Source of the DNA: Halorubrum tebenquichense DSM 14210
GTDB taxonomy: Archaea > Halobacteriota > Halobacteria > Halobacteriales > Haloferacaceae
Length of the DNA: 64,000 nt
Direction of reading: 5' to 3'
NCBI RefSeq assembly: GCF_000337415.1
Contig: NZ_AOJD01000061.1
Coordinates: forward strand, 1 to 64,000
Within the stretch, counting starts at the first letter, position 1. Each line of letters starts with the position of its first letter. The notes under the pieces were generated by a model that worked only from the letters and a program-made list of their open reading frames with translations, did not search any database and had not been told where the DNA came from. Below, one piece after another: positions 1 through 64,000 of the stretch. The translations under genes were made by a program, and so were the position numbers.

Positions 1-65
1 GACTCCCTCGCGCGTGCTCCTCGCGGCCGCCTTCGGCGGCACGCTCGCAGGCACGCGCCACCGCA
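1..65 (+). repeat. 3' fragment of dispersed structured element (copy C)
   Basis: This stretch matches the 3' end of the element found in full at 42642-42882 and 62152-62417. It keeps the outer inverted repeat GCGCGTGC (10-17) and GCACGCGC (51-58). Inside is a hairpin GCCGCC-TTC-GGCGGC (26-40), where the other copies carry different but also self-complementary sequences. The conserved 3' end CACCGCA falls at 59-65. The 5' part lies outside the window. It lies about 100 bp upstream of mvaD and reads in the same direction. Confidence 0.75.
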
Positions 66-163
66 CCTCTCTCGATCGAACCGCCGCGTTACCTCCACTG
101 TCTGCGACGCTTTCACTCTCGCCCATCGCAACGACTAATCCCCCGCCGGACGCTTCCCGAGGT

Positions 164-1162
164 ATGACCGGCAAGGCCACCGCGCGAGCCCACCCGATCC
201 AGGGGCTCGTCAAGTACCACGGGATGCGCGACGAGGAACTGCGGCTCCCGTACCACGACAGCATCAGCCTCTGTACCGCTCCGACCGCGACGACGACCAC
301 CGTCGAGTGGCAGCCCGACGCGAGCGAGGACACCTACGTCATCGGCGGCGATGAGGTCGACGGCCGGGCGGCCGAGCGGATCGACATGGTCGTCGACCAC
401 GTCCGCGACCTGGCCGGCGTCGACGCCGCCGTGCGGCTGGAGAGCGAGAACTCCTTCCCGTCGAACATCGGCTTCGGCTCCTCGTCGTCCGGGTTCGCGG
501 CCGCCGCGCTCGCCCTCGTCGAGGCCGCCGGACTCGACCGCTCGCTCCCGGAGGTCTCGACCATCGCCCGCCGCGGGTCCTCCTCCGCGGCCCGCGCGGT
601 CACCGGCGCGTACTCGCGGCTCGACGCCGGACTCAACGACGAGGACTGCCGCTCCCGCCGGCTCGACGTGGGCGTGAGCGAGGACGGCTTCGACCCCGAG
701 GAGGACCTCCGGATCGTCGCCGCGCACGTCCCCGCGTACAAGGAGACGGAGGAGGCGCACCGCGAGGCCGCCGCGAGCCACATGATGCAGGCGCGGACCG
801 CCCACGTCCAGGACCAGTTGGTCGAGATGACCGACGCGCTCCGCGACGGCGACTTCGATCGGATCTTCGAGACGGCGGAACACGACTCGCTGTCGCTGAC
901 GGCCACGACGATGACCGGCCCGTCGGGCTGGGTGTACTGGCAGCCGGAGACGATCGCCGTGTTCAACGCGGTCCGCGAGCTCCGCGAGTCGGGCGTCCCC
1001 GTCTACTTTTCGACGGACACGGGCGCGTCGGTGTACGTCAACACGGTCGCGGACCGCGTCGACGAGGTGGAGAGTCGGATCGCGGAGATCGGTATCGACA
1101 CCGACGTGTGGGAGGTCGGCGGTCCCGCGCGCGTCCTCGACGAGAGCGACGCCCTGTTCTGA
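164..1162 (+). CDS. mvaD: Phosphomevalonate decarboxylase MvaD (diphosphomevalonate decarboxylase family)
   Basis: GHMP-fold decarboxylase of the mevalonate pathway to isoprenoid (archaeal lipid) precursors, 332 aa, cytoplasmic. The haloarchaeal member studied in Haloferax volcanii acts on mevalonate 5-phosphate rather than the diphosphate, upstream of isopentenyl phosphate kinase; that specificity is family knowledge and is assumed here. The sequence shows the MVD-like N-terminus (KATARAHPIQGLVKYHG) and the Ser-rich GHMP phosphate loop (PSNIGFGSSSSGFAAAAL). The ATG at 164 is preferred over the longer frame from position 14, because the extra N-terminus would be translated repeat DNA. No operon partner follows; the next gene is a small damaged ORF. 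Confidence 0.9.
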   Translation: MTGKATARAHPIQGLVKYHGMRDEELRLPYHDSISLCTAPTATTTTVEWQPDASEDTYVIGGDEVDGRAAERIDMVVDHVRDLAGVDAAVRLESENSFPSNIGFGSSSSGFAAAALALVEAAGLDRSLPEVSTIARRGSSSAARAVTGAYSRLDAGLNDEDCRSRRLDVGVSEDGFDPEEDLRIVAAHVPAYKETEEAHREAAASHMMQARTAHVQDQLVEMTDALRDGDFDRIFETAEHDSLSLTATTMTGPSGWVYWQPETIAVFNAVRELRESGVPVYFSTDTGASVYVNTVADRVDEVESRIAEIGIDTDVWEVGGPARVLDESDALF

Positions 1163-1237
1163 CCGGGGCGGGCCGCCGACGCGGCGGCGCGGACGGCACG
1201 GATCGATTTATCAAGGCGACCGCGAAACAGCGCCGAT

Positions 1238-1525
1238 ATGTCGAGTGGCTCCGAGGCCATCTCGGCGTTCGACGGCCCACCCCCGCGTCGTCGCGGACCT
1301 GCGGAGCGTGTCGTTCGACGTCGAACACGGACACGAGGACGTGGCGGACGCCTACTCGGACCGCGACTCGACGAGGCGTACCAGCTGGTGATGTCGAACC
1401 GGATCACCGGCGGCGACTTCAGGCAACTGATCGGCGAGAGCCGGCACGACGCCGTCTTCGCGTCGTTCGACTACGACGGCGCGTTTCCGGTGAACGAGCA
1501 GATCGACGCGGTCGTCGAGACGTAG
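1238..1525 (+). pseudogene. Small conserved-looking protein with two compensating frameshifts
   Basis: The open frame (95 codons) starts plausibly (MSSGSEAISAFDG) and ends plausibly (LDEAYQLVMSNRITGGDF onward to VVET). The middle, about 1278-1370, is an Arg/Pro/Gly-rich garble atypical of haloarchaeal proteins. In that stretch the frame beginning at 1278 reads HPRVVADLRSVSFDVEHGHE then DVADAYSDRD, which is acidic and protein-like. An extra base near 1274-1281 and a missing base near 1368-1373 would join all three pieces into one protein of about 94 aa. It is either a double sequencing or assembly error in C-rich runs or a real pair of compensating mutations. I do not know the function. A possible box lies at TTTATC (1207-1212). 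Confidence 0.6.
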
Positions 1526-1571
1526 ACGGCCGAGTGAGCGGGCGGCGCGGGACCGGTCGCCCCGGAACTCG

Positions 1572-3080
1572 CTACTCCTCCGGATCCTCGCCGCGCGCCC
1601 GCTTGTACATCGCGAGGGCCTCCTCGCGGCGCTCCGAGTGGTCGACGATCGGTGCCGGGTACTCGGGCGCGGCGTTCGCGCGCTGGGTCGGCGACAGCTC
1701 GTGCCACTCGTGGATCAGGTCGGCGTCGACGCCGCGGAGTTCCGGGACGTACTCCGCGATGTACTCGGCGTCGGGGTCGTAGCGCTCGCCCTGCGTCATC
1801 GGGTTGAAGATGCGGAAGTACGGCTGCGCGTCCGTCCCCGTCGAGGCCGCCCACTGCCACCCGCCGTTGTCGTTGGCGGTGTCGTGGTCCGCGAGGTGTT
1901 CGCGGAAGTGGTCGTAGCCGTGCCGCCAGTCCGCGAGCAGGTCCTTCGTGAGGAAGGAGGCCACGATCATCCGCACGCGGTTGTGCATGAACGCCTCCTC
2001 GCGGAGCTGTCGCATCCCGGCGTCGACGATCGGATATCCCGTCTCGCCGCGCTTCCACGCGGCGATCTCCCCGGGGTCGTCGCGCCACTCGATCCCCTCC
2101 TCGTAGGTCTTGAAGTTCTCCGTCACCACCTCGGGGTTGTGGAACAGCACCTGCGTGTAGAACTCCCGCCACGCGAGCTGCTGTTGGAACTCCTCCACCT
2201 GTTCCGGGGCGTCGTCGGGGCGCGCGTCCGACGCCGCCTCGCTCATCGCCTCCGCGGTCGCCGCGTACGCCTCGCGGACGCCGATCTCGCCGTATTTCAG
2301 GAACGCCGAGAGCCGCGAGGTGGCCCCCTTCGCCGGGTAGTCGCGCTCGGCCTCGTAGGTGAACACCGCCTCGTCGAGGAAGGCGGAGAGGCGCTCGCGG
2401 GCGGCGGCGGTGCCGGCGGGACCGATCTCGGCGTCCGGCTCCGCGAAGCCGAGGTCGGCGGGCGTCGGGAGGTCACCGACGGCGACCCGTTCGACCGAAG
2501 CGCCCCCGTCCGCGCGGGCATCGGGATCCACCGCGGCCGCCAGCGCGTCGGCGTCGACGAGTCCCTCGGCGGTCGGCGCGGGCCGCGGGTCGTCCTTCGC
2601 GCGGTCGGTCCACTTCTTCCAGTAGTAGCTGTACACCGAGTAGGGGTCGCCCGCGTTCGTCCGGATCGCGTCGGGGTCGTGGAGGATCGCGTCGTGGTGG
2701 GCCTCGCGCTCGACGTCGGCGGCGTCGAGCGCCCGCCGCACGCCGGCGTCGCGCTCGCGTGCCAGCCCGGAGTAGTCGCGGTTCCAGACGACGCGCTCGG
2801 CGTCGAGGGCGTCCGCGAGCCGCGGGAGAACGGTCGCGGGATCGCCGCGGGCGACGAGCAGGTCGCTCCCGCGCTCGCGGTAGTCGTCGCGCAGCGCGGC
2901 GAGGCCGTCGAGCAGGCGGCGCACCCGCACGTCGCTCGCGTGGTCGAGCACGTCGGGGTCGAAGACGAACACGGCCGCGGCCGGGCCTCGGTCGACCCCC
3001 TCGACGCCGGTCCCCGTCGCGGCCGCGAGGCCGACGCTGTCGGCGACTCTGAGGTCCCGCCGGTGCCAGAACAGCTCCAT
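1572..3080 (-). CDS. phr: Deoxyribodipyrimidine photolyase (cryptochrome/photolyase family)
   Basis: FAD-dependent enzyme that splits UV-induced pyrimidine dimers with light energy, 502 aa, cytoplasmic. The N-terminal alpha/beta antenna domain starts with the hallmark LFWHRRDLRVADSVGL. The C-terminal half has the FAD-binding signature (GYPIVDAGMRQL, MHNRVRM, DWRHGYDHF, DTANDNGGWQWAASTGTD), including the conserved N/D/W residues that contact flavin and dimer. Length is within the class I family range, slightly long through acidic insertions. It lies 57 bp downstream of the MrfA-like helicase on the same strand, so a shared DNA-repair transcript is plausible. Whether it repairs CPDs or 6-4 products cannot be settled by eye. 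Confidence 0.92.
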   Translation of the reverse strand: MELFWHRRDLRVADSVGLAAATGTGVEGVDRGPAAAVFVFDPDVLDHASDVRVRRLLDGLAALRDDYRERGSDLLVARGDPATVLPRLADALDAERVVWNRDYSGLARERDAGVRRALDAADVEREAHHDAILHDPDAIRTNAGDPYSVYSYYWKKWTDRAKDDPRPAPTAEGLVDADALAAAVDPDARADGGASVERVAVGDLPTPADLGFAEPDAEIGPAGTAAARERLSAFLDEAVFTYEAERDYPAKGATSRLSAFLKYGEIGVREAYAATAEAMSEAASDARPDDAPEQVEEFQQQLAWREFYTQVLFHNPEVVTENFKTYEEGIEWRDDPGEIAAWKRGETGYPIVDAGMRQLREEAFMHNRVRMIVASFLTKDLLADWRHGYDHFREHLADHDTANDNGGWQWAASTGTDAQPYFRIFNPMTQGERYDPDAEYIAEYVPELRGVDADLIHEWHELSPTQRANAAPEYPAPIVDHSERREEALAMYKRARGEDPEE

Positions 3081-3137
3081 GGGATCGCCACGGGCGCGTC
3101 CACCGTGAAACCACCGGGATCGAGGGGGAGGGTTACC

Positions 3138-5603
3138 TCACCCGTCCGTTCGCGTCCCGGTGAGCGATTCGAGCAGGCTGACGGCCGGCGCTTTCGCCAG
3201 CGGGTCGTTCCCGTTGCCGCAGTGCGGGGACTGGACGCAGGCGGGGCAGCCGTCCTCGCAGTCGCAGGAGTCGATGAGCCGCGCCGTCCGGGTCATCAGC
3301 TCCTCGATCCGGCCGTGCCCGCGGCGCGTGAGTCCGACGCCGCCCGGGTACCCGTCGTAGACGAACACCGCCGGTCCCTCGGTGTGGGGGTGGTGCGGCG
3401 TCGAGATGCCGCCGACGTCGGCGCGGTCGCAGAGCAGGTGGAACGGGAACAGCGAGATGATGCCGTGTTCGGCGGCGTGGATCCCGCCGTTGAACGCGTA
3501 CTCGCCGCCCGGGATCGGCTCGCCGTCGCCGCCGTCGACCGTCCCGCCGTCCGACGCGGCGTCGCGGTCGGCGTCGGGTCCGGGGTCGCCGCTCGCGCCG
3601 GGAGCCTCGGCGTCGCCGTCGAGCGGGTCTCCCAGGGCCCGCATCTCGCGTTCGAGGTCCTCGGGAACCGGGAAGTACAGCGACTTCGTCCGCAGCGTCG
3701 TCTCCGGGAGGTCGAGCGTCGACTCGCCGAGCGACTCGCCGGTGGCCGCGTCCTTCCTGACGAACCCCGTGATCTGCTCGGTCACCGTCACGTCCGCGAA
3801 CCGGACGGGGACGTCGGGGCGCGCGGAGAGCGCGCGCTCGTCGAGGTCGTCGTTCACGACGATGTCCTTGTCGGAGCGCACCTGCGTGTAGTAGTCCGCC
3901 CACGACTGCTGGAGCTCGGCCACGTCGCGGTCGAGGTCCAGTTCGACCACCTCGTAGGTGCGCCCCTGCTGGTGGTAGATCGCGCCGGGGTGCGCGTCGC
4001 GGAGCGCGTCGGCGAAGCCGAGCGTCGCGACCGTCTCGCCGCTCGACCGCTCGATCAGCGATATCTCGCGCTCCTCCGCGGTGCGGAGGTTCACGGACTG
4101 CTGCGGGCTCGCCTCGCCGGCGTGGACCCAGCGCGTCCCCTTGGCGGCCTCGCGCCGGTTCAGGACGCCCTCGTCCGTGAGGTCCGCGACGACGCCCGGG
4201 AACGAGTCGCCGAAGAACCGCTCGTCGTCCGGCGAGAGCCAGTTCTCGTCGGCCGCGCAGGCGACGTGCCCGGGCATCAGCTGACCGTTCTCCGGGTCGC
4301 AGATCGCGTCCTCCGGCGGCGCGTCGAAGAAGTCGCTCGGGTTCCGCATCAGGTACTGGTCGAGCTGGTCCTCGCCGCCGACCATCACCACGAGGGCCGG
4401 GTCGTCGCCGCGGCCCGCCCGCCCCGCCCGCTGGTGGGCTGACATCCGCGTGCCGGGGTAGCCGTCGAGCACCACGGCGTCGAGCCCGCCCACATCGACG
4501 CCGAGTTCGAGGGCGCTCGTCGACCAGACGCCCCGCAGGTCGCCGGCGTGGAGGTCGTTCTCGATCTCGCGGCGGCGGTCGTCGGTCAGGGCGGCCTGGT
4601 ACGCGCCGACCTTCCCCGCGAGGTCGCGCTCGCCCCGCTCGCGGAGGTCGCTCGCGCTGTCGGTCGCGTACTGCTCCGCGGTCTGGCGCGCCCGGGTGAA
4701 CGCCAGCGTCTGCTGGCCCGCCGTGACGAGGTCGACGAACAGCCGTTTGCTCTCCGTGTGACTCGACTTCCGGCGGCCGCTCCCGCGCTCCTGCCAGTCG
4801 TCGTCGTACTCGGGCGGGTTCCACAGCACCCAGTCGCGCGGGCCGCGGCCCGACGCGTCCTCGTCGATCAGGGCGATCCCGTCCGGGTCGCGGCCGGTGA
4901 CGGTCGCGACGTGGTCGACGGGGTTGTTGATCGTCGCCGAACAGCAGACGAACTGCGGCGACGAGCCGAACCGCTCGCAGGTCCGCGCGAGCCGGCGCAG
5001 CGTCAGCGCGACCTGCGAGCCGAACACGCCGCGGTAGCTGTGCACCTCGTCGATCACGACGTACTCCAGCGACGAGAAGAACCAGTCCCAGAGCCGTCCG
5101 GCGTACGGCAGCAGCGCGTAGTGGAGCATGTCCGGGTTCGAGAGGAGGACTGTCGGGCGGCGGTCGCGCACGTCGCGCTTCTCCGACCGCGAGAGCCGCC
5201 CGGTGTACGAGTCGACGGAGACGCGGCTCCCGAACCCGAGCCCGGCGGCCAGCTCCGAGAGCGACTCCTCCTGGTCCGCGATCAGCGCGTTCTGCGGCCC
5301 GATGTAGAGGGTCCGCGCGCCGCGGTCCATCGCCCCCTCGAAGGCGGGGACGGTGTACGCGAGCGACTTGCCGCTCGCCGTCTCGGTCGCGAGGACCACG
5401 TCGTCGCCGTCGCGGACCGCCTCGATCGCCTCGGCCTGATGGCGGTAGAGCCGGTCGACGCCGCGGTCCGCGAGCGCGTCGGCGAGCCGCGGTTCGAGGT
5501 CGACGTCCGCGAACTCGGGTTCGCGGGCCGGGAGCCGCCGGTGGTCGGCGATCTGTCCCTCGTAGAAGGGGCGGTTCCGCAGCCACTCGATGGCGTCGTC
5601 CAC
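3138..5603 (-). CDS. MrfA/Hrq1-like DEAD/DEAH-box helicase with DUF1998 cysteine cluster
   Basis: Superfamily 2 DNA helicase, 821 aa. The N-terminal RecA domain has a Walker A variant (ATETASGKS, about residue 70) and a DEVH Walker B box. The second RecA domain carries STSALELGVDVGGLDAVV and the QRAGRAGR motif VI. The C-terminal DUF1998-type region ends with a cysteine cluster (CDCEDGCPACVQSPHC), the layout of the metal-binding site in Bacillus MrfA (YprA) and fungal Hrq1, which act on mitomycin-type or crosslinked DNA. Here a repair role is inferred from this homology and from the photolyase just downstream. The start at 5603 gives the usual N-terminus; the frame is intact. Confidence 0.88.
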   Translation of the reverse strand: MDDAIEWLRNRPFYEGQIADHRRLPAREPEFADVDLEPRLADALADRGVDRLYRHQAEAIEAVRDGDDVVLATETASGKSLAYTVPAFEGAMDRGARTLYIGPQNALIADQEESLSELAAGLGFGSRVSVDSYTGRLSRSEKRDVRDRRPTVLLSNPDMLHYALLPYAGRLWDWFFSSLEYVVIDEVHSYRGVFGSQVALTLRRLARTCERFGSSPQFVCCSATINNPVDHVATVTGRDPDGIALIDEDASGRGPRDWVLWNPPEYDDDWQERGSGRRKSSHTESKRLFVDLVTAGQQTLAFTRARQTAEQYATDSASDLRERGERDLAGKVGAYQAALTDDRRREIENDLHAGDLRGVWSTSALELGVDVGGLDAVVLDGYPGTRMSAHQRAGRAGRGDDPALVVMVGGEDQLDQYLMRNPSDFFDAPPEDAICDPENGQLMPGHVACAADENWLSPDDERFFGDSFPGVVADLTDEGVLNRREAAKGTRWVHAGEASPQQSVNLRTAEEREISLIERSSGETVATLGFADALRDAHPGAIYHQQGRTYEVVELDLDRDVAELQQSWADYYTQVRSDKDIVVNDDLDERALSARPDVPVRFADVTVTEQITGFVRKDAATGESLGESTLDLPETTLRTKSLYFPVPEDLEREMRALGDPLDGDAEAPGASGDPGPDADRDAASDGGTVDGGDGEPIPGGEYAFNGGIHAAEHGIISLFPFHLLCDRADVGGISTPHHPHTEGPAVFVYDGYPGGVGLTRRGHGRIEELMTRTARLIDSCDCEDGCPACVQSPHCGNGNDPLAKAPAVSLLESLTGTRTDG

Positions 5604-5673
5604 GGTTACGGTACCCTCGGGTCGGCGAGGCGTAACGGTTGCGGTGGCGGGGGAGGAGAGCCGGGACCGGGAG

Positions 5674-6339
5674 TCAGTCGTCCGCCGGCGACCGCCCGGG
5701 CCCGGAGCCGCCGGGCGCGGTCTCGACGATCGGTTCCGCCGGTCCCTCGCGGGCGAGCGGCGGCCACCGCACCTCGGTCGCGACCGGGTCGTCGAGGTCG
5801 AGCCGCATCCGGAGGTCCCCGCGCCGCTCGACGACCTCGAACCCGACCGTCCCGTAGACGGACCGAGCGGCGCGGTTGCCGGTCTCGACGTGGAGTTCGA
5901 TCCCCTCGCGCCCGGCCGCGGCGGCGTTGGCGATCACATGCCGACACAGCTCGGTCCCGACGCCGCGGTCCTGCGCGTGCGGGTGGACGAAGACGGCGAG
6001 TTCGGGAACCGCGGCGTCGGTCGGCGTGTACATCGCGTGCCCGAGCACCTCGCCGTCCCGCTCGGCGACGACGTTGTTCCCCTCGGTCAGCATCGACCGG
6101 ATCCACTCGACGCGCCGGCGGCGGCTCACGGGCGGAAGGCCCTGTGCGCGATCGGATCGGCCGAAACGCTCGTACATCTCGACGAGCCGGGGTTCGTCCG
6201 CGTCGACCGCCGGACGGACCGTCCAGCGCGCGCCCTCCTCGTCGACGAAGCGCGGACAGCGCGGGGGGCAGTGGGGCGTCCCCTCGCACTCGCTCCCGTC
6301 CCAGCCGTCGCAGGCGACGCTCGCGGTATCGGGGCTCAT
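5674..6339 (-). CDS. GNAT-family N-acetyltransferase with Cys-rich N-terminus
   Basis: Predicted acetyl-CoA-dependent N-acetyltransferase, 221 aa. The GNAT core spans about residues 40-200. Motif A is visible (PELAVFVHPHAQDRGVGTEL, containing the acetyl-CoA-binding RGVGT loop), followed by ARSVYGTVGFEVVERRGD, the usual C-terminal GNAT signature. The first 30 residues hold four cysteines plus a histidine (CDGWDGSECEGTPHCPPRC), a possible small metal-binding extension. The substrate is unknown. It is monocistronic by spacing (70 bp downstream of the helicase start, 106 bp from mscS). Confidence 0.85.
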   Translation of the reverse strand: MSPDTASVACDGWDGSECEGTPHCPPRCPRFVDEEGARWTVRPAVDADEPRLVEMYERFGRSDRAQGLPPVSRRRRVEWIRSMLTEGNNVVAERDGEVLGHAMYTPTDAAVPELAVFVHPHAQDRGVGTELCRHVIANAAAAGREGIELHVETGNRAARSVYGTVGFEVVERRGDLRMRLDLDDPVATEVRWPPLAREGPAEPIVETAPGGSGPGRSPADD

Positions 6340-6444
6340 GTCTCGACGTTACCGCCGCGCCGTGTTATATGGTGTCAACGACTTTCACGCGGTGGGAACA
6401 GGCGTCGGTGGAACGGGCGTCGGTGGGACTGCCGTCTCGGGGGG

Positions 6445-7233
6445 CTACTCCCGGATCAGCACGATCCCGTCGCGGAACACCGCGTGGTTCGGAATGACGT
6501 GTTCCTCGCCGTCGGTCTCGATGTGGGTGACGAACAGGTCGACCTCCTGGACGACGCCGCGCTCGCCGGCGACCCGCACCTCGTCGCCGATGCCGTACGG
6601 CTGTCGGAGGAGGAGGAAGACGCCGGCCGCCGCGGAGGCGACGAGGTCCTTCGTCGCGAGCGCGGCGAACAGCACGACCGCGAACGCGTACGCCGCGAGC
6701 AGCACGATGAGCGCGAGCGTCTGGACGCCGACCTGTCCGAGCGCGATGAGCGCGGCGACGTACACCACGCTGTACTTCACGAGCGTCGGGAGCACGCCGA
6801 GTTCGGGGAGCTTGATCCCGCGGAGCCGCTCGGCGACGAGCAGTTCGGTCTTGTCGCCGACGACGATCCCGACGATGAGCACGAGGACGGCCACGAACAG
6901 CCGCGGGAGGAAGGCGGCGACGCCCGACCAGAACTGTTCGAGGTAGTTCACGTCCGCGACGGTGAGGGCGACGATGACGGTGACGGCGAGGATGAAATAG
7001 CTCGACAGCTTCGCGACGATCCGCACCGTCGAGGTGTCGAACTCCCGGGCGGTGCGCTCGAAGGCCGTGCCCTCGATGACCTCGGGGACGCCCGCGCGTT
7101 CGAGCAGCCGACGATTGATCACGCCGGTAAGGTACGCCGACACGAGCCCGACGACGAGGACGAGGAGCGCCAGCCAGATCCGATACGGGACGGCCACCAG
7201 GATCTCGCGGAGGGCGGTCGGGATCGCGGACAT
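6445..7233 (-). CDS. MscS-family small-conductance mechanosensitive channel
   Basis: Membrane channel of 262 aa. By eye there are about four to five hydrophobic helices (near residues 17-38, 75-95, 105-128, 150-172 and 176-200). These are followed by the MscS beta domain (KDLVASAAAGVFLLLRQPYG, GDEVRVAGERGVVQEVDLF, then THIETDGEEHVIPNHAVF). The large MscS C-terminal alpha/beta domain is truncated, so this is a short form. It starts 3 bp after the dacZ stop codon on the same strand, so the two are almost certainly co-transcribed. Because c-di-AMP governs osmotic balance in other organisms, regulation of this channel or of turgor by the DacZ product is a reasonable inference. Confidence 0.88.
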   Translation of the reverse strand: MSAIPTALREILVAVPYRIWLALLVLVVGLVSAYLTGVINRRLLERAGVPEVIEGTAFERTAREFDTSTVRIVAKLSSYFILAVTVIVALTVADVNYLEQFWSGVAAFLPRLFVAVLVLIVGIVVGDKTELLVAERLRGIKLPELGVLPTLVKYSVVYVAALIALGQVGVQTLALIVLLAAYAFAVVLFAALATKDLVASAAAGVFLLLRQPYGIGDEVRVAGERGVVQEVDLFVTHIETDGEEHVIPNHAVFRDGIVLIRE

Positions 7234-7236
7234 CTG

Positions 7237-8046
7237 TCAGTACTCCTCCGGATCGATCTCCAAGACGAGTTCGCCCGCCTTGAACGCCCGGACGAGACCG
7301 TCGGACTCGGAAAGCACGATGGACGTCGAGTTGGTGTCGCGGGTGATCGCCGCGCCGGACATGTGGCGCGCGCCCAGCCCCTTCGGGATGTCGACGCCCT
7401 CGGCGGCGGGTTCGAGGTAGCGGTACGCGGAGACGATCTTCCCGGAGTCGGAGACGACGAACGCGCCGTCGAGCCGCGAGAACTCTTTTAACATTACGTT
7501 CACGATGGGGTCGCCCACGTGGACGTGCGACTTCTCGAAGGGGTTGTACGACAGCGGCCGCGACTTGTTCATCACCTTCCCCGCGTCGCCGACGACGAAC
7601 AGCGCGCCCACCGGCTTCCCCTTCTGTCCCTTCTGTCCGAGCTCGATCGCGACCTCGAACACGTCGCGGATGACGCTCGGCTCCGCCCGGGAGTTGGTGA
7701 ACAGGTCGTAGATCCCGGTGTGGATCCCCTCGTCGACGGTGACGCGGATCACCGCGTCGGAGCCGCCGTCGAAGACGGAGGCGACGCAGGCGACCTCGTC
7801 GCCCTCCGCGAGGAGGCCCTCGTCCATCGCGCCCTCGATACCGAACCGGATCCGGTCTTTGACGTTGTCGAACGGGAGGGGGAGCTCGACGAACGTCTCG
7901 GCGTCGACGTCGTTGTCGGGCGCGACGACGACGACCTCGACCCCGTCGTCCGCGAACCGCTCGTGGAAGGAACTCGTCGGCGAGAACAGTAGCGTGGCGT
8001 CCACGTCCGCGACGAGGTCCGCCAGGTGGTCGGTGAGCGAGGCCAT
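7237..8046 (-). CDS. dacZ: Diadenylate cyclase DacZ (c-di-AMP synthase)
   Basis: Makes cyclic di-AMP from two ATP; 269 aa, cytoplasmic. The N-terminal half is the archaeal DacZ-specific region, and the C-terminal half is the DisA_N/DAC domain. The DGA motif is at residues 193-195 (RLDGAFVVSDSG). The second motif is GLGARHMSGAAITRDTNSTS with RH at 227-228; the canonical third residue of RHR is Met here. The frame is open upstream to 8400, but the ATG at 8046 gives the family N-terminus and lies 28 bp from a TATA-like box (8070-8079), as expected for a leaderless message. In Haloferax volcanii dacZ is essential and its level is tightly controlled (established for that species). Confidence 0.93.
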   Translation of the reverse strand: MASLTDHLADLVADVDATLLFSPTSSFHERFADDGVEVVVVAPDNDVDAETFVELPLPFDNVKDRIRFGIEGAMDEGLLAEGDEVACVASVFDGGSDAVIRVTVDEGIHTGIYDLFTNSRAEPSVIRDVFEVAIELGQKGQKGKPVGALFVVGDAGKVMNKSRPLSYNPFEKSHVHVGDPIVNVMLKEFSRLDGAFVVSDSGKIVSAYRYLEPAAEGVDIPKGLGARHMSGAAITRDTNSTSIVLSESDGLVRAFKAGELVLEIDPEEY

Positions 8047-8069
8047 TACCACAGGTGAGACGAGGTGCC

Positions 8070-8079
8070 CGTATAGTCG
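8070..8079 (-). promoter_or_regulatory. TATA-like box of the dacZ-mscS operon
   Basis: The reverse strand reads GACTATACGG centred about 28 bp upstream of the dacZ ATG. This spacing predicts transcription beginning at or next to the start codon. Confidence 0.5.
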
Positions 8080-8188
8080 TTGCGTCGTGCGAACGTCTGA
8101 CGCACGCGTGACCCGGCCTTCCGTGGGTCGACCCGCCGCGTGCCGCCCGGACGCGCCGTTTTTATTCCGGCCGGACCGAGGGGCCGAC

Positions 8189-9301
8189 ATGGCGACCCGC
8201 GAGGCCCTCTGGGGGTACCGGAACCGGTTCGGCGACGCCTTCGGGCGGACGTACTTCCGCCGGTTCGGACCGGGCGTCGCCTCCAGCGTCGGGATCGGGA
8301 CGTACCTCGGCGAGGCGACGCCCGCCGTCGACGACGCCTCGCGCGAGGCGATCGGACTGGCGCTGCGCTCGGGCGTGAACCACGTCGACACCGCGGCCAA
8401 CTACCGGTGCGGCCGCGCCGAGCGCGTCGTCGGCGAGGCGCTCCGGGACGCCCCCGTCGACCGCGAGTCGGTGGTCGTCGCGACGAAGGGGGGCTTCCTC
8501 CCGTTCGACGGCGAGCGCCCGGCCGACCCGAGCGCGTACGTCCGCGAGCGGTTCGTCGACCCGGGAATCGTCGCCCCCGACGACCTCGCGAACGGCGCGC
8601 ACGCGATGACGCCCGAGTTCTTGGAGTGGTCGCTCGACCGCTCGCTCGACCGGCTCGAACTCGAATCGGTCGACTGCTACTACGTTCACAACCCGGAGAC
8701 GCAACTCGCCGTCCGGTCGCGCGAGGACGTGTACGACCTGCTCGAAGTCGCCTTCGAGACCCTCGAACGCCGGCGCGCCGCGGGCGATATCGGGGCCTAC
8801 GGCGTCGCGACGTGGGACGCCTTCCGCGTGCCCGAGGGCGACGACGCGTCCCTCTCGCTCGCGGAGGTCCTCTCGCGGGCCGAGCGCGCCGGCGAGGCGG
8901 TCGGCCCAGACGACGACCACGGGTTCGCGGCGATCCAGCTCCCCTTCAACGTCGCGATGGCGGACGCGTTCACCCGCCGGAACCAGCCCGCGCCGCCCGA
9001 CTCCGACGCGGACGGTCCCGTCTCGACGCTCACGTTCGCGCACGAGGCCGGGCTCTCCGTCGTGACGAGCGCGAGCATCGGACAGGGCGACCTCGCGGTC
9101 GAGGGCGCGATCCCCGCCGACGTCGACGCGACGCTCGCGGGGGAGACGCCCGCCCAGCGGGCGCTCAACTTCGCGCGGAGCGCGCCGGGCGTCACCTCGT
9201 CGCTGGTGGGGACTGCGGACCTCGACCACGTCCGCGAGAACGTCGCCGCCGGCACGTTCGACCCGCTCGGCGCGTCGGCGTTCGACGCCGTCTTCGAGTG
9301 A
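8189..9301 (+). CDS. Aldo/keto reductase family oxidoreductase
   Basis: Predicted NAD(P)H-dependent reductase of 370 aa with a TIM-barrel fold. The catalytic tetrad is visible: Asp and Tyr in NHVDTAANYRCGRAERVVGEAL, Lys in VVVATKGGF and His in VDCYYVHNPET. The C-terminal ALNFARSAPGVTSSLVGTADLDHVREN matches the cofactor-binding end of the family. The substrate is unknown. The ATG at 8189 is chosen because a TATA-like TTTTTATTCC lies at 8159-8168, the leaderless distance; the open frame extends upstream without a better start. Family certainty is high, function low. Confidence 0.88.
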   Translation: MATREALWGYRNRFGDAFGRTYFRRFGPGVASSVGIGTYLGEATPAVDDASREAIGLALRSGVNHVDTAANYRCGRAERVVGEALRDAPVDRESVVVATKGGFLPFDGERPADPSAYVRERFVDPGIVAPDDLANGAHAMTPEFLEWSLDRSLDRLELESVDCYYVHNPETQLAVRSREDVYDLLEVAFETLERRRAAGDIGAYGVATWDAFRVPEGDDASLSLAEVLSRAERAGEAVGPDDDHGFAAIQLPFNVAMADAFTRRNQPAPPDSDADGPVSTLTFAHEAGLSVVTSASIGQGDLAVEGAIPADVDATLAGETPAQRALNFARSAPGVTSSLVGTADLDHVRENVAAGTFDPLGASAFDAVFE

Positions 9302-9355
9302 GCGGGAGGGAGTCACGACACAAGAAGTTTATCGGGACCGACGCAAGCGGGTCGC

Positions 9356-10009
9356 ATGGCCCCGACGCGACGAGCCCTCCTCGGTAGCCTCTCGGTCGGC
9401 GTCCTCGCCGGCTGTCTCGGCGGCACGGGCGATCCGGGACCGGAATCAACCCGACAACAGGTCTCCGGCACGGAGACCGACCCGACCGTGTTGAAGATCC
9501 GGAACCCCGACGGCGAGCGCGTCCTCCTCGACGGCGGCGAGACGGACGACGAGGGCGAACCGATCCCGATCGGTCGCCGGCTCGTCACGAGCGCGGACCG
9601 GGCGGACGACCTGGTGGTCGCCGAGGGCGTCGCCGACGCCGACCGGTCGCGGCTTCGGTCGTTCCTCGACGAAACCGACTTCGACGCGGAGACGGTGTAC
9701 GTCGCGCGCGCCGGCGTCGAGTCGTGCGAACGCCTCGAGATCCACTCGGTCTCGTGGGACCCCGGACGCGTCGAGTACGAGTTCTGCAGCGAACTCAGGC
9801 CGCCCGACGAGGCGTGCGAGGCCGGCACGCGGGTCGCGCTCGCGCTGGTCTTCCGGCTCCCGGTCGCGCTCGACGGCCGGCTCACCGGCTCCGGGGCCAG
9901 CGGCCGGTCCCCGTGTCGGCGGACGGAGACCGACTACGCGGTGATCGACGCGAACGCCACCGTCCCCGGAAACGAGACGGCGATCGACGAAGGGGGTGGC
10001 GGGGCGTGA
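9356..10009 (+). CDS. Tat-exported lipoprotein of unknown function
   Basis: Secreted lipid-anchored protein of 217 aa. The N-terminus has a twin-arginine signal (TRRALLGSLSVGVLAGC) with lipobox Cys20. The mature part is acidic and has several cysteines (near residues 123, 138, 147 and 183) that could form disulfides. I recognise no named domain. Its stop overlaps the GTG start of the next lipoprotein gene by 4 bp, so the pair is translationally coupled. A TATA-like AAGTTTATCGG at 9322-9332 sits about 28 bp from the ATG. Confidence 0.75.
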   Translation: MAPTRRALLGSLSVGVLAGCLGGTGDPGPESTRQQVSGTETDPTVLKIRNPDGERVLLDGGETDDEGEPIPIGRRLVTSADRADDLVVAEGVADADRSRLRSFLDETDFDAETVYVARAGVESCERLEIHSVSWDPGRVEYEFCSELRPPDEACEAGTRVALALVFRLPVALDGRLTGSGASGRSPCRRTETDYAVIDANATVPGNETAIDEGGGGA

Positions 10010-11361
10010 CGCAGCGTCTCACCCGGCGTGAGGCGCTCGCGGCCGGCGGGGCCGTCGCCCTCGGCGCGCTGGCGGGCTGCTCGGAGGCCGGCGACGAGCC
10101 CCGATTCTGGGACGATCCGCCGTCGCTCGATGTCGGTTCGGTTCCGAGCGAATTCGACGCGCCGGTCCCGGAGCGGCCGCGGCTCGTCCCGGTCGACGTG
10201 GAGCCGCGGGTCACGGCCGCGTTCGCCGACCGGGTCGACCGGCTGCTCGCTCCGCTCCCCGAACCGCTGACCGCGGAGACGCTCCCGAACGGCGAGGTCC
10301 GCGAGCAGATCGGAAGGGAGCGGACCGCGGCCCGCGAGGCGCTGCGGGAGTCCGACGCGTCGCTTCCCCCGCTGAAGGCGGCGGAGCGGTACGCGACGGC
10401 GCGCGACTACGCCGCGACCGCCGTCGGCACGTGGGCCGGCGTAACCGTCGAGGGCGACCCGGAGGCGGTGGCCGCCGACGTCGGGACGGTCCGCCGCCGG
10501 GCCGCCGACGCGCTGGAGACGCTGCCCGGGTCGGCGGCCGACCCCCTCGCCGGGGCCGCGGTGTACGGACCGATCGAACGGTGGTACGACGAGTCGCAAC
10601 GGCGAACGCTGGTCGGGGGAAACGCGGGTCCCGGCGGCCGGGCGAACCCGCTCCGGACGGGCGAGTCGGTCGGCGACGTCGAGCGGATCCAGTCGTACGT
10701 CGAGGCGGGCCGGTACCTCCGCGACCGGTATCGAGCCTCGCTCGCCGATCCGGTGCCGGTCGCCGAACCGCTCCGCCGGGAGGCCGAGCGACTCGGGACC
10801 GAGATCGGCGACCGACTCCGCGAACTCCACGGCGAGGGGACCGATCGGATCCGCTCGACCCCCGGCGACGAGGCGTTCTTCGACGAGCGGCCCCTCGCCC
10901 GGGACGCGCCGAGCGTCTCGCTGCTCTCGACGGCCCTCTACCGGACGTTCGAGGACCTCCGGTTCGACCCGGTTCCGGTCGACGACTACGAACCGGACCA
11001 TCCGGCGACCGCGCTCACCCGGACCGCGCTCGCTCGCGCTCGGTTCCGGGGACTCGACGCGGTCGCGTCCCGGATCGAGGACGGCGAGACGATGTTCCCC
11101 GCGAACGCCGCGGCGGTCGGCGAGGCGCGTAACGCGGCGGTCGAGTCGGCGGCGTCGCTCGCGGGGAGCGGGAACCCGCTGGCGCGGTGGCTGGCGACGG
11201 AGTTCCTCCCGCTGTTCGAGGAGCCGGACGGGGCGCTCGGGGCGAGCGAACCGAGCGTCAGACAAATCGCCGAGGCGTACACCGAGTACCGGTGGATCGA
11301 GACGGTCACGCGCGAGGCGCGGACGGTCGCGGAGTCGGTCGCGGCCGCGTTCGACTCGTGA
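10006..11361 (+). CDS. Tat-exported lipoprotein, large alpha-helical, unknown function
   Basis: Predicted secreted lipoprotein of 451 aa starting at GTG 10006, which overlaps the previous stop (GTGA). The signal has twin Arg at residues 7-8 (LTRREALAAGGAVALG) and lipobox Cys25 (ALAGCS). The mature protein is Ala/Arg/Glu-rich and looks almost entirely helical with heptad-like stretches. No catalytic motif was recognised. It is coupled to the 9356-10009 lipoprotein, so the two probably act together at the cell surface. Upstream in-frame codons belong to an antisense-style artefact and are not used. Confidence 0.72.
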   Translation: MTQRLTRREALAAGGAVALGALAGCSEAGDEPRFWDDPPSLDVGSVPSEFDAPVPERPRLVPVDVEPRVTAAFADRVDRLLAPLPEPLTAETLPNGEVREQIGRERTAAREALRESDASLPPLKAAERYATARDYAATAVGTWAGVTVEGDPEAVAADVGTVRRRAADALETLPGSAADPLAGAAVYGPIERWYDESQRRTLVGGNAGPGGRANPLRTGESVGDVERIQSYVEAGRYLRDRYRASLADPVPVAEPLRREAERLGTEIGDRLRELHGEGTDRIRSTPGDEAFFDERPLARDAPSVSLLSTALYRTFEDLRFDPVPVDDYEPDHPATALTRTALARARFRGLDAVASRIEDGETMFPANAAAVGEARNAAVESAASLAGSGNPLARWLATEFLPLFEEPDGALGASEPSVRQIAEAYTEYRWIETVTREARTVAESVAAAFDS

Positions 11362-11472
11362 GCGCTCGCGGACGGAAGCGGTCGGCTCCGTGTCAAAGGC
11401 GGTCGACTCCGGGGCGGAGGCGACCGCGGGGGGAGATCGAAGAGAGAGGGCGACGGCGGGCGGGGCGGTCGG

Positions 11473-11643
11473 TCAGCGAAGCTCCTTGAATCGCTCGCCG
11501 CACTCCGGACAGATCCGGACCGAGAACACTTCGTCTGGGTCGTTCTCCTTTTTCAACACCTGATCGCAGTCGGCGCAGTTGAGCCGCTCGTAGGTGTCCT
11601 TGATCAGGTCGCCGTCGCGGAGCCCCTTGCGCGTGGATTTCAT
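11473..11643 (-). CDS. HVO_0758-type small zinc finger protein
   Basis: A 56-residue protein with two CPxCG-like knuckles (CADC at about residue 23 and CPEC at about 45), giving a single four-Cys zinc site. The N-terminus KSTRKGLRDGDLIKDTYERL and the phrase NDPDEVFSVRICPEC closely match my memory of the Haloferax volcanii HVO_0758 zinc-finger family. The ATG at 11643 is chosen because it fits that family length and because a TATA-like box (TTTTTATCC on the reverse strand, 11667-11677) lies at the leaderless distance. The frame is open further upstream but without support. It is likely a binding or adaptor protein rather than an enzyme. Confidence 0.82.
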   Translation of the reverse strand: MKSTRKGLRDGDLIKDTYERLNCADCDQVLKKENDPDEVFSVRICPECGERFKELR

Positions 11644-11842
11644 ACCCCGCCGTTCGTCGTCGGGCCGGATAAAAACCCCGTACGACGCCGGTCTGACGCG
11701 AGGGGCGAAACCGACGCCAGACGCGGCGACGCCGTCGCCGACGCGGGCGGGGCGTTCCGCGGGGTCGCGGCCGCCCGTCGTCACGCCGCGTGGCCCCGAC
11801 CGCTTCCGCAACGCTTGTGTCCCGGCGCGGGGAATCGCCGCC

Positions 11843-13027
11843 GTGTCACGGACCCGGCTGTTCGGATCGCTCTGCGCCTTAGTCTTCCTCGTCAACTTCG
11901 CGCGGGTCGTGTTCGCGCCCCTCGTGGGCGAGTTCATCGACGCGTTCGGGATCCGCGAGGGGACCGCCGGCCTCATCGTCACGCTCGCGTGGCTCGGCTC
12001 GGCCGCGCCGCGGCTCCCGGCGGGGTGGGCGCTCACCCGCTTCACGCGGCGCAGCGTGATCCTCGTCTCCGGCGCGATGCTGACCGCCGGGGCGCTCGGC
12101 GTCGCGCTCGCGCCGGGCGTGCTCGCGCTGATGGTCGCCGCCTTCGCGGTCGGGCTGGCGTCCGGCGTCTACTTCGTGGCCGCGAACCCCTTCATCTCGG
12201 AGCTGTTCCCGCAGCGCGTCGGGCGCGTGATGGGCGTTCACGGGATGGCGAGCCAGCTCGCCGCGGTCGTCGCCGCGCCCGCGGTCACCGTCGCGCTGTG
12301 GTACGACTGGCGGTACGCGTTCTACGGGCTGGCGGTCGCCGCGGCCGCCAGCACGGTCCTCTTCGTCGTCCTCGCGAACCGGACCGACCTCCCGGACGCC
12401 GGCGCGGGCGACACCGACTTCCTCGGGGCCGCCCGCGGGGAGTGGAAGCTGATCCTCGCCGGCGTCGTGCTGATGGGGCTCACCAGCTTCGTCTGGCAGG
12501 GGCTGTTCAACTTCTACGAGCTGTACATGATCGACAAGAATCTGCCGCGGTCGACCGCCCGGAACCTCCTGACGGTGATCTTCGCCGCGGGCGTCCCGGC
12601 GTTCCTCGTCTCGGGCGACCTCGCCGACCGGCTGCCGCACGTCCCGTACCTGCTCGGCATCGTCACGGCGTTCGTCGGCGGGGTGGTCCTCGTCGTCCTC
12701 TCAGAGGGCCTCGTGGCGGTGATCGCCGCGAGCGTCGTCGTCGGCTTCGCCATCCACATGCTGTTCCCGGCCGGGGACACGTACCTGCTCGCGTCGCTGC
12801 CCGACGAGTCCCGCGCGTCGGCGTACGCGATGTTCTCCGCCGGCATGATGTCCGCGCAGGCGGCCGGGTCGTGGGTCGTCGGCGAGGCGATCGAGGCGGG
12901 CGCGACGTACGACGCCGTCTTCCTCGCGCTCGCCGGCGGGCTGGCGGTCCTCGTGGCCGCGTACGCGGTCCTGTACCGCCTCGGGCGCGTCCCCGGCGGC
13001 GCGGCGGGCGCGACTGGCGCGGCCTGA
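11843..13027 (+). CDS. Major facilitator superfamily transporter
   Basis: Integral membrane carrier of 394 aa with about 12 hydrophobic segments. The GTG start at 11843 leads directly into the first helix (LFGSLCALVFLVNFARVVFAP). The MFS loop 2-3 region appears as PRLPAGWALTRFTRRSVILVSG, and the second half repeats the pattern (GDLADRLPHVPYLLG). The substrate cannot be read from sequence. The longer upstream frame would add an Arg-rich tail overlapping the zinc-finger promoter and is rejected. It is convergent with nothing and followed by a GpgS-like gene 108 bp downstream. Confidence 0.85.
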   Translation: MSRTRLFGSLCALVFLVNFARVVFAPLVGEFIDAFGIREGTAGLIVTLAWLGSAAPRLPAGWALTRFTRRSVILVSGAMLTAGALGVALAPGVLALMVAAFAVGLASGVYFVAANPFISELFPQRVGRVMGVHGMASQLAAVVAAPAVTVALWYDWRYAFYGLAVAAAASTVLFVVLANRTDLPDAGAGDTDFLGAARGEWKLILAGVVLMGLTSFVWQGLFNFYELYMIDKNLPRSTARNLLTVIFAAGVPAFLVSGDLADRLPHVPYLLGIVTAFVGGVVLVVLSEGLVAVIAASVVVGFAIHMLFPAGDTYLLASLPDESRASAYAMFSAGMMSAQAAGSWVVGEAIEAGATYDAVFLALAGGLAVLVAAYAVLYRLGRVPGGAAGATGAA

Positions 13028-13135
13028 CCCCATCCCGGAGGCCCGACGCATCGGGCCCGGCGCGTCCCGCGGAGCCCCCGGAACCGGTCGGCGCTACCGC
13101 ACCTGTTTTGGGCGTCCCGCCCGTGTGATCGGTAA

Positions 13136-14335
13136 ATGGAGTACGTTCAGGAGCGCGTGACCACCCTTCACGCGTTGACCGACCACCGGCCCGACGCCCC
13201 GACCGACCGCGCGGCGGTCGTCGTGCCGATGACCGAACGCGAGTACGGGACCCTCGCGGCCGACCGCGTGCTCTCGACGCTGGAGACCGTCGACCCCGCC
13301 CGGGTGATCGTCCCGCTGCGGGCGTCGGCCGACCGCGCCGGGCCGTTCGCCGACTGGCTCGACGGGTTCGACCTCGACGTCGAGACGCTGTGGTGCGACG
13401 GCCCCCGGCTCGCGTCGCTGCTGGACGCGCGGGGCCTCGACGGCGAGCGGGGGAAGGGCCGCGACGTGTGGCTCGCGCTGGGACGAGCGCTCGACGAGGA
13501 GTTCGTCGTCGTCCACGACGCCGACACGAAGACCTACTCGCCCGGGTTCGTCAACCGCCTGCTGTTCCCGCTGGGCCGCGGGTACGCGTTCTCGAAGGGG
13601 TACTACGCCCGCGTCGAGGACGGCTCGCTGTACGGGCGGCTGTTCCGGCTGTTCTTCCGACCGCTCGTCCGCGCGCTCGGCGACGCCGGGCCCGGGCGGC
13701 GGCCGGACGTGATCGAGTACCTCTCGGCGTTCCGCTACGCGCTCGCCGGGGAGTTCGCGGCCACGAGCGACCTCGTCTCCCGGTTGCGCGTCCAGCGCGG
13801 CTGGGGGCTGGAGGTCGGGACGCTCGGCGAGGCGTTCGGGCACGCCGGCTTCGCCGACAGCGCGCAGGTGGATCTGGGGCGGTACGAACACGACCACCGC
13901 TCCGTGGAGGGACCGACCGGCCTCGCCGACATGAGCCGGGCGGTCGGCGCGGCGACGCTGCGCGCGGTCGAGGACGCGGGCGTCGACGTGCGCTACGACG
14001 GCCTCTCCGAGCGCTACCGCGAGGCCGCGGAGACCCTGATCGACGGCTACGCCGCCGACGCCGCGTTCAACGGGCTCTCCTACGACGGCGACGACGAGCG
14101 CTCGCAGGTGGCGACCTACGCCGAGGCGCTCGACGAACCCGGTCCCGACACCCGGCTCCCGGCGTGGGAGAGCGCTCCGGTCGAACCGGGCGAGGTCCGG
14201 GAGGCGGCGCGGAACGACCTCGACGCGGTCCGCGGCGACGACCGGAGCGTCGGCAACGTCGCCGCGGAGAACGACGCGGTCAGCGAGGCGGCGACCGACG
14301 ACGGACAGACGGAGCCGGCCCCGGGTGAGGACTGA
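13136..14335 (+). CDS. Glucosyl-3-phosphoglycerate synthase-like glycosyltransferase (GT81 type)
   Basis: GT-A fold nucleotide-sugar glycosyltransferase of 399 aa. The expected blocks are present: GERGKGRDVWLALGRAL (donor/acceptor loop typical of GpgS/MpgS), the metal-binding HDADTKTYSPGFVNRLLFPL, and GWGLEVGTLGEAF late in the domain. GpgS enzymes transfer glucose from NDP-glucose to 3-phosphoglycerate, a route to glucosylglycerate-type solutes. In a haloarchaeon the product could also be a surface or storage glycan, so specificity is inferred only. It is followed after 2 bp by an acidic companion gene, indicating an operon. The C-terminal 70 residues are low-complexity acidic. Confidence 0.75.
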   Translation: MEYVQERVTTLHALTDHRPDAPTDRAAVVVPMTEREYGTLAADRVLSTLETVDPARVIVPLRASADRAGPFADWLDGFDLDVETLWCDGPRLASLLDARGLDGERGKGRDVWLALGRALDEEFVVVHDADTKTYSPGFVNRLLFPLGRGYAFSKGYYARVEDGSLYGRLFRLFFRPLVRALGDAGPGRRPDVIEYLSAFRYALAGEFAATSDLVSRLRVQRGWGLEVGTLGEAFGHAGFADSAQVDLGRYEHDHRSVEGPTGLADMSRAVGAATLRAVEDAGVDVRYDGLSERYREAAETLIDGYAADAAFNGLSYDGDDERSQVATYAEALDEPGPDTRLPAWESAPVEPGEVREAARNDLDAVRGDDRSVGNVAAENDAVSEAATDDGQTEPAPGED

Positions 14336-14337
14336 CG

Positions 14338-14877
14338 ATGGCCGACGCGAGTGAGCCGAGCGTCGCCGCCCGCGACGACCTCGCCGGCGTCGTCGACCTG
14401 TTCGGCTGGCTCACGCGGGGGGAGCTCTCCGAGGCGCTCTCCGAACTGGCGTTCAAGCGGCGCGCCGAGGTCGACGAGGCGGCCATCGACGCCGCCATCG
14501 ACCTCGCGGTCGCGGAGTACGCGCTCGTGCCGGCCCCGGAGGACGCGATCTCCGGCGGTGACGAGGGGGGCGAGGCGGAGGCCGCCGCGGACGGGTCCGC
14601 GCTCGCGGTCGGGCCCGCGGCGTTCCCGACGCTCCCCGAGGGGGCCGAGGACCTCCCGCATATCCTCGACGTCCCGGACCGGTCGGTCGACCGCGAGGCG
14701 CTCGCGGACGCGGTCCTCGACCGGCTCCGGGAGGAAGCGGTCGAGGCGATAGGCGACGGCGACGCCGACCGGCTGGAGACGCTCGCCGACGTGACCTACG
14801 ACGTGGAGGCGTGGGCCCCGGTCGACGTGGAGCCGGTCCGAACCCGGATCGTCGCCGAGCTCGACGGAGACGACTGA
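14338..14877 (+). CDS. Acidic protein encoded with the GpgS-like gene, unknown function
   Basis: Protein of 179 aa, strongly acidic and apparently soluble. The N-terminal part (DDLAGVVDLFGWLTRGELSE through FKRRAEVDEAAIDAAID) looks like a helical DNA- or protein-binding unit. The middle is a low-complexity linker, and the C-terminal half has VAEYALVPAP and FPTLPEGAEDLPHILDVPDR. I recognise no characterised domain. It begins 2 bp after the glycosyltransferase stop, so it is very likely co-expressed and may assist or regulate that enzyme. The intergenic DNA after it (14878-15003) is AT-richer and carries the promoter region of the copper oxidase. Confidence 0.7.
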   Translation: MADASEPSVAARDDLAGVVDLFGWLTRGELSEALSELAFKRRAEVDEAAIDAAIDLAVAEYALVPAPEDAISGGDEGGEAEAAADGSALAVGPAAFPTLPEGAEDLPHILDVPDRSVDREALADAVLDRLREEAVEAIGDGDADRLETLADVTYDVEAWAPVDVEPVRTRIVAELDGDD

Positions 14878-15003
14878 AGGCCGACGCGGAGGCCCTCTCG
14901 TTGGCGATCGAACACATAAACACGCAACGGTTCGAGACCGAATTCTCACGGGAGAAACATCCGAGCGCTTCTTAACCGGTTGAGGTGCCGAGACGAGGGT
15001 GTG

Positions 15004-16203
15004 ATGAACGACGGAAACATCTTCGGCTCGCGTACCGCCTCCAGGCGCAGTTTCCTCTCCGCGACGGCCGCGTTGGGGACCGTCGGGCTCGCGGGGTGCG
15101 GGGCACCGCAGTCCGATGCCGGGAACGCCGCGGAGTCCGGGAACGGGGACGGCGGCGGCGAGGCCGCACAGCAGGTCGACGACTGGTCGGGGAGCGACTC
15201 GACCGCCGTCGAGACGGACCACCCGTACACGACGCCGCGGTCGACCATCGACCTCGACGAGCGTGACGGCGCGATCACCATGTCCACGCGGCCGTGTCGC
15301 CACACGCTGCTCGGCGAGAACGCGCAGGGCGGGCCGTGGGAGCTGCCGGAGGTCTGGGCGTGGGAGACGCCGGACACGGACCCCAGCGTCCCCGGCCCCC
15401 TCCTCCGGGTGACGGAGGGGACCGAACTGGAGATCACCTACGACAACACCGAGCACAACCGGCCGCACACCTTCCACGTCCACGGCCTCTCGAAGGACTG
15501 GATGGACGACGGCGTGCCGACGACGACGGGCAAGCAGGTCGCGCCCGGCGAGGAGTACACCTACGAGATCGACGCGAACCAGCCCGGGACGCACCTGTAC
15601 CACTGTCACTACCAGACGCAGAACCACCTCGACATGGGGATGTTCGGGATCCTCCGCGTCGATCCCGAGGGATACGAGGCCCCGGACAAGGAGATCTTCC
15701 ACACGATCAAAGACTGGGACAGCCGGCTGTCGGCGTCGATGGCGGGCGGCGACGTGGACTTCAGTCACCGCGACCGCAACCCGGACGTCTTCACCGTGAA
15801 CGGGCGCTGCGCGCCGTACACCTTCCACCCCGAGGAGGGGTCGCCGCTGATCGTCGAGGAGGGCGACCGAGTCAGGATCCACTACGTCAACGCCGGCTAC
15901 GAGTCGCACGCGATGCACACCCACAACCACGGGTTCACCGTCGTCGAGAAGGACGGCGGCGTGATCCCCGAGAGCGCCCGGCACCGCGAGGACGTGGTCC
16001 CGATCGCGCCCGCCGAGCGGAAGACGATCGAGTTCACCGCCGACGCCGACCCCGGCGTCTACGCGCTCCACTGCCACAAGGTGAACCACGCCATGAACGG
16101 CGACACCTACCCCGGCGGGATGATCGGCGGGATGGTGTACGACGGCGTCACCGACACCGAGCAGTTCGCCTCCGTGATGGATCTGGCGGGCTACGAGGGC
16201 TGA
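15004..16203 (+). CDS. Tat-exported two-domain multicopper oxidase
   Basis: Secreted, probably lipid-anchored copper oxidase of 399 aa. A twin-arginine signal (ASRRSFLSATAALGTVGLAGC, Cys32) is followed by two cupredoxin domains. Domain 1 has the copper motifs HTFHVHG and HLYHCHYQTQNHLDMGM; domain 2 has HAMHTHNHGF and ALHCHKVNHAMN with a following GGM. His-Cys-His type 1 copper signatures thus appear in both domains, the arrangement of two-domain laccase-like oxidases that trimerise. Three-domain laccases are longer. Nitrite reductase (NirK) is the main alternative but its second-domain motif differs. Natural substrate unknown; metal or phenolic oxidation is possible. GTG at 15001 is an alternative start one codon upstream. 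Confidence 0.85.
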   Translation: MNDGNIFGSRTASRRSFLSATAALGTVGLAGCGAPQSDAGNAAESGNGDGGGEAAQQVDDWSGSDSTAVETDHPYTTPRSTIDLDERDGAITMSTRPCRHTLLGENAQGGPWELPEVWAWETPDTDPSVPGPLLRVTEGTELEITYDNTEHNRPHTFHVHGLSKDWMDDGVPTTTGKQVAPGEEYTYEIDANQPGTHLYHCHYQTQNHLDMGMFGILRVDPEGYEAPDKEIFHTIKDWDSRLSASMAGGDVDFSHRDRNPDVFTVNGRCAPYTFHPEEGSPLIVEEGDRVRIHYVNAGYESHAMHTHNHGFTVVEKDGGVIPESARHREDVVPIAPAERKTIEFTADADPGVYALHCHKVNHAMNGDTYPGGMIGGMVYDGVTDTEQFASVMDLAGYEG

Positions 16204-16237
16204 ACTGAGAAAATCCGGCTTTCTTTGACCGCTCCGC

Positions 16238-16690
16238 CTATCCGGAGAACTCGGACTCGCTCACGCGGACGACGACCGTCTCGTCGACGTCGCGGAGGTC
16301 GTACTCGGGGGTCTTCCCCTGTCGCCGCCGGACGAACAGCGGCTCGACCGGGCGGCCGTCGACGAGGCCGAACACCTTCAGTCGCTGGTCGGTCTCTTCC
16401 GGGGGGACCTCGCCGTCGCGGACCTCGCGGGCGAGGTCCCGAGAGAGCCACTCGTCGGCGGAGACGGACGGCTCAGACACCAGCGCCTCCTCGACGAAGC
16501 GGACGAGGTACCAGTCGAGGTCGTTCAGAAGCGAGACCGCCGCCCCGAGGCTCACGGTGTCGACGGCGACGCTGTTCTCGAAGGGCTCCTCGATCCGGTA
16601 GGTGGCGAGCGCGTCCCGCGCGGTCTCGCGGGAGAGCAGCTCGTAGGAGAGCTCCACGTCGGGGTCGCCGAGGAGACACACCCGCGTCAT
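16238..16690 (-). CDS. Conserved haloarchaeal protein (DUF5804-like)
   Basis: Soluble protein of 150 aa. The start at 16690 (MTRVCLLGDPDVELSYELLS) is preferred over a start nine codons upstream because it begins a beta strand typical of the family. Recognisable conserved phrases from memory of haloarchaeal homologues are VAVDTVSLGAAVSLLNDLDWYL and DLRDVDETVVVRVSE. No catalytic motif is apparent. It is convergent with the copper oxidase (34 bp between stops) and has no operon partner. Function unknown; the DUF number is from memory and less certain than the gene itself. Confidence 0.72.
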   Translation of the reverse strand: MTRVCLLGDPDVELSYELLSRETARDALATYRIEEPFENSVAVDTVSLGAAVSLLNDLDWYLVRFVEEALVSEPSVSADEWLSRDLAREVRDGEVPPEETDQRLKVFGLVDGRPVEPLFVRRRQGKTPEYDLRDVDETVVVRVSESEFSG

Positions 16691-16744
16691 GGCCGGAGTT
16701 CCGTCCGGCCGGCGCAAATCCGTTGCGGTCGCCGAGCCGCGGCC

Positions 16745-17461
16745 CTACCACGGGATCCGCTCGCGGTCCTTCCAGAGGTGGCCGGCGGGGCTCCCGGGCG
16801 CGAACCGCGCGAGCCAGACGGGGGTCTCCGCGCCCTTCGAGGGCGTCCGCGGCGCTTCGTCGCCGCCCATGTCCGTCCGCACCCAGCCCGGCGAGACGGC
16901 GTTCGCGATGAGTCCCCGATCGCCGTACTCGCCGTCGAGGTACGCCGTCAGTCCGCCGACGCCGACCTTCGAGAGCCGGTAGGCCGGGTAGCCGCCCTCC
17001 ATCCGTCCCTCGGTGAACTGCCCGAGCCCCGACGAGAGCGTCACGACGCGACCGGCGGTCCCGTCGGTGAGCAGCGGCAGCGCGCGCTTGGTCACGGCGA
17101 CCGGCCCGCGGAGGTTCACGGCCGTCGTCCGGTCGAAGTCGGCGAGGTCCATCTCGTGGAGGGGACCCGACCGCGGGAAGACGCCCGCGTTGTTCACGAG
17201 GACGTCGAGCCCGCCCTGCTCGCGTTCGATCCGGTCGACGGCGTCCCGGATCTCGCCGTCCTCGGTCACGTCCAGTCGAACGGCGTGCTGGTCCGCGGCC
17301 GTGACGTCGTCGGGGTCGCGCGCGCCGGCGTAGACCTTCGCACCCAGGTCGGTCAGCTCCGCGGCGATCTCGGCTCCGATCCCGCGGGTCGCGCCCGTGA
17401 CCAGGGCCACGTCGTCGGTCAGGTCGGGTTTGAGCTCCACGTCCGTCGGCGTGTCTGCCAT
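16745..17461 (-). CDS. Short-chain dehydrogenase/reductase (SDR)
   Basis: Predicted NAD(P)(H)-dependent oxidoreductase of 238 aa. The classical SDR features are present: the glycine-rich nucleotide loop TGATRGIGAEIA, the DVLVNNAGVF motif, the catalytic Ser in VVTLSSGLGQF and the YxxxK catalytic pair in YPAYRLSKVG, then VSPGWVRTDMGG. An Asp or basic residue deciding NAD versus NADP preference is not clear (GARDPDD suggests NADP). The start at 17461 skips eight codons of the longest frame. The substrate is unknown. It stands alone, 83 bp downstream of the S-adenosylmethionine synthetase gene on the other side. Confidence 0.85.
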   Translation of the reverse strand: MADTPTDVELKPDLTDDVALVTGATRGIGAEIAAELTDLGAKVYAGARDPDDVTAADQHAVRLDVTEDGEIRDAVDRIEREQGGLDVLVNNAGVFPRSGPLHEMDLADFDRTTAVNLRGPVAVTKRALPLLTDGTAGRVVTLSSGLGQFTEGRMEGGYPAYRLSKVGVGGLTAYLDGEYGDRGLIANAVSPGWVRTDMGGDEAPRTPSKGAETPVWLARFAPGSPAGHLWKDRERIPW

Positions 17462-17544
17462 GTCGGATCGCACGGGGCGTCGCAAGTAGAAACCCCGGGC
17501 CGGTCGGCGTCAGCGGCGCTGCGACCGCCCGGAACGGACCGCCC

Positions 17545-18747
17545 TCAGAACGTCGAGACGTCGCCCTCGATGACGCTGCGGGTCACGTCGGTCACGTCGG
17601 CCAGTTCGCGGTCGACGATGGCGAGGACGTCCGCCTCGATGTCGCCCAGTTCGACGCCGTCCTCGGTGACGATCTGCGCGTCGGCGACGTGCGGCTCGTC
17701 GATCGGGCGGCCGATCTGCGAGAGCAGGCGGACCTGGAGGTCGCGGATGCCGTCGACCTCCTCGGTGACGGACTCGGCGACGCGGGTCGAGAGGAGGTTG
17801 TAGATCTTCCCGATGTGGTTCACGGGGTTTTTCCCGGAGGTCGCCTCCATCGACATCGGGCGGTTGGGCGTGATGAGCCCGTTGGCGCGGTTGCCGCGGC
17901 CGACGGAGCCGTCGTCGCCCTGCTCGGCGGAGGTGCCGGTGACGGTGAGGTAGACGGAGCCCTCGTCGTAGTCGTCGGCGGTGTTGACGTCGACGTGGAC
18001 CTCGCGGTCGGTGTGCTCGCGGGCGAGGTCGTCGACGTACTCGCGGACGGACGCGACCGCGTCGTCGTAGTCGTCAAGGCCGTCGACGTAGGCGTCGACC
18101 ATCGCGGCGGCGACGGTGATGTCGATCCGGTCGCCCTCGCGTTTGCCCATGATCTTCACGTCGGGGCCGAGTTCGGGGTGATCGTCGTGGTACGGGCCGT
18201 TGAGCGCGCGTTCGGCCTCGCGGACGATGGTCTCCGTCTCCGTGAGCGGCGCGTGGCCCACGCCGAAGGAGGTGTCGTTGGCCATCGGGACCTCCTGCGT
18301 CTCCTCGCCGAAGACGTCCTGGAGGTCGCCCGAGCCCTCGCCGAGCTTCACGTCGACGACCACGTCGGTGCCGTACTCCAGTTCCGGGATCGCCTCCGAG
18401 AGGTAGTCGCGGGCGGCCGCGAGCGCGGTCGAGTCGACCGGGAGCTGTTCGCCGTCGTACTCCTTCGTGGCGCGGCCGACGATGAGGATGTAGATCGGTT
18501 CGACGACCTCGCCGCCGCCGAACGCGGGGGCCGCGCGCCCGGCGACCAGCTGCGTCTCGTCGGTGTTGTAGTGGAGCACCTTCCCGACGCGGTCCAGATA
18601 GAGCTGCGAGAGCGCCCGCGAGACCGACTCCGCGACGCCGTCGCAGATCGAGTCGGGGTGACCGATCCCCTTCCGCTCGACGATCTCGACCTCCTGGTCC
18701 TCGACCGCCTGTCGGTCGAGGCGACTTACCTGTATGTTTCGGTCCAT
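17545..18747 (-). CDS. mat: Archaeal-type S-adenosylmethionine synthetase
   Basis: Makes S-adenosylmethionine from ATP and methionine, the methyl donor for all cell methylation; 400 aa, cytoplasmic. It belongs to the archaeal MAT type, which differs strongly from bacterial MetK. Diagnostic stretches are [17 protein letters not shown] near the N-terminus, the acidic [31 protein letters not shown], and [20 protein letters not shown] followed by [13 protein letters not shown]. Length equals the family norm. A TATA-like box on the reverse strand at 18773-18782 sits about 30 bp from the ATG, so the message is probably leaderless. Confidence 0.96.
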
Positions 18748-18772
18748 TACGCCTCGGTACTCCGCCGCTGAC

Positions 18773-18782
18773 AGTATAACTT
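18773..18782 (-). promoter_or_regulatory. TATA-like box for mat
   Basis: AGTTATACTG on the reverse strand is centred about 30 bp upstream of the mat ATG, consistent with haloarchaeal TATA boxes and a leaderless or very short-leader message. Confidence 0.45.
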
Positions 18783-18944
18783 GCGGAAACGCTCCGCTAC
18801 CGGGAAATTACTTCAAGTTATTCACTTCGTTCGAGACGGTCGGCGGAGTGGCGCGCCGGGCGTCGCGTCCCGACGACTCGCGGTCACGCAAGCGAGCGTT
18901 TGTGTTTCGGCAACGGCTTTCCGTCCCCTCGCGGTACGCCCGAT

Positions 18945-19952
18945 ATGGACGGACTCACACCCTCCCGGCGTCGCCTCCTCGCCGGCGCGGTCGCCGGGGG
19001 CGTCGGCGTCGTCGCGGGCTGTCTCGGAACGGACGGGGACGATTCGAGCGACGGCGACGGGCCCGAACTCGGGCTCTCGCTCTCGCGGGTCGACGGGTCG
19101 CTGCGAGACCGGTACGTGCGCGACCGCGACGACCCGGACGAGCGGTGGGACGAGGCCGCGCTCGACGCCGCGCTGGCGGGCGAGGAGTACGCGACTCGAC
19201 GCCGGAAGCCGTTCTTCGCGAGCGCGGACGACCCCGCGTACGTGCGCGAGGACGGGACGTACTACCGGCTCGGCTCGGTGGTCGTCGACGAGGTCGCCGA
19301 GACGTATCCGGTCCTCCGACTCTTCGAGACCGACGACGAGTCGACGGGAGACGGCGGCGAGTCGACCGTCGACGGCGGCGAGGACGGACCCCTGCCGGAG
19401 AGCGACCGGCGCGCGGTCAGGATCGCGCACTTCGCCGCGCGGGCCCGGGGGAACGCGGGCGGCTATCCGGTCGGACTGGTCGAGCGCGGGGGGTACGTCT
19501 ACCGGGCCGAGGCCGCGCGGAGCGACAGCGAACTGCTCGCGGACGACGGTCCGGATCGGGTCTCGTACCGGGACGTGACGTACCGGGTCGAGGTCGAACG
19601 GGAGCGGTTCCACGAGGCGGTCTCCCGGCCGACCGCGGAGGCGGTCGCCGCGGACCCGGAGCGGATGGAGGCGGCCCTCCGAGCGAAGCTCGTCGGCCCC
19701 CGGGTCGGGACGGACGAACTCTCGACGGAGGCCGAACGGATCGTCAAGCGCGCGGCGGTCGACGAGTACCGCGAGACGCACCCGTACTCCGAGGCGTACG
19801 TCGAACTGCTCCGAGCGATCGACGCGCGGCCGTACGTCGACGGGAACGTACGGAATGACGCGGGCGTCGGCGCGAACGAGAAGGAGATGATCCGGTACGG
19901 CGACGAGTACTACGAGCGCTCGCTCCGGGTACTGGCCGACGAGGACGGCTGA
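18945..19952 (+). CDS. Tat-exported lipoprotein of unknown function
   Basis: Predicted secreted lipoprotein, 335 aa. The signal has three arginines (SRRRLLAGAVAGGVGVVAGC) and lipobox Cys26, followed by an acidic linker rich in Asp/Gly. The mature part is acidic with many Tyr/Arg/Glu residues (for example YATRRRKPFF, YETHPYSEAYVELLRAID) and no cysteine cluster. I recognise no domain. Start 18945 is chosen over an upstream in-frame ATG because it places the twin arginines eight residues from the N-terminus. It may be a paralogue in style of the 10006-11361 lipoprotein (both Arg/Glu-rich) but I see no clear alignment. Confidence 0.7.
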   Translation: MDGLTPSRRRLLAGAVAGGVGVVAGCLGTDGDDSSDGDGPELGLSLSRVDGSLRDRYVRDRDDPDERWDEAALDAALAGEEYATRRRKPFFASADDPAYVREDGTYYRLGSVVVDEVAETYPVLRLFETDDESTGDGGESTVDGGEDGPLPESDRRAVRIAHFAARARGNAGGYPVGLVERGGYVYRAEAARSDSELLADDGPDRVSYRDVTYRVEVERERFHEAVSRPTAEAVAADPERMEAALRAKLVGPRVGTDELSTEAERIVKRAAVDEYRETHPYSEAYVELLRAIDARPYVDGNVRNDAGVGANEKEMIRYGDEYYERSLRVLADEDG

Positions 19953-19974
19953 CGCGGAGCGGACCGGAACGGTC

Positions 19975-21096
19975 TCAGCGGACCGCGTCGTACGCCTCGC
20001 CCATCACGTCGAGCGCCTCCCGGAGCTGTTCTTCGTCGGTCGCGTACGAGATCCGGGCGTGGCCGGCCCCGCCCTCGCCGAACGCCTCGCCGGGGACGAC
20101 GACCACGCCGCGGTCGAGGCACTCGTCGACGAACCCGTCGGGGACGCGGGGCATCGCGTAGAACGCCCCTTGCGGGGTCGGACAGTCGAGCCCGATCTCG
20201 TCGAAGCCGTCGAGGAGGAGGTCGCGGCGACGCCGGAAGGAGTCGGTCATCTCCTCGACCACGCCGCGGTCGCCGCGCAGCGCGGCCTCCGCGGCGTACT
20301 GCGCCGGAGCGGAGGCGCAGGCCTGCGCGTACTGGTGGACCCGGAGCATGCGCTCGACGCGCTCGTCGGAGCCGTACACCCAGCCGAGCCGCCAGCCGGT
20401 CATCGAGAACAGCTTCGAGGCGGAGTTGACGACCACGACGTTGTCCGTCTCGGCGAACTCGATCGGCGACCGGTGTTCGCCGTCGAAGACGGTGTACTCG
20501 TACACCTCGTCCGAGATACAGAGCACGTCGTGCTCGTCGGCGATCCGCGCGAACTCCCGCACGTCAGCCTCGGAGGAGACCGCGCCAGTGGGGTTGCCCG
20601 GAGAGTTGACGACGAACGCCGCGGTGTCGTCGGTGATCGCGTCCGCTATCGCCGCCGGGTCGATCGTGAGGTCGTCGCGGAGCGGCACGGGGACCGGCTC
20701 GCCGCCGGTCAGCTTCGTCAGCGCGTCGTAGGAGACGAATCCCGGGTCCGGGATCAGCACCTCGTCGCCCGCGTCGACGTGCGCTTCGAGGGCGACGTGA
20801 AGCGCCTCGCTGCCGCCGGCGGTCGCGATGACGTTGCCCGGGTCGAGGTCGATCCCCTGGTCGGCGCGGTGTTTCTCGGCGATCGCCTCCCGCAGCGACG
20901 GAGTCCCCTTGTTCTCGGTGTAGGCGTCGGCCTTCCCGGACTCGATGGCGTCGACCGCGGCCCGGCGCGCGTGCTCGGGCGTCGGGAAGTCCGGCTGGCC
21001 CAGCCCGAGGTTGATCGCGTCGTCGCCGGCCGCCTCGAACACCTCGCGGATCCCGCTCATCGAGATCCGCTCGACCCTGTCGGAGAACGTCGTCAT
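19975..21096 (-). CDS. Class I/II pyridoxal-phosphate aminotransferase
   Basis: PLP-dependent aminotransferase of 373 aa, of the aspartate/aromatic aminotransferase type. The N-terminal INLGLGQPDFPTPEHARRAA and the middle SPGNPTGAVSSE are typical. CISDEVYEYTVFDG gives the Asp and Tyr that contact PLP, and NSASKLFSMTGWRLGW holds the Schiff-base Lys. A C-terminal GEGGAGHARISYA contains the substrate carboxylate-binding Arg. It probably transfers amino groups from aspartate, glutamate or aromatic amino acids to 2-oxoacids; the preferred substrate cannot be decided by eye. The start at 21096 gives the family N-terminus. Confidence 0.88.
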   Translation of the reverse strand: MTTFSDRVERISMSGIREVFEAAGDDAINLGLGQPDFPTPEHARRAAVDAIESGKADAYTENKGTPSLREAIAEKHRADQGIDLDPGNVIATAGGSEALHVALEAHVDAGDEVLIPDPGFVSYDALTKLTGGEPVPVPLRDDLTIDPAAIADAITDDTAAFVVNSPGNPTGAVSSEADVREFARIADEHDVLCISDEVYEYTVFDGEHRSPIEFAETDNVVVVNSASKLFSMTGWRLGWVYGSDERVERMLRVHQYAQACASAPAQYAAEAALRGDRGVVEEMTDSFRRRRDLLLDGFDEIGLDCPTPQGAFYAMPRVPDGFVDECLDRGVVVVPGEAFGEGGAGHARISYATDEEQLREALDVMGEAYDAVR

Positions 21097-21166
21097 ACTC
21101 GTGTGGGCGCGCCGCCGAGAGTTAGTTCTTGTCACGTCGGATCGGCGGCCCGCCCCGGGACTCCCG

Positions 21167-22225
21167 TCACCACCGCCGCCGCTCCCAGACCGGTCGCCGG
21201 TCGTCGCGGCTCGCGTCGCTGCGGATCCGACCGTCCGCGTCGGTCGGCAGCGCGAACCGGCCCTTGAGGACGCTCGGCACCTCCTCGGGGCGGGCGCGCA
21301 ACAGCGCGTCGTCGACCGCGCGGAGCCGGAGCATCGGCCGCCCCGGTCCCATCGGCATCTTGATCGACTCGATCAGCTCCCGCTCGACGAGCGCGCGCCG
21401 GTCGCGGGTGAACTCCTGTCCGGGGGCGATCCCGACCCCCTCCGTCCCGACCCACCGGCGGAGGTCGCGGAAGAGGTGGTCGTGTCGCGCCGCGAGCGCG
21501 ACGAGCAGCGTCCGGTCCGACGGCTCGCTCGTGCGACCGAACTCGCCGGGCACGAGCGACTCCAGCACGGCGGCCACGTCGTCGGCGAAGCGGTCGTCGA
21601 GGACCTCGCGCGCCGCGGCGATCAGTCGCCGCCGCGAGGGCATCCCGACCGACTCCGCCGTCGCCGCGTCGAACCGCGACTCGGCGGCGGCCCGGACGCC
21701 CCGGACGGTCGCCCGCGCGTCGGTCGCGGACGCGGCTCGGGGGTCGTCGTCGACCGTCGTCGTCGCGAGCGCCCGATCGCCGGCGGGGCCGACGACCGCG
21801 TCGACGCGGTCGGGACTCGCGAACAGCGTGCCGTTCGTCCCGTGATCGAGGCGTTCTCCGGTGCGGATCCGGATCGCGTCCGTCTCGACCGCCTCGGCGG
21901 CCGCGGTGCCGAGGACGAGCGCCCGGGAGAGCGCGTCGACGACGCCCGGGCGACACGCAACCCGCCACGGCGGCCCCGAAGACCGCTCGCGGGCCGTCAG
22001 AATTGACGGGAGCAAGCGAAGGGGAACGCCGACCGCGACCACCTCGGACCGGCCGCAGAGGGCCGTCTCGACCGCCTCGGCGAGCGGATCGTCGTCTCGG
22101 GGGAGGATGTCGGCGACCTCCGTCGGGTCGCGTGTCGCCCGGGTGTCGTCGCTTGCCGCGTCGCTGGTGGCGTCCGAAGTCGAGTCGGTCGCGGCGTCGT
22201 CGTCGGCTACCACACCGACGGTCAC
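21167..22225 (-). CDS. TbsP-like (DUF5821-type) haloarchaeal transcriptional regulator
   Basis: Protein of 352 aa. After an acidic Thr/Ser/Asp leader the N-terminal domain (TEVADILPRDDDPLAEAVET, VVAVGVPLRLLPSILTARE) resembles the DUF5821 fold of TbsP. TbsP was described as a partner of TrmB in control of sugar metabolism in haloarchaea. The C-terminal part (VALAARHDHLFRDL, TRDRRALVERELIESIKMPM, GPGRPMLRLRAVDD) matches the winged-helix region of that family, in which a GRPRLRL motif ends the wing. Residues are diverged from the TbsP I remember, so this may be a paralogue. No operon partner is tight (31 bp to trmI downstream), but co-transcription with trmI is possible. Confidence 0.55.
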   Translation of the reverse strand: MTVGVVADDDAATDSTSDATSDAASDDTRATRDPTEVADILPRDDDPLAEAVETALCGRSEVVAVGVPLRLLPSILTARERSSGPPWRVACRPGVVDALSRALVLGTAAAEAVETDAIRIRTGERLDHGTNGTLFASPDRVDAVVGPAGDRALATTTVDDDPRAASATDARATVRGVRAAAESRFDAATAESVGMPSRRRLIAAAREVLDDRFADDVAAVLESLVPGEFGRTSEPSDRTLLVALAARHDHLFRDLRRWVGTEGVGIAPGQEFTRDRRALVERELIESIKMPMGPGRPMLRLRAVDDALLRARPEEVPSVLKGRFALPTDADGRIRSDASRDDRRPVWERRRW

Positions 22226-22256
22226 AGCCGCGACCCGAAAGAGCGTTGCGGCGGCG

Positions 22257-22997
22257 TCAGGGCGCTCGGGCGAACACGAGGTAGCCCGTGTGGCCGACGC
22301 CGGCGGTGGAGGGGCGCGAGCCGCGGTCGGAGAAGTCCATCTCGCGCTGGATCGTCTCGAGCGTCTCGACCCCGTCGAAGCCCGCCTCGCGGGCGGCGAG
22401 GGCCGCCTCGCGGGTCCCCTCCACGAACGGGGAGTAGACGGCGAGGCGACCGCCGGGCGCGAGCAGTTCGTCCGCGCGCTCGACCACGGCCGGCGCGTCG
22501 CCGGTGTCGAGCGTCAGCGCGTCGAACGGCTCGCCGTCGGCGAGCGCGTCCAGCTCGTCGGTGAGGTCGCCGGTCCGCACCTCGACGCGGTCGGAAACCC
22601 CCGCCGTCCGCATGTTCTCGCGGGCGACCTCGGCGAACTCGGCGTCCACCTCGTAAGAGGTGACGTCGGCCCCGGCGCGGCCGAGGTACGCGGCGAGGAT
22701 GCCCGTGCCGGTGCCCGCGTCGAGGACGCGGTCGCCGCCGGACGCGCCGGTGTGGCCCATCACCAGCCCCACGTCGCGGGGCATCATCGGCGCGCCGGTG
22801 CGTTCGAGGTGGTTGAAGAGATCCGGGCCGCGGAGCGCGCGGACCTCGAAGACGGTGCCGAGGTGGGTCTCGACCTCGTCGCCGGCCGCGACGTCCTCGG
22901 GGACCTCGATCACGCCGAGGTCGGTGCCGAACTCCTCGCCCGGCTCCAGCAGGTACTCCCGGTCGTCGTGGACGAGCAGGTACGCGGCGTCCGTCAC
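22257..22997 (-). CDS. trmI: tRNA (adenine-N1)-methyltransferase, TrmI family
   Basis: SAM-dependent methyltransferase of 246 aa that makes 1-methyladenosine in the T-loop (positions 57/58) of archaeal tRNA. The N-terminal beta domain is followed by the Rossmann core: motif I RVLDAGTGTGILAAYLG, acidic residue in VTSYEVDAEFAEVARENM, and ALTLDTGDAPAV, then the TrmI hallmark block HLERTGAPMMPRDVGLVMG. The GTG start at 22997 shares one base with the stop codon of nac (TAGTG), so translation is coupled. Long upstream in-frame sequence is Arg-rich antisense to nac and is rejected. Confidence 0.87.
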   Translation of the reverse strand: MTDAAYLLVHDDREYLLEPGEEFGTDLGVIEVPEDVAAGDEVETHLGTVFEVRALRGPDLFNHLERTGAPMMPRDVGLVMGHTGASGGDRVLDAGTGTGILAAYLGRAGADVTSYEVDAEFAEVARENMRTAGVSDRVEVRTGDLTDELDALADGEPFDALTLDTGDAPAVVERADELLAPGGRLAVYSPFVEGTREAALAAREAGFDGVETLETIQREMDFSDRGSRPSTAGVGHTGYLVFARAP

Positions 22998-23407
22998 TAC
23001 AGGTCCGAGATCGCGCGGGCCGGCTCGCCGTTGGCCGCCTCCAGCGCCTCTCGGGCGTCCGCCTTCGAGACGCCGGCCTGCTGAGCGACGAGTTTCACGT
23101 CTTCCTCCGGGATCTCGTCGTCGCCGCCGTCCGCCTCGTCGAGCGCCGGGTCGTCCGCGTCGCCCTCGACGGCCGTCGCGCCGCCGCCAGCGCCCGCGTC
23201 GGCGACCGCGTCGGGCGAGCCGACGATCTGATAGGTCTCCTGCCCTTGGGCGTCCATCTTGGTGACCTGCGCGCCGTCGAAGACGAGGTCGTCGCCGTCG
23301 GCCGTCTCGATGACGACCCGTTCGGCGTCGAGCTCCTCGACGTCGATCCCCATCTGTTTCATCATCTGTTTCATCTTTCGCGGGTTCATGCCGCCGCCTC
23401 CGAACAT
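22997..23407 (-). CDS. nac: Nascent polypeptide-associated complex protein (archaeal NAC)
   Basis: Ribosome-associated chaperone, 136 aa, acting as a homodimer on nascent chains. The N-terminus MFGGGGMNPRKMKQMMKQMG is the archaeal NAC signature. It is followed by the NAC beta domain (VEELDAERVVIETADGDDLVF, DGAQVTKMDAQGQETYQIVG), an acidic low-complexity linker, and a C-terminal UBA domain (DVKLVAQQAGVSKADAREAL). Start 23407 drops a 14-residue extension and lies at leaderless distance from a reverse-strand CCCTTTTTGTG (23427-23437). It forms a two-gene unit with trmI, linking ribosome-exit and tRNA-modification functions. Confidence 0.95.
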   Translation of the reverse strand: MFGGGGMNPRKMKQMMKQMGIDVEELDAERVVIETADGDDLVFDGAQVTKMDAQGQETYQIVGSPDAVADAGAGGGATAVEGDADDPALDEADGGDDEIPEEDVKLVAQQAGVSKADAREALEAANGEPARAISDL

Positions 23408-23526
23408 GGTCGTCGGTTCGGCCGGAGGACACAAAAAGGGTGTCGACACGGCGCGAACGGCGGCTCCTCGCCGGCCGGTTCCGCCGGAGACGGCGGTTTG
23501 ATACGTCCGGCCGGCGTCGTCGGGAC

Positions 23527-24309
23527 ATGTACCTCGCGAACCACACCTGGCCGGAGCTCGGCGACGCGCTGTCGGAGGGCTCCGTCGCGCTCGTCCCGCT
23601 CGGATCGACCGAACAGCACGGCCCGCACCTCCCGCTGGCGACCGACCACCTGATCGCCGAGGCGCTCGCGACGGCGGCCGCGGACCGGTCTGACGCCTTC
23701 CGAACGCCGACGATCAACGTCGGCGTCAGCCCGCATCACCGCCAGTTCCCGGGGACGATGTGGGTCGACCCGCCCGAGTTCCGCGACTACGTCGAGTCCT
23801 TCTCCCGGAACCTCGCGTACCACGGCATCGACCGCGTGGTGTTCGTCAACGCCCACGGCGGCAACGTCCAGCACCTCCGAGAGGTCGGGCGGCGGCTCCA
23901 CGAGGACGAGGTCGCCTACGCCGTCGAATGGATGTGGGACGAGTCGATCCCGGAGCTGGTCGACGACCTGTTCGAGCGCAACGGCCCGCACGCCGGGCCG
24001 AAGGAGACGGCGATGATCACCCACGTCGCGCCCGACCTCGTCCGCGAGGACCGACTCGAAGACGCCCGCGACGGGGGGCTCGTCGACCTCGACGACGCCG
24101 ACACGACCGTCCACGGCGCGCGCACGTTCTACGACGCGGTCGACAACTCCGCGAACGGCGCGTTCGGCGATCCGACCGACGTGACTCCGGAGAAGAGCGA
24201 ACGCCTGTTCGAGGCCGCCGCGGACCAGCTCGTCCAGCTGGCCGAGTGGATCGGCGAGCGCGACCGCGACGAGCTGTTCCCGGAGCCGCGAGTGGAGCGC
24301 GAGGCTTAG
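23527..24309 (+). CDS. Creatininase-family amidohydrolase (ArfB/MftE-like)
   Basis: Metal-dependent hydrolase of 260 aa. The creatininase metal motifs are present: LVPLGSTEQHGPHLPLATDH (Glu, His, Asp ligands), then VNAHGGNVQHLRE, and KETAMITH later. In archaea this family includes ArfB, the formamide hydrolase acting on the GTP-derived precursor of riboflavin and F420, and mycofactocin MftE; which applies here is not decided by sequence. Its 3' end overlaps the mptE stop by 4 bp on the opposite strand. The adjacent pterin genes make a role in GTP-derived cofactor synthesis attractive but inferred. Confidence 0.82.
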   Translation: MYLANHTWPELGDALSEGSVALVPLGSTEQHGPHLPLATDHLIAEALATAAADRSDAFRTPTINVGVSPHHRQFPGTMWVDPPEFRDYVESFSRNLAYHGIDRVVFVNAHGGNVQHLREVGRRLHEDEVAYAVEWMWDESIPELVDDLFERNGPHAGPKETAMITHVAPDLVREDRLEDARDGGLVDLDDADTTVHGARTFYDAVDNSANGAFGDPTDVTPEKSERLFEAAADQLVQLAEWIGERDRDELFPEPRVEREA

Positions 24310-25031
24310 TCGCCGCCGGGGTCGCCGGTTAACTCTCCGCCGAGAATCGCTTCCAGCGTCTCGTCCGCCGCCTCGCGTCGCCCGTCCAAAACGGCGAACT
24401 CCTCGTCGCGGCGGCGTTCGAGCCAGCGCAACAGGCGGGCGGCCCAGTCGAGCTTTTTCGCCTTCATCGGGTCGACGTCGGGGTCGTCGAAGTCCCACCC
24501 GGGGAAGACGAGTTCGCCGGCCCCGACGTGGTCGGCGAGGAACGCGGCGCGGTCGCCGTCGGTGAACCCGCCCGTGTTCCGGACCGGTCCGACGGGGGCC
24601 GCCTGCGTCGTCGCCAGCGTCCGCTCGTCCGCGAAGCGCGGCAGCCACTCGCGGACCGCGGGGAGGTTGTCGCCGTGGGCGTGGGCGGCGACCGGGACGC
24701 CGTCGCGGGTCAGCGCCGCCGCCGTCTCCGGGTTCTTGTCGAGGTCGGTCACCATACAGTCGACGGCGACGCCGCGGTCCGCGAGGACGTCGACCGCGGT
24801 GGAGGCGGCGACGACGACGTCGGCGTCGCGGGCGAGTTCGACCTCGTCGGCGAGGCAGGGGGCCGCGCCCGCGACGGCGACGGTCTCGCCGCGCCAGTCG
24901 GCGAGCCGGTCGAGGGGGAACGGGGTCGCGAGGTCGGCGGCGGCGTCGCGGGCGCGCTCGTCGGCCGCACGGTCGAACCCGAAGTCGTCGAGTATCGCCT
25001 CGTACGCCGGCTCGAACGTCGAGAAGTTCAT
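24306..25031 (-). CDS. mptE: 6-hydroxymethylpterin diphosphokinase, MptE type (DUF115)
   Basis: Archaeal enzyme that pyrophosphorylates 6-hydroxymethyl-7,8-dihydropterin in folate or methanopterin synthesis, 241 aa. Conserved elements include TVAVAGAAPCLADEVELARD (glycine/alanine-rich loop), STAVDVLADRGVAVDCMVTDLD, the motif AHAHGDNLPAVREWLP and GFTDGDRAAFLADHVGA, ending with FPGWDFDDPDVDPMKAKKLDW; the K/D-rich KAKKLDWAARLL is typical of MptE. The start at 25031 removes a 31-residue extension. It lies 165 bp downstream of folP on the same strand, which is the next step in the pathway. Confidence 0.85.
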   Translation of the reverse strand: MNFSTFEPAYEAILDDFGFDRAADERARDAAADLATPFPLDRLADWRGETVAVAGAAPCLADEVELARDADVVVAASTAVDVLADRGVAVDCMVTDLDKNPETAAALTRDGVPVAAHAHGDNLPAVREWLPRFADERTLATTQAAPVGPVRNTGGFTDGDRAAFLADHVGAGELVFPGWDFDDPDVDPMKAKKLDWAARLLRWLERRRDEEFAVLDGRREAADETLEAILGGELTGDPGGD

Positions 25032-25196
25032 CGGCGAGTCACGCTCCGGGAGGCCTTTCTCCGGGGCGGCGCGGGACGGCGCTGCCGCTCGCCGGTTCGG
25101 ATATGGTATGGACCGGAGTGGCACAGAGTACCCCTACCCGCGTGCCCCTCCGGCGTCCGGTCGATCGGTTGTCTACACGAGGGCATAAACTTTCTC

Positions 25197-26450
25197 TTAG
25201 CTACCGTGTCGGGCGATGTCGCCGAGAACGGCGTCGAGATCCGACGAAACGCCGGACACGTCGTCTCTGACCGCCGAGACGGCGGCCGGCGTCCCGATCA
25301 GGAGTCCGCGTCGGCCACCTGCGGGCGCGTCGACGGTTGCTCCGTCGCCGCCGTCGGCCGCCGAGGCGGTCGTCTCGCTCCGTCCGCGGTTCGGGTCGCC
25401 GAGCGCGAACGCGGCGGCGGGGGCGTCGGGACCGGCGGTCGCGGCGCGGAGCGCGCCGACGGCCGGGTCGCCGAGCCCCGAGAGCTCGTATGTGCGCACG
25501 ACGGCGCTGTCGGCGACGCCCCGGTCCCCCTGCGCCGCGTCCGCCGCGCCGATCCGGTCGAGGTGGCGCTCGGCCTCGCGGACGGTCGTCACGTCGAGCT
25601 CCTCGGCGGCGACGCCGTCGGAGCCGCGGTCGGAGTAGCGATTACGGGCGAACTCGGCCCCGACGAGCGCGGCGTCGCGCGTCTCGGCCACGTCGTGAGT
25701 GCGGATGACGTGCGCGCCGCGCTCGACCGCCATCGACGTAGCCGCGAGGGAGACGGGGAGCGCCTCCTCGGTGCTGCGGCCCGCGATGGTCCTGAGGAAG
25801 CTCTTACGGTTGATCGAGACGAGCAGGGGCCGGCCGTACCCGCGGAACTCGCGGAGCCGGTGGAACGTCTCGCGGTCGTCCTCGTGGGTCTTCTCGGCGG
25901 ACCAGCCGCCGAACGCGGGGTCGAGGATCGTCTTGTCGGTGACCCCGTTCATCGACAGCGCCTCGTAGATGTCGTCCACGTCCTCGATCGCGCCCGGGCG
26001 TTCCAGATCCGGGGGCGACGCCATCTTCGAGACCGCCACGTCGTGTTCGCGGCAGACGCGGGGCATCTCGGGGTCGGCGAACCCGCAGATGTCGTTGACC
26101 ATGTCGAACCCGCGCGAGATCGCCTCGTCGGCGACCTCGTGGTAGCGCGTCTCGATCGACCAGACGGCGTCGCCGGAGGTCGATTCGAGCGTCTCGACCG
26201 CGGTGTCGAGCCGATCCAACTCCTGTTCGGCCGAGAGCACGTCCAAGTCCTTGTTCGCCGACTCCAGCCCGACGTCGACGATGTCCGCGCCTTCCCCGAT
26301 CAGTTCCTCGTCGACGTAGGCGGCGGCCTCGCCGGGGTCGTCGTACACGCTGGGGTCGTACGGCGACTCGGCGGAGACGTTGAGTACCCCCATGATCCGG
26401 GGCGGGTGGTCGTCGCCGATCCCCAGCCCCGCGGCGTCCACGTTTCGCAT
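25197..26450 (-). CDS. folP: Dihydropteroate synthase with a C-terminal extension
   Basis: Condenses 6-hydroxymethyl-dihydropterin diphosphate with p-aminobenzoate to dihydropteroate; 417 aa. The TIM-barrel DHPS domain fills the N-terminal 270 residues: RIMGVLNVSAESPYD, GADIVDVGLESAN, FDMVNDICGFADPEM, TILDPAFGGWSAEK, RPLLVSINRKSFL and GAHVIRTHDV. The remaining 140 residues (RGSDGVAAEELDVTTVREAE onward to the C-terminus) form a separate domain I do not recognise, so the protein is longer than bacterial FolP. It is paired with mptE downstream. A reverse-strand TATA-like CGTTTATGTCG (26472-26482) fits a leaderless start at 26450. Confidence 0.88.
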   Translation of the reverse strand: MRNVDAAGLGIGDDHPPRIMGVLNVSAESPYDPSVYDDPGEAAAYVDEELIGEGADIVDVGLESANKDLDVLSAEQELDRLDTAVETLESTSGDAVWSIETRYHEVADEAISRGFDMVNDICGFADPEMPRVCREHDVAVSKMASPPDLERPGAIEDVDDIYEALSMNGVTDKTILDPAFGGWSAEKTHEDDRETFHRLREFRGYGRPLLVSINRKSFLRTIAGRSTEEALPVSLAATSMAVERGAHVIRTHDVAETRDAALVGAEFARNRYSDRGSDGVAAEELDVTTVREAERHLDRIGAADAAQGDRGVADSAVVRTYELSGLGDPAVGALRAATAGPDAPAAAFALGDPNRGRSETTASAADGGDGATVDAPAGGRRGLLIGTPAAVSAVRDDVSGVSSDLDAVLGDIARHGS

Positions 26451-26662
26451 ACGATCACCACGGGCGCGAGCGACATAAACGGGGGGAGTGGGCGACGGAA
26501 GCGAGGCGAACGCGAGCAACTAATGGTTACAACGGACCGACCGCAGAGCGCCGGTCGGAGATAGCCCGCGGAGCCGCCCGGAACGGTCGCGAGACGTGCC
26601 AGTGTGAGACACGACGGCAGCCGTCGGACACGGCTTAACTCCGTCCGGCACGGAACTGAACC

Positions 26663-26893
26663 ATGTACACGAAATCGGAGAGGCTGCTGTTCGGACTCGC
26701 GTTGGCCGCCCTGCTCACGACGATAGGCGCAGAGTTCCTCGGGAGTCAGTCCCTCGTCGCGGTCGGCGTCGGCGTCTTCGCGCTCGCGGTCGTGGCGCTG
26801 TTCGGGGTCATGAGCGTCGTCCTCGCGGTGAGTGTCGCCCGCGATCCGGACCTGAACGCGCACGGACCCGCGGCCGCCGACCGACCGCGCTGA
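26663..26893 (+). CDS. Small membrane protein with two predicted helices
   Basis: Protein of 76 aa with two hydrophobic segments (about residues 8-26 and 31-55), joined by a very short loop (LGSQSLVAV) and followed by a hydrophilic tail. The start has a TATA-like GGCTTAACTCC about 27 bp upstream (26631-26641), which supports expression. No known family is recognised. It is convergent with the DUF192 gene 7 bp away. Confidence 0.65.
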   Translation: MYTKSERLLFGLALAALLTTIGAEFLGSQSLVAVGVGVFALAVVALFGVMSVVLAVSVARDPDLNAHGPAAADRPR

Positions 26894-26900
26894 AGCGGAG

Positions 26901-27479
26901 TCACAGGTCGAACGCGAGGCGGTCTCCGACCTCGACGCCGCGTCGGTCGGTCCACTCGTACGGGACCTCCAACACGTACTGCCCCGAGCCGGGATACTTC
27001 TGCTCGCTTCCGTCCTCGTTCGGACCGGGTTCGGGCGCGTTGTGAATTCGGGTTATCTCGCGGTCGCCGCCAACGAAGACGATGTCGATCCCGAAGCTCA
27101 TGTCCGGCATGATAAACGTCAGGTCGCGCGGCGAGGCGTAGGTGAACAGCATCCCGCCGTCCTCCGGAAGCGCCTCGGCGTCGCTGAGCCCGAGCGGCCT
27201 TTTCTCCCCGTCGTCCGCGATGGCGGCCGTCACCGACCCGAGTTCCTCGCCCGCCGAATTCTCGACTGTCACCGTCGTCGTCTCGTAGTCGGCGTACGTC
27301 CCGGTCGGCCAGTCGACGCCGTCTCCGTCGCTGCCTGAGCCGTCTCCCTCACCATCGTCCTCACCGTCGCCTCCGCCGTCCCCACTACCCTCGCCTGCCG
27401 TCGGACCGCCGCCCAGACAGCCGGCCGCGGTCCCGACACTTGCGGCCGCGGCCAGCCCGAGGAGTCGCCGTCGCCTCAT
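26901..27479 (-). CDS. DUF192 family lipoprotein
   Basis: Predicted secreted lipoprotein, 192 aa: Arg-rich signal (RRRRLLGLAAAASVGTAAGC) with lipobox Cys21, then a Gly/Asp/Ser-rich linker of about 45 residues. The DUF192 domain follows: RPLGLSDAEALPEDGGMLFTY, SPRDLTFIMPDMSFGIDIVFV, then IHNAPEPGP and GQYVLEVPYEWTDRRGVEVGDRL. DUF192 proteins are widespread, of unknown biochemical role, with one conserved hydrophobic cleft. A reverse-strand TATA-like GTTTATACG (27501-27509) supports the start at 27479. The extended frame to 27545 lacks a signal peptide and is rejected. Confidence 0.85.
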   Translation of the reverse strand: MRRRRLLGLAAAASVGTAAGCLGGGPTAGEGSGDGGGDGEDDGEGDGSGSDGDGVDWPTGTYADYETTTVTVENSAGEELGSVTAAIADDGEKRPLGLSDAEALPEDGGMLFTYASPRDLTFIMPDMSFGIDIVFVGGDREITRIHNAPEPGPNEDGSEQKYPGSGQYVLEVPYEWTDRRGVEVGDRLAFDL

Positions 27480-27673
27480 GGCGCGGAGGAGGGTCGCCGG
27501 ACGTATAAACGGCGCGCGGGCGACGCGGCGTTCCAGCCCCGGCAACGGGTATCCCGCTGGGCGGCCCGATCGCGGCGCGTCGTTGGGGTGGCCCAGTGGT
27601 GCCGAGTCGGCGTCGCGACCGGCCTCGTGCCGGGAAGGACGCGCTTTTATCGCCGCCGGAGCGTAGCGTGCCC

Positions 27674-28264
27674 ATGGCGAAAGTGAGCATCGGCCTCCGC
27701 GGATGGCGCTTCGAGGAGGACGAGATATTCACCGACGACGAGGAGCTCAAGCCCCTCGACGAGATCCCCGAGGACCCGCGAGAGCGACTCCTGCGGCTCG
27801 TCTCCCTCGTCGAGGAGCCCTGCGACGTCTGCTACCTCGACTACGGAGAGGCGGAGATCCACCGCTGTCGGGAGGCGGAGATCGTGTACGGCGAGCCGGA
27901 CGGCGAGGTGCTGCTCTGCCCCGAACACGAGCCGGACCTGCTCTACTGGTTCCGCGAGGCGGGCGGCAGCGACCACAAGGGGACCGTCGAGTTCGCCGAC
28001 CGCTTCCACGAGTGGGTCGCCGCGGGCAACGAGGCCCCGGACGGGTACGCCTCCGTCGAGCACGTCGAAGAAGATCCCGGCGCGCTCCCCGACCTCCCAG
28101 ACCAGCAGGAGGTCCAAGAGCGGCTCGAAGAGGGGTTCGACGGCGACCGGATCGACATCCTCGAACTCGCCGGCGAGCGGGCCGACGACGACGAGACCGT
28201 GACGGACGAGGAAGTCGTGGAGTCCGACCTCGACCTCTCGACCGACTACCCGTCCGACCGATGA
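27674..28264 (+). CDS. Conserved haloarchaeal Cys-rich protein, unknown function
   Basis: Acidic protein of 196 aa. The N-terminal half has a CxxC and other metal-ligand candidates (EEPCDVCYLDYG, IHRCREAEI, VLLCPEHEPDLLYWFREAGG), enough for one zinc site. The C-terminal tail is acidic and low-complexity (ERADDDETVTDEEVVESDLD). It overlaps the start of the SpoU/TrmJ-type methyltransferase (ATGA), so the two are translationally coupled, which hints at a role in RNA handling. The start at 27674 is preceded by a TATA-like GCTTTTATCG about 28 bp upstream (27643-27652). Confidence 0.75.
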   Translation: MAKVSIGLRGWRFEEDEIFTDDEELKPLDEIPEDPRERLLRLVSLVEEPCDVCYLDYGEAEIHRCREAEIVYGEPDGEVLLCPEHEPDLLYWFREAGGSDHKGTVEFADRFHEWVAAGNEAPDGYASVEHVEEDPGALPDLPDQQEVQERLEEGFDGDRIDILELAGERADDDETVTDEEVVESDLDLSTDYPSDR

Positions 28265-29142
28265 GCGGCGAGGGAGCGGAGGAACCGGACGCGGCGACGG
28301 AAGACGAACCCGCGGATGACTCGGCGGCAGCGGAGGCCGGAGCCGCAGAAGGCTCGGAGACGGGGATCGACCGTCGGAAACCGGTCGTCGTCGTCGTCGA
28401 GCCGGAGACGCCCGGCAACGTCGGTACCATCGCGCGGGCGATGAAGAACTTCGGGCTCTCCGACCTCAAGCTGGTCGACCCGCCGGAGCTGAAGGAGGAC
28501 GGCGAGGCGTACGGCTTCGCCGGCCACGCCCGCGAGGACGTGCTGCCGAACGCCGAGGAGGTCACCTTCGACGAGGTCGTCGCGAACTACCACACGGTCG
28601 GGACCACCGCGATCACCGGCGAGGACGACCGCAGCCACGAGCGGTTCCCGTTCAAGACGCCCGTCGAACTGCGCGAGTCGCTGAAGACGGTCGACGCACC
28701 CACCGCGATCGTCTTCGGCCGCGAGGGGCGCGGGCTCAACAACGAGGAGCTCTCGCGGCTCGACGAGGTGTGTTCGATCCCGGCCGACGAGGACTACCCG
28801 GTCTTGAACCTCGGGCAGGCAGCGACGGTACTGCTGTACGAACTCCGCGATCTGACCGTCGGGGAGACGCAGCTCCCCGACACCGAGGTGACCCGCGCGC
28901 CCGAGAACGACGTCGAGCGCTTCCACGACTTTTTCGACGACTTCCTCGCGTCGACGGGGCAGCGCGACCACGTCCGCGAGAAGAACGCGCTGCTGATGCG
29001 GCGGCTCATGGGCCGCGCGCACCCGACGGAACGGGAGATACACACGCTCCTCGGCACCTTCCGCAAGGCGAACACGAAGCTGGAACACGCCGACCGGCTC
29101 GCGGCGAAGTACGACGAGCCGCCGTACCCGAGGGATCCGTAG
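28261..29142 (+). CDS. trmJ: RNA 2'-O-ribose methyltransferase, TrmJ/SpoU (SPOUT) family
   Basis: SAM-dependent knotted methyltransferase of 293 aa that probably 2'-O-methylates position 32 of tRNA, as archaeal TrmJ does. After a 40-residue acidic leader come the SPOUT motifs: PVVVVVEPETPGNVGTIARA with Asn and Arg of motif I, IVFGREGRGLNNEE (motif 2) and CSIPADEDYPVLNLGQAATVLLYEL (motif 3, forms the knot). A C-terminal helical extension follows (LLMRRLMGRAHPTEREIHTL). It shares ATGA with the upstream Cys-rich gene and is followed 2 bp later by azlC, so up to four genes may form one operon. Confidence 0.87.
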   Translation: MSGEGAEEPDAATEDEPADDSAAAEAGAAEGSETGIDRRKPVVVVVEPETPGNVGTIARAMKNFGLSDLKLVDPPELKEDGEAYGFAGHAREDVLPNAEEVTFDEVVANYHTVGTTAITGEDDRSHERFPFKTPVELRESLKTVDAPTAIVFGREGRGLNNEELSRLDEVCSIPADEDYPVLNLGQAATVLLYELRDLTVGETQLPDTEVTRAPENDVERFHDFFDDFLASTGQRDHVREKNALLMRRLMGRAHPTEREIHTLLGTFRKANTKLEHADRLAAKYDEPPYPRDP

Positions 29143-29144
29143 CC

Positions 29145-29834
29145 GTGCGCGGGCCCGTCCTCGACGAGGACCTGCTCGCGGGCGTGCGAGACGTCTCCCC
29201 GCTCATGCTCGGGATCGCGCCCTTCTCGCTCGTGGCCGGCATCGCCGCCGTCGACGCCGGGCTCGGGCTCGCCGAGGCGGTGGGCATGTCGGTGATCGTG
29301 TTCGCTGGGGCGTCCCAACTGGCGGCGCTGGAGCTGCTCGGCGAGAACGCCCCCCTCGCGGTCGTGGTCGGCACGGCAGCGGTGATCAACCTCCGAATGT
29401 TAATGTACTCCGCCTCCATCGCGCCTCACTTCGCCGACTACGGCCGCCGGCTCCGCGCGGGGCTGGCGTACCTGCTCACGGATCAGGCGTACGCGCTGTC
29501 GGTCGCCGAGTTCGACGAGAACCCGGAGCGCAGCCGGTGGCGCTACTACCTCGGCGCGGCCGCGTCGCTGTGGATCGTCTGGCAGATCGGGACGGTCGCG
29601 GGCGTCGTCCTCGGTGCCGGCGTCCCCGACGCGTGGGGGCTCACCTTCGCGGTGCCGCTCGTCTTCCTCGCGCTCCTCGTCCCCGCGATGAAGGACCGAC
29701 CGACGACCGTCGCCGGCGTCGCCGGCGGTGCGGTCGCCGTCGCCGCGGTCGGACTCCCGCTCAACCTCGGCCTGCTCGCCGGCGCGCTGTGCGGAATCGC
29801 CGCCGGACTGGTGACGGAGGTGACGGCGTCGTGA
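29145..29834 (+). CDS. azlC: AzlC family branched-chain amino acid exporter, large subunit
   Basis: Membrane permease of 229 aa. AzlC and AzlD together export branched-chain amino acids or azaleucine-like analogues. The family signature is visible: SPLMLGIAPFSLVAGIAAVDAG in the first helix, MSVIVFAGASQLAALELLG, and the motif NLRMLMYSASIAP. About five to six hydrophobic segments follow. The GTG start at 29145 lies 2 bp after the TrmJ stop. The last 16 bp (29819-29834) reappear 41 bp downstream, where they end just before azlD begins. The substrate in this organism is not known. Confidence 0.88.
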   Translation: MRGPVLDEDLLAGVRDVSPLMLGIAPFSLVAGIAAVDAGLGLAEAVGMSVIVFAGASQLAALELLGENAPLAVVVGTAAVINLRMLMYSASIAPHFADYGRRLRAGLAYLLTDQAYALSVAEFDENPERSRWRYYLGAAASLWIVWQIGTVAGVVLGAGVPDAWGLTFAVPLVFLALLVPAMKDRPTTVAGVAGGAVAVAAVGLPLNLGLLAGALCGIAAGLVTEVTAS

Positions 29835-29871
29835 CGGACCCCGGCGCGGGATCGGCGGGGGTGACGGCGTC

Positions 29872-30228
29872 GTGACCGGCGCGCTCGGCGGGCTGATCGC
29901 CTCTCCGCGCGCCTGGGTCGCCATCCTCGCGATCGGCGCGATCACCTACGGCATCCGGCTCTCCTTCATCCACCTGTTCGGCCGGATCGACGGGGTCCCG
30001 ACGCGGCTCCAGCGCCCGCTGCGATATGTCCCGCCCGCGGTGCTGGCGGCGCTGGTCCTCCCCGACCTGGTGACGCCGCGCCCGTCGGTCGCCGCGACGC
30101 TGCTCGACGAGCGGCTGATCGCGGGCCTCGTCGCCGGCGCGGTCGCGTGGCGGACCGAGGACGTGTTCGCCACCATCGCGAGCGGGATGCTCGCGCTGTG
30201 GCTGTTCCGGTTCGTCGTGTTCGCGTGA
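29872..30228 (+). CDS. azlD: AzlD family branched-chain amino acid exporter, small subunit
   Basis: Small membrane protein of 118 aa with four hydrophobic helices (about residues 15-30, 48-66, 80-92 and 98-116). The motif AITYGIRLSFIHLFGR and RYVPPAVLAALVLPDL matches AzlD. It works with AzlC, immediately upstream, as a two-component exporter. The start is GTG 29872, within the second copy of a 16-bp direct repeat that spans both gene ends. The stop is 14 bp from the convergent gene at 30243. Confidence 0.85.
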   Translation: MTGALGGLIASPRAWVAILAIGAITYGIRLSFIHLFGRIDGVPTRLQRPLRYVPPAVLAALVLPDLVTPRPSVAATLLDERLIAGLVAGAVAWRTEDVFATIASGMLALWLFRFVVFA

Positions 30229-30242
30229 GGCGAGCGGCCCGG

Positions 30243-30569
30243 TCATCGCTCGCGCTCGGTGAGCTCACTCGTCGTTTGCGGCCGGGGCTCTCGCTCGTCA
30301 CCCTCCGTGCGATGGCTATCTTCTGTCGCGTCGACCTCCCGCTCGCGGGCGTCGGCGAGCCGCTGTGCGCCGTCTGCGATCGAGTCGAGCGCGACGAAGA
30401 GCCGGTAGGAGACGTACAGGCTCGCCGACAGGCCGACGAGGACGAGACCGAGAAGGACCTGTCCGACGAACACGAGCGAGTAGGCGAACACGAGGAGACT
30501 CAGCGTCGCGAGGACGATTCCGGCGGGCGTTCGGAGGGCTTCGGAGGGCGAGAGCGGGTCGTACGCCAT
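30243..30569 (-). CDS. Small membrane protein of unknown function
   Basis: Protein of 108 aa with two hydrophobic segments (about residues 16-36 and 39-60) and a charged, Glu/Arg-rich C-terminal tail that resembles a coiled coil. No known domain was recognised. It is convergent with azlD and upstream of nothing on its strand. The start at 30569 gives MAYDPLSPSEALRTPAGI. A TATA-like TTTTAACTT lies just upstream on the reverse strand (30590-30600), at the leaderless distance. Confidence 0.65.
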   Translation of the reverse strand: MAYDPLSPSEALRTPAGIVLATLSLLVFAYSLVFVGQVLLGLVLVGLSASLYVSYRLFVALDSIADGAQRLADAREREVDATEDSHRTEGDEREPRPQTTSELTERER

Positions 30570-30635
30570 GGGCGACGCTACCGGGGCGAATAAGTTAAAA
30601 ATGAACGCCTGGACTCGGTCGCGACGCGCCCGTCG

Positions 30636-32567
30636 TCAGTCGTCGGCGGGAGCCGCCGAGTCGCCGGCGGAGACCCCGGTTCCGGGCCCGATGTCGATGT
30701 CGAGTTCGGCGAGCTTCTCGTCGGGGACGACCCCGTCGACCCAGTCGCGGGTCTCGTAGTACTCGGCCTTCAGCTGGTCGAGTTCGACGAGTTCGCCCTC
30801 GCTCGCGCCCGTGCCGGGGATGGCGTCCGGGTGCCCCTCGACGAAGCGGTTCGGCAGCGTGTCGTCCGCGCCGTCGAAGCCGACGAGGTTGTTGTAGTAG
30901 CGTTCGAGGTTGTAGACGCGCTCGCCCGCCTCGAACAGCTCGTCCTCGCTGAGGTCGCGACCGGTCACGCCGTTGTACTGGAGCACGTACTCCTCGATCC
31001 CCTCGGCGAACGCGCTGAACTTACAGATGTCGAACGAATCCGAGACGGCGTGGAGGTCCTGGAAGGTGGCGGTGAGTTCGCCCTTCCCCTCCCACTCGTA
31101 CGGATCGACCTTCTCCGGGATGCCGAGGATTTCGGCGGCGGGCGTGTAGCCGCGCAGGTGGCAGGCACCGCGGTTGGAGGTCGCGTACGCGATCCCCATG
31201 CCCTTCATACAGCGCGGGTCGTAGGCGGCCATCGTCTGGCCCTTCACGGAGAGCTTGTTGCCGTGCGCGTCCTTCGCGTCCGCGACGCGCTCGGGGCCCT
31301 CCGCGAGGAGGTCGCCGAGGTCCGACGAGCGGTGACCGATCTCGTCGATGAGGTCGATCATCGTCTCCGAGTCGCCCCAGTCGAGGTGGCCGACGCCGTC
31401 GAGTTTGCCCTCCTCGCTCATCTCCATCGCCATCGCCATCATGTTGCCGGCCTCGATGGTGTCGATGCCGAGGTCGTTACAGCGCTGGAGCATCAGCGCG
31501 ATCTCGTCGCGGTCGGAGTGGCCCGAGTTCGGGCCGAGCGCCCACGCGGACTCGTACTCGTACGACTCCGTGCGGACGTTCATCTCCTGGCCCTTGTGGG
31601 TGACGTTGACCTCGACCTCCTTCTTACACGCGACCGGACAGGAGTGACAGGTCGGCTCGTCGACGAGGATGTTCTCGCGGACGTTCTCGCCGGAGACGCG
31701 CTCCGCCTCCATGTCGACGCCCTCGGTCTCGTTGTACTCCTCCGTCGAGGTGTACTTCGCGTTCTTCGTCGGGAGCCCGTCCATCTCCTCGGTCGCGTTC
31801 ATCAGGACGTTCGTCCCGTACATCGAGAGCCCGCCCTCGTTGGGGGCGGTCACGTCGGACTCGCGGATGACCTCCATCGCCTGCTGGTAGCCCTCTTGGA
31901 ACGTCTCCGGGTCGGCGGGCTTGGGCATGTCCGTGCCCGACTTCACGACGACCGCCTTGACGTTCTTCGCGCCCATCACGGCCCCGGTGCCGCCGCGGCC
32001 CGAGGCGCGGTCGTCCTCGTTGATGACGCAGCCGTACCGGACCTCGTTCTCGCCGCCCTGCCCGATCGCCATCACGGAGACGTCGCGGCCGACCTTGCCG
32101 TCGACCTCCTCGCCGATCTGGTCGATCGTGTCGTGGACGCCCTGTCCCCAGAGGTGCGAGGCGTCGCGTACCTCGACGTCGCCGTCCTCGACGAACAGGT
32201 ACACCGGCTCGTCGCTCTCGCCGTCGAGCAGGATGCCGTCCAGCCCGGCCCACTTGAGCCGCGCGCCGGACCAGCCGCCGTGGTGCGAGTCGGTGACGGT
32301 GCCCGTCAGCGGGGACTTCGTCACCAAGGCGATCCGGCCGCTCATCACGGTCTGGGTGCCCGTCAGCGGGCCGGTCATGAACGCCAGTCGGTTCTCCGGT
32401 CCCAGCGGGTCCACGTCGGGACCCTTGTCGAAGACGTACTTGACGCCGAGCCCGCGCGCGCCGATGTACTTCTCCGCGTCTTCGTCGTCGATCCCGCGGT
32501 AGCTGACGTCGCCACCGGTGAGGTCGACCTGTGCCACACGGTCTCTGTAGCCGCCCATTTCAGTCAT
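30636..32567 (-). CDS. aor: Aldehyde ferredoxin oxidoreductase, tungsten-pterin family
   Basis: Tungsten-bispyranopterin enzyme that oxidises aldehydes to acids with ferredoxin as electron acceptor; 643 aa, cytoplasmic. N-terminal AOR domain: ARGLGVKYVFDKG, FMTGPLTGTQTVMSGR, SPLTGTVTDSHHGG, then GGTGAVMGAKNVKAVVV. The 4Fe-4S cluster ligands are in CHSCPVACKKEV (three Cys) and a later Cys in SDSFDICKFSAF. Other pterin contacts include DLGIDTIEAGNMMAMAMEM. Start at 32567 (MTEMGGYRDRV) is preferred over 32600; MGGYRDRV at 32558 is also possible. It is divergent from the 5'-nucleotidase with a shared control region. The substrate aldehyde is not known. Confidence 0.92.
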   Translation of the reverse strand: MTEMGGYRDRVAQVDLTGGDVSYRGIDDEDAEKYIGARGLGVKYVFDKGPDVDPLGPENRLAFMTGPLTGTQTVMSGRIALVTKSPLTGTVTDSHHGGWSGARLKWAGLDGILLDGESDEPVYLFVEDGDVEVRDASHLWGQGVHDTIDQIGEEVDGKVGRDVSVMAIGQGGENEVRYGCVINEDDRASGRGGTGAVMGAKNVKAVVVKSGTDMPKPADPETFQEGYQQAMEVIRESDVTAPNEGGLSMYGTNVLMNATEEMDGLPTKNAKYTSTEEYNETEGVDMEAERVSGENVRENILVDEPTCHSCPVACKKEVEVNVTHKGQEMNVRTESYEYESAWALGPNSGHSDRDEIALMLQRCNDLGIDTIEAGNMMAMAMEMSEEGKLDGVGHLDWGDSETMIDLIDEIGHRSSDLGDLLAEGPERVADAKDAHGNKLSVKGQTMAAYDPRCMKGMGIAYATSNRGACHLRGYTPAAEILGIPEKVDPYEWEGKGELTATFQDLHAVSDSFDICKFSAFAEGIEEYVLQYNGVTGRDLSEDELFEAGERVYNLERYYNNLVGFDGADDTLPNRFVEGHPDAIPGTGASEGELVELDQLKAEYYETRDWVDGVVPDEKLAELDIDIGPGTGVSAGDSAAPADD

Positions 32568-32800
32568 GTAATTCTCGTTCGTTATGTTTGTACTGCGCAC
32601 GGTTATTCCTTCACACGCCGACGCAACCGCTCTCGGTTACGCGCATCCGTCGTCCCCGGCCGAGGGGAAATCATACCGACTGACAGGTTCGGATCCGTCG
32701 GCCTCGGTCCGGTTCCCCGCGAAGCCGCCACGGTCCGAGCCGATACCGCACGTTCGTGGATATATAGAGCTTGGTACCACCACTTATCCGGCATGTAAAT

Positions 32801-32810
32801 GTTTAATAGC
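32801..32810 (+). promoter_or_regulatory. TATA-like box for the 5'-nucleotidase gene
   Basis: GTTTAATAGC lies 27 bp upstream of the ATG at 32832, the leaderless spacing, and so supports the second in-frame start over the one at 32799. A second TATA-like stretch (GGATATATAG, 32758-32767) sits further upstream in the AOR-nucleotidase divergent region and could serve either direction. Confidence 0.5.
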
Positions 32811-32831
32811 GTCTCTCTGTCTTACGGAACT

Positions 32832-35120
32832 ATGTCGCAAGACACGCGGTCGGAGGAGGTCGTCGATGAGACGCGCCGTCGCCTGCTGGCGGCGGCCGCG
32901 GGCGGGGTAACCGTCGGTGCCCTCGGAACCGGGGCGACGGGCGGCGCGGCGGCGCAGGACGACGGGACGCTCACGCTCGTCCACGACACGCACTTCCACG
33001 GCCGGTTCGAGGACGCGGGCAACGGCGCGATAGACATCGCGCGCTACTACGCCATCGTCGAGGAACTCCGCAGCGAACACCCGAACACCGCCTTCTTCGG
33101 GAACGGGGACGACCTCGCGCCGTCGGTCCTCGGCTTGGAGTTCGAGGGCGAGCACATGGTCGAGGCGTTAAACGAGATGGGACCGGACGCCGTCGGGGCG
33201 GGGAACCACGAGTTCGACTTCGGCGTCGACACCGCGAGCGAGCGGTTCGAGGCCTCCGAGTTCCCGTGGGTGATCGCCAACCTCCTCACCCCGGAGGGGG
33301 AGCCGGTCCCCGGGACGGAGCGGTGGACGACCGTCGATGTCGGCAGCTACACCGTCGGCGTCTTCGGGATGGGCACCACCGGCTTCTACGACATCACGGA
33401 CTACCCCGAGGACTGGCAGGTCCTCGGCTACACGGAGGCCGCCGAGGCCGCCGTCGAGGCGCTCGAACCCGAGACGGACTTCATCGTCTGCGCGTCGCAC
33501 GTCTCCAGCGGCGTCCACGAGACCATCGCGGCGGTCGACGGCGTCGACGCCATCGTCGGGTCGCACTCCAACGTGGTCTACGAGGAGCCGGAGACCATCG
33601 AGGGGACGACCGTCGCCGAGTTCGGCGACGAGTTCGACCACATCGGGCGGCTGACCTTCGACGTCGAGACGGGCGAGCTCTCGGAGTGGGAGCGGGTCGA
33701 CGTCTACGACTCGGAGGCGCTCGGCGAGGACGAGTCGCCGCCGGAGTCGACCGAGAACTACACGCCGCGCGACGTCCGGTCGGTCGAGCGGGACCAGTCG
33801 ATCGCCGAGATCGCCGACGGCTACCTCTCGGACCTCGAAGAGCGGCTCGGCCAGCCCGTCGTCGAGACGGAGGTCGAGCTCAACGCCAGCTTCGACAACT
33901 ACGAGATCGAGACTGGGTGGGGGAACCTGATGACCGACCTGATGCGAGAGGTCGGCAACCTCGACCAGGAGATCGACGTGGCGGTCCAGAACGCCGGCGG
34001 CATCCGGTCGGGATCGACGTACGGGCCCGGCGACCTCACCGGTAGCGACGTGATGAACATCCTGCCGTTCCCGAACGAGATCGTCGTCTACGAGCTGACC
34101 GGCGCGCAGCTCCGGTCGTACCTCCAGCGGTCGGTACGGCCGATGCCCGGCGATTACGGGGCCCAGCCGGCCATTCAGGTGTCCGGCGTCTCCTACGAGT
34201 GGACCGGCCACGACGGGGAGGGACGGGTCCGGAACGTCTGGGTCGGCGGGGAGCCGCTCGACCCCGAGGCGACGTACCTCGTTTCGACGAACGACTTCGT
34301 CGCCGGCCGGAGCGAGGAGTTCGTCGAGGACTCCCGCGTGTTCAACTCGGGGCAGTTCCAGGGGCCGTTCGTCAAGGACACGCTCGACGCCGAGTACGAC
34401 ACGATCGCGCCGGAGCGCGAGGAGCGGATGATCCGCGTCGACGAGGTGGTCGAGGACGCGAGCGTCGAGGCGACCGCGGACGCGCTCACCGTCTCGTTCC
34501 CGCGGACGGACGCGGTCTCGTCGGTCGTCGAGGACACCTACCGGCTCGTGGCACCCGGGCACGGCGTCGTCGAGGCGTCGTCTGTGTCGGGGGGCGAGGA
34601 GGTCGCCGTCGAACTCGCCGCCGACGCGGTCGTCGAGGCGTTCGACGCCACCGGGGCCGACGCGCTGTCGCTGGTCGGCGGGTTCGACCCGAACAGCGAG
34701 CACTACGGCTACGAGAACGAGGACGGCGAACTGGTCGAACTCCCCGTCAACGCGAGCTACGACCACTACGAGCTTCGGACCTCGCTGTCCGGAGAGGACG
34801 TTCGGGCGACCGTCGGCGGCGACGACGGCTCCGACGGCGACGACTCCGACGGGGACGACTCCGACGACGGTTCCGGCGGAGACGGCGGGAGCGACTCGGA
34901 CGGTTCGGACGGCGGCTCCGACGGGTCCGACGGCGACGGTTCGGACGGGGGGAGCGACTCGGGCGGTTCCGACGGTTCGGACGGTGGCGACGGCGAGACC
35001 GCCGACGACACGCCCGGGTTCGGTCCGCTCGCCGGGGCCGCGGGCGTCTCGGGCGCGGCGTACCTCTACGGGAAGTACGGCGCGAGCGACGGGGCCGACG
35101 ACGGCGCGGGCGACGAGTAG
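32832..35120 (+). CDS. Secreted 5'-nucleotidase/phosphoesterase with acidic linker and PGF-CTERM-like tail
   Basis: Extracellular nucleotide hydrolase of 762 aa. A Tat-type signal (RRRLLAAAAGGVTVGALG) is followed by the metallophosphoesterase domain: LVHDTHFHGRF, FFGNGDDLAP, GAGNHEFDFG, CASHVSSGVHE and VGSHSNVVYEE supply the usual metal ligands. A 5'-nucleotidase C-terminal domain follows (AVQNAGGIRSG, ILPFPNEIVVYELTGAQLR). The C-terminus holds a Ser/Asp/Gly linker of about 70 residues, then PGFGPLAGAAGVSGAAYLYG (from residue 728). That resembles the PGF-CTERM anchor but lacks a clear Arg-rich end and carries an acidic tail. It likely degrades extracellular nucleotides for phosphate or nucleoside uptake. 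Confidence 0.87.
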   Translation: MSQDTRSEEVVDETRRRLLAAAAGGVTVGALGTGATGGAAAQDDGTLTLVHDTHFHGRFEDAGNGAIDIARYYAIVEELRSEHPNTAFFGNGDDLAPSVLGLEFEGEHMVEALNEMGPDAVGAGNHEFDFGVDTASERFEASEFPWVIANLLTPEGEPVPGTERWTTVDVGSYTVGVFGMGTTGFYDITDYPEDWQVLGYTEAAEAAVEALEPETDFIVCASHVSSGVHETIAAVDGVDAIVGSHSNVVYEEPETIEGTTVAEFGDEFDHIGRLTFDVETGELSEWERVDVYDSEALGEDESPPESTENYTPRDVRSVERDQSIAEIADGYLSDLEERLGQPVVETEVELNASFDNYEIETGWGNLMTDLMREVGNLDQEIDVAVQNAGGIRSGSTYGPGDLTGSDVMNILPFPNEIVVYELTGAQLRSYLQRSVRPMPGDYGAQPAIQVSGVSYEWTGHDGEGRVRNVWVGGEPLDPEATYLVSTNDFVAGRSEEFVEDSRVFNSGQFQGPFVKDTLDAEYDTIAPEREERMIRVDEVVEDASVEATADALTVSFPRTDAVSSVVEDTYRLVAPGHGVVEASSVSGGEEVAVELAADAVVEAFDATGADALSLVGGFDPNSEHYGYENEDGELVELPVNASYDHYELRTSLSGEDVRATVGGDDGSDGDDSDGDDSDDGSGGDGGSDSDGSDGGSDGSDGDGSDGGSDSGGSDGSDGGDGETADDTPGFGPLAGAAGVSGAAYLYGKYGASDGADDGAGDE

Positions 35121-35210
35121 AGCGAAGAGGGAGCGAACGAGACTCGGCGGCCGGCCGGGCCGGTCGCCGACGCCGTCTTACCGACGAGACACGAACGGTC
35201 ACACGACAGG

Positions 35211-36536
35211 ATGGAACTCCCGGATCCGGACTCGGTCCCGCGGCGCGAGTTCGCGAAGGCCGCCGTCGCGCTCGGCGGCGTCGCGGGCTTGAGCGCCTGC
35301 CTCGGCAGCGACGGCGACGCCGGCGGGGGCGGGAACGGGGACGCGGTCGGCGGCGGCCCGCTCGACGGCGTGCCCGCCGGCGACCCCGGCGAGGCCCCGG
35401 AGCGCCAGCACGCGTGGGACGACGCGCTCGACCGCGACGACGCGGGCAACGTCGTCCCGCCGACCCACCACGTGCTCCGGTACGTCGACGTCGACCGCGG
35501 CGACGCCCCCCGGGCCGACGCCCGGGAGCGGATTGAGGCGGCCTTCACTGACCTCGAACGCGCGTTCGAGCGCTCGGCCGCCGGGCTGCTGTTCACCGTG
35601 GGCTACTCGCCCGCCTACTTCGACCGGCTGCCGGGAACGCTCCCGGAGTCGGTCGATCTCCCGGCCCCGCGACCGCTGACCGGGCTGGAGGACCCGTCGA
35701 TCGACGAGGCGGACGCGCTCGTCCACTTGGCCGCAGACGAGCCGGCGGCGGTCCTCGCGGCCGACGAGGCGCTGTTCGGCGAGGCGACCGCCGCCAACGG
35801 CGTCCCGATGACGGACGCGAGCGACCTGTTCGACCCCGTCGACCGGCGGACCGGATTCATCGGCGCGGGGCTCCCGCGAGAGCACCGCGACGTCGACGGG
35901 ATCCCGGACGACGCGCCGGTCCCGGAGGGAGCGAAGCTGTTCATGGGGTTCGCGAACGGCTTCGCGGCGTCGCAGGCGACCGAGGATCGGGTGACGATCG
36001 AGGCCGGACCGTTCGCCGGCGGGACGACCCAGCAGGTCTCGACGCTGCGGACGCAGCTCGACGCCTGGTGGTCACAGGAGAGCCACGCCCAGCGCGTGGC
36101 GAAGCTCTTCAGCCCGACTCACGCCGACGAGGAGCGCGTCGGCGAGTACGGCGAGCGGCTCGGGAGCGACCCGGGCGTCGCGGACCTCCCGGAAGACGCG
36201 GTCGCGTACGCCCGCGAGGAGGGCGTCGTCGGGCACGCACAGAAGGCGGCACGCGCCCGCGAGGACGGAAAACCGCGGCTACTCAGGCGCGACTTCCCGA
36301 CGACCGACGGCGACCACACGGGGATCCACTTCCTCACGCTCCAGGAGTCGATCGGCGACTTCGTCGCCGTCCGCGACGCGATGACGGGGGCGGACGTCGC
36401 GGACGAGACGGGGGTGGGGAGCCGGATCAACAACGGGATCCTCCAGTACGTGTTCGTCCGGAGCCGCGGGAACTTCCTCGTGCCGCCCCGCGGCCTGCGC
36501 GCGCTCCCCGACCCGGACCCGCGGAGCGAGCCGTGA
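35211..36536 (+). CDS. DyP-type peroxidase/EfeB-like lipoprotein with altered GXXDG motif
   Basis: Tat lipoprotein of 441 aa (twin Arg 11-12, lipobox Cys30). The layout follows DyP/EfeB proteins: TVGYSPAYFDRLPGTLP early, then GFANGFAASQATEDRV where DyPs have a GXXDG motif, GGTTQQVSTLRTQLDAW, the proximal-His candidate H342 (VVGHAQKAARAR), RLLRRDFPTTDGDHTGIHFL and GNFLVPPRGLRALP at the end. The catalytic Asp of GXXDG is Asn249 here (GFANG), so classical peroxidase activity is doubtful. It is the first gene of a run with a P19-like iron protein, comparable to EfeB in bacterial iron uptake. The haem role is inferred from fold-level similarity. Confidence 0.68.
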   Translation: MELPDPDSVPRREFAKAAVALGGVAGLSACLGSDGDAGGGGNGDAVGGGPLDGVPAGDPGEAPERQHAWDDALDRDDAGNVVPPTHHVLRYVDVDRGDAPRADARERIEAAFTDLERAFERSAAGLLFTVGYSPAYFDRLPGTLPESVDLPAPRPLTGLEDPSIDEADALVHLAADEPAAVLAADEALFGEATAANGVPMTDASDLFDPVDRRTGFIGAGLPREHRDVDGIPDDAPVPEGAKLFMGFANGFAASQATEDRVTIEAGPFAGGTTQQVSTLRTQLDAWWSQESHAQRVAKLFSPTHADEERVGEYGERLGSDPGVADLPEDAVAYAREEGVVGHAQKAARAREDGKPRLLRRDFPTTDGDHTGIHFLTLQESIGDFVAVRDAMTGADVADETGVGSRINNGILQYVFVRSRGNFLVPPRGLRALPDPDPRSEP

Positions 36537-36632
36537 CGCGGCGGGGCCGACTCGGGGAGCGGGTTCGGGACCGCAGCCGGACCGACGCGGAGCGGGTCCG
36601 ATGACGCGTTCGGAGCGACGGAGACACGACAG

Positions 36633-38009
36633 ATGACACGCGACACGACACCGACAGACGGGACCGGACCGCAGCGACCGCACAGCCGCCGCCGCGTGCT
36701 CGCCCTCGGCGCGACCGTCGGAGCGGGCGCGCTCGGCGGGTGTTTAACCAACTCCGGGGACGGCAACGCCGGCGGCGGGTCGACGGGCGGGGCCGACAGC
36801 GGCGGGGACGAAGCGACGAACGGGAGCGGGGACGACGCGGGGGACGATGGCGGTGACGGCGGGTCCCCGTCGCTGCCCCGGGTCGAGGACCCGCCGGCGG
36901 CGACGTACGTCCCGACGCACTTCGAGGCGATGCGGCGGTTGGAGCTCGTCGAGGCGGGCGACTACCTCCTCGAACCGATGCTCACGTACCCGCACCGGTT
37001 CTGGAACGTGACCGGCGACCGGGTCGAGGCGGCGGCCCCGACCGACGACCACGACGTCCACCTGATGGTGACGGTCCGCGACGCCGAGACCGGGCGCGTC
37101 CTCCCGGCGGAGACCGGACTGCGAGTGACCGTCGGCCGCGAGGGCGAGTCCGGGACGCCCCACACCCCGTGGCCGATGGTCTCGCAGGAGATGGGGTTCC
37201 ACTTCGGCGACAACATTTCGCTCGGCGGCGACGGCACCTACGAGGCGACGGTCCGGGTGGGAGCCGTCGACGCCCGGAAGACCGGGTCGTTCGCCGGGCG
37301 GTTCGCGGAGCCGGCGACCGGGACGTTCACCTTCGAGTACGATCGGGCGTTCCGCGAGTCGGTGATCGGCGACATCGTGTACGTCCGAGAGGAGTCGGAC
37401 TGGGGCGTCCGCGGCGCGATGGCGAACGGCTCGCTCGGGCGCGGCGGCGGGCGGAGCTACGGCGACGCCGACCGCGAGGGGCCGAACTTCGTCGACGCGC
37501 AGCGACAGGACGTCGACCGCGACCACCGCGGCGAGCCGCGCTGGGAGGCGCGCGTCGACGACCGGCGGTACGGGACCTACTGGCGCGGTCCCGCGGAGGG
37601 CGAACTGCCGCCCGCGGCGCACCTCCCCGGGCGACTCTTGGGCGAACCGGTCGTCGGGGACGCGCTGCTCGCGACTGCCCTACTCCCCGGCGGGTCGCGG
37701 TTCGTCGAGGGCGACGAGCGCTACCTCCTCGTCTCGCCGCGGACGCCGTACAACCGCTCGATGCTCCCGATGGCCGCGCTCGACTACGCCGTGCGCCGCG
37801 ACGGGAGCGCCGTCGCGTCGGGGGCGCTCGACGCCGCGCTCGACGACGCGGTCGGCTACCACTACGGGACCGCGCTCGACGACGTCGAGTCGGGCGACGA
37901 ACTGGCGCTCTCGGTGGCGACCGCCCCGAACGTCTCGCGGCACGCGGGCTACGAGACGGCGCTGTTGGAGACGGGTGGGGTCACGCTGACCGCGGAGGTG
38001 CCGGAATGA
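36633..38009 (+). CDS. Tat lipoprotein with P19/FtrA-like iron-binding domain
   Basis: Secreted lipoprotein of 458 aa: twin-Arg signal (HSRRRVLALGATVGAGALGGC, Cys37), then a Gly/Ser/Asp linker. The N-terminal domain resembles the periplasmic iron protein P19/Tp34 family: TYPHRFWNVTGDRVE, DDHDVHLMVTVRDAETGRVL, then WPMVSQEMGFHFGDNISLGG and GTYEATVRVGAVDARKTGSF. The C-terminal half (from about residue 240) contains VGDALLATALLPGGSRFVEG and two more beta-rich repeats of the same style, perhaps a duplicated domain. It follows the DyP/EfeB-like gene by about 100 bp and overlaps the next gene by 4 bp (ATGA). Ferrous iron handling is inferred. Confidence 0.68.
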   Translation: MTRDTTPTDGTGPQRPHSRRRVLALGATVGAGALGGCLTNSGDGNAGGGSTGGADSGGDEATNGSGDDAGDDGGDGGSPSLPRVEDPPAATYVPTHFEAMRRLELVEAGDYLLEPMLTYPHRFWNVTGDRVEAAAPTDDHDVHLMVTVRDAETGRVLPAETGLRVTVGREGESGTPHTPWPMVSQEMGFHFGDNISLGGDGTYEATVRVGAVDARKTGSFAGRFAEPATGTFTFEYDRAFRESVIGDIVYVREESDWGVRGAMANGSLGRGGGRSYGDADREGPNFVDAQRQDVDRDHRGEPRWEARVDDRRYGTYWRGPAEGELPPAAHLPGRLLGEPVVGDALLATALLPGGSRFVEGDERYLLVSPRTPYNRSMLPMAALDYAVRRDGSAVASGALDAALDDAVGYHYGTALDDVESGDELALSVATAPNVSRHAGYETALLETGGVTLTAEVPE

Positions 38010-38833
38010 GACCGGGCCGGCGGGGCGGCCTGGCCGCGCTCGCCGTCATCGTCGGAGTCGCGCTGCTCGTCGGTGCGGCCGGTGCGCTGGCCGCCCCGGC
38101 GAGCGCCGGTGACACCGCGGGCGCGCTCTCGGTGTCGCCGGAGTCGTTCGACGTCGAGCCCGGCGACACCGTCACCTTCGAGGTGGCGATGGTCAACGAC
38201 GGGGAGCGCGACGACGACGGGGTGTACGGGCTCACGCTCCGGCTCGACTACCCGAGCGAGTACCTGACGGTCACGAAGATCGAGTCGGCGGGCTGGTTCC
38301 GGGAGGCCCCCTCGGGCGACGACCGGTCGCAGTCGGACGCCGAGGTGTCGGAGTCGGTCGAGTACGACGACGAACGCGGGGCCGCGCGGCTGGTCCAGTC
38401 GCTCGACGACCCGACGACGGGCGTCACCGGCGAGGCGGCGGTCGCGACCGTCACCGTCCGCGTGGAGCCGGACGCGGAGCCGGCGGTCGCGGAGGTCGGG
38501 ACCCGCGAGACGAGCACGGACCTCACCAGCCGGCGCGACTACCCGCAGCCGCTGTCGACCCCCTCCGTGACGTTCAACGTCTCCGGCGGCGGCGACGGCG
38601 GGGTCGTCACGCCGGCCTACGACGACGCGGCGTTCTCGGACGCCGGCGACGGGAAGACCGGCGACGGGAAGACCGGCGACGGGAACACGAGCGACACCGC
38701 AGACCCGAACGAGAGCGGGGAAACGAACGCGAGCGACGAGGTCGAGGGTTCAACCGGCGACGAGGCCCCGACACCGGTCGGCGCGGCGGTCCTCGGCGTC
38801 CTCGCGGCCGCACTCCTCCTCGGCAGACGGTGA
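38006..38833 (+). CDS. Secreted cohesin-domain-like protein with C-terminal membrane anchor
   Basis: Protein of 275 aa with an N-terminal signal (GLAALAVIVGVALLVGAAGALA). A cohesin-like beta sandwich follows (SPESFDVEPGDTVTFEVAMV, YGLTLRLDYPSEYLTVTKIE, VTGEAAVATVTVRVEPD). A linker with the tandem GDGKTGDGKTGDGNT leads to a C-terminal hydrophobic helix (PTPVGAAVLGVLAAALLLGRR) that may be an archaeosortase-like or plain anchor. It overlaps both neighbours (ATGA with the P19-like gene, GTGA with the VanZ-like gene), so expression is coupled. Cohesin domains bind dockerins or other surface proteins; the partner here is unknown. Confidence 0.65.
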   Translation: MRPGRRGGLAALAVIVGVALLVGAAGALAAPASAGDTAGALSVSPESFDVEPGDTVTFEVAMVNDGERDDDGVYGLTLRLDYPSEYLTVTKIESAGWFREAPSGDDRSQSDAEVSESVEYDDERGAARLVQSLDDPTTGVTGEAAVATVTVRVEPDAEPAVAEVGTRETSTDLTSRRDYPQPLSTPSVTFNVSGGGDGGVVTPAYDDAAFSDAGDGKTGDGKTGDGNTSDTADPNESGETNASDEVEGSTGDEAPTPVGAAVLGVLAAALLLGRR

Positions 38834-39306
38834 GCAGCGCCGACGCGGGTCGCTCGGCGGACAGGTGGGGCGGCGCGTGGCGGCCGTTCCTCGCGGGGAC
38901 GGCGGTGGTCCTCGTCGCGTCGGTGCTCCCGGTTCCGGACGCGCTCGTCGGCCCCGGTGGCGGTGTTGGCGGCGGGGGCGCGCCGGTCGGCCCCCTCGCG
39001 GCCCTCGGTCCGACCGCCGCGTTCCACCTGATCGGCTACGCCGCGCTGGCCGCGCTGGCGACGCGAGCGACCGGGTTCGGGCGCGGAGACGCCCGCGAGG
39101 ACGGACTTCCGGAGACGGGGGCTGTCGGGGGCGCGGCGCGGGCGGCGAGCGCGTCGACCGCGGTCGGCTTCTGTGTGGAACTGCTCCAAGCGCCGCTGGC
39201 GTGGCGGTCGTTCGCGTGGGTCGACGCCGGGGTCAACGCGGTCGGCGCGGTCGTCGGCGTCATGGTCGTGGCGGCGGTCGCCGTCCTGCGGCGAGCAGCC
39301 GGCTGA
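38830..39306 (+). CDS. VanZ-like membrane protein
   Basis: Integral membrane protein of 158 aa with about four hydrophobic segments: near residues 18-38, 52-76, 88-110 and 128-152. The phrase HLIGYAALAALATRATGF and the helix following SFAWVDAGVNAVGAVVGV recall the VanZ family, whose exact function is unknown. GTG at 38830 overlaps the previous stop (GTGA). Last gene of the four-gene run that starts with the DyP/EfeB-like lipoprotein. Confidence 0.68.
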   Translation: MSSADAGRSADRWGGAWRPFLAGTAVVLVASVLPVPDALVGPGGGVGGGGAPVGPLAALGPTAAFHLIGYAALAALATRATGFGRGDAREDGLPETGAVGGAARAASASTAVGFCVELLQAPLAWRSFAWVDAGVNAVGAVVGVMVVAAVAVLRRAAG

Positions 39307-39387
39307 GCAGGGTCCGAGCCGCTCGTCCAGCCGCCGGCGAGCGGCGATGACGACACCGCTTTACGCGCGCGGCCGCTTCCTTCGGCA

Positions 39388-40482
39388 ATGAGCCAGCCGA
39401 GCCCCGACGCGTACGAGCAGGGGCGCGGGATGGACGCGCACAACGCCGTGATGCGCGACATCCGCGCCGAGCGCTCGGAGACGTACGACCCGACTGAGCC
39501 GACCCGCGTGTGGATCGACGAGGACAACACGCCCGACGGCGTGGTGAATTCTCTCACGATCATCCTCAACACCGGCGGCTGTCGGTGGGCGCGCGCCGGC
39601 GGCTGTACGATGTGCGGGTACGTCGCCGAGTCGGTCGAGGGCGGCAGCGTCGCCCACGAGGACCTCATGACGCAGATCGACGCGTGCCTCGACCACGAGG
39701 CCGAGGAGGCCGACGAGCCGGCCGAGCTGATCAAGATCTACACCTCCGGCTCCTTCCTCGACGAGCGCGAGGTGCCCGCGGAGACGCGGGCGGCCATCGC
39801 CGAGACGTTCGCGGACCGCGACCGCATCGTCGTCGAGTCGCTGCCGGACTTCGTGAGCCGGGAGAAGATCGCCGACTTCGCGGACCACGGCATCGCGACC
39901 GACGTGGCGGTGGGGTTAGAGACCGCGACCGACCGCGTCCGCCACGACTGCGTGAACAAGTACTTCGACTTCGCCGACTTCGAGGACGCCTGCGCGGAGG
40001 CCGCGGACGCGGACGCCGAGTTCGACGCTGACGTGGGGATCAAGGCGTACCTCCTCATGAAGCCCCCCTTCCTCGCGGAGCCGGAGGCGGTCGAGGACAT
40101 GATCGACTCGATCCGGCGCTGCGCCGACGTGGACGGCTGTCACACCGTCTCGATGAACCCGACGAACGTCCAGCGGTACACGATGGTCGACGAGCTGTTC
40201 TTCGAGGGGGGCTACCGCCCGCCGTGGCTCTGGTCGGTCGCGCACGTGCTGGAGGAGACCGCCGACGCCGACGCCATCGTCGTCTCCGATCCGGTCGGGC
40301 ACGGCTCCGACCGCGGCGCGCACAACTGCGGCGAGTGCGACGACCGCGTCCAGACCGCGATCAAAGACTTCGACAAGCGGCAGGACCCGAGCGTCTTCGA
40401 GCAGGTGTCCTGCGACTGCGAGGCGACGTGGGAGTACGTGATGGAGGCGGAGACGAGCTACAACATGCCGCTGGCGCGGTAG
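39388..40482 (+). CDS. raSEA: Archaeosine synthase subunit RaSEA (radical SAM)
   Basis: Radical SAM enzyme of 364 aa that converts the ArcS-generated lysine adduct of preQ0 into archaeosine at position 15 of archaeal tRNA. The cluster motif is atypical, as known for RaSEA: Cys-x7-Cys-x2-Cys in NTGGCRWARAGGCTMCGYV. Further conserved elements include IYTSGSFLDEREVP, VVESLPDFVSREKI, AVGLETATDRVRHDCVNKYF, MNPTNVQRYTMVDELFFEGG and a Cys-rich C-terminus (NCGECDDRVQTAIKDFD, CDCEATW). A TATA-like GCTTTACGCG about 28 bp upstream (39358-39367) supports the start. ArcS is not in this window. Confidence 0.93.
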   Translation: MSQPSPDAYEQGRGMDAHNAVMRDIRAERSETYDPTEPTRVWIDEDNTPDGVVNSLTIILNTGGCRWARAGGCTMCGYVAESVEGGSVAHEDLMTQIDACLDHEAEEADEPAELIKIYTSGSFLDEREVPAETRAAIAETFADRDRIVVESLPDFVSREKIADFADHGIATDVAVGLETATDRVRHDCVNKYFDFADFEDACAEAADADAEFDADVGIKAYLLMKPPFLAEPEAVEDMIDSIRRCADVDGCHTVSMNPTNVQRYTMVDELFFEGGYRPPWLWSVAHVLEETADADAIVVSDPVGHGSDRGAHNCGECDDRVQTAIKDFDKRQDPSVFEQVSCDCEATWEYVMEAETSYNMPLAR

Positions 40483-40688
40483 GGCGCGGAAGATCGGGCG
40501 GAAACGGGGTCGCGGCGGGCGGTCTATTCCGGAACGATAGTGACAGTCCCCGATCAGTATGTTTCCTCGTTTCGAAATGATCGATCCGTTTTGGCTCGAT
40601 TCGTGAAAGAGTTCGGCATGGGAGACCCGACCATGCCGAACGATCAGGTCGAAAAAGACCCTTATAGCTCCGGCTCCTGTGGTGGAAC

Positions 40689-40892
40689 ATGAACGCAGAC
40701 GCCAGCGGTCCCCGGTCCTCCCGCGGGAAGTCGGTCCTCTTCTGTGCGGAGTGTCGCTTCGAGAGCGCCCTGTCGGACGGGTGGCTCGTCGTCAGCGACG
40801 GCGACGAGCGCACCGTCGTCTGTCCCGAGTGCGGCCACGTCGCCGACCACCGCTCCGAGCGGGCAGCGCCGACGCCGCAGCACGCCGACTGA
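40689..40892 (+). CDS. Small zinc-ribbon protein
   Basis: Protein of 67 aa with two CxxC pairs (FCAEC at about residue 18 and CPEC at about 44) forming one zinc ribbon, and a short basic head with an acidic tail. Haloarchaea encode many such micro-proteins; this one is of unknown function. A clear TATA-like CTTATAGC at 40661-40668 lies 27 bp from the ATG, indicating a leaderless message. The 206 bp upstream (40483-40688) contains no gene. Confidence 0.78.
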   Translation: MNADASGPRSSRGKSVLFCAECRFESALSDGWLVVSDGDERTVVCPECGHVADHRSERAAPTPQHAD

Positions 40893-41004
40893 CCGAGCCG
40901 AGCGGTTTCAGGTTTTTCCGTCGTCGACCACGACCCGTCACAGCCCGCGGTCCGTCGGTCGGTTACAGCCCGCGATTCGTCAGACGGTGAGTCACTCCGT
41001 CAGA

Positions 41005-41745
41005 TCAGGGCGCTCGCTCCCGAAGCACCGGGATCGCGTCCAGCCGCTCCCCGCCGAGCGCGTCCCAGTCGACGCCCGACGGGCGGGCGTACGGCGTGTC
41101 GGTGCGGACCGTCCGCTCGGGCGTCACGACGAGGTCGAGGGGAACGTCGTGGGCGTCGGGAGCCGGAAGCTCGGCGGCCGCGCCTGCGGCGGACTCGGGG
41201 CCGTCGAGGACGGAGAGTTCGTGGACGGTCGTCGCGACCGTCGTGTCGGAACTGACCGCGTCGAGCTCGCTGAGGAGCGCCCACTCCAAGTCGCTGTACC
41301 CCTCGCCTTTCCCGATCCGGGCCCCGTCGGTCGTGACGCCGACGGAGCCGGCGACGATCAGGTCGACGTGCGCGACGTCCTCGGGCGCGGTCGGCGTCCC
41401 GTACTCGGAGATCCCCGCGACGGTCGTCGCGTCGTCGATTTCCTCCGGCGGGATCTCCTCGGGGTCGAGCCGGAGGAACGGGTTCGGGTCGCGGAGCCGC
41501 GGCTGCGCCACGTAGACGGTCTTCCCGGCGCGGAGCGCGGCCCGGCGGACCGGGAGCTGCGGCGCGTCGGGGTTGGCCTTCAGCGTCGCCGCCGACTCCC
41601 ACGCCGCGGTCGTCGCGAGCCGCTCCGCCGCGGCGTCGGCCCCGGCGAAGTTGGGGATGCGGTCGTGCGGCGGGAAGGGGAACCGGCCTTGGTCGCCCTC
41701 GTCGAAGGCGTCCCACACCGCCTCGCGGACGGCCTGTTTGTCCAT
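41005..41745 (-). CDS. 5-formyltetrahydrofolate cyclo-ligase family protein
   Basis: ATP-dependent enzyme of folate one-carbon metabolism that recycles 5-formyl-THF, 246 aa. N-terminal helices ([17 protein letters not shown]) are followed by [20 protein letters not shown], then [21 protein letters not shown] and the conserved phosphate-binding run [16 protein letters not shown], ending with [14 protein letters not shown]. Start 41745 removes a long N-terminal frame that overlaps the divergent engB. It is divergent from engB (148 bp between starts). The haloarchaeal version is diverged enough that a related ligase activity cannot be excluded. Confidence 0.82.
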
Positions 41746-41893
41746 GCGTCGACCTCGCCGCTCGCGGGCATCAACGTTCCGCCGGCAACGCGTCCGGGTG
41801 AGGTCGACGCGGGCGCGGTGCTCGGTTCGCCCGGGCGGGGTCGGCACGGGCGCGGACGGGCCACTTAACCCGTTCAGGCGCGCACGGTCGGAC

Positions 41894-42514
41894 ATGTTCG
41901 AAGACCGGCCGGGCCGCAACGCCGAGGTCGTCCTCGTGGGACGATCGAACGTCGGCAAGTCCACGCTGATGCGCGAACTGACCGGACACGACTTCTCGAC
42001 CGGCGGCAAGCCGGGCGTCACCCGACAGCCGAACCACTTCGACTGGGCCAGCGAGGGGTTCATGTTCACCGACCTGCCCGGGTTCGGCTTCATGTCCGGC
42101 GTCGAGGACGAACACCGCGAGCAGATCAAGACGGACATCGTCCGCTACTTAGAGGACAACGCCGACTCGATCCTCGCGGGCGTCGTCGTCCTGGACGGGA
42201 AGGCCGCGGTGGACATCATCGACCGCCACCGCGAGCGCGGGAACATCCCCCACGACGTGGAGATGTTCGGCTTCTTGGAGGACGTGGGCGTCGACCCCAT
42301 CGTCGCGGTCAACAAGACCGACAAGATCGACGACCTCGACGAGCGGTTGGACGCGATCTGCGACCGGCTCGGGCTGTACCCGCCGTGGCAGCAGTGGTCC
42401 GACCGAGTGGCCCCGATCTGCGCGAAGCGCGGCGACATCGAGGCGTTAGAGGAGTGCCTGCGGACGCGCTTCCACGACCACAACCGCGACGACCTGCTGA
42501 AGTTCGTCTCATAG
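41894..42514 (+). CDS. engB: GTP-binding protein EngB
   Basis: Small TRAFAC GTPase of 206 aa, probably acting in large-ribosomal-subunit assembly. G1 is GRSNVGKST (about residue 16), G3 is DLPGFG, G4 is NKTD, and the switch I region reads [12 protein letters not shown]. Length is within the EngB range. Start 41894 lies at leaderless distance from a TATA-like CACTTAACCC (41863-41872). The converging gene downstream is the enolase-like protein; the 414 bp between them is filled by the structured repeat element. Confidence 0.93.
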
Positions 42515-42587
42515 GGGTCGAGTCGGACCGGAACGAGACCGTCTGATCCTCAGCCACTCGATCGGACGCGGCTACGGTCAACGACAC

Positions 42588-42612
42588 GACCACCGAAGCC
42601 CCGGCCGGGAGG
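42588..42612 (+). repeat. Truncated 5' copy of the structured element head
   Basis: A 25-bp segment (GACCACCGAAG plus the following GCCCCGGCC and GGGAGG) is repeated exactly at 42642-42666, 54 bp further on, where the full element begins. It looks like a partial duplication of the element head. The DNA between the two copies carries the TATA-like GGCTATACGC (42611-42620) used by the full copy. Confidence 0.8.
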
Positions 42613-42620
42613 CTATACGC
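42611..42620 (+). promoter_or_regulatory. TATA-like box upstream of structured element copy A
   Basis: GGCTATACGC is centred about 27 bp upstream of the element head (GACCACCGAAG at 42642). Copy B has CTTATAAG at the corresponding distance. The agreement between unrelated loci supports a promoter. Confidence 0.45.
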
Positions 42621-42641
42621 AGTCACTCTTGTCCCGACAGA

Positions 42642-42882
42642 GACCACCGAAGCCCCGGCCGGGAGGCGGGCGCACGCTCGCTGCGCTCCTCGCTCAGTCG
42701 CTAACGCTCCTTCGCTGTGGTGCTTACGTCGCCTGCGCCCGCCTCCCGGCTGCCCCTTCGAGTCCCGCCCCGCACAGCAACCGCACCTCACGCCCCCCCA
42801 GCCTCGTCGCTCACTCCGTTCGCGACTCCCTCGCGCGTGCTCCTCGCGGCCTGTCGGCCGCTCGCAGGCACGCGCCACCGCA
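42642..42882 (+). repeat. Dispersed structured element, copy A (candidate structured RNA)
   Basis: About 241 bp between the engB and enolase-like stop codons, with no credible ORF. Order: conserved head CCGAAGCCCC (647-656 of the 42 kb block); arm GCCGGGAGGCGGGCGCA (42658-42674); loop starting CGCTCGCTGCG and ending CGTCGCC; perfectly complementary arm (42734-42750, 17 bp); conserved GCCCCTTCGAGTCCC; then GCACCTCACGCC and CCCCAGCCTCGTCGCTC; then an outer stem GCGCGTGC/GCACGCGC (42833-42840, 42868-42875) enclosing GCGGCC-TGTC-GGCCGC. Copy B (62152-62417) and the edge fragment (1-65) share the blocks but have different stem sequences that still pair. A TATA-like box 28 bp before the head suggests transcription as an RNA. 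No family known to me. Confidence 0.75.
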
Positions 42883-42928
42883 GATCGATTTGTGAGCGAT
42901 CACGGACGGAGTGGTCCAGTCGGCGGTC

Positions 42929-43975
42929 TCAGAACTCGAACCCCACCGCGTCGCGGCTCGGGCGGAGCGGACTCTTGGGGTACGGAGGCTCGGCGTCCGG
43001 GTCGTTGTACGCCCGCGGAGCCACGTCGTTCGGGCCGTCCGGGTAACAGAGCGCGGCAATCGTCTGGATCGCGGTGCGCCCGCTCGCGAGTTCGAACTGC
43101 CCGCCGCCGTACAGTTCGATCCCCTCGCGCTCGCAGTAGGCGATCGTCTCGAACAGCGATTCGAGCGTGCCGAACCGCGACGGTTTGACGTTACACCACC
43201 CCGGCTCGACGGGGAGCGACTCGAGGCTCTCGACGCCGTCGATCGGGTAGTCGAACGAGAGTCGATCGGCCTGCGGCTCGACGAGCGCGCCCGTCGCCGG
43301 CGTGAACGCGGGGTCCTCCACGACCGCGGCCGGAAACGCCGCGAACACGTCGCGGTACAGCTCCGGGTCCGGCTCGACGTCCACGTCGGTCCCCTCGTAC
43401 CAGCCCTTCAAATCGAGGATTCGCACCGCGTCGGTCTCGCGCAGCGTCTCGAACGCCGCCTCGGGCCACTCCGGCGTCGGGTCGAGTTTGAACTCCAACT
43501 CCGGGTTGCGCGCGAGCAGTCCCTCGACGCGGTCGGTCGACGGCGGGTCGCCGAGCCGCGTCGAGACGACGAACCGGACCGGCTCCGGCTCGACCCCGAG
43601 GAACCCGCCCAGTGATTCTTCGCGCTGCCTGAGCGCCAGATCGAGCGCCGCGCTCTCGACCGCCCAGCGGCGGTAGTTCCGCGAGGTCTCGTTCTCCGGC
43701 GGGTTCCCGTGGAACAGGTCGACCTCGTCGAGCCGGTCAGACAGCGCGTCGATCGTCCACTCCCCCTCGACGTCGATCGGGTCGGTCCCGGCGAGCGCGT
43801 CGTGGTCGGCGGTCTCGTAGGTGACGTCCTCGCCGCGCCCGACGACGCCGTCGCCCGAGAGCCGATACTCCGTAGTCGTGCGCTCGAACCCGCTCGTCGT
43901 GTCCGCGGTCTGCCGGCGGCGGGCGACCGACTCGATAGTCACCGGCAGGTCCGCAATCTGCTCGTAGAGGCTCAT
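42929..43975 (-). CDS. Enolase-superfamily protein (MLE/OSBS-like)
   Basis: Enzyme of 348 aa with the two-domain enolase-superfamily layout. Metal-ligand and base candidates are in the order expected for the MLE subgroup: LEFKLDPTP (Lys), ILDLKGWY (Asp), VVEDPAF (Glu-Asp), LSFDYPI (Asp) and CNVKPSRFGTL (Lys). The reaction is not identifiable; o-succinylbenzoate synthase-type dehydration, muconate lactonisation or epimerisation are all possible. A TATA-like CGATTTAAGTG on the reverse strand (44002-44012) supports the start at 43975. Convergent with engB across the structured repeat. Confidence 0.75.
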   Translation of the reverse strand: MSLYEQIADLPVTIESVARRRQTADTTSGFERTTTEYRLSGDGVVGRGEDVTYETADHDALAGTDPIDVEGEWTIDALSDRLDEVDLFHGNPPENETSRNYRRWAVESAALDLALRQREESLGGFLGVEPEPVRFVVSTRLGDPPSTDRVEGLLARNPELEFKLDPTPEWPEAAFETLRETDAVRILDLKGWYEGTDVDVEPDPELYRDVFAAFPAAVVEDPAFTPATGALVEPQADRLSFDYPIDGVESLESLPVEPGWCNVKPSRFGTLESLFETIAYCEREGIELYGGGQFELASGRTAIQTIAALCYPDGPNDVAPRAYNDPDAEPPYPKSPLRPSRDAVGFEF

Positions 43976-44035
43976 GTGTGATCCGACGACGGCCGGTCAC
44001 TTAAATCGGTGAGCGGAGCGGGGCGGCGGATCCGG

Positions 44036-44743
44036 TCACGGTCCGGCGTCGCTCGCGCGACTCCGAAGCGTCGCGATCCGAGTGCCGAGGGCCCAGAACA
44101 GCGGGACCACGGTGAGCACGACCGCGCCGGCGGCCGCGACCTGTAACACCGTGGTGGTGAACCACGGCTCGGCGTCCGCGTACGGCAGCGCGGTGTGGGT
44201 CACCTCGCCGACCACGGGGACGAAGTAGTCCATCAGCAGGTCGACGGTGTACCACGCGGTCGCGACCGCGACGGCGCGGAGCGGGAAGTCCGTGATGCGG
44301 TGGAGGACGAACGCCTGAACGACCATCGCGAGGTGACTCACGAGGAGGAACGCGTACAGCGCCGGGCCCGAGTTCGCGAGGAACTGCGGGTAGAAGACGA
44401 CGAGGACGTACGGCGTCCACAGCCCCAGCTTGACGTTGCCGAAGAAGGCGAGCGCGGCGAGCGTGTCGCTCGACCGGCCGAGCGCCCACGCGCCGAGCGC
44501 GAGCGCGATGAGCAGCGTCGCACCGGGGCTGTCGGGGATGAAGATCCACATCTCGGTCGGCAGGGCCTGAAACTGGAACCGGTAGTACCAGAAGCCGAAG
44601 GCGGTGCCGACGAGGTTGATGGCGACGATGACCCACGCGAACCGGAAGGCGACGTCCTCCAGCCGCTTCGGGAGGGGCGCGACCCACCGCGGGAGCGAGT
44701 CGCGGTCGGGCGGGTCGCGGCCGAGCGCGCCGACGATGTCCAT
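44036..44743 (-). CDS. DUF1405 family membrane protein
   Basis: Integral membrane protein, 235 aa, with about six hydrophobic helices (residues near 33-53, 73-93, 98-120, 127-145, 160-180 and 195-220). Conserved-looking phrases: FGFWYYRFQFQALPTEMWIF, FIPDSPGATLLIALA, FFGNVKLGLWTPYVLVVFYP, and SHLAMVVQAFVLHRI. This matches the DUF1405 family from memory. Function unknown, though the family is often near membrane or lipid genes. No operon partner is close. Confidence 0.8.
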   Translation of the reverse strand: MDIVGALGRDPPDRDSLPRWVAPLPKRLEDVAFRFAWVIVAINLVGTAFGFWYYRFQFQALPTEMWIFIPDSPGATLLIALALGAWALGRSSDTLAALAFFGNVKLGLWTPYVLVVFYPQFLANSGPALYAFLLVSHLAMVVQAFVLHRITDFPLRAVAVATAWYTVDLLMDYFVPVVGEVTHTALPYADAEPWFTTTVLQVAAAGAVVLTVVPLFWALGTRIATLRSRASDAGP

Positions 44744-44892
44744 ACCGCCGGCTCGGACCGGGCGGGCAAAGCCGTGGCGGTCGCGGCGGACGCGACCGGG
44801 GACGCGGGGCCGAGGCGAGCGCGAACCCGAGATCGCCCCGACCCCCGCCCGCGACGAAAAGGGCTATGGGGGCCCGGCGGGAAGGCGGGGGT

Positions 44893-45510
44893 ATGCGCCC
44901 GCGAACGCTGCTCGCGCTGCTCCTCGTCGTCCCCCTCGTGGACGCGCTGTTCCTGATCGTGGTCGCGACGCGGCTCGGGTGGCCCGCGACGGTCGCGCTC
45001 GTCGTGTTGACGGCCGTCCTCGGGATGCTCCTCCTCCGCGCCGAGGGCCGCGCCACCCTCGCGCGGATCCAGCGGAAGCTGGCCCGGGGCGCGCCCCCGA
45101 CCGACGAACTGCTCGACGGCGGGCTGTTGATCGCGGCGGGCGCGTTCCTGCTCACGCCGGGGCTCGTCACCGATGCGGTCGGCTTCCTGCTCGCGCTCCC
45201 GCTCTCCCGGGTCCCGATCCGATTGGCCTTAAAGAAGTACGTCGTCGTCCCGTACATCGAGAAGGAGACGGACGGGTTCCTCTCCGGGAACGTCTACATC
45301 GGCGGCTTCCCGAACGACGGCGAGGGCGGCTTCTCGATGGGCGGCGGCTTCCCCGGCGGCGGTCCCGACGGCGGCCCGGACGGGTTCGCCGGCGGCGACG
45401 GCGACGGCGGCGCTGCGGGGGGCGCTGACTCCGGCGGCGCGGCCGCGGACGACGACGTCGTCGACGTGGATTTCACCGTCGAAGAGGAGGAGCGGAAGGG
45501 AACCGACTGA
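44893..45510 (+). CDS. fxsA: FxsA family membrane protein
   Basis: Cytoplasmic-membrane protein of 205 aa. The FxsA domain occupies the first 130 residues with helices near 5-28, 35-55 and 80-105 and the motif PLVDALFLIVVATRLGWPAT, then ELLDGGLLIAAGAFLLTPGL and TDAVGFLLALPLSRVPIR. The C-terminal third is Gly/Asp-rich low complexity with an acidic end (DVVDVDFTVEEEER). FxsA was named for suppressing F-exclusion of phage T7; a normal role is not established. Start 44893 fits the family N-terminus. Confidence 0.83.
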   Translation: MRPRTLLALLLVVPLVDALFLIVVATRLGWPATVALVVLTAVLGMLLLRAEGRATLARIQRKLARGAPPTDELLDGGLLIAAGAFLLTPGLVTDAVGFLLALPLSRVPIRLALKKYVVVPYIEKETDGFLSGNVYIGGFPNDGEGGFSMGGGFPGGGPDGGPDGFAGGDGDGGAAGGADSGGAAADDDVVDVDFTVEEEERKGTD

Positions 45511-45572
45511 CGGCACGGGCCTCGCTTCGACCCCGTGAAACCGCCACACGGCGGGCGGCTCCCGAAAGGAAA

Positions 45573-45582
45573 CCCTTAAAAT
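45573..45582 (+). promoter_or_regulatory. TATA-like box for tRNA-Ile
   Basis: CCCTTAAAAT lies about 37 bp upstream of the mature tRNA 5' end, which would give a short 5' leader, as usual for archaeal tRNA genes. Confidence 0.5.
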
Positions 45583-45614
45583 CCTACCCGCGCAACGACT
45601 GAATGCGCTCACCT

Positions 45615-45688
45615 GGGCCAATAGCTCAGTCAGGTTGAGCGCTCGGCTGATAACCGGGAGGTCCACGGTTCAAATCCGTGTTGGCCCA
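45615..45688 (+). tRNA. tRNA-Ile, anticodon GAT
   Basis: A 74-nt cloverleaf: acceptor GGGCCAA pairs with TTGGCCC, D arm AATAGCTCAGTCAGG, anticodon stem CTCGG/CCGGG with loop CTGATAA (anticodon GAT), and T arm around GGTTCAAATCC. Discriminator A; CCA is not encoded. No intron is seen. It forms the left border of an AT-rich island, a usual integration target. Confidence 0.95.
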
Positions 45689-45697
45689 CCTACAACG

Positions 45698-45718
45698 CGC
45701 ACGGTCTTTGGCCGTGCG
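45698..45718 (+). terminator. Hairpin just after tRNA-Ile
   Basis: CGCACGG (45698-45704) pairs with CCGTGCG (45712-45718) across the loop TCTTTGG, 9 bp after the tRNA. A second, imperfect hairpin (GGTGGGCTGGG/CCCAGCCACC) lies at about 45724-45750. These may end or process the tRNA transcript, or be part of the attachment region; no T-run follows the first hairpin. Confidence 0.35.
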
Positions 45719-45792
45719 GGATTGGTGGGCTGGGACTCCCCAGCCACCCAATTTCGGTATTCTACTATCTGATAGTTAAGTCTGTAATCACA

Positions 45793-45957
45793 ATTCAAGT
45801 ACCGCGGGATCTCGAAGGTACGGAGCCCGACGTACCCGCCGAGCTGAACGATTGGATCGTCGCGGTGGTCGCCGACCACCTAGCGGAGCTCTTCCAGCTT
45901 GTCGTCGCGGAGCCACATTTTGTGCTGGTTCGACTTCCCTGTGGACTCTAACCGCAT
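45793..45957 (-). pseudogene. Decayed tyrosine recombinase (phage-type integrase), N-terminal fragment
   Basis: Reading the reverse strand from an ATG at 45957 gives RLESTGKSNQHKMWLRDDKL and EELR, then an in-frame TAG (45880-45882), then VVGDHRDDPIVQLGGYVGLR and TFEIPRYLN. The phrase LGGYVGLRTFEIP matches the first conserved block of haloarchaeal tyrosine integrases (typically GLRAFEIPQV, where the Arg is catalytic). All downstream domains are missing, since only about 105 bp remain before the tRNA gene. It is a relic of the element that integrated at tRNA-Ile. Whether it is an N-terminal remnant of a split integrase or simple decay is not clear. The rest of 45689-46151 shows no gene. Confidence 0.6.
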
Positions 45958-46151
45958 GAAATTACTAAAAACTGATATATAAGACGGCAGAACCCACGGG
46001 CCGACCGGCGTGATCGGGCCGGTATTCCGGGTGCGGTTATCGAGTTGTTTCAGAAGTCGTCACTTGGTATTAAACACTAACTCTACGATATATATTGGCT
46101 AGTGAATCAACCCAGCTCATCAGAATGAATTGATTTCGAACTAGTATCTCC

Positions 46152-46469
46152 CTAAATACCTAATTCGATTACTCCCTCACAGTTCGGACAGTGTGTTTGG
46201 TCCGTGGCACTACCTGCGATATATCCGTAGCCCCCGCCAATTGCTGCTAGTCCAGCGCCGAGGTAGTACGTCGCAGCAGTCCCCGTACCACCGGAAGCAA
46301 CACCAATGCCGGTACCGACCGTAGCTCCAACAGCTCCTAACACGGCACTAGCCGTGGTTGCGGCCATCACGCGTCCGTGCTTCGTTCTGTAAGCATGAAC
46401 CATCTTGTTACAGTGGGTACACTCAACCTTCGCGATACGGTCGTCAACGTCGTTAGTGCTTTCATTCAT
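46152..46469 (-). CDS. Small glycine-zipper membrane protein with zinc-ribbon ends
   Basis: Protein of 105 aa. An N-terminal CTHC pair (about residue 17) and a C-terminal CPNC pair (about residue 96) flank a glycine/alanine-rich hydrophobic centre (ATTASAVLGAVGATVGTGIG, then GTAATYYLGAGLAAIGGGYG). This resembles glycine-zipper membrane segments with a zinc ribbon split around them. Base composition is visibly lower in G+C than core genes. Its start overlaps the stop of the upstream gene by 8 bp, so the two are co-translated. Such pairs occur in haloarchaeal integrated elements, from memory; function unknown. Confidence 0.62.
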   Translation of the reverse strand: MNESTNDVDDRIAKVECTHCNKMVHAYRTKHGRVMAATTASAVLGAVGATVGTGIGVASGGTGTAATYYLGAGLAAIGGGYGYIAGSATDQTHCPNCEGVIELGI

Positions 46470-46782
46470 TGTTGTCGTGGCCGCAGTAGGGACACGTCAG
46501 CCCCTGAAAAATCGGGTTATACGTCTTTGTACAACGATCGCAAGTGCTGGTGTGCGGGGAGTACCACGATTCGAAGTCGGCTCGCTTGACTGTCGTGATA
46601 CTACCTCCGCGGGCGTACAGCAGCGTTTTGGTCGGGGGGTGGTACCGTGTTCGTGCTCCCTCCTCACTTTCGACTGTCACGGGGAACGACTGCTCCCACG
46701 CAGTTTGAACAGATAGCTTCGATCCGTCACTACGAACCGCGAAGCGAGATCGGGAGTGTACCGTGGATGCTGGAGCACTCAT
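46462..46782 (-). CDS. Small Cys-rich protein paired with the glycine-zipper gene
   Basis: Protein of 106 aa from the ATG at 46782 (APASTVHSRSRFAVRSDGSK onward); the open frame continues upstream without support. It ends with two CxxC pairs (TSTCDRCTKTYNPIFQGLTC and PYCGHDNNE), a complete zinc ribbon. The N-terminal part is beta-rich (SVQTAWEQSFPVTVESEEGA, KTLLYARGGSITTVKRADFE). It overlaps the downstream gene by 8 bp. A possible adaptor pair of element origin; no named family recognised. The 462 bp upstream (46783-47244) hold no convincing gene. Confidence 0.58.
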   Translation of the reverse strand: MSAPASTVHSRSRFAVRSDGSKLSVQTAWEQSFPVTVESEEGARTRYHPPTKTLLYARGGSITTVKRADFESWYSPHTSTCDRCTKTYNPIFQGLTCPYCGHDNNE

Positions 46783-47244
46783 GCTGACACACCCTCTGGA
46801 GTCCGCGGAGATCCGACCAGATGAGGCGAAACCCCCCGGATCTCTGGTGACATTGTTTGCTGTTGTGATACATCGACTGCTGCCCAATTCGTCGTTGGAT
46901 GATTGTTACTACTCATGGTTATGTACTGGATGGAACGCGAAGTCAGAACTGCTAATTTTGGGAGCAATAAGACTAACAGCTACAGTATTGGCCGAAACGA
47001 GAAGCGGAACCGAGCCGCAAAATAAAGCCTCCCATTACTGGGGGAAGGAGCCCTGGTTTGATTCTAATATGGCCATCAAGCAACCACACTTGATGGCCTC
47101 CGACTAGCGTTCCATATCCTTGTCATGCAACAGATAACTAATAAATCTAGCGGTGAACGACCTGTTTGGTCGGCAGGCGAAGTATACTTCTCATATTCGC
47201 ATATAGTGAAATGATTTAATAACCGGACATGGATATCGGTCCCC

Positions 47245-48000
47245 ATGTTTGACAATTGGCATCAAGTAGATAGAAATCTCTTCCTACTCATAAAATACCA
47301 ATACTACTCATTACTTCCTTGGCTAATCTACGTTGTTATTGGAGTAGTTCTAGAAATAGTACGAATATGGTACTTTCCAGCTAGTCCCAGTAGCTCCGGA
47401 TTTTTAGTATATTACGTGTTTTTTGTTCCCCATCAAATTCTGCTCATATCTCTTGTTTCTGTAATTCTGATCAAGATCATATCCACAGTAAAAACAACAT
47501 TAGTCCACGTCTGGAGGAGTTGTACTCCCCCATTTGATTCAGGAGTGGAGATATTTGGTAAGTCAGAGCCAACTAAGAATCTCATCCAAACAGCTCAATA
47601 CAGGGGAATACTGTTTTTATCTGGGGGATTTCTAGTAGGAGAGATCATTCCCCTCTTTGGGGAGATTCCACTACGATATGGAAGTATTTCGTTCACAGAT
47701 CTTCCAAGTTTACCATATTCTGAAACGCTCACTGAGATAGCTTCTGGATTTCCCATCGTAGGGGATCTACTCACGTTATCATTACAGTCATTAATCTCGG
47801 TACAGTCACCAGTGTTGTATATACCAATATCAATCTCCGCATTTCTAATGCTCATTGGAGTTTGGAACCTATCATACGCTTCTAGACACTTTTTACAAGT
47901 AGAATCGAAATCGGGAGAAAAGTGGCAGCGATTGTTATTCGAATTATTGGCAATAATTACTGGGCCGCTTACTATTGTGTATATATACCACGTATTTTGA
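47245..48000 (+). CDS. AT-rich multi-helix membrane protein of unknown function
   Basis: Membrane protein of 251 aa with about five hydrophobic segments (residues near 20-40, 52-80, 122-138, 180-205 and 228-250). Phe/Ile/Tyr are frequent and codon use is AT-leaning (many ATA, TTA and AGA codons), unlike the neighbouring core genes. This indicates recent acquisition. A TATA-like ATTTAATAAC (47214-47223) is 27 bp from the ATG, so it is probably expressed. No domain recognised. It lies in the AT-rich island after tRNA-Ile. Confidence 0.68.
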   Translation: MFDNWHQVDRNLFLLIKYQYYSLLPWLIYVVIGVVLEIVRIWYFPASPSSSGFLVYYVFFVPHQILLISLVSVILIKIISTVKTTLVHVWRSCTPPFDSGVEIFGKSEPTKNLIQTAQYRGILFLSGGFLVGEIIPLFGEIPLRYGSISFTDLPSLPYSETLTEIASGFPIVGDLLTLSLQSLISVQSPVLYIPISISAFLMLIGVWNLSYASRHFLQVESKSGEKWQRLLFELLAIITGPLTIVYIYHVF

Positions 48001-48070
48001 GGGAGTAGTAGCTTCATGTGTAAGAGATCGTAAAATTGCGGTTCAAACCTTGCTAGCTGCCAACGCGTAT

Positions 48071-48253
48071 TCATTGTGACATCGACATTATCAAGTGGTC
48101 TTCTACCTCCTTGACATCAGACCTTGGGACGTACCCGTCGATACTTCCTTCTTCTACTACCTCTTCTAGATTGAGCTCCGATGTGTGATCTCCCTCAAGC
48201 CGAGTTGGGAGTGTCACTCTAAATCCAGGAGAGTAAACGACTTCCCCACTCAT
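48071..48253 (-). CDS. Possible small acidic protein in the island
   Basis: A 60-residue ORF (MSGEVVYSPGFRVTLPTRLE followed by an acidic, Glu/Val-rich end). It is convergent with the membrane protein gene. The frame is open far upstream, but that extension is antisense to the triple zinc-ribbon gene, so ATG 48253 is chosen. There is no homology I recognise; low confidence that it is a real gene. Confidence 0.35.
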   Translation of the reverse strand: MSGEVVYSPGFRVTLPTRLEGDHTSELNLEEVVEEGSIDGYVPRSDVKEVEDHLIMSMSQ

Positions 48254-48340
48254 GCTCTGATATCGACCACCACCTCGTTTCGAGAACCCTGAATGTCTCC
48301 GACCAAAGGGATTTACACCCAGTTCGCCGTCACCCGGGGT

Positions 48341-48703
48341 ATGGATCCCTTCGATAACGGGGGTAGCTGTGCGAACGGGCACTACTTCGCGTCGCCGAAG
48401 CAGGCCGGCGACGGGACCTACTACTGCCCGAAGTGCAACGTCAAGAACGTCTCGCCGGGCACGGACGGCGTCGAGGACGGCGGGCGCTGCCGGACGGGCC
48501 ACTACTTCGTCGAGCCGACGCAGTTGGGCCACGGCGCGTTCGGCTGCCCGGCCTGCGAGTCGACCGACATCGAGCCGAGCGACGAAGACTTCGACGACGG
48601 CGGCGTCTGCGAGAACGGCCACGAGTTCCGCGTCGCCGACCGAAACGACGCGGGCGTGTACCGCTGTCGGGACTGCGGCACGCTCGATCTCGAACCGAAC
48701 TGA
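48341..48703 (+). CDS. Triple zinc-ribbon repeat protein
   Basis: Protein of 120 aa made of three tandem units with an exact 40-residue period. Cysteines fall at 10, 29, 32; 50, 69, 72; and 90, 109, 112, with histidines at 14, 54 and 94. Each unit is D-x-GG-x-C-x2-GH(Y/E)F then C-x2-C, predicting three separate Cys3-His zinc sites. The start at 48341 begins exactly at the first repeat (DPFDNGGSC); an upstream ATG at 48293 would add AT-region sequence. The gene sits at the right edge of the AT-rich island but has core-like G+C. Function unknown; likely a binding protein. Confidence 0.8.
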   Translation: MDPFDNGGSCANGHYFASPKQAGDGTYYCPKCNVKNVSPGTDGVEDGGRCRTGHYFVEPTQLGHGAFGCPACESTDIEPSDEDFDDGGVCENGHEFRVADRNDAGVYRCRDCGTLDLEPN

Positions 48704-48909
48704 CCGCCGCGGGCGTGCGCCTGCCTTCCGGCCGAAAACTCGGCGGTCTCGACCGCGGCGTCGGTTTCGTCGTCGCGGGCGACTGAGGCTCCCGAGGCCA
48801 CCGATTCGGTCGCCGAAATCGACGCGGACAGTAGCACTAAGGCGAGTCCGACGGAAGGGCCGTACCGAATGGATCTCTCGGAGTGCCCGTCGCGCCCCCG
48901 TGCGGCGGT

Positions 48910-51900
48910 ATGACCGACTCGGCGACCGGCGCGATCCGTGCGGTCTTCGAGGCGTTCGTCGCCGACCTCCACGACGCGGTCGGCCAGCAGGCGCTCGAAG
49001 CGATCCTCACCGGCGAACGACCTCTCAGCGACTTCGATCTCGACTGTGAGCCGGAGACGTTCACCGAGGAGACGCTCGTCCGGCCGCTGCTTGACGCGGC
49101 CGACCTCCGGCTCGGCGCTCCGGTGGAAGAGCGGGCCGGACCGAGCGCGACGGCCCCGGACTTCCGGATCGCGAACGTCGACAGGGCGGTCGTCGGCGAA
49201 GCGAGAGCGATCGGCGAGACAGCGGCGGCGAGCGACGGCGTCGAGGCGTCCGTCGGCCCGTTCAGGGACGAGGACTACGGTATCGCCACGGACGGAGTCG
49301 TCTGGCGGCTACACAGGGCCGAGGCGCGGGGGGACGCCACCCGGTATCCGGTCGTCGCCGCGATCGACACTCGACAGGCGCTGCTGGCCGCGGCCGTCGA
49401 CTCGGGGTGCCTCGACGAGACGGTCCTTCCCTCCGACGTGGACGCGACCGGGGCAGAGGCCGACCGCGACGCCGTGCGCGACGCGCTGGAAGACGTGAGG
49501 GTGGCGGCGTCCGGGTCCGGGGACGCAGCGGCCGCGCTCGACGCCCTTCCGCGCCCTCGCCGCGAGCCGGACTGGACGGCGACTGGATTCGAGGCGCAGT
49601 TCGGTCGTGCGAACCTCGACCGGCGTCTGCGGCGGTTCCCCCGAGAGCGGCGGGAACGGCGGCGACGGGAGGTCGAGGGGTTCTACGACCGGTACGTCGA
49701 GTTGCTGTTCGGCGAGGGGACGACACACTCGTTCGAGACGAACCTCCTCGCGTCGATCTCGCCGCCGGACGAGTCGACTCCGGAGTCCGAGCGGCGGCGG
49801 TTCGCGCTCGCGCTCGCGAACCGGCTGCTGTTCGTCAGGGTCCTCGAAGGGCGGGAGGTCGACGGGATCGAACGCGGATTCCTGTCCGGACGAATCGAGC
49901 GGTACGAGGCGTCTGACCCGCCGCGGAGCCTCTACGAGTCGGAGATCCGACCGCTGTTCGCCGACCTGCTGAGCACGCCGAAGTCGGAGCGACCGCCGGA
50001 CCTCCGAGACGCGGACTCGCGGCGCGATCGGGTGCCGTGCCTCAACGACGGGCTGTTCCGCTCCGCCGTCCCCAACGAGGCGGCGTACAACGTGGAAGAC
50101 GGGATCTTGAAGCGGATCGTCGAAGAGCTGGGCGAGGAGGACGCGGAGCGAGGGGACTCGCTGACGAGGGACGGAACCCTCGACCCGTCGGTCATCGGGG
50201 CCGTCTTCGAGAAGGTGATCAACCACCTCGGCGCGAAGCCCGACGTCGGACTCCAGAAGGAGGAGCTGGGGGCGATATACACGCCGTCGGACGTCACGGA
50301 GCGGGTAACGGAGAAAACGGTCGAGCCGGCGATCGAAGCGGCCGTCACCGGGGCCCTCCTCGATCGGTTCGACGACGCGGACGAGCGCGAGGCCGTTCGA
50401 AATCGCTTGGACCGGCTGGGGCTGGGAGCGATACTCGACCGCTTCTCGGCGCGGAAGCGACTCGTCCTCCGGCGGGACGAGGGGGACGAGTCCGCGGAGG
50501 TCGCGGTCCCGTTCGACGAACCGGACGCGATCGAGGCGGCCCTGGAGGGCGTGACGGAGCTCCGGGTTGTCGACCCCGCGTGCGGCTCCGGGCACTTCCT
50601 CACGACGGCGATGGACCGGCTCCACCGCGCGCAGGTCGAGCTGCTCACCGGTCTCGACGACGGCGACGAACCCTCCGCCGAGGCCCGGTACGAGGCGAAA
50701 CGCGAACTCGCGTTGACCGGGGTCTACGGCGTCGACGTTCACGGGGCCGCGACCGAGGTCGCGCGGCTCCGCCTGTGGCTCAAAGTGATCGAGGACAACG
50801 GGTGGAAGTCGTCGTACGCGCGGCTCCCGAACGTCGACGCGAACGTCGCGCGCGGGAACGCGCTGGTCGGCTTCCCCGTCACCGGCAGCGCGGACCGAAC
50901 CGAAGTCCGGGGAGACGAAGTCACCCAGGTCCGGGGAGACGAGATCGCCGAGATCGAGGAACGGCGGCTGGCGTACAAGTTCGACGCGGACACCGAGGAC
51001 GACGCCCGGGAGGAGCGACGCGGCTCCCTGACCGGAAACGTCCGAGCGGAATTAGACGAGCGGTACGTTTCGCGGCTGTCCGAGACGGTCGTCGACGAGG
51101 GCGTCGAGAGCCGCGAGGATCTCCGTCGCCTCGTCGACTCGGTACCGGGTTCCGAGGAAGTCCATCCGAACGTCCGGCACGTCAAGGCGAGACCGGCCGG
51201 CGGCGGCGAGTTCTCGCCGGCACAGCGGTCGGCCCTCGAGGCCGCCGGTTTCGACGTGTTCCGCACCGGAACCACGGCGAACTTGGACGTCGGCGAGCGC
51301 GAACGGGCGCTGGAGACGCGGTCCGACGAACCGCGGGATCGACTCGTCCGTGACCTCGGAGACGTGCTGAACGAGGACGTCGTCTTCGCGGAGATCGAGC
51401 GACGACCGCTCCCCTGTGACCTAGCGGACGTCCCGGGGCGACCGTTCCACTGGATCGCCGAGTTTCCGGAGGCGGTCACGGAGACCGACGCCGGGTACGC
51501 GCTCGACTTCGACGTCGTCCTCGGGAACCCTCCGTACGGGGACCTGCTGACCGACGGCGAGAAGCGCCTCCTGACGCCGATGGATACCGGAGAGGGGTAC
51601 GGAGAGCTACGCAGCGGCGAGATCGCGGGCAACTTCGTCGAGCGCGAACTCGACCTGTTGTCCGCGGACGGCTTCTTCGGAAACGTCGTGACCGTCGGCC
51701 TGTTGTCGAGCAGCGAGCGCGGAGCCGAGCACGACCTCATCACCGACGGATTCGAGTCCGCCGAGGTGTCGTCGTTCGCCCGACGCCCGTCGCAGGTGTT
51801 CGACCGGTCGGGGAGCCGCGTCGAGATCAACCCGACGATACTCACCGGTCGGCCGGTCGGGTCGGGCGGGTCGGGTGGGTCGGGCGACGGGAGCGCGGAG

Positions 51901-52722
51901 GGCTCCGAGACGTCGTCCGGAGCGATCCGGTCGAGCGACCTCCTCAGGTTCACCGACGAGTCGCGCGAGGCGACGATCACGTCGCATGACCTGAGCCCGG
52001 CCGCCGATCTGGTCCTCCGCGATCGGATCGGAGGCGACCCGGGAGGCGATTTCGACGCGTTCCCGAAGGTGGGCGACGGGACGAAACGCGGCATCCTCGA
52101 ACGCCTCTCGGAGATTCCGCGGACGCTCGGCGACTGGGAGGTCGACGACTCGCCGTACCGCGTCCGCCACCGTCGCTCGTTCAACTACTGGCTGGTGGCG
52201 ACCAGGGGCGGCGACGACCTGAACAACATGAAGGAGTACCGCTTCCCGACCGAGACCGCGCGCGACTTCGCGTATCTGGCGGCGAACAGCTCGCTGCTGT
52301 ACGGCTACCACATGACCTACGGGAACATGCAGGACTTCGGGAAGAGCCGGTTCCGGCGGTTCCCGGTCCCGGCGCGGTCGGAGCTAGCTCCCTGGCGACC
52401 GCTGATTCGGCACTACGCGAACCTCCTCGAAGCGGGACTGCACCGACACGTCGAGTCGAGCGGCGACATCGATTACCGAGGGGCGAAGGGGGTGAAGGAA
52501 GTCGTCGACGAGGTCGAGTTCCTCCTCGGCTCGATATACCGCTTAGATTCACGGCAGATACGATACCTCCAGACGTACGATCGCGAGTTCGCCCGGCGCG
52601 GGCCGGACGGGTACGAGCCGGTCCCCGACGCGGTCGCGGAGAACGAGGGAGGCGACCCGACGCCGGCGGTCGAGTTCGGCCCGGCGACGGAGGGGGACGG
52701 CGGCGGGACCGCGCCGTTCTAG
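48910..52722 (+). CDS. Type IIG-like (Eco57I family) restriction-modification methyltransferase
   Basis: Large DNA adenine-N6 methyltransferase-like protein of 1270 aa. Motif I (DPACGSGHF) starts at residue 555 and the catalytic motif IV (NPPY) at 873 in DFDVVLGNPPYGDLL. Helical connector segments lie between. The N-terminal region has a possible nuclease site, PDFRIANVDRAVVGEARA, with PD at 83-84 and E97-x-R99, where active PD-(D/E)xK enzymes have Lys; this may be inactive or methylase-only. The C-terminal half probably holds target recognition (YWLVATRGGDDLNNMKEYRF). It is a single-gene system by context; a BREX PglX is the main alternative but no BREX genes are nearby. Flanked by the island and ychF. 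Confidence 0.82.
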   Translation: MTDSATGAIRAVFEAFVADLHDAVGQQALEAILTGERPLSDFDLDCEPETFTEETLVRPLLDAADLRLGAPVEERAGPSATAPDFRIANVDRAVVGEARAIGETAAASDGVEASVGPFRDEDYGIATDGVVWRLHRAEARGDATRYPVVAAIDTRQALLAAAVDSGCLDETVLPSDVDATGAEADRDAVRDALEDVRVAASGSGDAAAALDALPRPRREPDWTATGFEAQFGRANLDRRLRRFPRERRERRRREVEGFYDRYVELLFGEGTTHSFETNLLASISPPDESTPESERRRFALALANRLLFVRVLEGREVDGIERGFLSGRIERYEASDPPRSLYESEIRPLFADLLSTPKSERPPDLRDADSRRDRVPCLNDGLFRSAVPNEAAYNVEDGILKRIVEELGEEDAERGDSLTRDGTLDPSVIGAVFEKVINHLGAKPDVGLQKEELGAIYTPSDVTERVTEKTVEPAIEAAVTGALLDRFDDADEREAVRNRLDRLGLGAILDRFSARKRLVLRRDEGDESAEVAVPFDEPDAIEAALEGVTELRVVDPACGSGHFLTTAMDRLHRAQVELLTGLDDGDEPSAEARYEAKRELALTGVYGVDVHGAATEVARLRLWLKVIEDNGWKSSYARLPNVDANVARGNALVGFPVTGSADRTEVRGDEVTQVRGDEIAEIEERRLAYKFDADTEDDAREERRGSLTGNVRAELDERYVSRLSETVVDEGVESREDLRRLVDSVPGSEEVHPNVRHVKARPAGGGEFSPAQRSALEAAGFDVFRTGTTANLDVGERERALETRSDEPRDRLVRDLGDVLNEDVVFAEIERRPLPCDLADVPGRPFHWIAEFPEAVTETDAGYALDFDVVLGNPPYGDLLTDGEKRLLTPMDTGEGYGELRSGEIAGNFVERELDLLSADGFFGNVVTVGLLSSSERGAEHDLITDGFESAEVSSFARRPSQVFDRSGSRVEINPTILTGRPVGSGGSGGSGDGSAEGSETSSGAIRSSDLLRFTDESREATITSHDLSPAADLVLRDRIGGDPGGDFDAFPKVGDGTKRGILERLSEIPRTLGDWEVDDSPYRVRHRRSFNYWLVATRGGDDLNNMKEYRFPTETARDFAYLAANSSLLYGYHMTYGNMQDFGKSRFRRFPVPARSELAPWRPLIRHYANLLEAGLHRHVESSGDIDYRGAKGVKEVVDEVEFLLGSIYRLDSRQIRYLQTYDREFARRGPDGYEPVPDAVAENEGGDPTPAVEFGPATEGDGGGTAPF

Positions 52723-52726
52723 CCGG

Positions 52727-53929
52727 TCAGGGCGCGGCCTGGTTCGTCGAGACCAGTTCGATCACGTCGCGGTGGCTGAGTTCGCGGTCGGTCCCGACCT
52801 GCCGGCCGCTCCGGCAGTCGGTGCCGTGGAGGAGCCCCTCGCCGATGTCCGAGTGGATGTGGTACGCGAAGTCCTCGGTGGTCGACCCCTCGGGGAGGAT
52901 GAAGCAGTCGCGGAACACGCCCTTCTCGTCACTGCTCCCGTTCGCAGAGCCCGGGAAGACGGCGATACAGCCCAGCACGTCGAAGACGGCGGACTCGAGC
53001 GCGCCCTGGACCCCGGTTCCCTCGTACTCGGCGACGAACTCGTTGATCTGATCGAGGCCCGACTCCTGTTCGCCGGAGACGTCGCCGACGACCTCGAAGT
53101 CGCTCGCGCCCGGCGTGTAGTCGACGACGCCCGCCTCGTCGGCGTTCTTCAGCGCCTTCTCGGCGTGGGCGGAGGCGGGGACGAAGGAGAGGTGGTCGTA
53201 GTCGGGGTCCGACGTAATCGTCTCCCAGTTGGCCTGCGCCTCGGGCGTGTCCATCTTGTTGGCGGCGATCACCATCGGCTTCGTGCGCTTCCGGATCTCG
53301 CGGGCCAGCTCGATCCGGTCCGTCTCGTCCCACGTCTCCGGGTCGAGTTCGAGGTCCTGCGCGAGGATGGTGCGTTTCATCCGGTCTTTGTCGGTGCCGA
53401 ACGCTGACATCTGGTCGGCGAGTTCCGCCTCGATGGCGGCGTCGGCCCCGTGGTACCGCGTCTCGAACTTCTCTAACCCCTTCTCTAACACGTCGAGGTA
53501 CCACGCGTCGAGCTCCTCCTCCAAGAAGTCGATGTCCTCGCGGGGGTCGTGGCCCTCGGTCGCCTCGCCCTCGATGTCGGTCTTCCCGGAGAAGTCGACG
53601 ACGTGGATCAACACGTCGGTCTCGTTGAGGTCGGTGAGGAACTGGTTGCCCAGCCCCCGCCCCTCGTGCGCGCCGGGGACGAGCCCCGCCACGTCGACGA
53701 GCTTCACGGGCACGAAGCGGGTCCCCTCGCGGCAGACCCCGACGCTCGGCGTACAGGTCTCGTCGAACTCGGGGGCGGCGCAGTCGACGCGGACGTACGC
53801 CTCACCGACGGTCGGGTCGATCGTGGTGAACGGGTACGCCCCCTCGGGCACGTCGTTCATGGTCGCGGCGTTGAAGAACGTCGACTTCCCCACGGAGGGC
53901 TTGCCGACGAGTCCGATCCGGTAGCTCAT
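52727..53929 (-). CDS. ychF: Redox-regulated P-loop NTPase YchF (OLA1/Obg family)
   Basis: TRAFAC NTPase of 400 aa; bacterial and eukaryotic relatives hydrolyse ATP preferentially and bind ribosomes. G1 is GKPSVGKST (residues 9-17), switch I GAYPFTTIDPTVG, G3 DVAGLVPGAHEGRGLG, and G4 ANKMD. C-terminal TGS-like domain: ALESAVFDVLGCIAVFPGSA, then FILPEGSTTEDFAYHIHSDI and GEGLLHGTDCRSGRQVG. Start 53929 (SYRIGLVGKPSVGKST) is chosen; the longer frame is Arg-rich and rejected. It is convergent with the methyltransferase, 4 bp apart, which marks the return to core genes. Confidence 0.94.
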   Translation of the reverse strand: MSYRIGLVGKPSVGKSTFFNAATMNDVPEGAYPFTTIDPTVGEAYVRVDCAAPEFDETCTPSVGVCREGTRFVPVKLVDVAGLVPGAHEGRGLGNQFLTDLNETDVLIHVVDFSGKTDIEGEATEGHDPREDIDFLEEELDAWYLDVLEKGLEKFETRYHGADAAIEAELADQMSAFGTDKDRMKRTILAQDLELDPETWDETDRIELAREIRKRTKPMVIAANKMDTPEAQANWETITSDPDYDHLSFVPASAHAEKALKNADEAGVVDYTPGASDFEVVGDVSGEQESGLDQINEFVAEYEGTGVQGALESAVFDVLGCIAVFPGSANGSSDEKGVFRDCFILPEGSTTEDFAYHIHSDIGEGLLHGTDCRSGRQVGTDRELSHRDVIELVSTNQAAP

Positions 53930-54044
53930 TACCACCGGTGGGCGACGCGGCGTAAAAAGCGATGCGAGACGGGCCGTGGCGTGGGTGTCGGTGACGAACG
54001 GCGGCGGGTCGGCGAGCCGGGCCCGCCGACCGAGCGTCGCCCCC

Positions 54045-54302
54045 TCAGGCGTCGCCGTCGGACTGGCCCGGCTCGCCGACCGCCTCGATCGGGAGAACGT
54101 TCTGGAGGGCCGCGACCGCGTCGGCGGCGCTCTCGAACGTCTCCTGGTCGACGTCGGCGAGCAGGTCGCCCAGGTCACCCTCGCCGTCGGCGAAAAGCAC
54201 CGTCGTGCCCGCGAACGACTCCGCGAGCGCCTCGCGGTCGGCGGGGTACGCGCGGTCTTCGAGCGCCGATTCGACGCGGGACAGGTGGATCTCGTCGGTC
54301 AT
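54045..54302 (-). CDS. DUF5789 family protein
   Basis: Small acidic soluble protein of 85 aa: TDEIHLSRVESALEDRAYPA, then DREALAESFAGTTVLFADGE and GDLGDLLADVDQETFES. This matches the haloarchaeal DUF5789 family from memory (short proteins with a conserved YP motif). Function unknown. A TATA-like CGTTTATCCCC on the reverse strand (54325-54335) supports the start at 54302. The 17-bp tandem repeat lies upstream, between this gene and the divergent UspA gene. Confidence 0.8.
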   Translation of the reverse strand: MTDEIHLSRVESALEDRAYPADREALAESFAGTTVLFADGEGDLGDLLADVDQETFESAADAVAALQNVLPIEAVGEPGQSDGDA

Positions 54303-54348
54303 ACGGTCCCGTCGGCCGGGAGGGGGATAAACGCGTCCCCGGGGTGGT

Positions 54349-54467
54349 GCGCTCCGCCGTCGGACGCGCACCGCCGTTGGACGCGCTCCGCCGTCGGACG
54401 CGCACCGCCGTTGGACGCGCTCCGCCGTCGGACGCGCACCGCCGTCGGACGCGCACCGCCGTCGGAC
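54349..54467. repeat. 17-bp tandem repeat, seven perfect-length units
   Basis: Unit GCGC(T/A)CCGCCGT(C/T)GGAC repeats seven times without gaps (54349, 54366, 54383, 54400, 54417, 54434, 54451), followed by a degenerate eighth to about 54486. Units 1-5 alternate a CT form and a CA form, suggesting 34-bp duplication steps. It fills the divergent promoter region between DUF5789 and UspA. 17 bp is not a multiple of 3, so it is not a coding repeat, and units are contiguous, so it is not CRISPR. Confidence 0.95.
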
Positions 54468-54521
54468 GCGCACCGAGCCGTCCGACGGGGTCGACCGCGA
54501 GAAACCGGCAAGAACCGCAAA

Positions 54522-54530
54522 GGGTTATCA
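54522..54530 (+). promoter_or_regulatory. TATA-like box for UspA
   Basis: GGGTTATCA lies about 30 bp upstream of the ATG at 54558, and also close to an in-frame ATG at 54543. It favours 54558, with transcription starting near 54554. It lies just right of the 17-bp tandem repeat. Confidence 0.45.
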
Positions 54531-54557
54531 GTCGTCGGTGTCATGGTACACGTGAAC

Positions 54558-55136
54558 ATGCCCCTATACGACCGGATTCTGGTTCCGACCGACGGCTCCT
54601 CGGAGGGGGAGCTGGCGGTGTGCCACGCGCTCGACCTCGCCGCGGTCCACGGGGCGACGGTCCGGGCCATCTACGTGGTCGACACCGCGCGGTACGCCGG
54701 GATGCCGATGGAGACGACGTGGGAGGGCGTCGGCGACCTGCTGTACGACGACGGCGAGGCGGCGCTCTCAACGGTCTGTGAGTTGGCCGCCGACCGCGAC
54801 GTCGACGTCGAGACCGCCGTCGTCGAGGGCTCGCCGAGCCGCGAGATCATCACCCAAGCGGAGGAGACGGGCTGCGATCTCGTCGTGATGGGAACGCACG
54901 GCCGCGGCGGCATCGACCGGCTCCTCCTCGGCAGCGTCGCCGAGAAGGTCGTCCGCGGCTCGTCGGTCCCGGTGTTGACGGTCCGGATCGGGGACGACGA
55001 CGCCGCGAGCGCGGCCGAGTCGGCGACGGCGTCCGAGGGAGGGGAAACGGGGACCGGCTCCGAGGCGGAACCGGAGACCGGGCCCGGGGCGGAGACGGGG
55101 AACCGCTCGGCGCTCGACGCGACCGAGACGGGCTGA
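54558..55136 (+). CDS. Universal stress protein A (UspA) family
   Basis: Alpha/beta nucleotide-binding stress protein, 192 aa. N-terminal YDRILVPTDGSSEGELAVCH and the C-terminal ATP-binding motif GTHGRGGIDRLLLGSVAEKV followed by SSVPVLTVR are typical. The glycine-x2-glycine phosphate loop is intact, suggesting ATP binding. A long acidic low-complexity tail (about 40 residues) follows the domain. Start 54558 (PLYDRILVPTDGS) is preferred to 54543. The role in stress is inferred from family; the upstream tandem repeat may affect its control. Confidence 0.88.
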   Translation: MPLYDRILVPTDGSSEGELAVCHALDLAAVHGATVRAIYVVDTARYAGMPMETTWEGVGDLLYDDGEAALSTVCELAADRDVDVETAVVEGSPSREIITQAEETGCDLVVMGTHGRGGIDRLLLGSVAEKVVRGSSVPVLTVRIGDDDAASAAESATASEGGETGTGSEAEPETGPGAETGNRSALDATETG

Positions 55137-55180
55137 CCGCGCGCGACGCTCGGGGGGGGGATCGACGCCGCCGGCCGCTC

Positions 55181-56170
55181 TCACTCCGCGTCGCGCAGGT
55201 GTTCGCAGTCGCCCGCGTGGACGCGCCGCCGTCCCTCCTCGGTGTCGACCACGAGCGCCCCCGGTCCCGCGACGTCGACCGCGGTCCCCTCCACGGAGCC
55301 GTCCGCGGTGTCGACGCGGACGCGCCGGCCGAGCGTGGCCGATCGCTCGCGCCACGCCGGGAGGACGCGGTCCAGCGCCTCGGGCGAGGCCGTCAGCTCC
55401 GCGTAGCGTTCGAGCAGCGTCGCGGCGAAGCGGCGGCGGTCGACCGGGCCGTCGCGCTCGGCCGACACGGAGGTCGCGCCCTCGGGCAGCGTCTCGGGGT
55501 CGATGTCTGCGTTGACGCCGACGCCGACGACGAGCCAGCCGACGCGGTCGGCCTCGCCCTCCATCTCCGTGAGGATCCCCGCGAGCTTTCGACCACCGCG
55601 ACCGGTCGGGTCCGACTCGTCGGCCGCTTCCCCGTTCTCGTCGGCCCCGACGAGCACGTCGTTCGGCCACTTGATGTGCGCGTCGACGCCCGCCTCGCGG
55701 GCGGCGTCGGTCGTCGCCACCGCGGCCGCGAGAGTGAAGAGCGGCGCGCGCGCCGTCGGCACGTCGGGACGCGTCAGGACCGACAGCCAGACGCCGCCAC
55801 TGGGGGCCACCCACTCCCGGTCGAGACGACCCCGGCTCCCGGTCTGCTCGTCGGCGACCACGGCGATGTCGGTCACGCCGTCCGCCGCCAGTTCGCGCGC
55901 CCGCTCGTTCGTCGATCCGATGCGGTCGTGATACTCCACCGAGTAGGGCGCGTCGAGGCCGAACGCGATGCCCGCCCCGGAGTAGCCCGGGTCGCCGGGG
56001 GCGACGTACCCGTCCGGTGTCGATTCGACCGCGAACCCCTCCTCGCGGAGCCCCTCGACCGCCTTCCAGACGGCCGCCCGCGAGACCCCGAGCGACTCCG
56101 CGAGGGCCGGCCCGGAGACGGGGCCGTCGTCGGCCGCGAGGGCGTCGAGCAGCGCGCGCCGCGTGTCCAT
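55181..56170 (-). CDS. birA: Biotin-[acetyl-CoA carboxylase] ligase / biotin operon repressor BirA
   Basis: Attaches biotin to carboxylase carrier domains, 329 aa. An N-terminal winged helix (ALLDALAADDGPVSGPALAE, SLGVSRAAVWKAVEGLREEG) shows it is the bifunctional type that may also repress transcription. The ligase domain has GSTNERARELAADG, GSRGRLDREWVAPSGGVWLS (adenylate loop), KWPNDVLVG and GRKLAGILTEMEGE. A C-terminal SH3-like domain ends the protein. No acyl-CoA carboxylase gene is nearby in this window. Confidence 0.92.
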   Translation of the reverse strand: MDTRRALLDALAADDGPVSGPALAESLGVSRAAVWKAVEGLREEGFAVESTPDGYVAPGDPGYSGAGIAFGLDAPYSVEYHDRIGSTNERARELAADGVTDIAVVADEQTGSRGRLDREWVAPSGGVWLSVLTRPDVPTARAPLFTLAAAVATTDAAREAGVDAHIKWPNDVLVGADENGEAADESDPTGRGGRKLAGILTEMEGEADRVGWLVVGVGVNADIDPETLPEGATSVSAERDGPVDRRRFAATLLERYAELTASPEALDRVLPAWRERSATLGRRVRVDTADGSVEGTAVDVAGPGALVVDTEEGRRRVHAGDCEHLRDAE

Positions 56171-56247
56171 ACCGCCAGTTGCGACGCCCGCGCCGAAAGC
56201 CGTTCCGGGTCCCGGACGCTTTGTGCCCGGCGCGCGAAGGGCCGACG

Positions 56248-56640
56248 ATGACCGAGGGCGACGCCACCGGAGAGAGTGACGAGGGGGCCGACGGCGGGAC
56301 GGAGACGGTCCCCCTCGTCGTCGTCGACGGCGACGAGCGGACGGAACTCGACGTCGAGCGCGGCCGAAACCTCCGGCGGGTCCTGCTCGACGCCGGGCTG
56401 TCGCCGTACGCGCCCGCGACGCGCCGGCTCAACTGCGGCGGGCGGGGGCTGTGTGCCACCTGCGGGGTCCGCGTCCGGGAGGGACCGCCGGCCGACCACT
56501 GGCACGACCGGCTCGCCGACCGGTTCGGCTACCCGCGGCTCTCCTGTCAGATCGCGGTCGACCGCCCGATGACGGTCGCGCTCGTCGACAAGCGCGTGTG
56601 GGGCGGCCGACGGCCCGATCCGGAATCGGACGGGGAGTGA
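56248..56640 (+). CDS. 2Fe-2S ferredoxin
   Basis: Plant/halophile-style ferredoxin of 130 aa with an acidic N-terminal extension. The cluster ligands are Cys-x5-Cys-x2-Cys in LNCGGRGLCATCGVRV and a fourth Cys in YPRLSCQIAV. The last 20 residues are acidic. The partner is unknown; ferredoxins serve the aldehyde oxidoreductase and other redox enzymes. The nearest gene is the next unknown membrane protein. Confidence 0.88.
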   Translation: MTEGDATGESDEGADGGTETVPLVVVDGDERTELDVERGRNLRRVLLDAGLSPYAPATRRLNCGGRGLCATCGVRVREGPPADHWHDRLADRFGYPRLSCQIAVDRPMTVALVDKRVWGGRRPDPESDGE

Positions 56641-56778
56641 TCTGGTCCCGAACACGCGCCGAGACGACCCGGACCGGACACCACGTTTCCGGTGAAACGG
56701 CGAACGGTACCGCGTCACACGCCATCGGGCTACGGCGGACGGCACAAAAGCCAAGTCCGCGGGGCCGAACGCTCCGGT

Positions 56779-57342
56779 ATGCAACCCTCCAAGGAGCGCG
56801 AGTCGTCCGAGGGCGACCCGATGGACGACCTCGACGACCTCCTCGACGACGACCTCGCCGGCGGCGAGGGAGACTCCGTCGTCGAATCCGACGGCCCCGC
56901 GACCGCCGAACCGAGCGCACCGACCGCCGGAAGCGACGAGGACGCCGGCAGGATCGGGGTCTCCGGGCGGTGGTTCTCGGGGAAGGCCTTCGCGCTCGCG
57001 CTGCTCGCGGTCGCGGTCGGGGTCTTCGCCGGGAGCCTGATCCCGCTCATCGGCGGGACGATCGGGACCGCGGGCGGCGTGTTCGTCGCCGCGTTCCTGT
57101 TCGGCCTCGTCGCGTCGGCGCGCCGGTACGCGGAGACCGGGGTCGCCGGGGCCGCCGCGGGGGCGGTGAGCGCGGTGACGAGCGTCCTCGGCGTCGGCTT
57201 CCTCCCGATCGGGATCGACTACCTCTCGCAGTGGGGGCTCCCGCTCGTCGCGGTCGGCGGAGGGGTCGGCCTGCTACTGGCGCTGCTCGGCCACTACTTC
57301 GGCCGCGACCTGCGCGCGGGACTGAGTCAGGACGTCGAGTGA
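56779..57342 (+). CDS. Membrane protein with acidic N-terminus, unknown function
   Basis: Protein of 187 aa. The first 65 residues are acidic and low-complexity (DDLDDLLDDDLAGGEGDSVV), followed by about four hydrophobic segments (residues near 72-92, 97-112, 125-140 and 155-180). The glycine-rich GVAGAAAGAVSAVTSVLGVG may pack helices. An ATG at 56821 is a possible alternative start. No family recognised. Confidence 0.6.
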   Translation: MQPSKERESSEGDPMDDLDDLLDDDLAGGEGDSVVESDGPATAEPSAPTAGSDEDAGRIGVSGRWFSGKAFALALLAVAVGVFAGSLIPLIGGTIGTAGGVFVAAFLFGLVASARRYAETGVAGAAAGAVSAVTSVLGVGFLPIGIDYLSQWGLPLVAVGGGVGLLLALLGHYFGRDLRAGLSQDVE

Positions 57343-57392
57343 TCGGCGGACGGTCGGGAACCCTTTCTGTCGGTTGGCGGCCCTCGGTCTCG

Positions 57393-58328
57393 TCACTCGG
57401 ACAGCTCGTCGAAACCGACGTAGTCGGCGATCTCGTGGCGTTCCAAGACGAGGAAGCCGGCGAGGATCGCGACGAAGCCGATCAGCGCCTCGGCGTCGAC
57501 GAGGTGGCCGAGCAGGACCCAGCTCCCGACCGCCGCGACGACCGGCTCCGCGTAGCCGACGAGGTGGAGTTGCGACGGGCCGACGGCGTCGAGCAGGGCG
57601 AAGTACAGGAGGAACGCGACGACGCCGGATAACAGCGTCAGGTACGCGAGCGACGCGATCGACGTCTGGTTCCAGACGATCGCGGCGGGGGACTCGCCGG
57701 TCGCGACGGCGGCGACGAGCAACTGGCCGGCCCCGATGACCATCGCCCACCCCTGAAGCGCGGCGACGGGGAGGTCGGTCCGGAGGGGGCGGAGCAGGAC
57801 GGCTCCGAGCGAGAAGGCGGCCGCGCCCGCGAACGCGAGCGCGACGCCGACGACGGCCGCGCTGCCGAGTCCGGACGCGGCCGGATCGGCGATCACCACC
57901 ACGCCGACGATCCCGAGCGCGAACCCGCCGATCTCGACGGGACCGAGCCGTTCGTTCGGGAGGAGCGCGGCCGCGAAGACGGCCGTCAACACCGGCGCGA
58001 GGCTCACGACGACCGCGGCGACCGCGCCGGAGACCCGCATCTCGCCGAGGTAGAGGAAGCCGTGGTACGCCGCGATCACGAAGGTGCCCGCGACGGCGAC
58101 GCCCAGCCACTCGTCGCGGCCCCGCGGGACCCACCGGTCCGCGGCGACCGCGGCGTAGCCCAGCACGACCGCGCCGGCGACGACGTACCTGACGCCGGCG
58201 AAAAGCAGCGGCGGGAAGTAGTGGAGGCCGGCCTCGATGGCGACGAAGGAGGTGCCCCACAGCGTCGCGAGGAGGAGGAACGCGCCGACGATCGCTTCCG
58301 GAGTAGAGAGCAGCTTTGACAGCTTCAT
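57393..58328 (-). CDS. EamA/DMT family transporter
   Basis: Membrane carrier of 311 aa with ten helices arranged as two EamA repeats. The first repeat contains TLWGTSFVAIEAGLHYFPPL and the second VLTAVFAAALLPNERLGPVE, typical of metabolite efflux (amino acids, pentoses or antimicrobials). The TATA-like box on the reverse strand (GTAGTTTAACT, 58358-58368) lies about 33 bp from the start. It is divergent from the Lrp-type regulator, which is a likely controller of this transporter. Confidence 0.87.
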   Translation of the reverse strand: MKLSKLLSTPEAIVGAFLLLATLWGTSFVAIEAGLHYFPPLLFAGVRYVVAGAVVLGYAAVAADRWVPRGRDEWLGVAVAGTFVIAAYHGFLYLGEMRVSGAVAAVVVSLAPVLTAVFAAALLPNERLGPVEIGGFALGIVGVVVIADPAASGLGSAAVVGVALAFAGAAAFSLGAVLLRPLRTDLPVAALQGWAMVIGAGQLLVAAVATGESPAAIVWNQTSIASLAYLTLLSGVVAFLLYFALLDAVGPSQLHLVGYAEPVVAAVGSWVLLGHLVDAEALIGFVAILAGFLVLERHEIADYVGFDELSE

Positions 58329-58478
58329 TCGTTATCCGTTCGAAATACACGGTGATAGTTAAACTACACTCTTAGATCTCTCGGATATCGGGATGAACAA
58401 TCAGACATACGAATCAGATCCGAATTCGGTGTCGGGTCGCCCCCGGATATTGGACTCGACTCCAAGCCTGTCGGCCGA

Positions 58479-58486
58479 CATATACA
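58479..58486 (+). promoter_or_regulatory. TATA-like box for the Lrp-type regulator
   Basis: CATATACA is centred 29 bp upstream of the ATG at 58512. The 183-bp divergent region also holds a near-palindrome TAGTTAAACTA (58356-58366) that overlaps the transporter promoter and could bind the regulator. Confidence 0.45.
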
Positions 58487-58511
58487 ACCGACCGGGGTCC
58501 CATCGCGGGGT

Positions 58512-58994
58512 ATGGACGAGCGCGACGTGCGGCTGTTGAAGGCCATCGCGGATCTCGGCACCGGGAGCCCCGAACGGCTCCACGAGGAGACCGGAATCCC
58601 GGTGTCGACGATCCACTACCGGCTGAACAACCTGCGGGACGACGGCGTCATCGAGAACGACCTGTACGACTTCGACCACGAGGCGCTCGGCCTCGGCGTC
58701 ACCGTCATCGTCGAGGTGCTCGCGAGCTACGAGGGCCCCTACGAGGAGTTCGCCGACGAGCTGCTCGCGGTCGAGGGCGTCACGGAGGCGTTCTTCACGA
58801 TGGGCGAGACGGACTTCGTCGTCCTCGCGCGGCTCTCCTCGTCGGACACCGTCGAGCGCCTCATCAGCGACTTCGAGGCGATCCCCGAGGTCGAGCGTAC
58901 GAACTCGACGTTCACCATCGCCACGCTGCGCGACGAGTCGCGCGCGCCGGCGACGTACGACCTCGACACGCTGATCGAGGAGCTGACGGACTGA
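58512..58994 (+). CDS. Lrp/AsnC family transcriptional regulator
   Basis: Regulator of 160 aa: an N-terminal helix-turn-helix (DERDVRLLKAIADLGTGSPE, then VSTIHYRLNNLRDDGVIEND) and a C-terminal RAM/effector domain (VTVIVEVLASYEGPYEEF, EGVTEAFFTMGETDFVVLAR). Family members form octamers or dimers that sense amino acids. It is divergent from the EamA-type transporter across 183 bp, so amino-acid or drug efflux control is the likely role. Confidence 0.88.
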   Translation: MDERDVRLLKAIADLGTGSPERLHEETGIPVSTIHYRLNNLRDDGVIENDLYDFDHEALGLGVTVIVEVLASYEGPYEEFADELLAVEGVTEAFFTMGETDFVVLARLSSSDTVERLISDFEAIPEVERTNSTFTIATLRDESRAPATYDLDTLIEELTD

Positions 58995-59015
58995 ACCGGC
59001 CCGCCGACGGCCCGG

Positions 59016-59489
59016 TCAGCGCGTCTCGTCGTTGAGACCGGTGATCCGGCGGGTCTCTCCGCGGTCGGGGTAGCCGACCGGCGGCCCGAAGCGCCGCCGG
59101 AGGCGGTCGGTGACGGTGGCGCTGACGTAGGCGAACACCGCCATCATGGGGACGTAGCCGAGCATGTCGCCCGCCGAGTAGACCGCGGTGGCGAACAGCA
59201 GGTCTGGGTGGGTGTCCGGCGTCGGGACGCCCCCGATCCGGTAGACGAACACGAGCGCGTACAGCGGGAGCGTCGCGAGCGCCACGCCGAGGATGGCGTT
59301 GTTCGCGCTCGCGTCGTAGAACCCGCCGAGCGTCGTCGCGAGCGCGCCGACGGCGATGGCGGCCGGGAGCATCCACGCGGGGCGGTCCACGACGAACAGC
59401 ACCATCGCACACAGGAGGACCGTCGCCGCGGCGAGCGCCGCGACCGTCCCGCGGCCGAAGTCGAACCCCGGATCGAACGGCTCTCTCAT
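59016..59489 (-). CDS. Membrane protein of unknown function, four helices
   Basis: Protein of 157 aa with four hydrophobic segments (near residues 15-35, 38-58, 67-85 and 101-125) and a charged C-terminal tail (RRITGLNDETR). Conserved-looking phrases are YDASANNAILGVALATLPLY and AGDMLGYVPMMAVFAYVSAT. I recognise no family. It has its own start at 59489; no operon partner. Confidence 0.65.
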   Translation of the reverse strand: MREPFDPGFDFGRGTVAALAAATVLLCAMVLFVVDRPAWMLPAAIAVGALATTLGGFYDASANNAILGVALATLPLYALVFVYRIGGVPTPDTHPDLLFATAVYSAGDMLGYVPMMAVFAYVSATVTDRLRRRFGPPVGYPDRGETRRITGLNDETR

Positions 59490-59558
59490 GGGGACGGGTT
59501 CCGTGTCGGAGCGAAAAAATGTTGCGTGGAGAACGTGTTTCGAGGAGCGGGTATGTGG

Positions 59559-60080
59559 TCACTTGGTCAACGGGTTCCCGACCGAGCGCTCGACGTACAA
59601 AAGCGCCACCAGCCCGAGGATGATGATCGTGTACGACACGGCGGCGAACAGCGCGCTCTCGGCCGACTCGTACTCCGTCGTCCGGTAGATGATCACCTTC
59701 CGGACCATCGCGATGACGCCGGTGTAGATCACCAACCGGACGATCCGCCGGGTGTCGCTCTGCTCGATGTAGGCGACGACCGTCTCGTACACCTCGACGA
59801 TGATGAGCAGGAGCAGTCCGGTCTCGATGAATCCGATGACGACGTTCGGGTCGGTGATCGCGCCGGTCGGAACGGACTCGGCGATCTGGATCGCGAGGTC
59901 GACGACCCCGATCCCGAACAGGAGGGCGAAAAGCGCCGCCGCGGCCAGCTCAACGCCGTGGATGAACCGATTGGTCACGTCGAAGACCCGGTCACCAGAC
60001 GTTCGGGCGGTCGCCGGCTCGGCGGGAGGATCGGGCGCGGACGAATCGTCCGAAGAGTCGGGCGAAGGCGAGTCTGCCAT
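59559..60080 (-). CDS. PsiE family membrane protein
   Basis: Protein of 173 aa with a Ser/Asp/Pro-rich N-terminus and four hydrophobic helices: ELAAAALFALLFGIGVVDLA, VVIGFIETGLLLLIIVEVYE, LVIYTGVIAMVRKVIIYRTT and FAAVSYTIIILGLVALLYVE. The pattern and the VIxxIxxR-type third helix agree with the phosphate-starvation PsiE family. Function is unknown in archaea; regulation by phosphate is a guess from the name. It lies 72 bp downstream of gatE. Confidence 0.75.
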   Translation of the reverse strand: MADSPSPDSSDDSSAPDPPAEPATARTSGDRVFDVTNRFIHGVELAAAALFALLFGIGVVDLAIQIAESVPTGAITDPNVVIGFIETGLLLLIIVEVYETVVAYIEQSDTRRIVRLVIYTGVIAMVRKVIIYRTTEYESAESALFAAVSYTIIILGLVALLYVERSVGNPLTK

Positions 60081-60152
60081 TCGGTGGTCCCTCTCGAATC
60101 GGATCTGTACCTCCCAACACGTAAAGAACGGGCCTGACCGGCGCGGAGCGCG

Positions 60153-62036
60153 CTACGACCGCTTCCCGATCTCCTCGCGCAACACGTCCGAGACGACCTC
60201 GCCGTCTGCCTTCCCGCGGAGCGCGCCCATCGCCTCGCCCATCAACCCGGAGAACGCGCCCATCCCCTCGGCCTCGATCTGGTCGGCGTTGCGCTCGACG
60301 ACCTCGACGACCGCCTCGCGGACCTCCGCTTCGCTCACGCCCGAGAGGCCGGCCGCTTCGACGGCCTCGGCGGCGGACAGCGACGGGTCCTCCGCGAGCG
60401 TCGTCAGCACCTCCGGGACGCCCTCCTTCGCGAGGTCGCCGTCCTCGACGAGGTCGAACAGCGCGAGGAAGTGGTCGTCGGTGAGGTTCTCGACCGGCGC
60501 GCCGTCGCGCCGGATCTCCGTCGTCGTCGATTCGAGGGTCGACGCCGCGAACGTGGGGTCGACGCCGCGTTCGACCGCGGTCTCGAACAGCGGGAACCGC
60601 TGACCGAACGCGACCTGCTCGGCGAGGCCGGCGTCCAACCCGAACTCGTCGGCGTACCGCTCGGTCTTCTCGTCGAGCAGTTCGGGCGTCTCGACGTCCG
60701 AGGGGTCGGGCTCGACCGGCGGCACGTCCGTCTCGGGGTACATCCGCGCGGCCCCCGGCAGGGGGCGGAGGTACCGCGTCGTGCCGTCGTCGTTCGCGCC
60801 GCGCGTCTCCTCCGGGACCCCCTCGATGGCCGTCTCCGCGCGCTCGGCCGCGGCCTCGATCGCGAGGTCGGCGGTCTCGGGGTCGGCCGCGACGATGGCG
60901 ACCGCGTCCTCGTCGCCCGCGCCGACCGCGTCGCGCAGCGCCGCGACTTCCGCCTCGGTGACGCCGTACGCCGGCAGCTCGTCGGTGTGGAAGACGCCGC
61001 CCGCGCCGTGGCGCTTCGCGTGGTCGGAGAACTCCGTGCCGAGCCGGCGGTCCGGCTGGATCTCGCGGCCGACGAGGCCGTCGAAGCCGTAGAGCGGGAC
61101 CGCGGTCACCTTGCCGCCCGAGTCGAGCGCGCCGCGGATGACGCCCGACTCGGTGTCGGCGAAGACGTCGGTCACGTCGGAGACGTCGCCGACGCTCGCG
61201 TCGCGCTCCCGGAGCTCGTCGCGGATCGCGAGCAGTTCGGCCTGCCGACCCACCTCGCCGCGGACGATGTCCTCGATCCCCTGGAGGTCCTGAACGCCTT
61301 TCACCTCGACGCGCGCGCCGTCGGCGATGGAGACGTTCACGTCCTGCCGGATCGTCCCCAGTCCGCGCTTGACCGCGCCCGTCGAGCGGAGCAGCATTCC
61401 GATGCGCTCCGCGGCCTTCCGAGCCCCCTCGGGGCTGCGGATGTCCGGTCCGGTTCCGATCTCGACGAGCGGGACGCCGAGGCGGTCCAGCGAGTAGACG
61501 ACGCCGTCGTCGGTCTCCTCGACGCGCTTCGCGGACTCCTCTTCGAGCATGAGGTCGACGACGGACACCGACCCCGACTCGGTCTCGATCTCGCCGTCCT
61601 GTCCGAGCAGGATCGAGCGCTGGAAGCCGGAGGTGTTCGAGCCGTCGATGACGAGCTTCCGCATGACGTGGGCCCGATCGACGACCGAGAGGTCGAGCAG
61701 GTCGGCGATCTGGAGCGCCACGGCGAGCGCCTCGTCGTCGACGCGGCGCGGCGGCTCGTCGTCCTCCTCGACGAGGCAGGTGGTGTCGTACGCGAGGTAG
61801 GTGAACTCGCGGTCGACGCGGCTCTCCTCCATCGCCGCGTCGTCGAGTTCGCCGAGTTCGCTCTTCGTCGGGTGAAGCTGCCGGGTGATCGACCGGTCGG
61901 CCTCCTCGGGGTCGCGCTCGACGGTCGGGGAGTCGCAGAACAGCTTCGTCTCCGTGTCGAGCTGCTGGTGGATCTCCAGGCCGGCGACGAGCCCAAGCTC
62001 CTCGTAGTCGTACTCGGGGGTCGCGTCCGTACTCAT
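60153..62036 (-). CDS. gatE: Glutamyl-tRNA(Gln) amidotransferase subunit E
   Basis: Archaea-specific GatDE amidotransferase subunit, 627 aa. It binds misacylated Glu-tRNA(Gln), phosphorylates and amidates it to Gln-tRNA(Gln) using ammonia from GatD. The N-terminal cradle domain (ELGLVAGLEIHQQLDTETKL, FCDSPTVERDPEEADRSITR) and the GatE/AspRS-like insertion (VEVKGVQDLQGIEDIVRGEV) are clear, as is the C-terminal YqeY-like tail (EVVERNADQIEAEGMGAFSG, GLMGEAMGALRGKADGEVVS). The GatD partner is not in the window. A TATA-like CCCTTTTAGTCG on the reverse strand (62062-62073) supports the start. Confidence 0.95.
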   Translation of the reverse strand: MSTDATPEYDYEELGLVAGLEIHQQLDTETKLFCDSPTVERDPEEADRSITRQLHPTKSELGELDDAAMEESRVDREFTYLAYDTTCLVEEDDEPPRRVDDEALAVALQIADLLDLSVVDRAHVMRKLVIDGSNTSGFQRSILLGQDGEIETESGSVSVVDLMLEEESAKRVEETDDGVVYSLDRLGVPLVEIGTGPDIRSPEGARKAAERIGMLLRSTGAVKRGLGTIRQDVNVSIADGARVEVKGVQDLQGIEDIVRGEVGRQAELLAIRDELRERDASVGDVSDVTDVFADTESGVIRGALDSGGKVTAVPLYGFDGLVGREIQPDRRLGTEFSDHAKRHGAGGVFHTDELPAYGVTEAEVAALRDAVGAGDEDAVAIVAADPETADLAIEAAAERAETAIEGVPEETRGANDDGTTRYLRPLPGAARMYPETDVPPVEPDPSDVETPELLDEKTERYADEFGLDAGLAEQVAFGQRFPLFETAVERGVDPTFAASTLESTTTEIRRDGAPVENLTDDHFLALFDLVEDGDLAKEGVPEVLTTLAEDPSLSAAEAVEAAGLSGVSEAEVREAVVEVVERNADQIEAEGMGAFSGLMGEAMGALRGKADGEVVSDVLREEIGKRS

Positions 62037-62151
62037 TACGCCTCACTCCGACGCGGCGCGACTAAAAGGGTGGCAGTTCGCGCGAACGGTGACCGATTGT
62101 CAGGATGAGGCCTAGATTCCGCTGACCACGGAGTGATATATAAATGAACGA

Positions 62152-62417
62152 TGCGGTGGCGCGTGCCGACGAGCGCCCGGAGGGCGTGAGTCGCACGCGC
62201 GAGGGAGTCGCGAGCGGGTGGGCGACCGAAGGGAGCCCAGAGCGAGCGACGAGGCTGGGGAGGTGTGAGGTGCTGTGCCGTGCGGTTCGGGGTGGGACTC
62301 GAAGGGGCAGCCGTGAGAACGCCGGAGGCGACGCAAGGACCGCAGGAACGAGCGGAGCGAGTGACAAGGACCGCAGCGAGCGTCCGGCGTTCTCACGGCT
62401 GGGGCTTCGGAGGTGTT
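62152..62417 (-). repeat. Dispersed structured element, copy B (candidate structured RNA)
   Basis: About 266 bp on the minus strand between gatE and tRNA-Leu, without a credible ORF. Conserved head CCGAAGCCCC at 62410-62401 (reverse); arm AGCCGTGAGAACGCCGGA (its reverse complement at 62383-62400, partner at 62309-62326), a perfect 18-bp hairpin; conserved loop ends; GCCCCTTCGAGTCCC; then the outer stem GCGCGTGC/GCACGCGC at 62193-62200 and 62159-62166 with inner CGCCC-TCC-GGGCG. Compared with copy A, six of 17 stem pairs differ and every one is compensated. A TATA-like CTTATAAG (62441-62448) lies about 30 bp upstream. Confidence 0.75.
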
Positions 62418-62440
62418 CACGGTCGATTCGCTGTCAGCCA

Positions 62441-62448
62441 CTTATAAG
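62441..62448 (-). promoter_or_regulatory. TATA-like box upstream of structured element copy B
   Basis: CTTATAAG is centred about 27-30 bp upstream of the element head, matching copy A (GGCTATACGC) at a near-equal distance. Confidence 0.45.
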
Positions 62449-62599
62449 CAAGCGGCTGGCGAGTAGTGGCTATTCAAGGTCACCCTACGCAATCGCATGC
62501 GGTCGAGTAACCACTCGTCGGGTAGCGTTCGGAAGGAATTGTGCGTGGGTGCTGTCGTAGAGACAACACCGTGCATCGTTCGGGGGTGGACCCCTGCGA

Positions 62600-62684
62600 T
62601 GCGTGGGACCGGATTTGAACCGGCGGACCTCTACAGGACAGCGCCCTCAACGCTGCGCCGTTGGCCTGGCTTGGCTACCCACGC
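62600..62684 (-). tRNA. tRNA-Leu, anticodon GAG
   Basis: An 85-nt class II tRNA on the minus strand. Acceptor GCGTGGG pairs with CCCACGC, with discriminator A. Anticodon stem CAGCG/CGCTG with loop TTGAGGG gives GAG. A long variable arm follows (TCCTGTAGAGGT region), then the T arm GGTTCAAATCC. No intron is seen. A reverse-strand TATA-like GCTTTTAATCTG lies at about 62721-62732. Confidence 0.93.
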
Positions 62685-62824
62685 TCGCGGTCTTTTGTCG
62701 CGTCTCCTCCTACCTTTCCCCAGATTAAAAGCCCTTCCATTCGCGGGTGCCGTGCCGGAGTTTCTCAGGCGGACGGCCGGCCGCAACCGGCACGCGTTTG
62801 GGGGTCGCGTCCCATCGCACGCAC

Positions 62825-63385
62825 ATGTCCGATTGGGCCCGCGAGAACGTCTCCGTCCTGACCGCCGCCGCGTCCGCCGTCGCGCTCGCGCTCGTCTTCG
62901 GCGCGGTCGGCGGCATCATTCCGAGTTCGATGCTACCGCGCGCGAGCGACGCCGTCCTCGCCGCGATCCCCCACTTCAACGCCGCCGTCTCCGCGACCGC
63001 CATCGCCACCATCCTGCTCGGCTGGCGGGCCATCTCGCGCGGGAACGTGACGCGCCACCGGAACTTCATGGTGACCTCGTTCGCGCTCTTTACGGCCTTC
63101 CTCGGCGCGTACCTCTACCGGCTGATCCACGTCGGGACGACGGAGTTCGTCGGACCGGAGGCGGTGTACACGTATCTCTACCTGCCGTTCCTCGCGATCC
63201 ACATCCTGCTCGCGATCGTCTGCGTCCCGTTCGTCATCCACGCGCTCCTGCTCGCCGCCACCCGGCCGTTCGAGGAACTCTACCACACGCGGCACTCGCA
63301 GGTCGGGTTCGTCGGCGCGGTCCTCTGGCTGATCTCGTTCGCGATGGGGATCGGCGTGTACCTGCTGCTGTATCACCTCTACTGA
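62825..63385 (+). CDS. DUF420 family membrane protein
   Basis: Membrane protein of 186 aa with five hydrophobic helices and conserved His residues in and between them (HFNAAVSATAIATILLGWRA, RHRNFMVTSFALFTAFLGAY, LAIHILLAIVCVPFVIHALL, then YHTRHSQVGFVGAVLWLISF). DUF420 proteins are linked to respiratory or copper-oxidase assembly in some genomes; that role is inferred. Start 62825 (SDWARENVSVL) fits the family. Confidence 0.82.
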   Translation: MSDWARENVSVLTAAASAVALALVFGAVGGIIPSSMLPRASDAVLAAIPHFNAAVSATAIATILLGWRAISRGNVTRHRNFMVTSFALFTAFLGAYLYRLIHVGTTEFVGPEAVYTYLYLPFLAIHILLAIVCVPFVIHALLLAATRPFEELYHTRHSQVGFVGAVLWLISFAMGIGVYLLLYHLY

Positions 63386-63533
63386 GCGGCGCGACTCGCG
63401 GCGGCAACGGTTGACATCCGCCCCGCGCTGAAGCGCGAGGCTTTCTCCCTGATTCTCCGTAACCGGACACCGACCGCGACCGCGAACGGCAGAAAAGCAC
63501 CGACGCGTCCGACCCGCGCGAGCGACGGCGTCC

Positions 63534-64000
63534 CTACGCGTTCTTCTCGGCCTTCTGGTGTGCGGCGTAGAACAGCGGAACCAGCAGCGCGCCGGCGAAC
63601 CCGAAGCCGAGCGCGAGGGCCCCGATGTCGCCCGCCGAGAGGCCGCTGTCGCCGCCGGACCCGCCGTCGCCGCCGAGGAGGTCGTCGTCGACCGTCCCGA
63701 CCGCGACGGCCCCCTTCATTCCGGCTCCGGCGTGCGGCTCGCAGACGTACCGGAAGACGTCGCCCTCGCCCGCGTCCTCGAAGGTGTACTCGAAGGTCGA
63801 TCCCTCCTCCGCGACCGTCTCTCCGCTGGAGAAGACCTCGTTCTCCTCGACGACGTTGTGCGCGCCGCCCTGCCCGGTCCACTCCCAGACGACCGTCGTG
63901 CCCGGATCGATCAGGATCGCCGGCGGGTCGAACAGCAGGCCGTTCTCGCCCGCGCCGACCGAAACGGTCACCTCGCTCTGTCCGCGGAGGTCGCGGGTCC
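63534..64000 (-). CDS. Halocyanin-domain copper protein (5' end beyond the window)
   Basis: C-terminal part of a membrane-anchored blue copper protein. The cupredoxin domain shows the type 1 ligands: His in GGAHNVVEEN, then Cys, His and Met in YVCEPHAGAGMKG. It is followed by a short linker and a hydrophobic anchor (GALALGFGFAGALLVPLFYA). The frame stays open to the window edge (SEVTVSVGAGENG and upstream), so the gene continues past 64000 with its signal sequence. It transfers electrons in respiratory chains; the DUF420 neighbour is consistent with a respiratory cluster. Confidence 0.88.
   Translation of the reverse strand, partial: TRDLRGQSEVTVSVGAGENGLLFDPPAILIDPGTTVVWEWTGQGGAHNVVEENEVFSSGETVAEEGSTFEYTFEDAGEGDVFRYVCEPHAGAGMKGAVAVGTVDDDLLGGDGGSGGDSGLSAGDIGALALGFGFAGALLVPLFYAAHQKAEKNA

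Follow-up and report, generated by a model that had tools for sequence, protein, structure and literature searches.

DUF7405 and P19-DUF7350: a candidate copper-linked haem protein couple at the surface of Halobacteria

Two neighbouring genes of Halorubrum tebenquichense DSM 14210, originally predicted to belong to an iron-handling surface operon, encode a DyP-like and a P19-like protein whose families occur together in most sampled Halobacteria genomes. The first family has lost the distal Asp of DyP peroxidases and the iron site of the second looks copper-like; the supposed iron operon is therefore more likely a copper-linked redox couple. Our reading, tentative and held at a little below even confidence, is that genes 1 and 2 specify a surface haem/copper redox couple rather than an iron-uptake system. 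They belong to the Pfam families DUF7405 and DUF7350, which carry no function, and we found no description of either family or of the pair in the open-access literature searched; the pairing and the kinship are worked out here.

The window is a 64,000-nucleotide stretch of contig NZ_AOJD01000061.1. The four predicted genes and both 4-bp overlaps (ATGA at 38006, GTGA at 38830) were confirmed on their coordinates, with a gap of 96 bp between genes 1 and 2. An NCBIfam scan of all four proteins gave no matches, and no relative was found in the viral contigs searched. The features discussed are as follows.

35211 to 36536, + strand: gene 1, a DyP-like DUF7405 protein of 441 aa that carries a Tat signal and a lipobox, domain at 35460 to 36488 (Pfam PF24152, E 2e-150; hhalign probability 98.7; conserved signal residues)
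35946 to 35960, + strand: GFANG, codons 246 to 250, with Asn249 (35955 to 35957) where DyPs have their distal Asp (hhalign pairing with EfeB Asp235)
36234 to 36290, + strand: His342 (36234 to 36236, candidate proximal haem ligand) to Arg359-Arg360 (36285 to 36290), each 74/74 (ungapped profile alignment to solved DyPs)
36633 to 38009, + strand: gene 2, a 458-aa protein carrying a Tat signal and a lipobox, with a P19-fold domain (36885 to 37370 modelled) and DUF7350 (37620 to 37991) (Pfam, hhalign, AlphaFold2, fold match)
37059 to 37067, + strand: His143-x-Met145, His-x-Glu in bacterial P19 (Glu44 of C. jejuni P19); His 69/69, Met 69/69
37176 to 37202, + strand: Met182 ... Met187-x-x-His190, completing the candidate copper site, each residue 69/69; Met182 and His190 common to bacterial P19
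38006 to 38833, + strand: gene 3, cohesin-like secreted protein with hydrophobic C-terminal tail, 275 aa, third gene of a conserved triad (counterparts match Cohesin; same cluster in at least 13 loci)
38830 to 39306, + strand: gene 4, small membrane protein, weakly VanZ-like (VanZ below cut-off; at least 3 of 46 loci)

Kinship and candidate haem site of DUF7405

On profile-profile comparison, DUF7405 falls within the DyP superfamily, in line with the DyP/EfeB-like nature predicted for gene 1. Aligning 45 DUF7405 proteins with 12 EfeB-type DyPs in hhalign gave a probability of 98.7 (E 3.8e-16), while two control comparisons aligned the Tat signal alone. Dyp_perox_C matched 19 of the 45 members (best 4.4e-6) and Dyp_perox_N one; of the 21 sequences that a PDB search with the DUF7405 profile listed with E no higher than 10, 16 were named DyP-type peroxidase or deferrochelatase, with a best E of 0.02. 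Searched singly, the gene 1 protein gave no DyP match, and its AlphaFold2 model, built from six sequences, reached a pLDDT of 36.9. Similarity to solved DyPs is concentrated on the His-Arg stretch and is ungapped there, with His342 and Arg359 aligned to the DyP residues and Arg359 corresponding to EfeB Arg347. A classical DyP elsewhere in the H. tebenquichense genome was also considered and rejected, no Dyp_perox_N match being present in the genome.

The predicted lipoprotein signals are conserved in both families. Among 74 DUF7405 proteins (those of at least 400 aa from the fetched loci, identical ones counted once and one row dropped), the twin Arg at 11-12 is kept in 74 and the lipobox Cys30 in 73; among 69 P19-DUF7350 proteins (those of at least 300 aa), the twin Arg is kept in all and Cys37 in 68. 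Both proteins would thus be exported folded by the Tat route and held by lipid outside the membrane.

Gene 1 carries His342 and the PPRGL end as originally described, and its Asn249 does lie opposite EfeB Asp235. This Asn had been taken for an oddity of gene 1 and the mark of a special enzyme, an interpretation rejected here as the trait belongs to the whole family: position 249 is Ala in 32 proteins, Ser in 31, Asn in 7 and Thr, Gly, Val or Asp in one each. The distal Asp of GXXDG is absent from 73 of 74, the sole Asp occurring in one divergent 727-aa copy, and the N249D change proposed as a reversion would therefore not be one, there being no local loss to revert. His342, Arg359, Arg360 and Phe374 are each kept in 74/74. 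From these patterns, haem would be held by His342, with Arg359 the only classical distal residue. Compared with EfeB and other class I (type A) DyPs, DUF7405 is similar at profile level along most of the domain and shares the Tat signal, the proximal His and distal Arg positions, and a metal-binding partner alongside; it differs in having no distal Asp, a lipobox Cys and no EfeU/FTR1, in occurring here only in Halobacteria, and in lying below single-sequence detection. If correct, DUF7405 would be a natural DyP family lacking a residue so far studied mainly by mutation.

Two other readings bear on this site. We consider it very unlikely that DUF7405 is a degenerate DyP that binds no haem and acts on the cell surface by binding the P19 protein or giving it structural support. 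The family-wide loss of Asp and the confinement of likeness mostly to the His-Arg stretch would suit such a role, but a mere structural function would not demand these four invariant residues. Rather improbable, too, is peroxide or oxyanion chemistry by a surface haem enzyme using its distal Arg alone, with the P19 protein as electron donor or protector. That reading draws on the invariance of Arg359 and His342 where Asp is gone and on the chlorite dismutases, which are described in PMC7611857 as working with a distal Arg. It also draws on work on one DyP (PMC6153280), in which loss of the Asp lowers Compound I formation about 1000-fold, not to zero, and the D143A variant retains this reaction, which speeds up as the pH rises. 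However, no recurrent oxyanion or peroxide genes were seen in the neighbourhoods of main-form DUF7405; it is the divergent copies that adjoin molybdenum-enzyme parts (the two forms are divided at 440 bits, a line chosen once the scores were found to leave a gap from 470 to 406 bits).

The P19-DUF7350 protein and its candidate metal site

The P19-like nature predicted for gene 2 held up in each comparison. Pfam assigned DUF7350 (3.8e-48) and Iron_transport/P19 (3.2e-4, 21.4 bits against a cut-off of 21.0), hhalign against bacterial P19 gave a probability of 96.1, and the AlphaFold2 model of the P19 domain (pLDDT 76.5) matched the FetP/FtrA/P19 fold at Z ~13 (FetP: Z 13.3, rmsd 3.5 over 122 residues). 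Five residues, His143, Met145, Met182, Met187 and His190, are each present in 69/69 P19-DUF7350 proteins. His143, Met182 and His190 align, in the same order, with the His/Met/His of bacterial P19, which we take, partly from PDB titles of variants, to be copper ligands. The place of Met145, by contrast, is Glu in 5/5 bacterial P19s compared and Met in 69/69 relatives of gene 2. Relative to P19, FtrA and FetP, gene 2 thus keeps the fold and ligand order and differs in the replacement of Glu44 by Met throughout, the extra Met187, the lack of His at the GRH motif, the added C-terminal DUF7350 and lipobox, and the lack of an FTR1 partner.

According to PMC9174327, iron in P19 is likely to be bound at a patch with Glu44, Asp46 and Asp92. 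This acidic patch was not found in P19-DUF7350: the Asp46 place (residue 147) is never acidic in 69 proteins, and the Asp92 place falls, depending on the aligner, on the variable residue 186 (Glu in 13/69) or on Met187. Judged by residue conservation, the iron site looks turned into a Met/His copper-type site, in which copper would be bound by His143, Met145, Met182, His190 and perhaps Met187. The conserved Met and His could also bind a different soft metal or have a structural role.

On the original iron reading, the P19-like protein would capture iron and the DyP-like protein oxidise it, the metal then passing to some importer other than FTR1. Both P19 and EfeB serve in bacterial iron uptake, and in Vibrio campbellii P19, FTR1, an EfeO/M75-like gene and EfeB lie in a single run. 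Chan et al. in 2020 reportedly found that bacterial P19 needs a copper site for iron transport, so that an iron role would be compatible with a site of copper type. Against the iron reading stand the Met in place of the iron-site Glu, the never acidic Asp46 place, the absence of the FTR1/EfeU permease from 79/79 Halobacteria genomes (the same profile search was positive in 4 of 14 control genomes), and the absence of any iron transporter among the 25 commonest neighbour families listed; DUF7350 neighbours lean instead to copper genes. We regard the iron reading as unlikely.

Distribution, neighbourhood and proposed function of the pair

DUF7405 was present in 261 of 292 Halobacteria genomes and so is not there by chance. 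Counting as main-form those with a best E under 1e-130 and as divergent those over it, 252 genomes carried main-form DUF7405 and DUF7350, 3 main-form DUF7405 alone, 2 DUF7350 alone and 35 neither; DUF7350 thus accompanied main-form DUF7405 in 252/255 genomes versus 2/37 without it, and shared ancestry makes such counts and their Fisher tests overstate independence. The 213 genomes unused in forming the partnership idea gave 186, 3, 2 and 22 in the same order. Among 95 DUF7405 rows (one second fragment of 31.8 bits left out), DUF7350 lay within 3 kb of 57/77 main-form and 0/18 divergent genes. The couple is known here only from Halobacteria; the Haloferax volcanii genome, used as a control, gave matches to both families.

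The surroundings of DUF7350 lean towards copper. First, 12 of 106 DUF7350 genes had SCO1 no more than 5 kb away, versus 0.36 expected on a crude assumption of uniform placement; the count took in the 106 strong DUF7350 matches and 91 for SCO1, leaving aside weaker SCO1 rows (E 4.6e-7 up) and weak second-half DUF7350 matches. Second, SCO1 was the commonest neighbour family at 20 fetched DUF7350 loci that lie apart from DUF7405, in a scan of 76 proteins, 71 taken by position and 5 by hand (three beside SCO1, two ATPases); its ATPase count is not unbiased because of these additions. Third, a heavy-metal-domain gene lay within 5 kb of 4/49 versus 0.48 expected, among the matches listed. The link to SCO1 is a partial one: DUF7405 also occurs at only 4 of the 12 linked loci, SCO1 is not distributed among genomes in step with DUF7405 (51/15 versus 10/3), and the pair in the window itself has no copper gene next to it. 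One omitted weak SCO1 row sits ~2.4 kb from a DUF7350, and heavy-metal-domain genes are not all copper genes.

For the proposed haem/copper couple, the closest comparison is the Streptomyces sco-ecuc-dtpA operon, whose mutants are rescued by copper in the account given in PMC4736821. There, too, a Tat-exported DyP, DtpA, is genetically tied to an extracellular copper chaperone; the systems differ in that DtpA acts as a peroxidase, that no P19 protein takes part in Streptomyces, and that the tie to SCO1 is partial for the proposed haloarchaeal couple. By analogy, the haem and copper proteins would exchange electrons, for example oxidising Cu(I) at the expense of peroxide, and in doing so might handle copper at the cell exterior or deliver it there to copper enzymes and chaperones of the SCO1 type. 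A wider version, which is possible if rather doubtful, is that this is a permease-less extracellular haem-copper couple, near-obligatory in Halobacteria, in which loss of the Asp and exchange of the iron-site Glu for Met have re-tooled a DyP and a P19 protein, once parts of iron uptake, for the trafficking of copper or for peroxide chemistry coupled to it. If true, two large DUF families found in almost nine-tenths of sampled Halobacteria genomes would gain a joint identity and a testable site-level prediction, with DyP and P19 parts used together without an FTR1 permease. To our knowledge, little has been worked out about copper loading into haloarchaeal surface enzymes (halocyanins, terminal oxidases). 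The main text of a genome survey of copper genes in Haloferax mediterranei mentions neither P19 nor DyP (PMC9240420).

Genes 3 and 4

The original assembly included all four genes as one system, which we reject: the VanZ-like gene was present in at least 3 of 46 loci with genes called, versus at least 13 of 46 in which DUF7405, P19 and cohesin-like genes cluster together, both figures being lower bounds because the codon-use script that called the genes did not list DUF7405 itself among the cluster members at five loci. Gene 4 scored 22.9 bits for VanZ, below the cut-off of 30.1 (nearest relative 26.8), and is probably a local addition outside the system. The gene 3 protein had no Pfam match; its predicted cohesin-like nature is supported by counterparts in other loci, which matched Cohesin (PF00963) in 6 of 96 neighbours scanned (thinned by hand from 161 listed; best 3.6e-11) and at best 3e-9 when scanned singly. 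Gene order suggests that, in the window's clade, the cohesin-like protein may serve to dock the two partners on the surface.

Kinship of gene 1 with DyP peroxidases

The window sequence, part of contig C61 (genome size 3.3 Mb), does contain the four genes of the operon with their two 4-bp overlaps, and also the signal sequences and those residues that the original prediction named. Pfam assigned gene 1 to DUF7405 and gene 2 to DUF7350 plus Iron_transport; the VanZ score of gene 4 fell under the cut-off, and gene 3 had no match in the Pfam scan. Among named genomes, the proteins most similar to gene 1 come from Halorubrum trapanicum and from a metagenome genome of the Halobacteriales, at 86% identity, which makes a Halorubrum the probable source. 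Genes for an aldehyde ferredoxin oxidoreductase and a 5'-nucleotidase lie upstream (window 30636-35120), and both recur beside near relatives.

As a single query, the gene 1 protein gave no DyP match, even at E up to 10. Among 45 DUF7405 family members, 19 matched Dyp_perox_C (best E 4.4e-6) and one matched Dyp_perox_N (E 7.4e-4). When a profile of 45 members was compared with PDB sequences, solved DyP-type peroxidases ranked first, yet only at E 0.02 and above. The DyP/EfeB-like assignment of gene 1 was borne out at the family level by hhalign against 12 DyPs gathered in this analysis (probability 98.7 over 248 columns), while two control comparisons with a P19 alignment aligned only the Tat signal. 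hhalign paired Asn249 with Asp235 of E. coli EfeB and opened a gap directly after His342, which the ungapped HMMER alignment of the 45-member profile to PDB placed on the DyP His. At the level of sequence, these comparisons mark DUF7405 as a DyP-related family in which the distal Asp is missing.

Across 74 DUF7405 proteins, Glu258, His342, Arg359, Arg360 and Phe374 were invariant, and position 249 was Ala in 32, Ser in 31, Asn in 7 and Thr, Gly, Val or Asp in one each. The predicted Asn in place of the distal Asp is present in gene 1, but the loss of the Asp is not peculiar to it; Asn is limited to the window's near relatives and the protein of locus L069. The sole copy with Asp is a divergent (low-scoring) DUF7405 encoded by a 727-aa open frame (L101:3916-6099). 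Because DyP active sites are described in a review as almost exclusively His, Asp and Arg, with Glu replacing Asp in a few cases (PMC7611857), DUF7405 is unusual as a whole family. The missing Asp need not make it a non-peroxidase, since the D143A variant of a Klebsiella DyP is reported still to form Compound I, though at a rate some 1000-fold lower, and better at higher pH (PMC6153280).

DUF7405 and DUF7350 are co-occurring partners

DUF7405 was found in 261 of 292 Halobacteria genomes and in 18 of 148 sampled genomes of the phylum, all 18 from the window's order. Main-form (high-scoring) DUF7405 and DUF7350 are co-occurring, often adjacent partners with lipoprotein signals. Both were present in 66 of 79 genomes and neither in 13, with no genome carrying one only; across 292 genomes, 252 had both, three DUF7405 alone, two DUF7350 alone and 35 neither, and the 213 genomes outside the earlier set gave 186, three, two and 22. 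As the genomes share ancestry, the low Fisher values should not be read as the chance of independent events; the two genes also covary inside the window's own genus. The five genomes with broken pairing were G097, G181, G226, G197 and G235. DUF7350 lay within 3 kb of 57 of 77 main-form genes, downstream on the same strand in 41 of these, and of 0 of 18 divergent genes.

The window genome has a second pair on contig C77, 49 and 37 percent identical and in another tree branch. The pair together with the cohesin-like gene occurred at 13 loci; these group with the window in the tree, except L075, which stands at the poorly supported base of that part. Cohesin was the most frequent Pfam family around DUF7405, followed by FG-GAP, enoyl-CoA hydratase and UnbV_ASPIC, and by nitrate-reductase delta.

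The P19-fold partner and its candidate metal

The AlphaFold2 model of the P19 part of gene 2, built with four sequences as input, had a pLDDT of 76.5 and a pTM of 0.73. Foldseek returned 32 matches at E up to 0.001: P19, FetP, FtrA, related treponemal proteins and one designed cage. VIA-align 2 gave Z 13.3 against FetP (rmsd 3.5, 122 residues) and Z 11.0 against CrdA, a copper-resistance protein of Helicobacter (rmsd 2.8, 101 residues). Together with the Iron_transport match, this fold confirms that gene 2 is P19/FtrA-like, but the partner lacks the iron-site Glu. His143, Met145, Met182, Met187 and His190 were invariant in 69 P19-DUF7350 proteins, with Met145 opposite the Glu of five bacterial P19s by two alignment methods. 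Such a Met/His site fits copper, and we infer copper here. In Campylobacter P19, a metal taken as an iron analogue is described as held by Glu3, Glu44, Asp46 and Asp92 (PMC9174327), whereas in the haloarchaeal proteins the Glu44 and Asp46 places are not acidic, the counterpart of Asp92 varies with the aligner, and no His stands where the bacterial GRH motif has one. The DUF7350 domain (window 37620-37991) has near-invariant positions of its own, His410-Tyr411 and Arg436-His437-x-Gly-Tyr, possibly a second site.

For the pair as a whole we lean, tentatively and at somewhat under even odds, towards copper. SCO1, a copper chaperone, lay within 5 kb of 12 of 106 DUF7350 genes (0.36 expected under uniform placement), eight of them without DUF7405 alongside and four with all three genes (G021, G040, G076, G078). 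It was also the top Pfam family around 20 DUF7350 loci taken from places apart from DUF7405, with 5 of 76 proteins. A heavy-metal-domain gene lay within 5 kb in 4 of 49 cases against 0.48 expected, one being an ATPase adjoining the pair in L082. The nearest worked copper precedent is DtpA, a DyP that is described as exported by Tat and sharing an operon with sco, with copper rescuing its mutants (PMC4736821). The copper reading is weakened because SCO1 presence across genomes does not follow that of DUF7405, and because the genes around the window's pair encode a 5'-nucleotidase, an aldehyde ferredoxin oxidoreductase and a radical SAM protein.

The iron role originally predicted ranks below copper and seems unlikely: the iron-site Glu is Met145 in 69 of 69 proteins, and the iron permease FTR1 was found in 0 of 79 Halobacteria genomes. 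Its nearest precedent is a Vibrio campbellii run, in which P19 and EfeB were placed by searches and the other genes named from their translations:

L136:4743-8702, Vibrio campbellii record, a single run of genes for P19, FTR1-like, EfeO/M75-like and EfeB-type DyP proteins

The preferred copper mechanism would involve haem in DUF7405, electron exchange and docking on the cell surface.

Divergent DUF7405 copies have other neighbours. At L096, L097, L098 and L102 they lie beside a molybdenum-type oxidoreductase (named by reading its sequence), a FlpD/ferredoxin-domain protein and a NarJ/TorD-like chaperone; this setting suggests a respiratory or maturation role for the same fold. An aldehyde ferredoxin oxidoreductase homologue is also near three of these copies (L096-L098). 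Another divergent branch (L095, L099, L100, L103) lies beside FG-GAP/UnbV_ASPIC proteins.

Follow-up and report, generated by a model that had tools for sequence, protein, structure and literature searches.

Repetitive palindromes of the REP, BIME and REPIN type, associated with RAYT (TnpA-REP) transposases, are high-copy intergenic hairpins that persist over long times (e.g. PMC3116915, PMC8266576); REPINs occur as inverted pairs and are rare in divergent promoter gaps. Haloarchaea have transposase-free palindromic repeats as well, namely the PATEs and SMR-A of Haloquadratum walsbyi, for which no target duplication is known (PMC3119063). Compensatory changes, conserved internal loops and variable stems are hallmarks of structured RNAs of the kind collected in Rfam. 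Integron attC sites, in turn, are single-strand hairpins with variable stems that are recognised by shape, one strand being preferred.

Here, we describe a dispersed haloarchaeal element that resembles REPINs, PATEs and structured RNAs in several of these respects. It was analysed in a window (the whole stretch of DNA under study) of 64,000 nucleotides from Halorubrum tebenquichense DSM 14210. The family is apparently undescribed: no Rfam family matches the element, and a search of the openly available literature returned neither a description of it nor a relevant paper with its core sequence. We favour, with a probability of roughly 0.5, the reading that it is a REPIN-like structured DNA repeat that does not depend on a RAYT and is homogenised by gene conversion.

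Copies in the window and anatomy of the element

An earlier note on this sequence had described two copies, A and B, with shared blocks in the same order and perfect hairpin arms of 17 bp in A and 18 bp in B. The locations, the order and the arms all hold, with copy B extending here over 62152–62411; also as described, six of the 17 aligned arm positions differ between A and B, and all six are compensated. The 5-bp outer stem, hairpins 2 and 3 and the partial unit upstream of copy A are additional to that account. The features are:

42588–42641, + strand: partial unit upstream of copy A, in which 26 bp from the element's 5′ end recur identically at a spacing of 54
42646–42882, + strand: copy A, full element (cmsearch 236 bits, model 1–250)
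42648–42652, + strand: 5′ side of the outer stem of copy A, CGAAG, pairing with CTTCG at 42756–42760
42658–42750, + strand: hairpin 1 of copy A, with 17-bp perfect arms at 42658–42674 and 42734–42750
42752–42771, + strand: conserved base (3′ side) with the tail of hairpin 1 in copy A, GCCCCTTCGAGTCCCGCCCC
42806–42826, + strand: hairpin 2 of copy A (GTCGC / GCGAC), whose arms differ strongly among copies
42833–42875, + strand: hairpin 3 of copy A (GCGCGTGC / GCACGCGC), with a variable nested tip
62152–62411, − strand: copy B, full element (cmsearch 211.7 bits)
62442–62447, − strand: TTATAA, TATA-like box of copy B, exactly 38 nt before CGAAG; absent at copy A
1–65, + strand: 3′ part of a third copy, truncated by the left edge of the window (cmsearch model 191–250, E 3e-12)

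In copy A, the C-rich strand is the + strand and the G-rich strand, which we infer to fold, is the − strand. The arms of its hairpin 1 enclose a conserved interior in which TC/TC mismatches (GA/GA on the G-strand) separate 2-bp steps, and the base and tail GCCCCTTCGAGTCCCGCCCC have the class-wide form GCCCCTTTCANTCCCRCCC. Upstream, 42588–42613 is a repeat of 42642–42667. Copy B sits 5′ of a gatB-like ORF and 3′ of a tRNA-like stretch. The covariance model was built from an alignment of 29 own-genome copies (A1); searched over the window, it returned E-values of 1.3e-57 for copy A and 1.4e-51 for copy B, far beyond chance, both copies being among the sequences used to build it.

Read along the C-rich strand, the 5′ part comprises the outer stem, a CCCC × CCCC internal loop, variable arms of about 10–20 bp and the conserved interior. 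After that interior come CCCCTT..A.TCCC.CCCC, a linker, CTCCCCAGCCTC, hairpin 2 and TCCCTC, and the 3′ part consists of hairpin 3, with its variable nested tip, followed by CGCGCCACCG. This three-hairpin arrangement spans about 250 bp; hairpin 1 is the class-wide core. Many copies in other genera are only hairpin 1 with its tail, or two such units inverted around a spacer of about 25 nt, and inverted pairs with a short spacer account for 30 of 143 matches there. Haloarcula, Halovenus and Halosimplex are among the genera with such REPIN-like pairs of hairpin 1, which are seen at L290, L292 and L303 and in about 30 matches.

In Halorubrum-type genomes, partial 5′ units recur upstream of the element with a 57-bp period, as in the complete congener G022. 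Tandem 57-bp units lie upstream of G022 copies (e.g. L070 1298–1470) and at 42588–42641 of the window; in each unit a TATA-like box is accompanied by GATCGACGGCGAACACC and by the element's first bases. The 58-bp promoter repeats of halovirus HF2 (PMC8707807) are of similar length, also with an AT-rich core in the promoter; this candidate was set aside because the motifs given in the text of that paper (e.g. TCTTTAAGTC) are different.

Other variants concern the hairpins themselves. The interior of hairpin 1 is inverted inside intact arms at L090, L096 and L101, and that of hairpin 2 at L101 and L108; inversion of a hairpin interior is a DNA-level event. Twin-hairpin inserts of about 50–65 bp occur within hairpin loops of orthologous copies (L065, L075, L080, L097, L101, L115), for example as GTCGCCGGCG-hairpin-CGCCGGCTTCCAGAGG-hairpin or TGTCGTTCGA-hairpin-TCGTGATGACGAGA-hairpin-TCGAACCACG, and are a second REP-like family that is apparently mobile. 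The G-strand tail of the element is GGGTGGGACTGAAAG in many genera (L290, L303); it resembles the 3′-terminal part of CRISPR repeats in haloarchaea (GTGGGAYTGAAAC), probably by chance. On contig C50 of the own genome (L017, ~1460–1480), CTGTCTCTTATACACATCT beside a run of N resembles a leftover Nextera adaptor in the assembly.

Abundance, fixed sites and concerted evolution

In G022, 148 copies were found in the 2.40 Mb covered, a density of about 62 per Mb; together they make up 1.6% of this sequence. Scaling to the total of 3.02 Mb gives about 185, and we put the family at roughly 150–200 copies per genome. The own genome has at least 40 scored blastn places (193 first-look candidates), and all 53 genomes of the genus have matches, most with at least 39 scored matches each. 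The earlier note had proposed a search of other haloarchaea: matches occur in 22 of 28 genera of the family (a tally that counts the own genus) and in 74 of 97 sampled genomes of the class, the element being absent or rare in some haloarchaea. When the core pattern GCCCCTTTCANTCCCRCCC was compared with 84,980 species, all were haloarchaeal among the matches listed. A plasmid of Halorubrum salinarum carries a related copy. Phages gave no blastn match to the element, and a phage origin was rejected on that ground.

Positions are conserved over the genus. Two species, G000 and G022, both carry a copy at 18 of 20 syntenic sites, in the same orientation at 17 of the 18; at the two sites where one species lacks a copy, the whole gap differs. 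Of the 30 best-matching congeners at each site, about 20 hold a copy in the same place as copy A and about 27 in the same place as copy B; in genomes with intact synteny around copy A, the element is whole or partly deleted. Neither a clean empty site nor a target duplication was seen at the copy-A site or among the 20 syntenic sites. Inspection by eye and a repeat search of copy A showed no evident terminal inverted repeats or target duplications; placing the ends of the element exactly would take an empty site. Recent transposition was rejected given the lack of clean empty sites. Insertion polymorphism of the MITE or PATE type, with clean empty sites, was likewise not encountered, 18 of the 20 sites being common to the two species.

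Orthologous copies are about as alike as random inter-genome pairs (likeness 0.796 versus 0.779, p 0.32, 15 pairs). Paralogs within G000 are closer to each other (0.808, p 2e-18), though the G000 copies were gathered by a similarity search, which may have favoured alike ones. The type of hairpin 1 is unlinked to hairpins 2 and 3 of the same copy; the latter two are linked. The copies evolve in concert, with short-tract shuffling of hairpins within each genome.

Covariation and the strand that folds

In A1, a sequence alignment, 97.7% of cells pair, against 87.8% when shuffled and 30–49% when slid, and compensatory double changes are present at 26 of 46 pairs. For 69 G022 matches (A2), the corresponding values are 96.6%, 83.9% and 29–44%, with 327 double-changed cells versus 86 ± 7 in controls; A1 is the cleaner test of pairing, because A2 was fitted to the covariance model. 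Since copies share ancestry and convert each other, the independent compensatory events are fewer than the cells counted. Of 168 copies, 167 keep the two sides of the 5-bp outer stem complementary, through four alleles (CAAAG/CTTTG, CGAAG/CTTCG, GAAAG/CTTTC and GGAAG/CTTCC). Stems thus change in sequence yet stay paired, at fixed positions, which argues for selection on a folded single-strand shape.

Covariation in further copies, on which the earlier note had let its case for an RNA family depend, is present in the 29 own-genome copies and in the 69 G022 matches. The dispersed, structured and covarying character that it described extends over many more copies and genera, and the copies are intergenic, in agreement with its view of the element as non-coding. 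The name “RNA family” goes further than these results: the structural signature is on the strand opposite to the one described there, and the one well-placed promoter-like box points in the other direction and is present at only some of the copies.

Covariation by itself does not tell a folded RNA from a folded single-stranded DNA. Folding energies were dropped as a means of deciding, since z-scores fell between −4 and −5 whichever strand and whichever parameter set (RNA or DNA) was used. The strand that folds is the G-rich one, the reverse complement of the strand in the earlier note, and its fold is conserved while its sequence drifts. Three features lead to this conclusion: tandem GA mismatches, GNA/GNNA loops and an excess of wobbles on the G-strand. 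GA/GA on this strand (TC/TC on the C-strand) lies between covarying 2-bp steps in 150 of 168 copies, compared with 2.3 in shuffles. The hairpin caps are mostly GNA triloops or GNNA tetraloops, closed by C-G. Mismatches that are G·T/U wobbles on the G-strand outnumber the mirror type by 57:13, 11:2 and 22:7 in hairpins 1, 2 and 3; the asymmetry in hairpin 1 leans on stem-base positions, being 30:12 without one hot spot and 16:11, not significant, without three positions.

In DNA, d(GCGNAGC) and d(cGNNAg) form loops of unusual stability. Of the hairpin-1 GNNA caps, 20 of 25 are not GNRA. The cap types (GNA and mostly non-GNRA GNNA) lean towards DNA over RNA without proving it, a preference that draws partly on DNA-hairpin thermodynamics.

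It is also possible, though somewhat doubtful, that the element is a multi-copy ncRNA or UTR-motif family, whose transcribed loci would yield a three-hairpin RNA that binds a protein or another RNA, and which would evolve in concert as rRNA genes do. Strong covariation, a conserved non-canonical interior between covarying helices, the G-strand wobbles and the orientation kept at 17 of 18 shared sites would all be expected of such a family. So would the promoter-like boxes: TTATAA is found in G022 at −38 in 78 of 140 copies and at −35 in 17 (and at −95 in 60), and a conserved GAACACC stretch lies where an archaeal start site would be. However, the −38 box would drive the C-rich strand, and so it supports transcription, but of the structurally poorer strand. 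This box is also missing from copy A and was not seen in the other-genus copies inspected. A further TTATAA, 5–8 nt past the 3′ end of the element in about half of copies, would start a G-strand transcript inside hairpin 3. The inverted hairpin interiors, the non-GNRA caps, the lack of an Rfam relative and the lack of a strand preference with respect to genes (43:37 in co-directional gaps, p 0.58) also count against an RNA. A bolder proposal takes in both kinds of molecule, and we hold it tentatively, at less than even odds: a haloarchaea-wide ncRNA family of well over 100 concerted copies per genome, or an equivalent single-stranded DNA shape code read by a protein, in which fold rather than sequence would be inherited at fixed sites.

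Placement between genes, possible origin and known systems

Copies in G022 reach no further than 60 bp into genes called by a home-made gene finder. They are enriched in convergent gaps (51 of 148 copies, 34%, versus 12% expected, p 4e-12) and depleted in divergent ones (17 of 148 versus 29% expected, p 7e-7), and 54% of copies lie in co-directional gaps. Copies are often near stop codons, and their spacing along G022 is close to random. A strand-specific 3′-UTR role was rejected on the 43:37 split, and replication-strand orientation on a runs test (z = 0.86 over 2.4 Mb). In the first 200 kb of G022, 12 of 14 copies have the same orientation at positive GC skew; the rest of the 2.4 Mb is without such bias.

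This strictly intergenic distribution, together with positions conserved over the genus, could reflect intergenic punctuation: a double-stranded or extruded bidirectional terminator, an insulator or a supercoil/chromatin site between convergent genes, selected in place. We regard this as unlikely. Any repeat purged from promoters would show the same distribution; moreover, the 54% of copies between co-directional genes show no strand preference, some haloarchaea have few copies or none, and the spacing is nearly random. Least probable of all is an origin without selection on shape, in which intra-palindrome template switching and gene conversion would keep arms perfect and covariation would be a mutational by-product. 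In its favour, copies convert each other, hairpins invert and the arms of many hairpins pair perfectly. Mismatches, however, would be erased by template switching, whereas the GA/GA steps between covarying pairs are kept in 150 of 168 copies, stem-base internal loops are conserved and mismatch types are strand-asymmetric.

The REPIN-like DNA reading is supported by high copy number, dispersal and strictly intergenic placement, and inverted interiors, inverted pairs and module shuffling fit DNA at least as well as RNA. The G-rich strand may be exposed as single-stranded DNA or as an extruded hairpin, and could then be recognised by its shape, either by a host protein or by a nuclease or recombinase acting in trans. 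Breaks provoked by hairpins would be repaired from other copies in these polyploid cells, which would explain sequence turnover at fixed sites. Old insertions would persist where they are least harmful, between convergent genes. No transposase, partner or mobilising enzyme was identified for the element. Dependence on a RAYT, as in REPINs, was rejected: PF01797 (Y1 transposase) is found in only 42 of 53 genus genomes, and G015, 99% complete, lacks it yet has at least 39 element matches. One caveat to the DNA-repeat reading is that an ncRNA gene, too, would have the promoter-like box at −38 and a conserved, asymmetric interior like that of hairpin 1.

About 1.6% of a Halorubrum-type chromosome appears to consist of one undocumented family that spans most haloarchaeal genera sampled. 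With its fixed positions and fast, structure-preserving turnover, it offers a natural system in which to study how gene conversion works in polyploid archaea and to tell structural selection on RNA from that on DNA. It carries a warning, too, that covariation among repeat copies is not by itself proof of RNA.

Compared with Rfam-type RNAs, the element occupies well over 100 loci per genome, its interiors can invert, and it has no Rfam match. Its copies are dispersed between host genes and do not form a cassette array, a layout that argues against integron attC sites. By description, PATEs differ in being mobile: their insertions are strain-specific and their ends IS605-like, whereas the element is fixed in position and has a three-hairpin body. 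The twin-hairpin inserts in the element have a parallel in SMR-like repeats, which are nested within other repeats (PMC3119063). With REPINs it shares inverted pairs, here in several genera, and rarity in divergent gaps. REP and REPIN palindromes measure 20–40 bp (PMC3116915, PMC8266576), whereas the element is archaeal, 250 bp long and built of three hairpins. Unlike REPIN/RAYT systems, it does not depend on a Y1 transposase, its sites are locked across species, and its stems are free to change.

Follow-up and report, generated by a model that had tools for sequence, protein, structure and literature searches.

A dispersed intergenic element of Halorubrum whose conserved sense-strand fold may act as RNA

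The 64-kb window analysed here, by which we mean the whole stretch of 64,000 nucleotides, comes from a Halorubrum genome and holds two full-length copies and one 5' fragment of a repeated element (Table 1); window base 1 is the first base of the contig, which cuts the third copy short. Copy B, which drew the original prediction, has as its neighbours gatE (PF02934), which starts at 62036 on the minus strand, and a minus-strand tRNA-Leu(GAG) gene at 62600-62684. As predicted, it is a full copy. The repeated element is dispersed, non-coding, intergenic and about 255-265 bp long, and no coding capacity was seen in it. With a covariance model built on the 3' domain, P3 (model R1), the true copies in the window reach 115 bits (B) and 113 bits (A), and no other match there scores above 18.9. 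An outer stem common to all three copies had also been proposed, and the pair GCGCGTGC/GCACGCGC (gap 18-45) indeed occurs exactly three times in the window, at 10-58, 42833-42875 and 62159-62200, against a shuffle expectation of 0.02, with three never reached in any shuffle. The window also carries a 17-bp tandem repeat array, GCGC[TA]CCGCCGT[CT]GGAC, at 54332-54492.

Table 1. Copies of the element in the window, with their parts and flanking features.
Feature	Position	Strand	Evidence or remark
Copy B, full length	62152..62417	+	nhmmer E 1.4e-59; HMM core 62154-62414
TATATAAA, directly 5' of copy B	62137..62144	.	TTWAWA box near same spacing in 50/220 copies
P1 as a whole, copy B	62159..62200	+	
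P1 outer stem, copy B	62159-62166/62193-62200	+	sequence, fold, pair counts
P1 variable 3-bp stem, copy B	GAC 62168-62170/GTC 62190-62192	+	sequence, fold, pair counts
P1 tandem GA, copy B	62171-62172/62188-62189	+	sequence, fold, pair counts
P1 inner hairpin with GGA loop, copy B	62173-62187	+	sequence, fold, pair counts
P2 variable hairpin, copy B	62207..62250	+	closed by GTCGC/GCGAC, GA/GA on flanks
Conserved motif CGAGGCTGGGGAGG	62250..62263	+	almost unchanged across 80 copies
P3 long imperfect stem, copy B	62300..62409	+	R1 match 62294-62411, 115 bits; covariation within and across genera
P3 base, copy B	CGAAG 62300-62304/CTTCG 62405-62409	+	
P3 GGG/GGG internal loop, copy B	62305-62307/62402-62404	+	inner stem with tandem GA mismatches
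3' tail of copy B	62441..62459	+	CTTATAA, then partial repeat of P3 3' arm (GCGGCTGG)
Copy A, full length	42640..42882	-	nhmmer E 5.5e-56; P3 at 42646-42766, R1 113 bits
Partial tandem repeat of P3 3' end, behind copy A	42588..42612	-	
Third copy, 5' fragment (P1)	1..63	-	nhmmer E 5.4e-06

Read along its sense strand, the element comprises a P1 hairpin, a P2 hairpin, a G-rich linker and a long stem, P3, interrupted by a GGG/GGG loop and by tandem GA mismatches, and copy B folded as RNA reaches -154.5 kcal/mol (z -4.6). The hairpin enclosed by the outer stem of P1 had been said to differ among the three window copies while pairing in each, which sequence and fold bear out: in element orientation it reads GCGGCC-GACA-GGCCGC in copy A, GCGCCC-GGA-GGGCGT in copy B and GCCGCC-GAA-GGCGGC in the edge fragment. 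The letters first quoted mixed the strands, those of copy A and the edge fragment being minus-strand, but the pairing holds once all are placed in element orientation. Likewise, the inner and outer hairpins are both real, but the description had missed a variable 3-bp stem, of which copy A (TGC/GGA) pairs only two of three positions, and an invariant tandem GA/GA, both lying between them.

The original prediction called for a survey of the hairpin across copies and held that copies lacking the inner pairing would speak against it. In an alignment of 80 copies (A1), pairing in the helices of P1 and of the inner hairpin runs at 89-95%, and it is missing only in a few copies whose 5' module has been replaced, L125 and L169 among them. 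Several haloarchaeal loci (L125, L169, L213, L295, L148, L161, and others; regex matches in 10 loci) share a second module with structure, built around CAGCCCGCGCAGCG...GAGCAGGACCGTCTTC, and this module sometimes replaces or interrupts P1/P2 of the element. RNAalifold predicted 49 pairs from the 80 copies, 29 of them changed on both sides, while 94.1% of cells are paired in a hand-curated structure of 53 pairs. Double-changed cells in this structure number 508 vs 138 in shuffles, an excess that kinship among the copies inflates, and covariation stands at 0.334 vs 0.124 in shuffled and at most 0.064 in slid controls, the latter leaning in favour of a structure derived from the sequences it was tested on. 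Across genera, P3 is 97.1% paired, with a covariation of 0.579 vs 0.184 in the control. The fold is thus supported by covariation beyond both shuffled and slid controls, as is looked for in a structured RNA, and pairing that is kept despite differing hairpin letters points, on sequence evidence, to an RNA-like shape under selection.

The mismatches within the fold bear on the strand that matters. Among the 80 copies, GA/GA is kept in 76 in P1, in 78 at the base of P2 and in 78 and 69 at its two places in P3, and the GGG/GGG internal loop is kept in 79, the adjoining pair being A-T in 50 and G-C in 27. Neither motif is palindromic, and the opposite strand, with TC/TC and CCC/CCC, would not make the same motif. 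In addition, G.T cells outnumber A.C cells (81 vs 36), although the p of 4e-5 assumes independent cells, which these are not. Together, these conserved non-palindromic mismatches and the excess of G.T over A.C favour a single-stranded, sense-strand fold over a plain palindrome. Since the antisense strand folds nearly as well (mean z -4.50 vs -4.94 for sense), folding energy does not decide the strand. Of the earlier preference for a structured RNA over a simple insertion or palindrome, it is the single-stranded sense fold that these strand-specific features support; folded single-stranded DNA would leave much the same signature.

The element is abundant: stretches of its own genome totalling 0.59 Mb contain 20 near-full copies and stretches of a close relative (G016) totalling 0.80 Mb contain 27, a density of about 34 per Mb in each case, and extrapolation from these unbiased stretches gives about 110 copies per genome. 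Two queries returned at least 44 and at least 42 matches in its own genome, with 40 of about 200 candidates scored. It is present in all 34 sampled Halorubrum congeners; among named contigs, a conserved 21-base pattern of the element falls mostly in Halorubrum species, plus Haloparvum, Halobellus and Halorussus, where the CGAGGCTGGGGAGG motif of copy B is also present. Of 146 Halobacteriales genomes searched with R1, 102 have the 3' domain, as do 41 of the 56 genera, and several genera have one to three good copies each, there often as the P3 domain alone. No Rfam 15 family reached its gathering threshold over the element, and the best weak matches of a permissive Rfam search were chance miRNA models with E-values of 1 and above. 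The phage collection gave no match and the plasmid collection four weak haloarchaeal ones. The open-access literature, searched by words and by sequence, yielded no description of the element; the family in a satellite survey (PMC6749651) is not the same, and a paper on vesicle RNA (PMC10927574) has no connection to it. Outside Halorubrum (G058, G036 and G041; loci L295-L324), P3 was seen in back-to-back inverted pairs at several loci (L300, L308, L316, L319, L322). The near-identical single P3 copies L457 (G045) and L458 (G087) match downstream and differ upstream, and the point where they part may be the element's true 5' boundary.

All 47 unbiased copies lie clear of predicted genes. Relative to 598 baseline gaps, copies are depleted from divergent gaps (4/47 vs 219/598, p 4e-5) and enriched in convergent ones (14/47 vs 72/598, p 0.003), these biases being approximate in size, as a simple codon model was used to call genes and every gap of at least 100 nt entered the baseline. 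The element keeps away from divergent promoters and prefers the 3' ends of genes. The remaining 29 of the 47 lie in tandem gaps (307/598 in the baseline), 20 antisense and 9 sense to the upstream gene (p 0.06); the copies take no fixed orientation relative to the upstream gene, a poor fit to a sense-strand 3'-UTR element of that gene. The REP/BIME sequences of enterobacteria are intergenic, high-copy and hairpin-bearing, and prefer gene 3' ends and convergent gaps. The present element is like them in all these respects, depletion from divergent gaps and enrichment at 3' ends included, but it is archaeal, about 265 nt long and built of three domains with tandem GA mismatches, and no RAYT-type transposase was seen at its copies.

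While the positions of the element are stable, its content is not. The site of copy B holds the element or part of it in 27 of 30 Halorubrum genomes, with two empty (G018, G020) and one rearranged, the site behind the copy A gene is filled in about 17 of 29 readable genomes, and for 18 of 20 testable elements of the own genome G016 has an element at the corresponding site. Among 24 orthologous pairs with at least one flank 90-98% identical, only six show the element identity expected of orthologues (0.947-0.996), and 16 fall below 0.917, the 95th percentile of random element pairs (mean 0.875). The hairpin stems come mostly from a limited set reused between copies; stepwise intermediates, GCGCCC/GGGCGC, GCGCCC/GGGCGT and ACGCCC/GGGCGT, are also present. 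Some copies have inverted inner segments, extra hairpins or a lost P3, with P3 lost or inverted in L211, L218, L219, L221, L224 and L228, and single copies are thus dispensable. In three of these, at the copy B site (L211, L218 and L228, in G073, G030 and G003), the inner P3 is inverted relative to its arms, an arrangement that a flip during recombination or template switching could produce. Given the reuse of stems and the scrambling of orthologous copies against their flanks, exchange of hairpin cassettes is likely the main source of variation; ectopic gene conversion from copy to copy, rather than independent point compensation, probably accounts for much of what differs among the hairpins. 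The claim of an independent region of compensated variation accordingly stands in part: pairing-preserving changes lie far above controls, but, given the scrambled orthologues, inner inversions, extra hairpins and lost P3, the hairpin differences are not all independent compensatory mutations, and with stems reused "independent" was too strong. Haloarchaea are polyploid, which may aid such ectopic conversion between copies, and cassette exchange of this kind would change the letters while the fold stays.

The element belongs to an undescribed, haloarchaea-wide family of dispersed intergenic elements with one conserved sense-strand fold, and we give even chances to the reading that this fold acts as RNA. 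The fold would most likely act as a structured segment in transcripts running past gene 3' ends, where it may be a stable, protein-binding or processing/termination element and a functional analogue of enterobacterial REP/BIME. P3 would be the older core, which some genera have on its own in one to three copies; amplification in Halorubrum would have involved the longer P1+P2+P3 form. The fuller history, in which a P3-core structured RNA found across haloarchaea was extended and amplified in SINE-like fashion to more than 100 position-stable Halorubrum copies, which keep exchanging cassettes by ectopic gene conversion while selection preserves the sense fold, is put forward tentatively. If the RNA reading is true, unannotated structured RNA with relatives in most haloarchaeal genera makes up nearly 1% of Halorubrum genomes, at about 34 copies of 255 bp in each Mb. 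The more than 100 natural variants per genome would then show which pairs and mismatches the RNA needs, and copies at fixed sites would serve as a gauge of ectopic gene conversion in polyploid archaea.

RNA-level function is our leading guess, and its main rival is a non-autonomous mobile element using folded single-stranded DNA. The PATEs of Haloquadratum walsbyi are palindrome-associated transposable elements explained by their relation to IS605 ends (PMC3119063), and an element of this type would have to fold as single-stranded DNA to be acted on in trans by a transposase, its copies now being mostly old and immobile, which we regard as possible though somewhat doubtful. The present element is likewise haloarchaeal, too short to encode a transposase, non-coding and present in many copies, with palindromes near both ends (P1 close to the 5' end, P3 at the 3' one) and no terminal inverted repeats or target duplication (PMC3119063); sites with and without a copy exist, albeit with boundaries that are not clean, broken copies suggest selection on the family and not on each site, and single-stranded DNA would also give sense-strand asymmetry. 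However, no link to IS605-type ends was found: the own genome contains four TnpB genes and a single Y1 transposase gene (Y1_Tnp), which adjoins TnpB genes on contig C77, and an IS605 origin gained no support, none of these five loci carrying element ends. No ORF-bearing version was found, positions are common to the whole genus with content scrambled by exchange, and P3 forms a long, covarying internal fold far more elaborate than an IS605 end hairpin. The SMRs and MITEs of Haloquadratum are also short, non-coding and dispersed, but have terminal inverted repeats (PMC3119063), which are lacking here both in the consensus and at polymorphic sites, where no clear target-site duplication was seen either. 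On the RNA side, conserved intergenic sRNAs of Halobacteria with function unassigned have been described (PMC7002113), which the element resembles, by description, in being intergenic, conserved in several haloarchaeal species and of predicted structure.

It is unlikely that the element works as double-stranded DNA, as a binding site for a protein of the nucleoid, of replication or of termination or as a cruciform that such a protein recognises, with its hairpins kept by template switching or inverted-repeat homogenisation. Even dispersal and enrichment between convergent genes, as in REP/BIME, would fit this, as would the flipped segments between inverted arms in some copies, which template switching would give, but correction of a palindrome would erase the strand-asymmetric GA/GA and GGG/GGG mismatches. 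The excess of G.T over A.C cells also counts against it, and the listed positions, judged by eye only, show no strand polarity along the G016 chromosome. That each copy is a small RNA gene in its own right, driven from its own promoter, is very improbable: a TATA-like TTWAWA box does lie 12-20 nt upstream of about 50 of 220 copies, and a second behind the 3' end of many, but the box is absent from most copies, and at this spacing transcription would begin inside P1.

Many copies are followed by a tail unit of 57-63 nt that contains TTTATAA and is sometimes in tandem, and no solo tail units were found away from elements. Behind one element of the close relative (G016:C1:452489-452763), five copies of this unit stand in tandem at exactly 63 bp spacing, a small satellite that has arisen from the 3' arm of P3.
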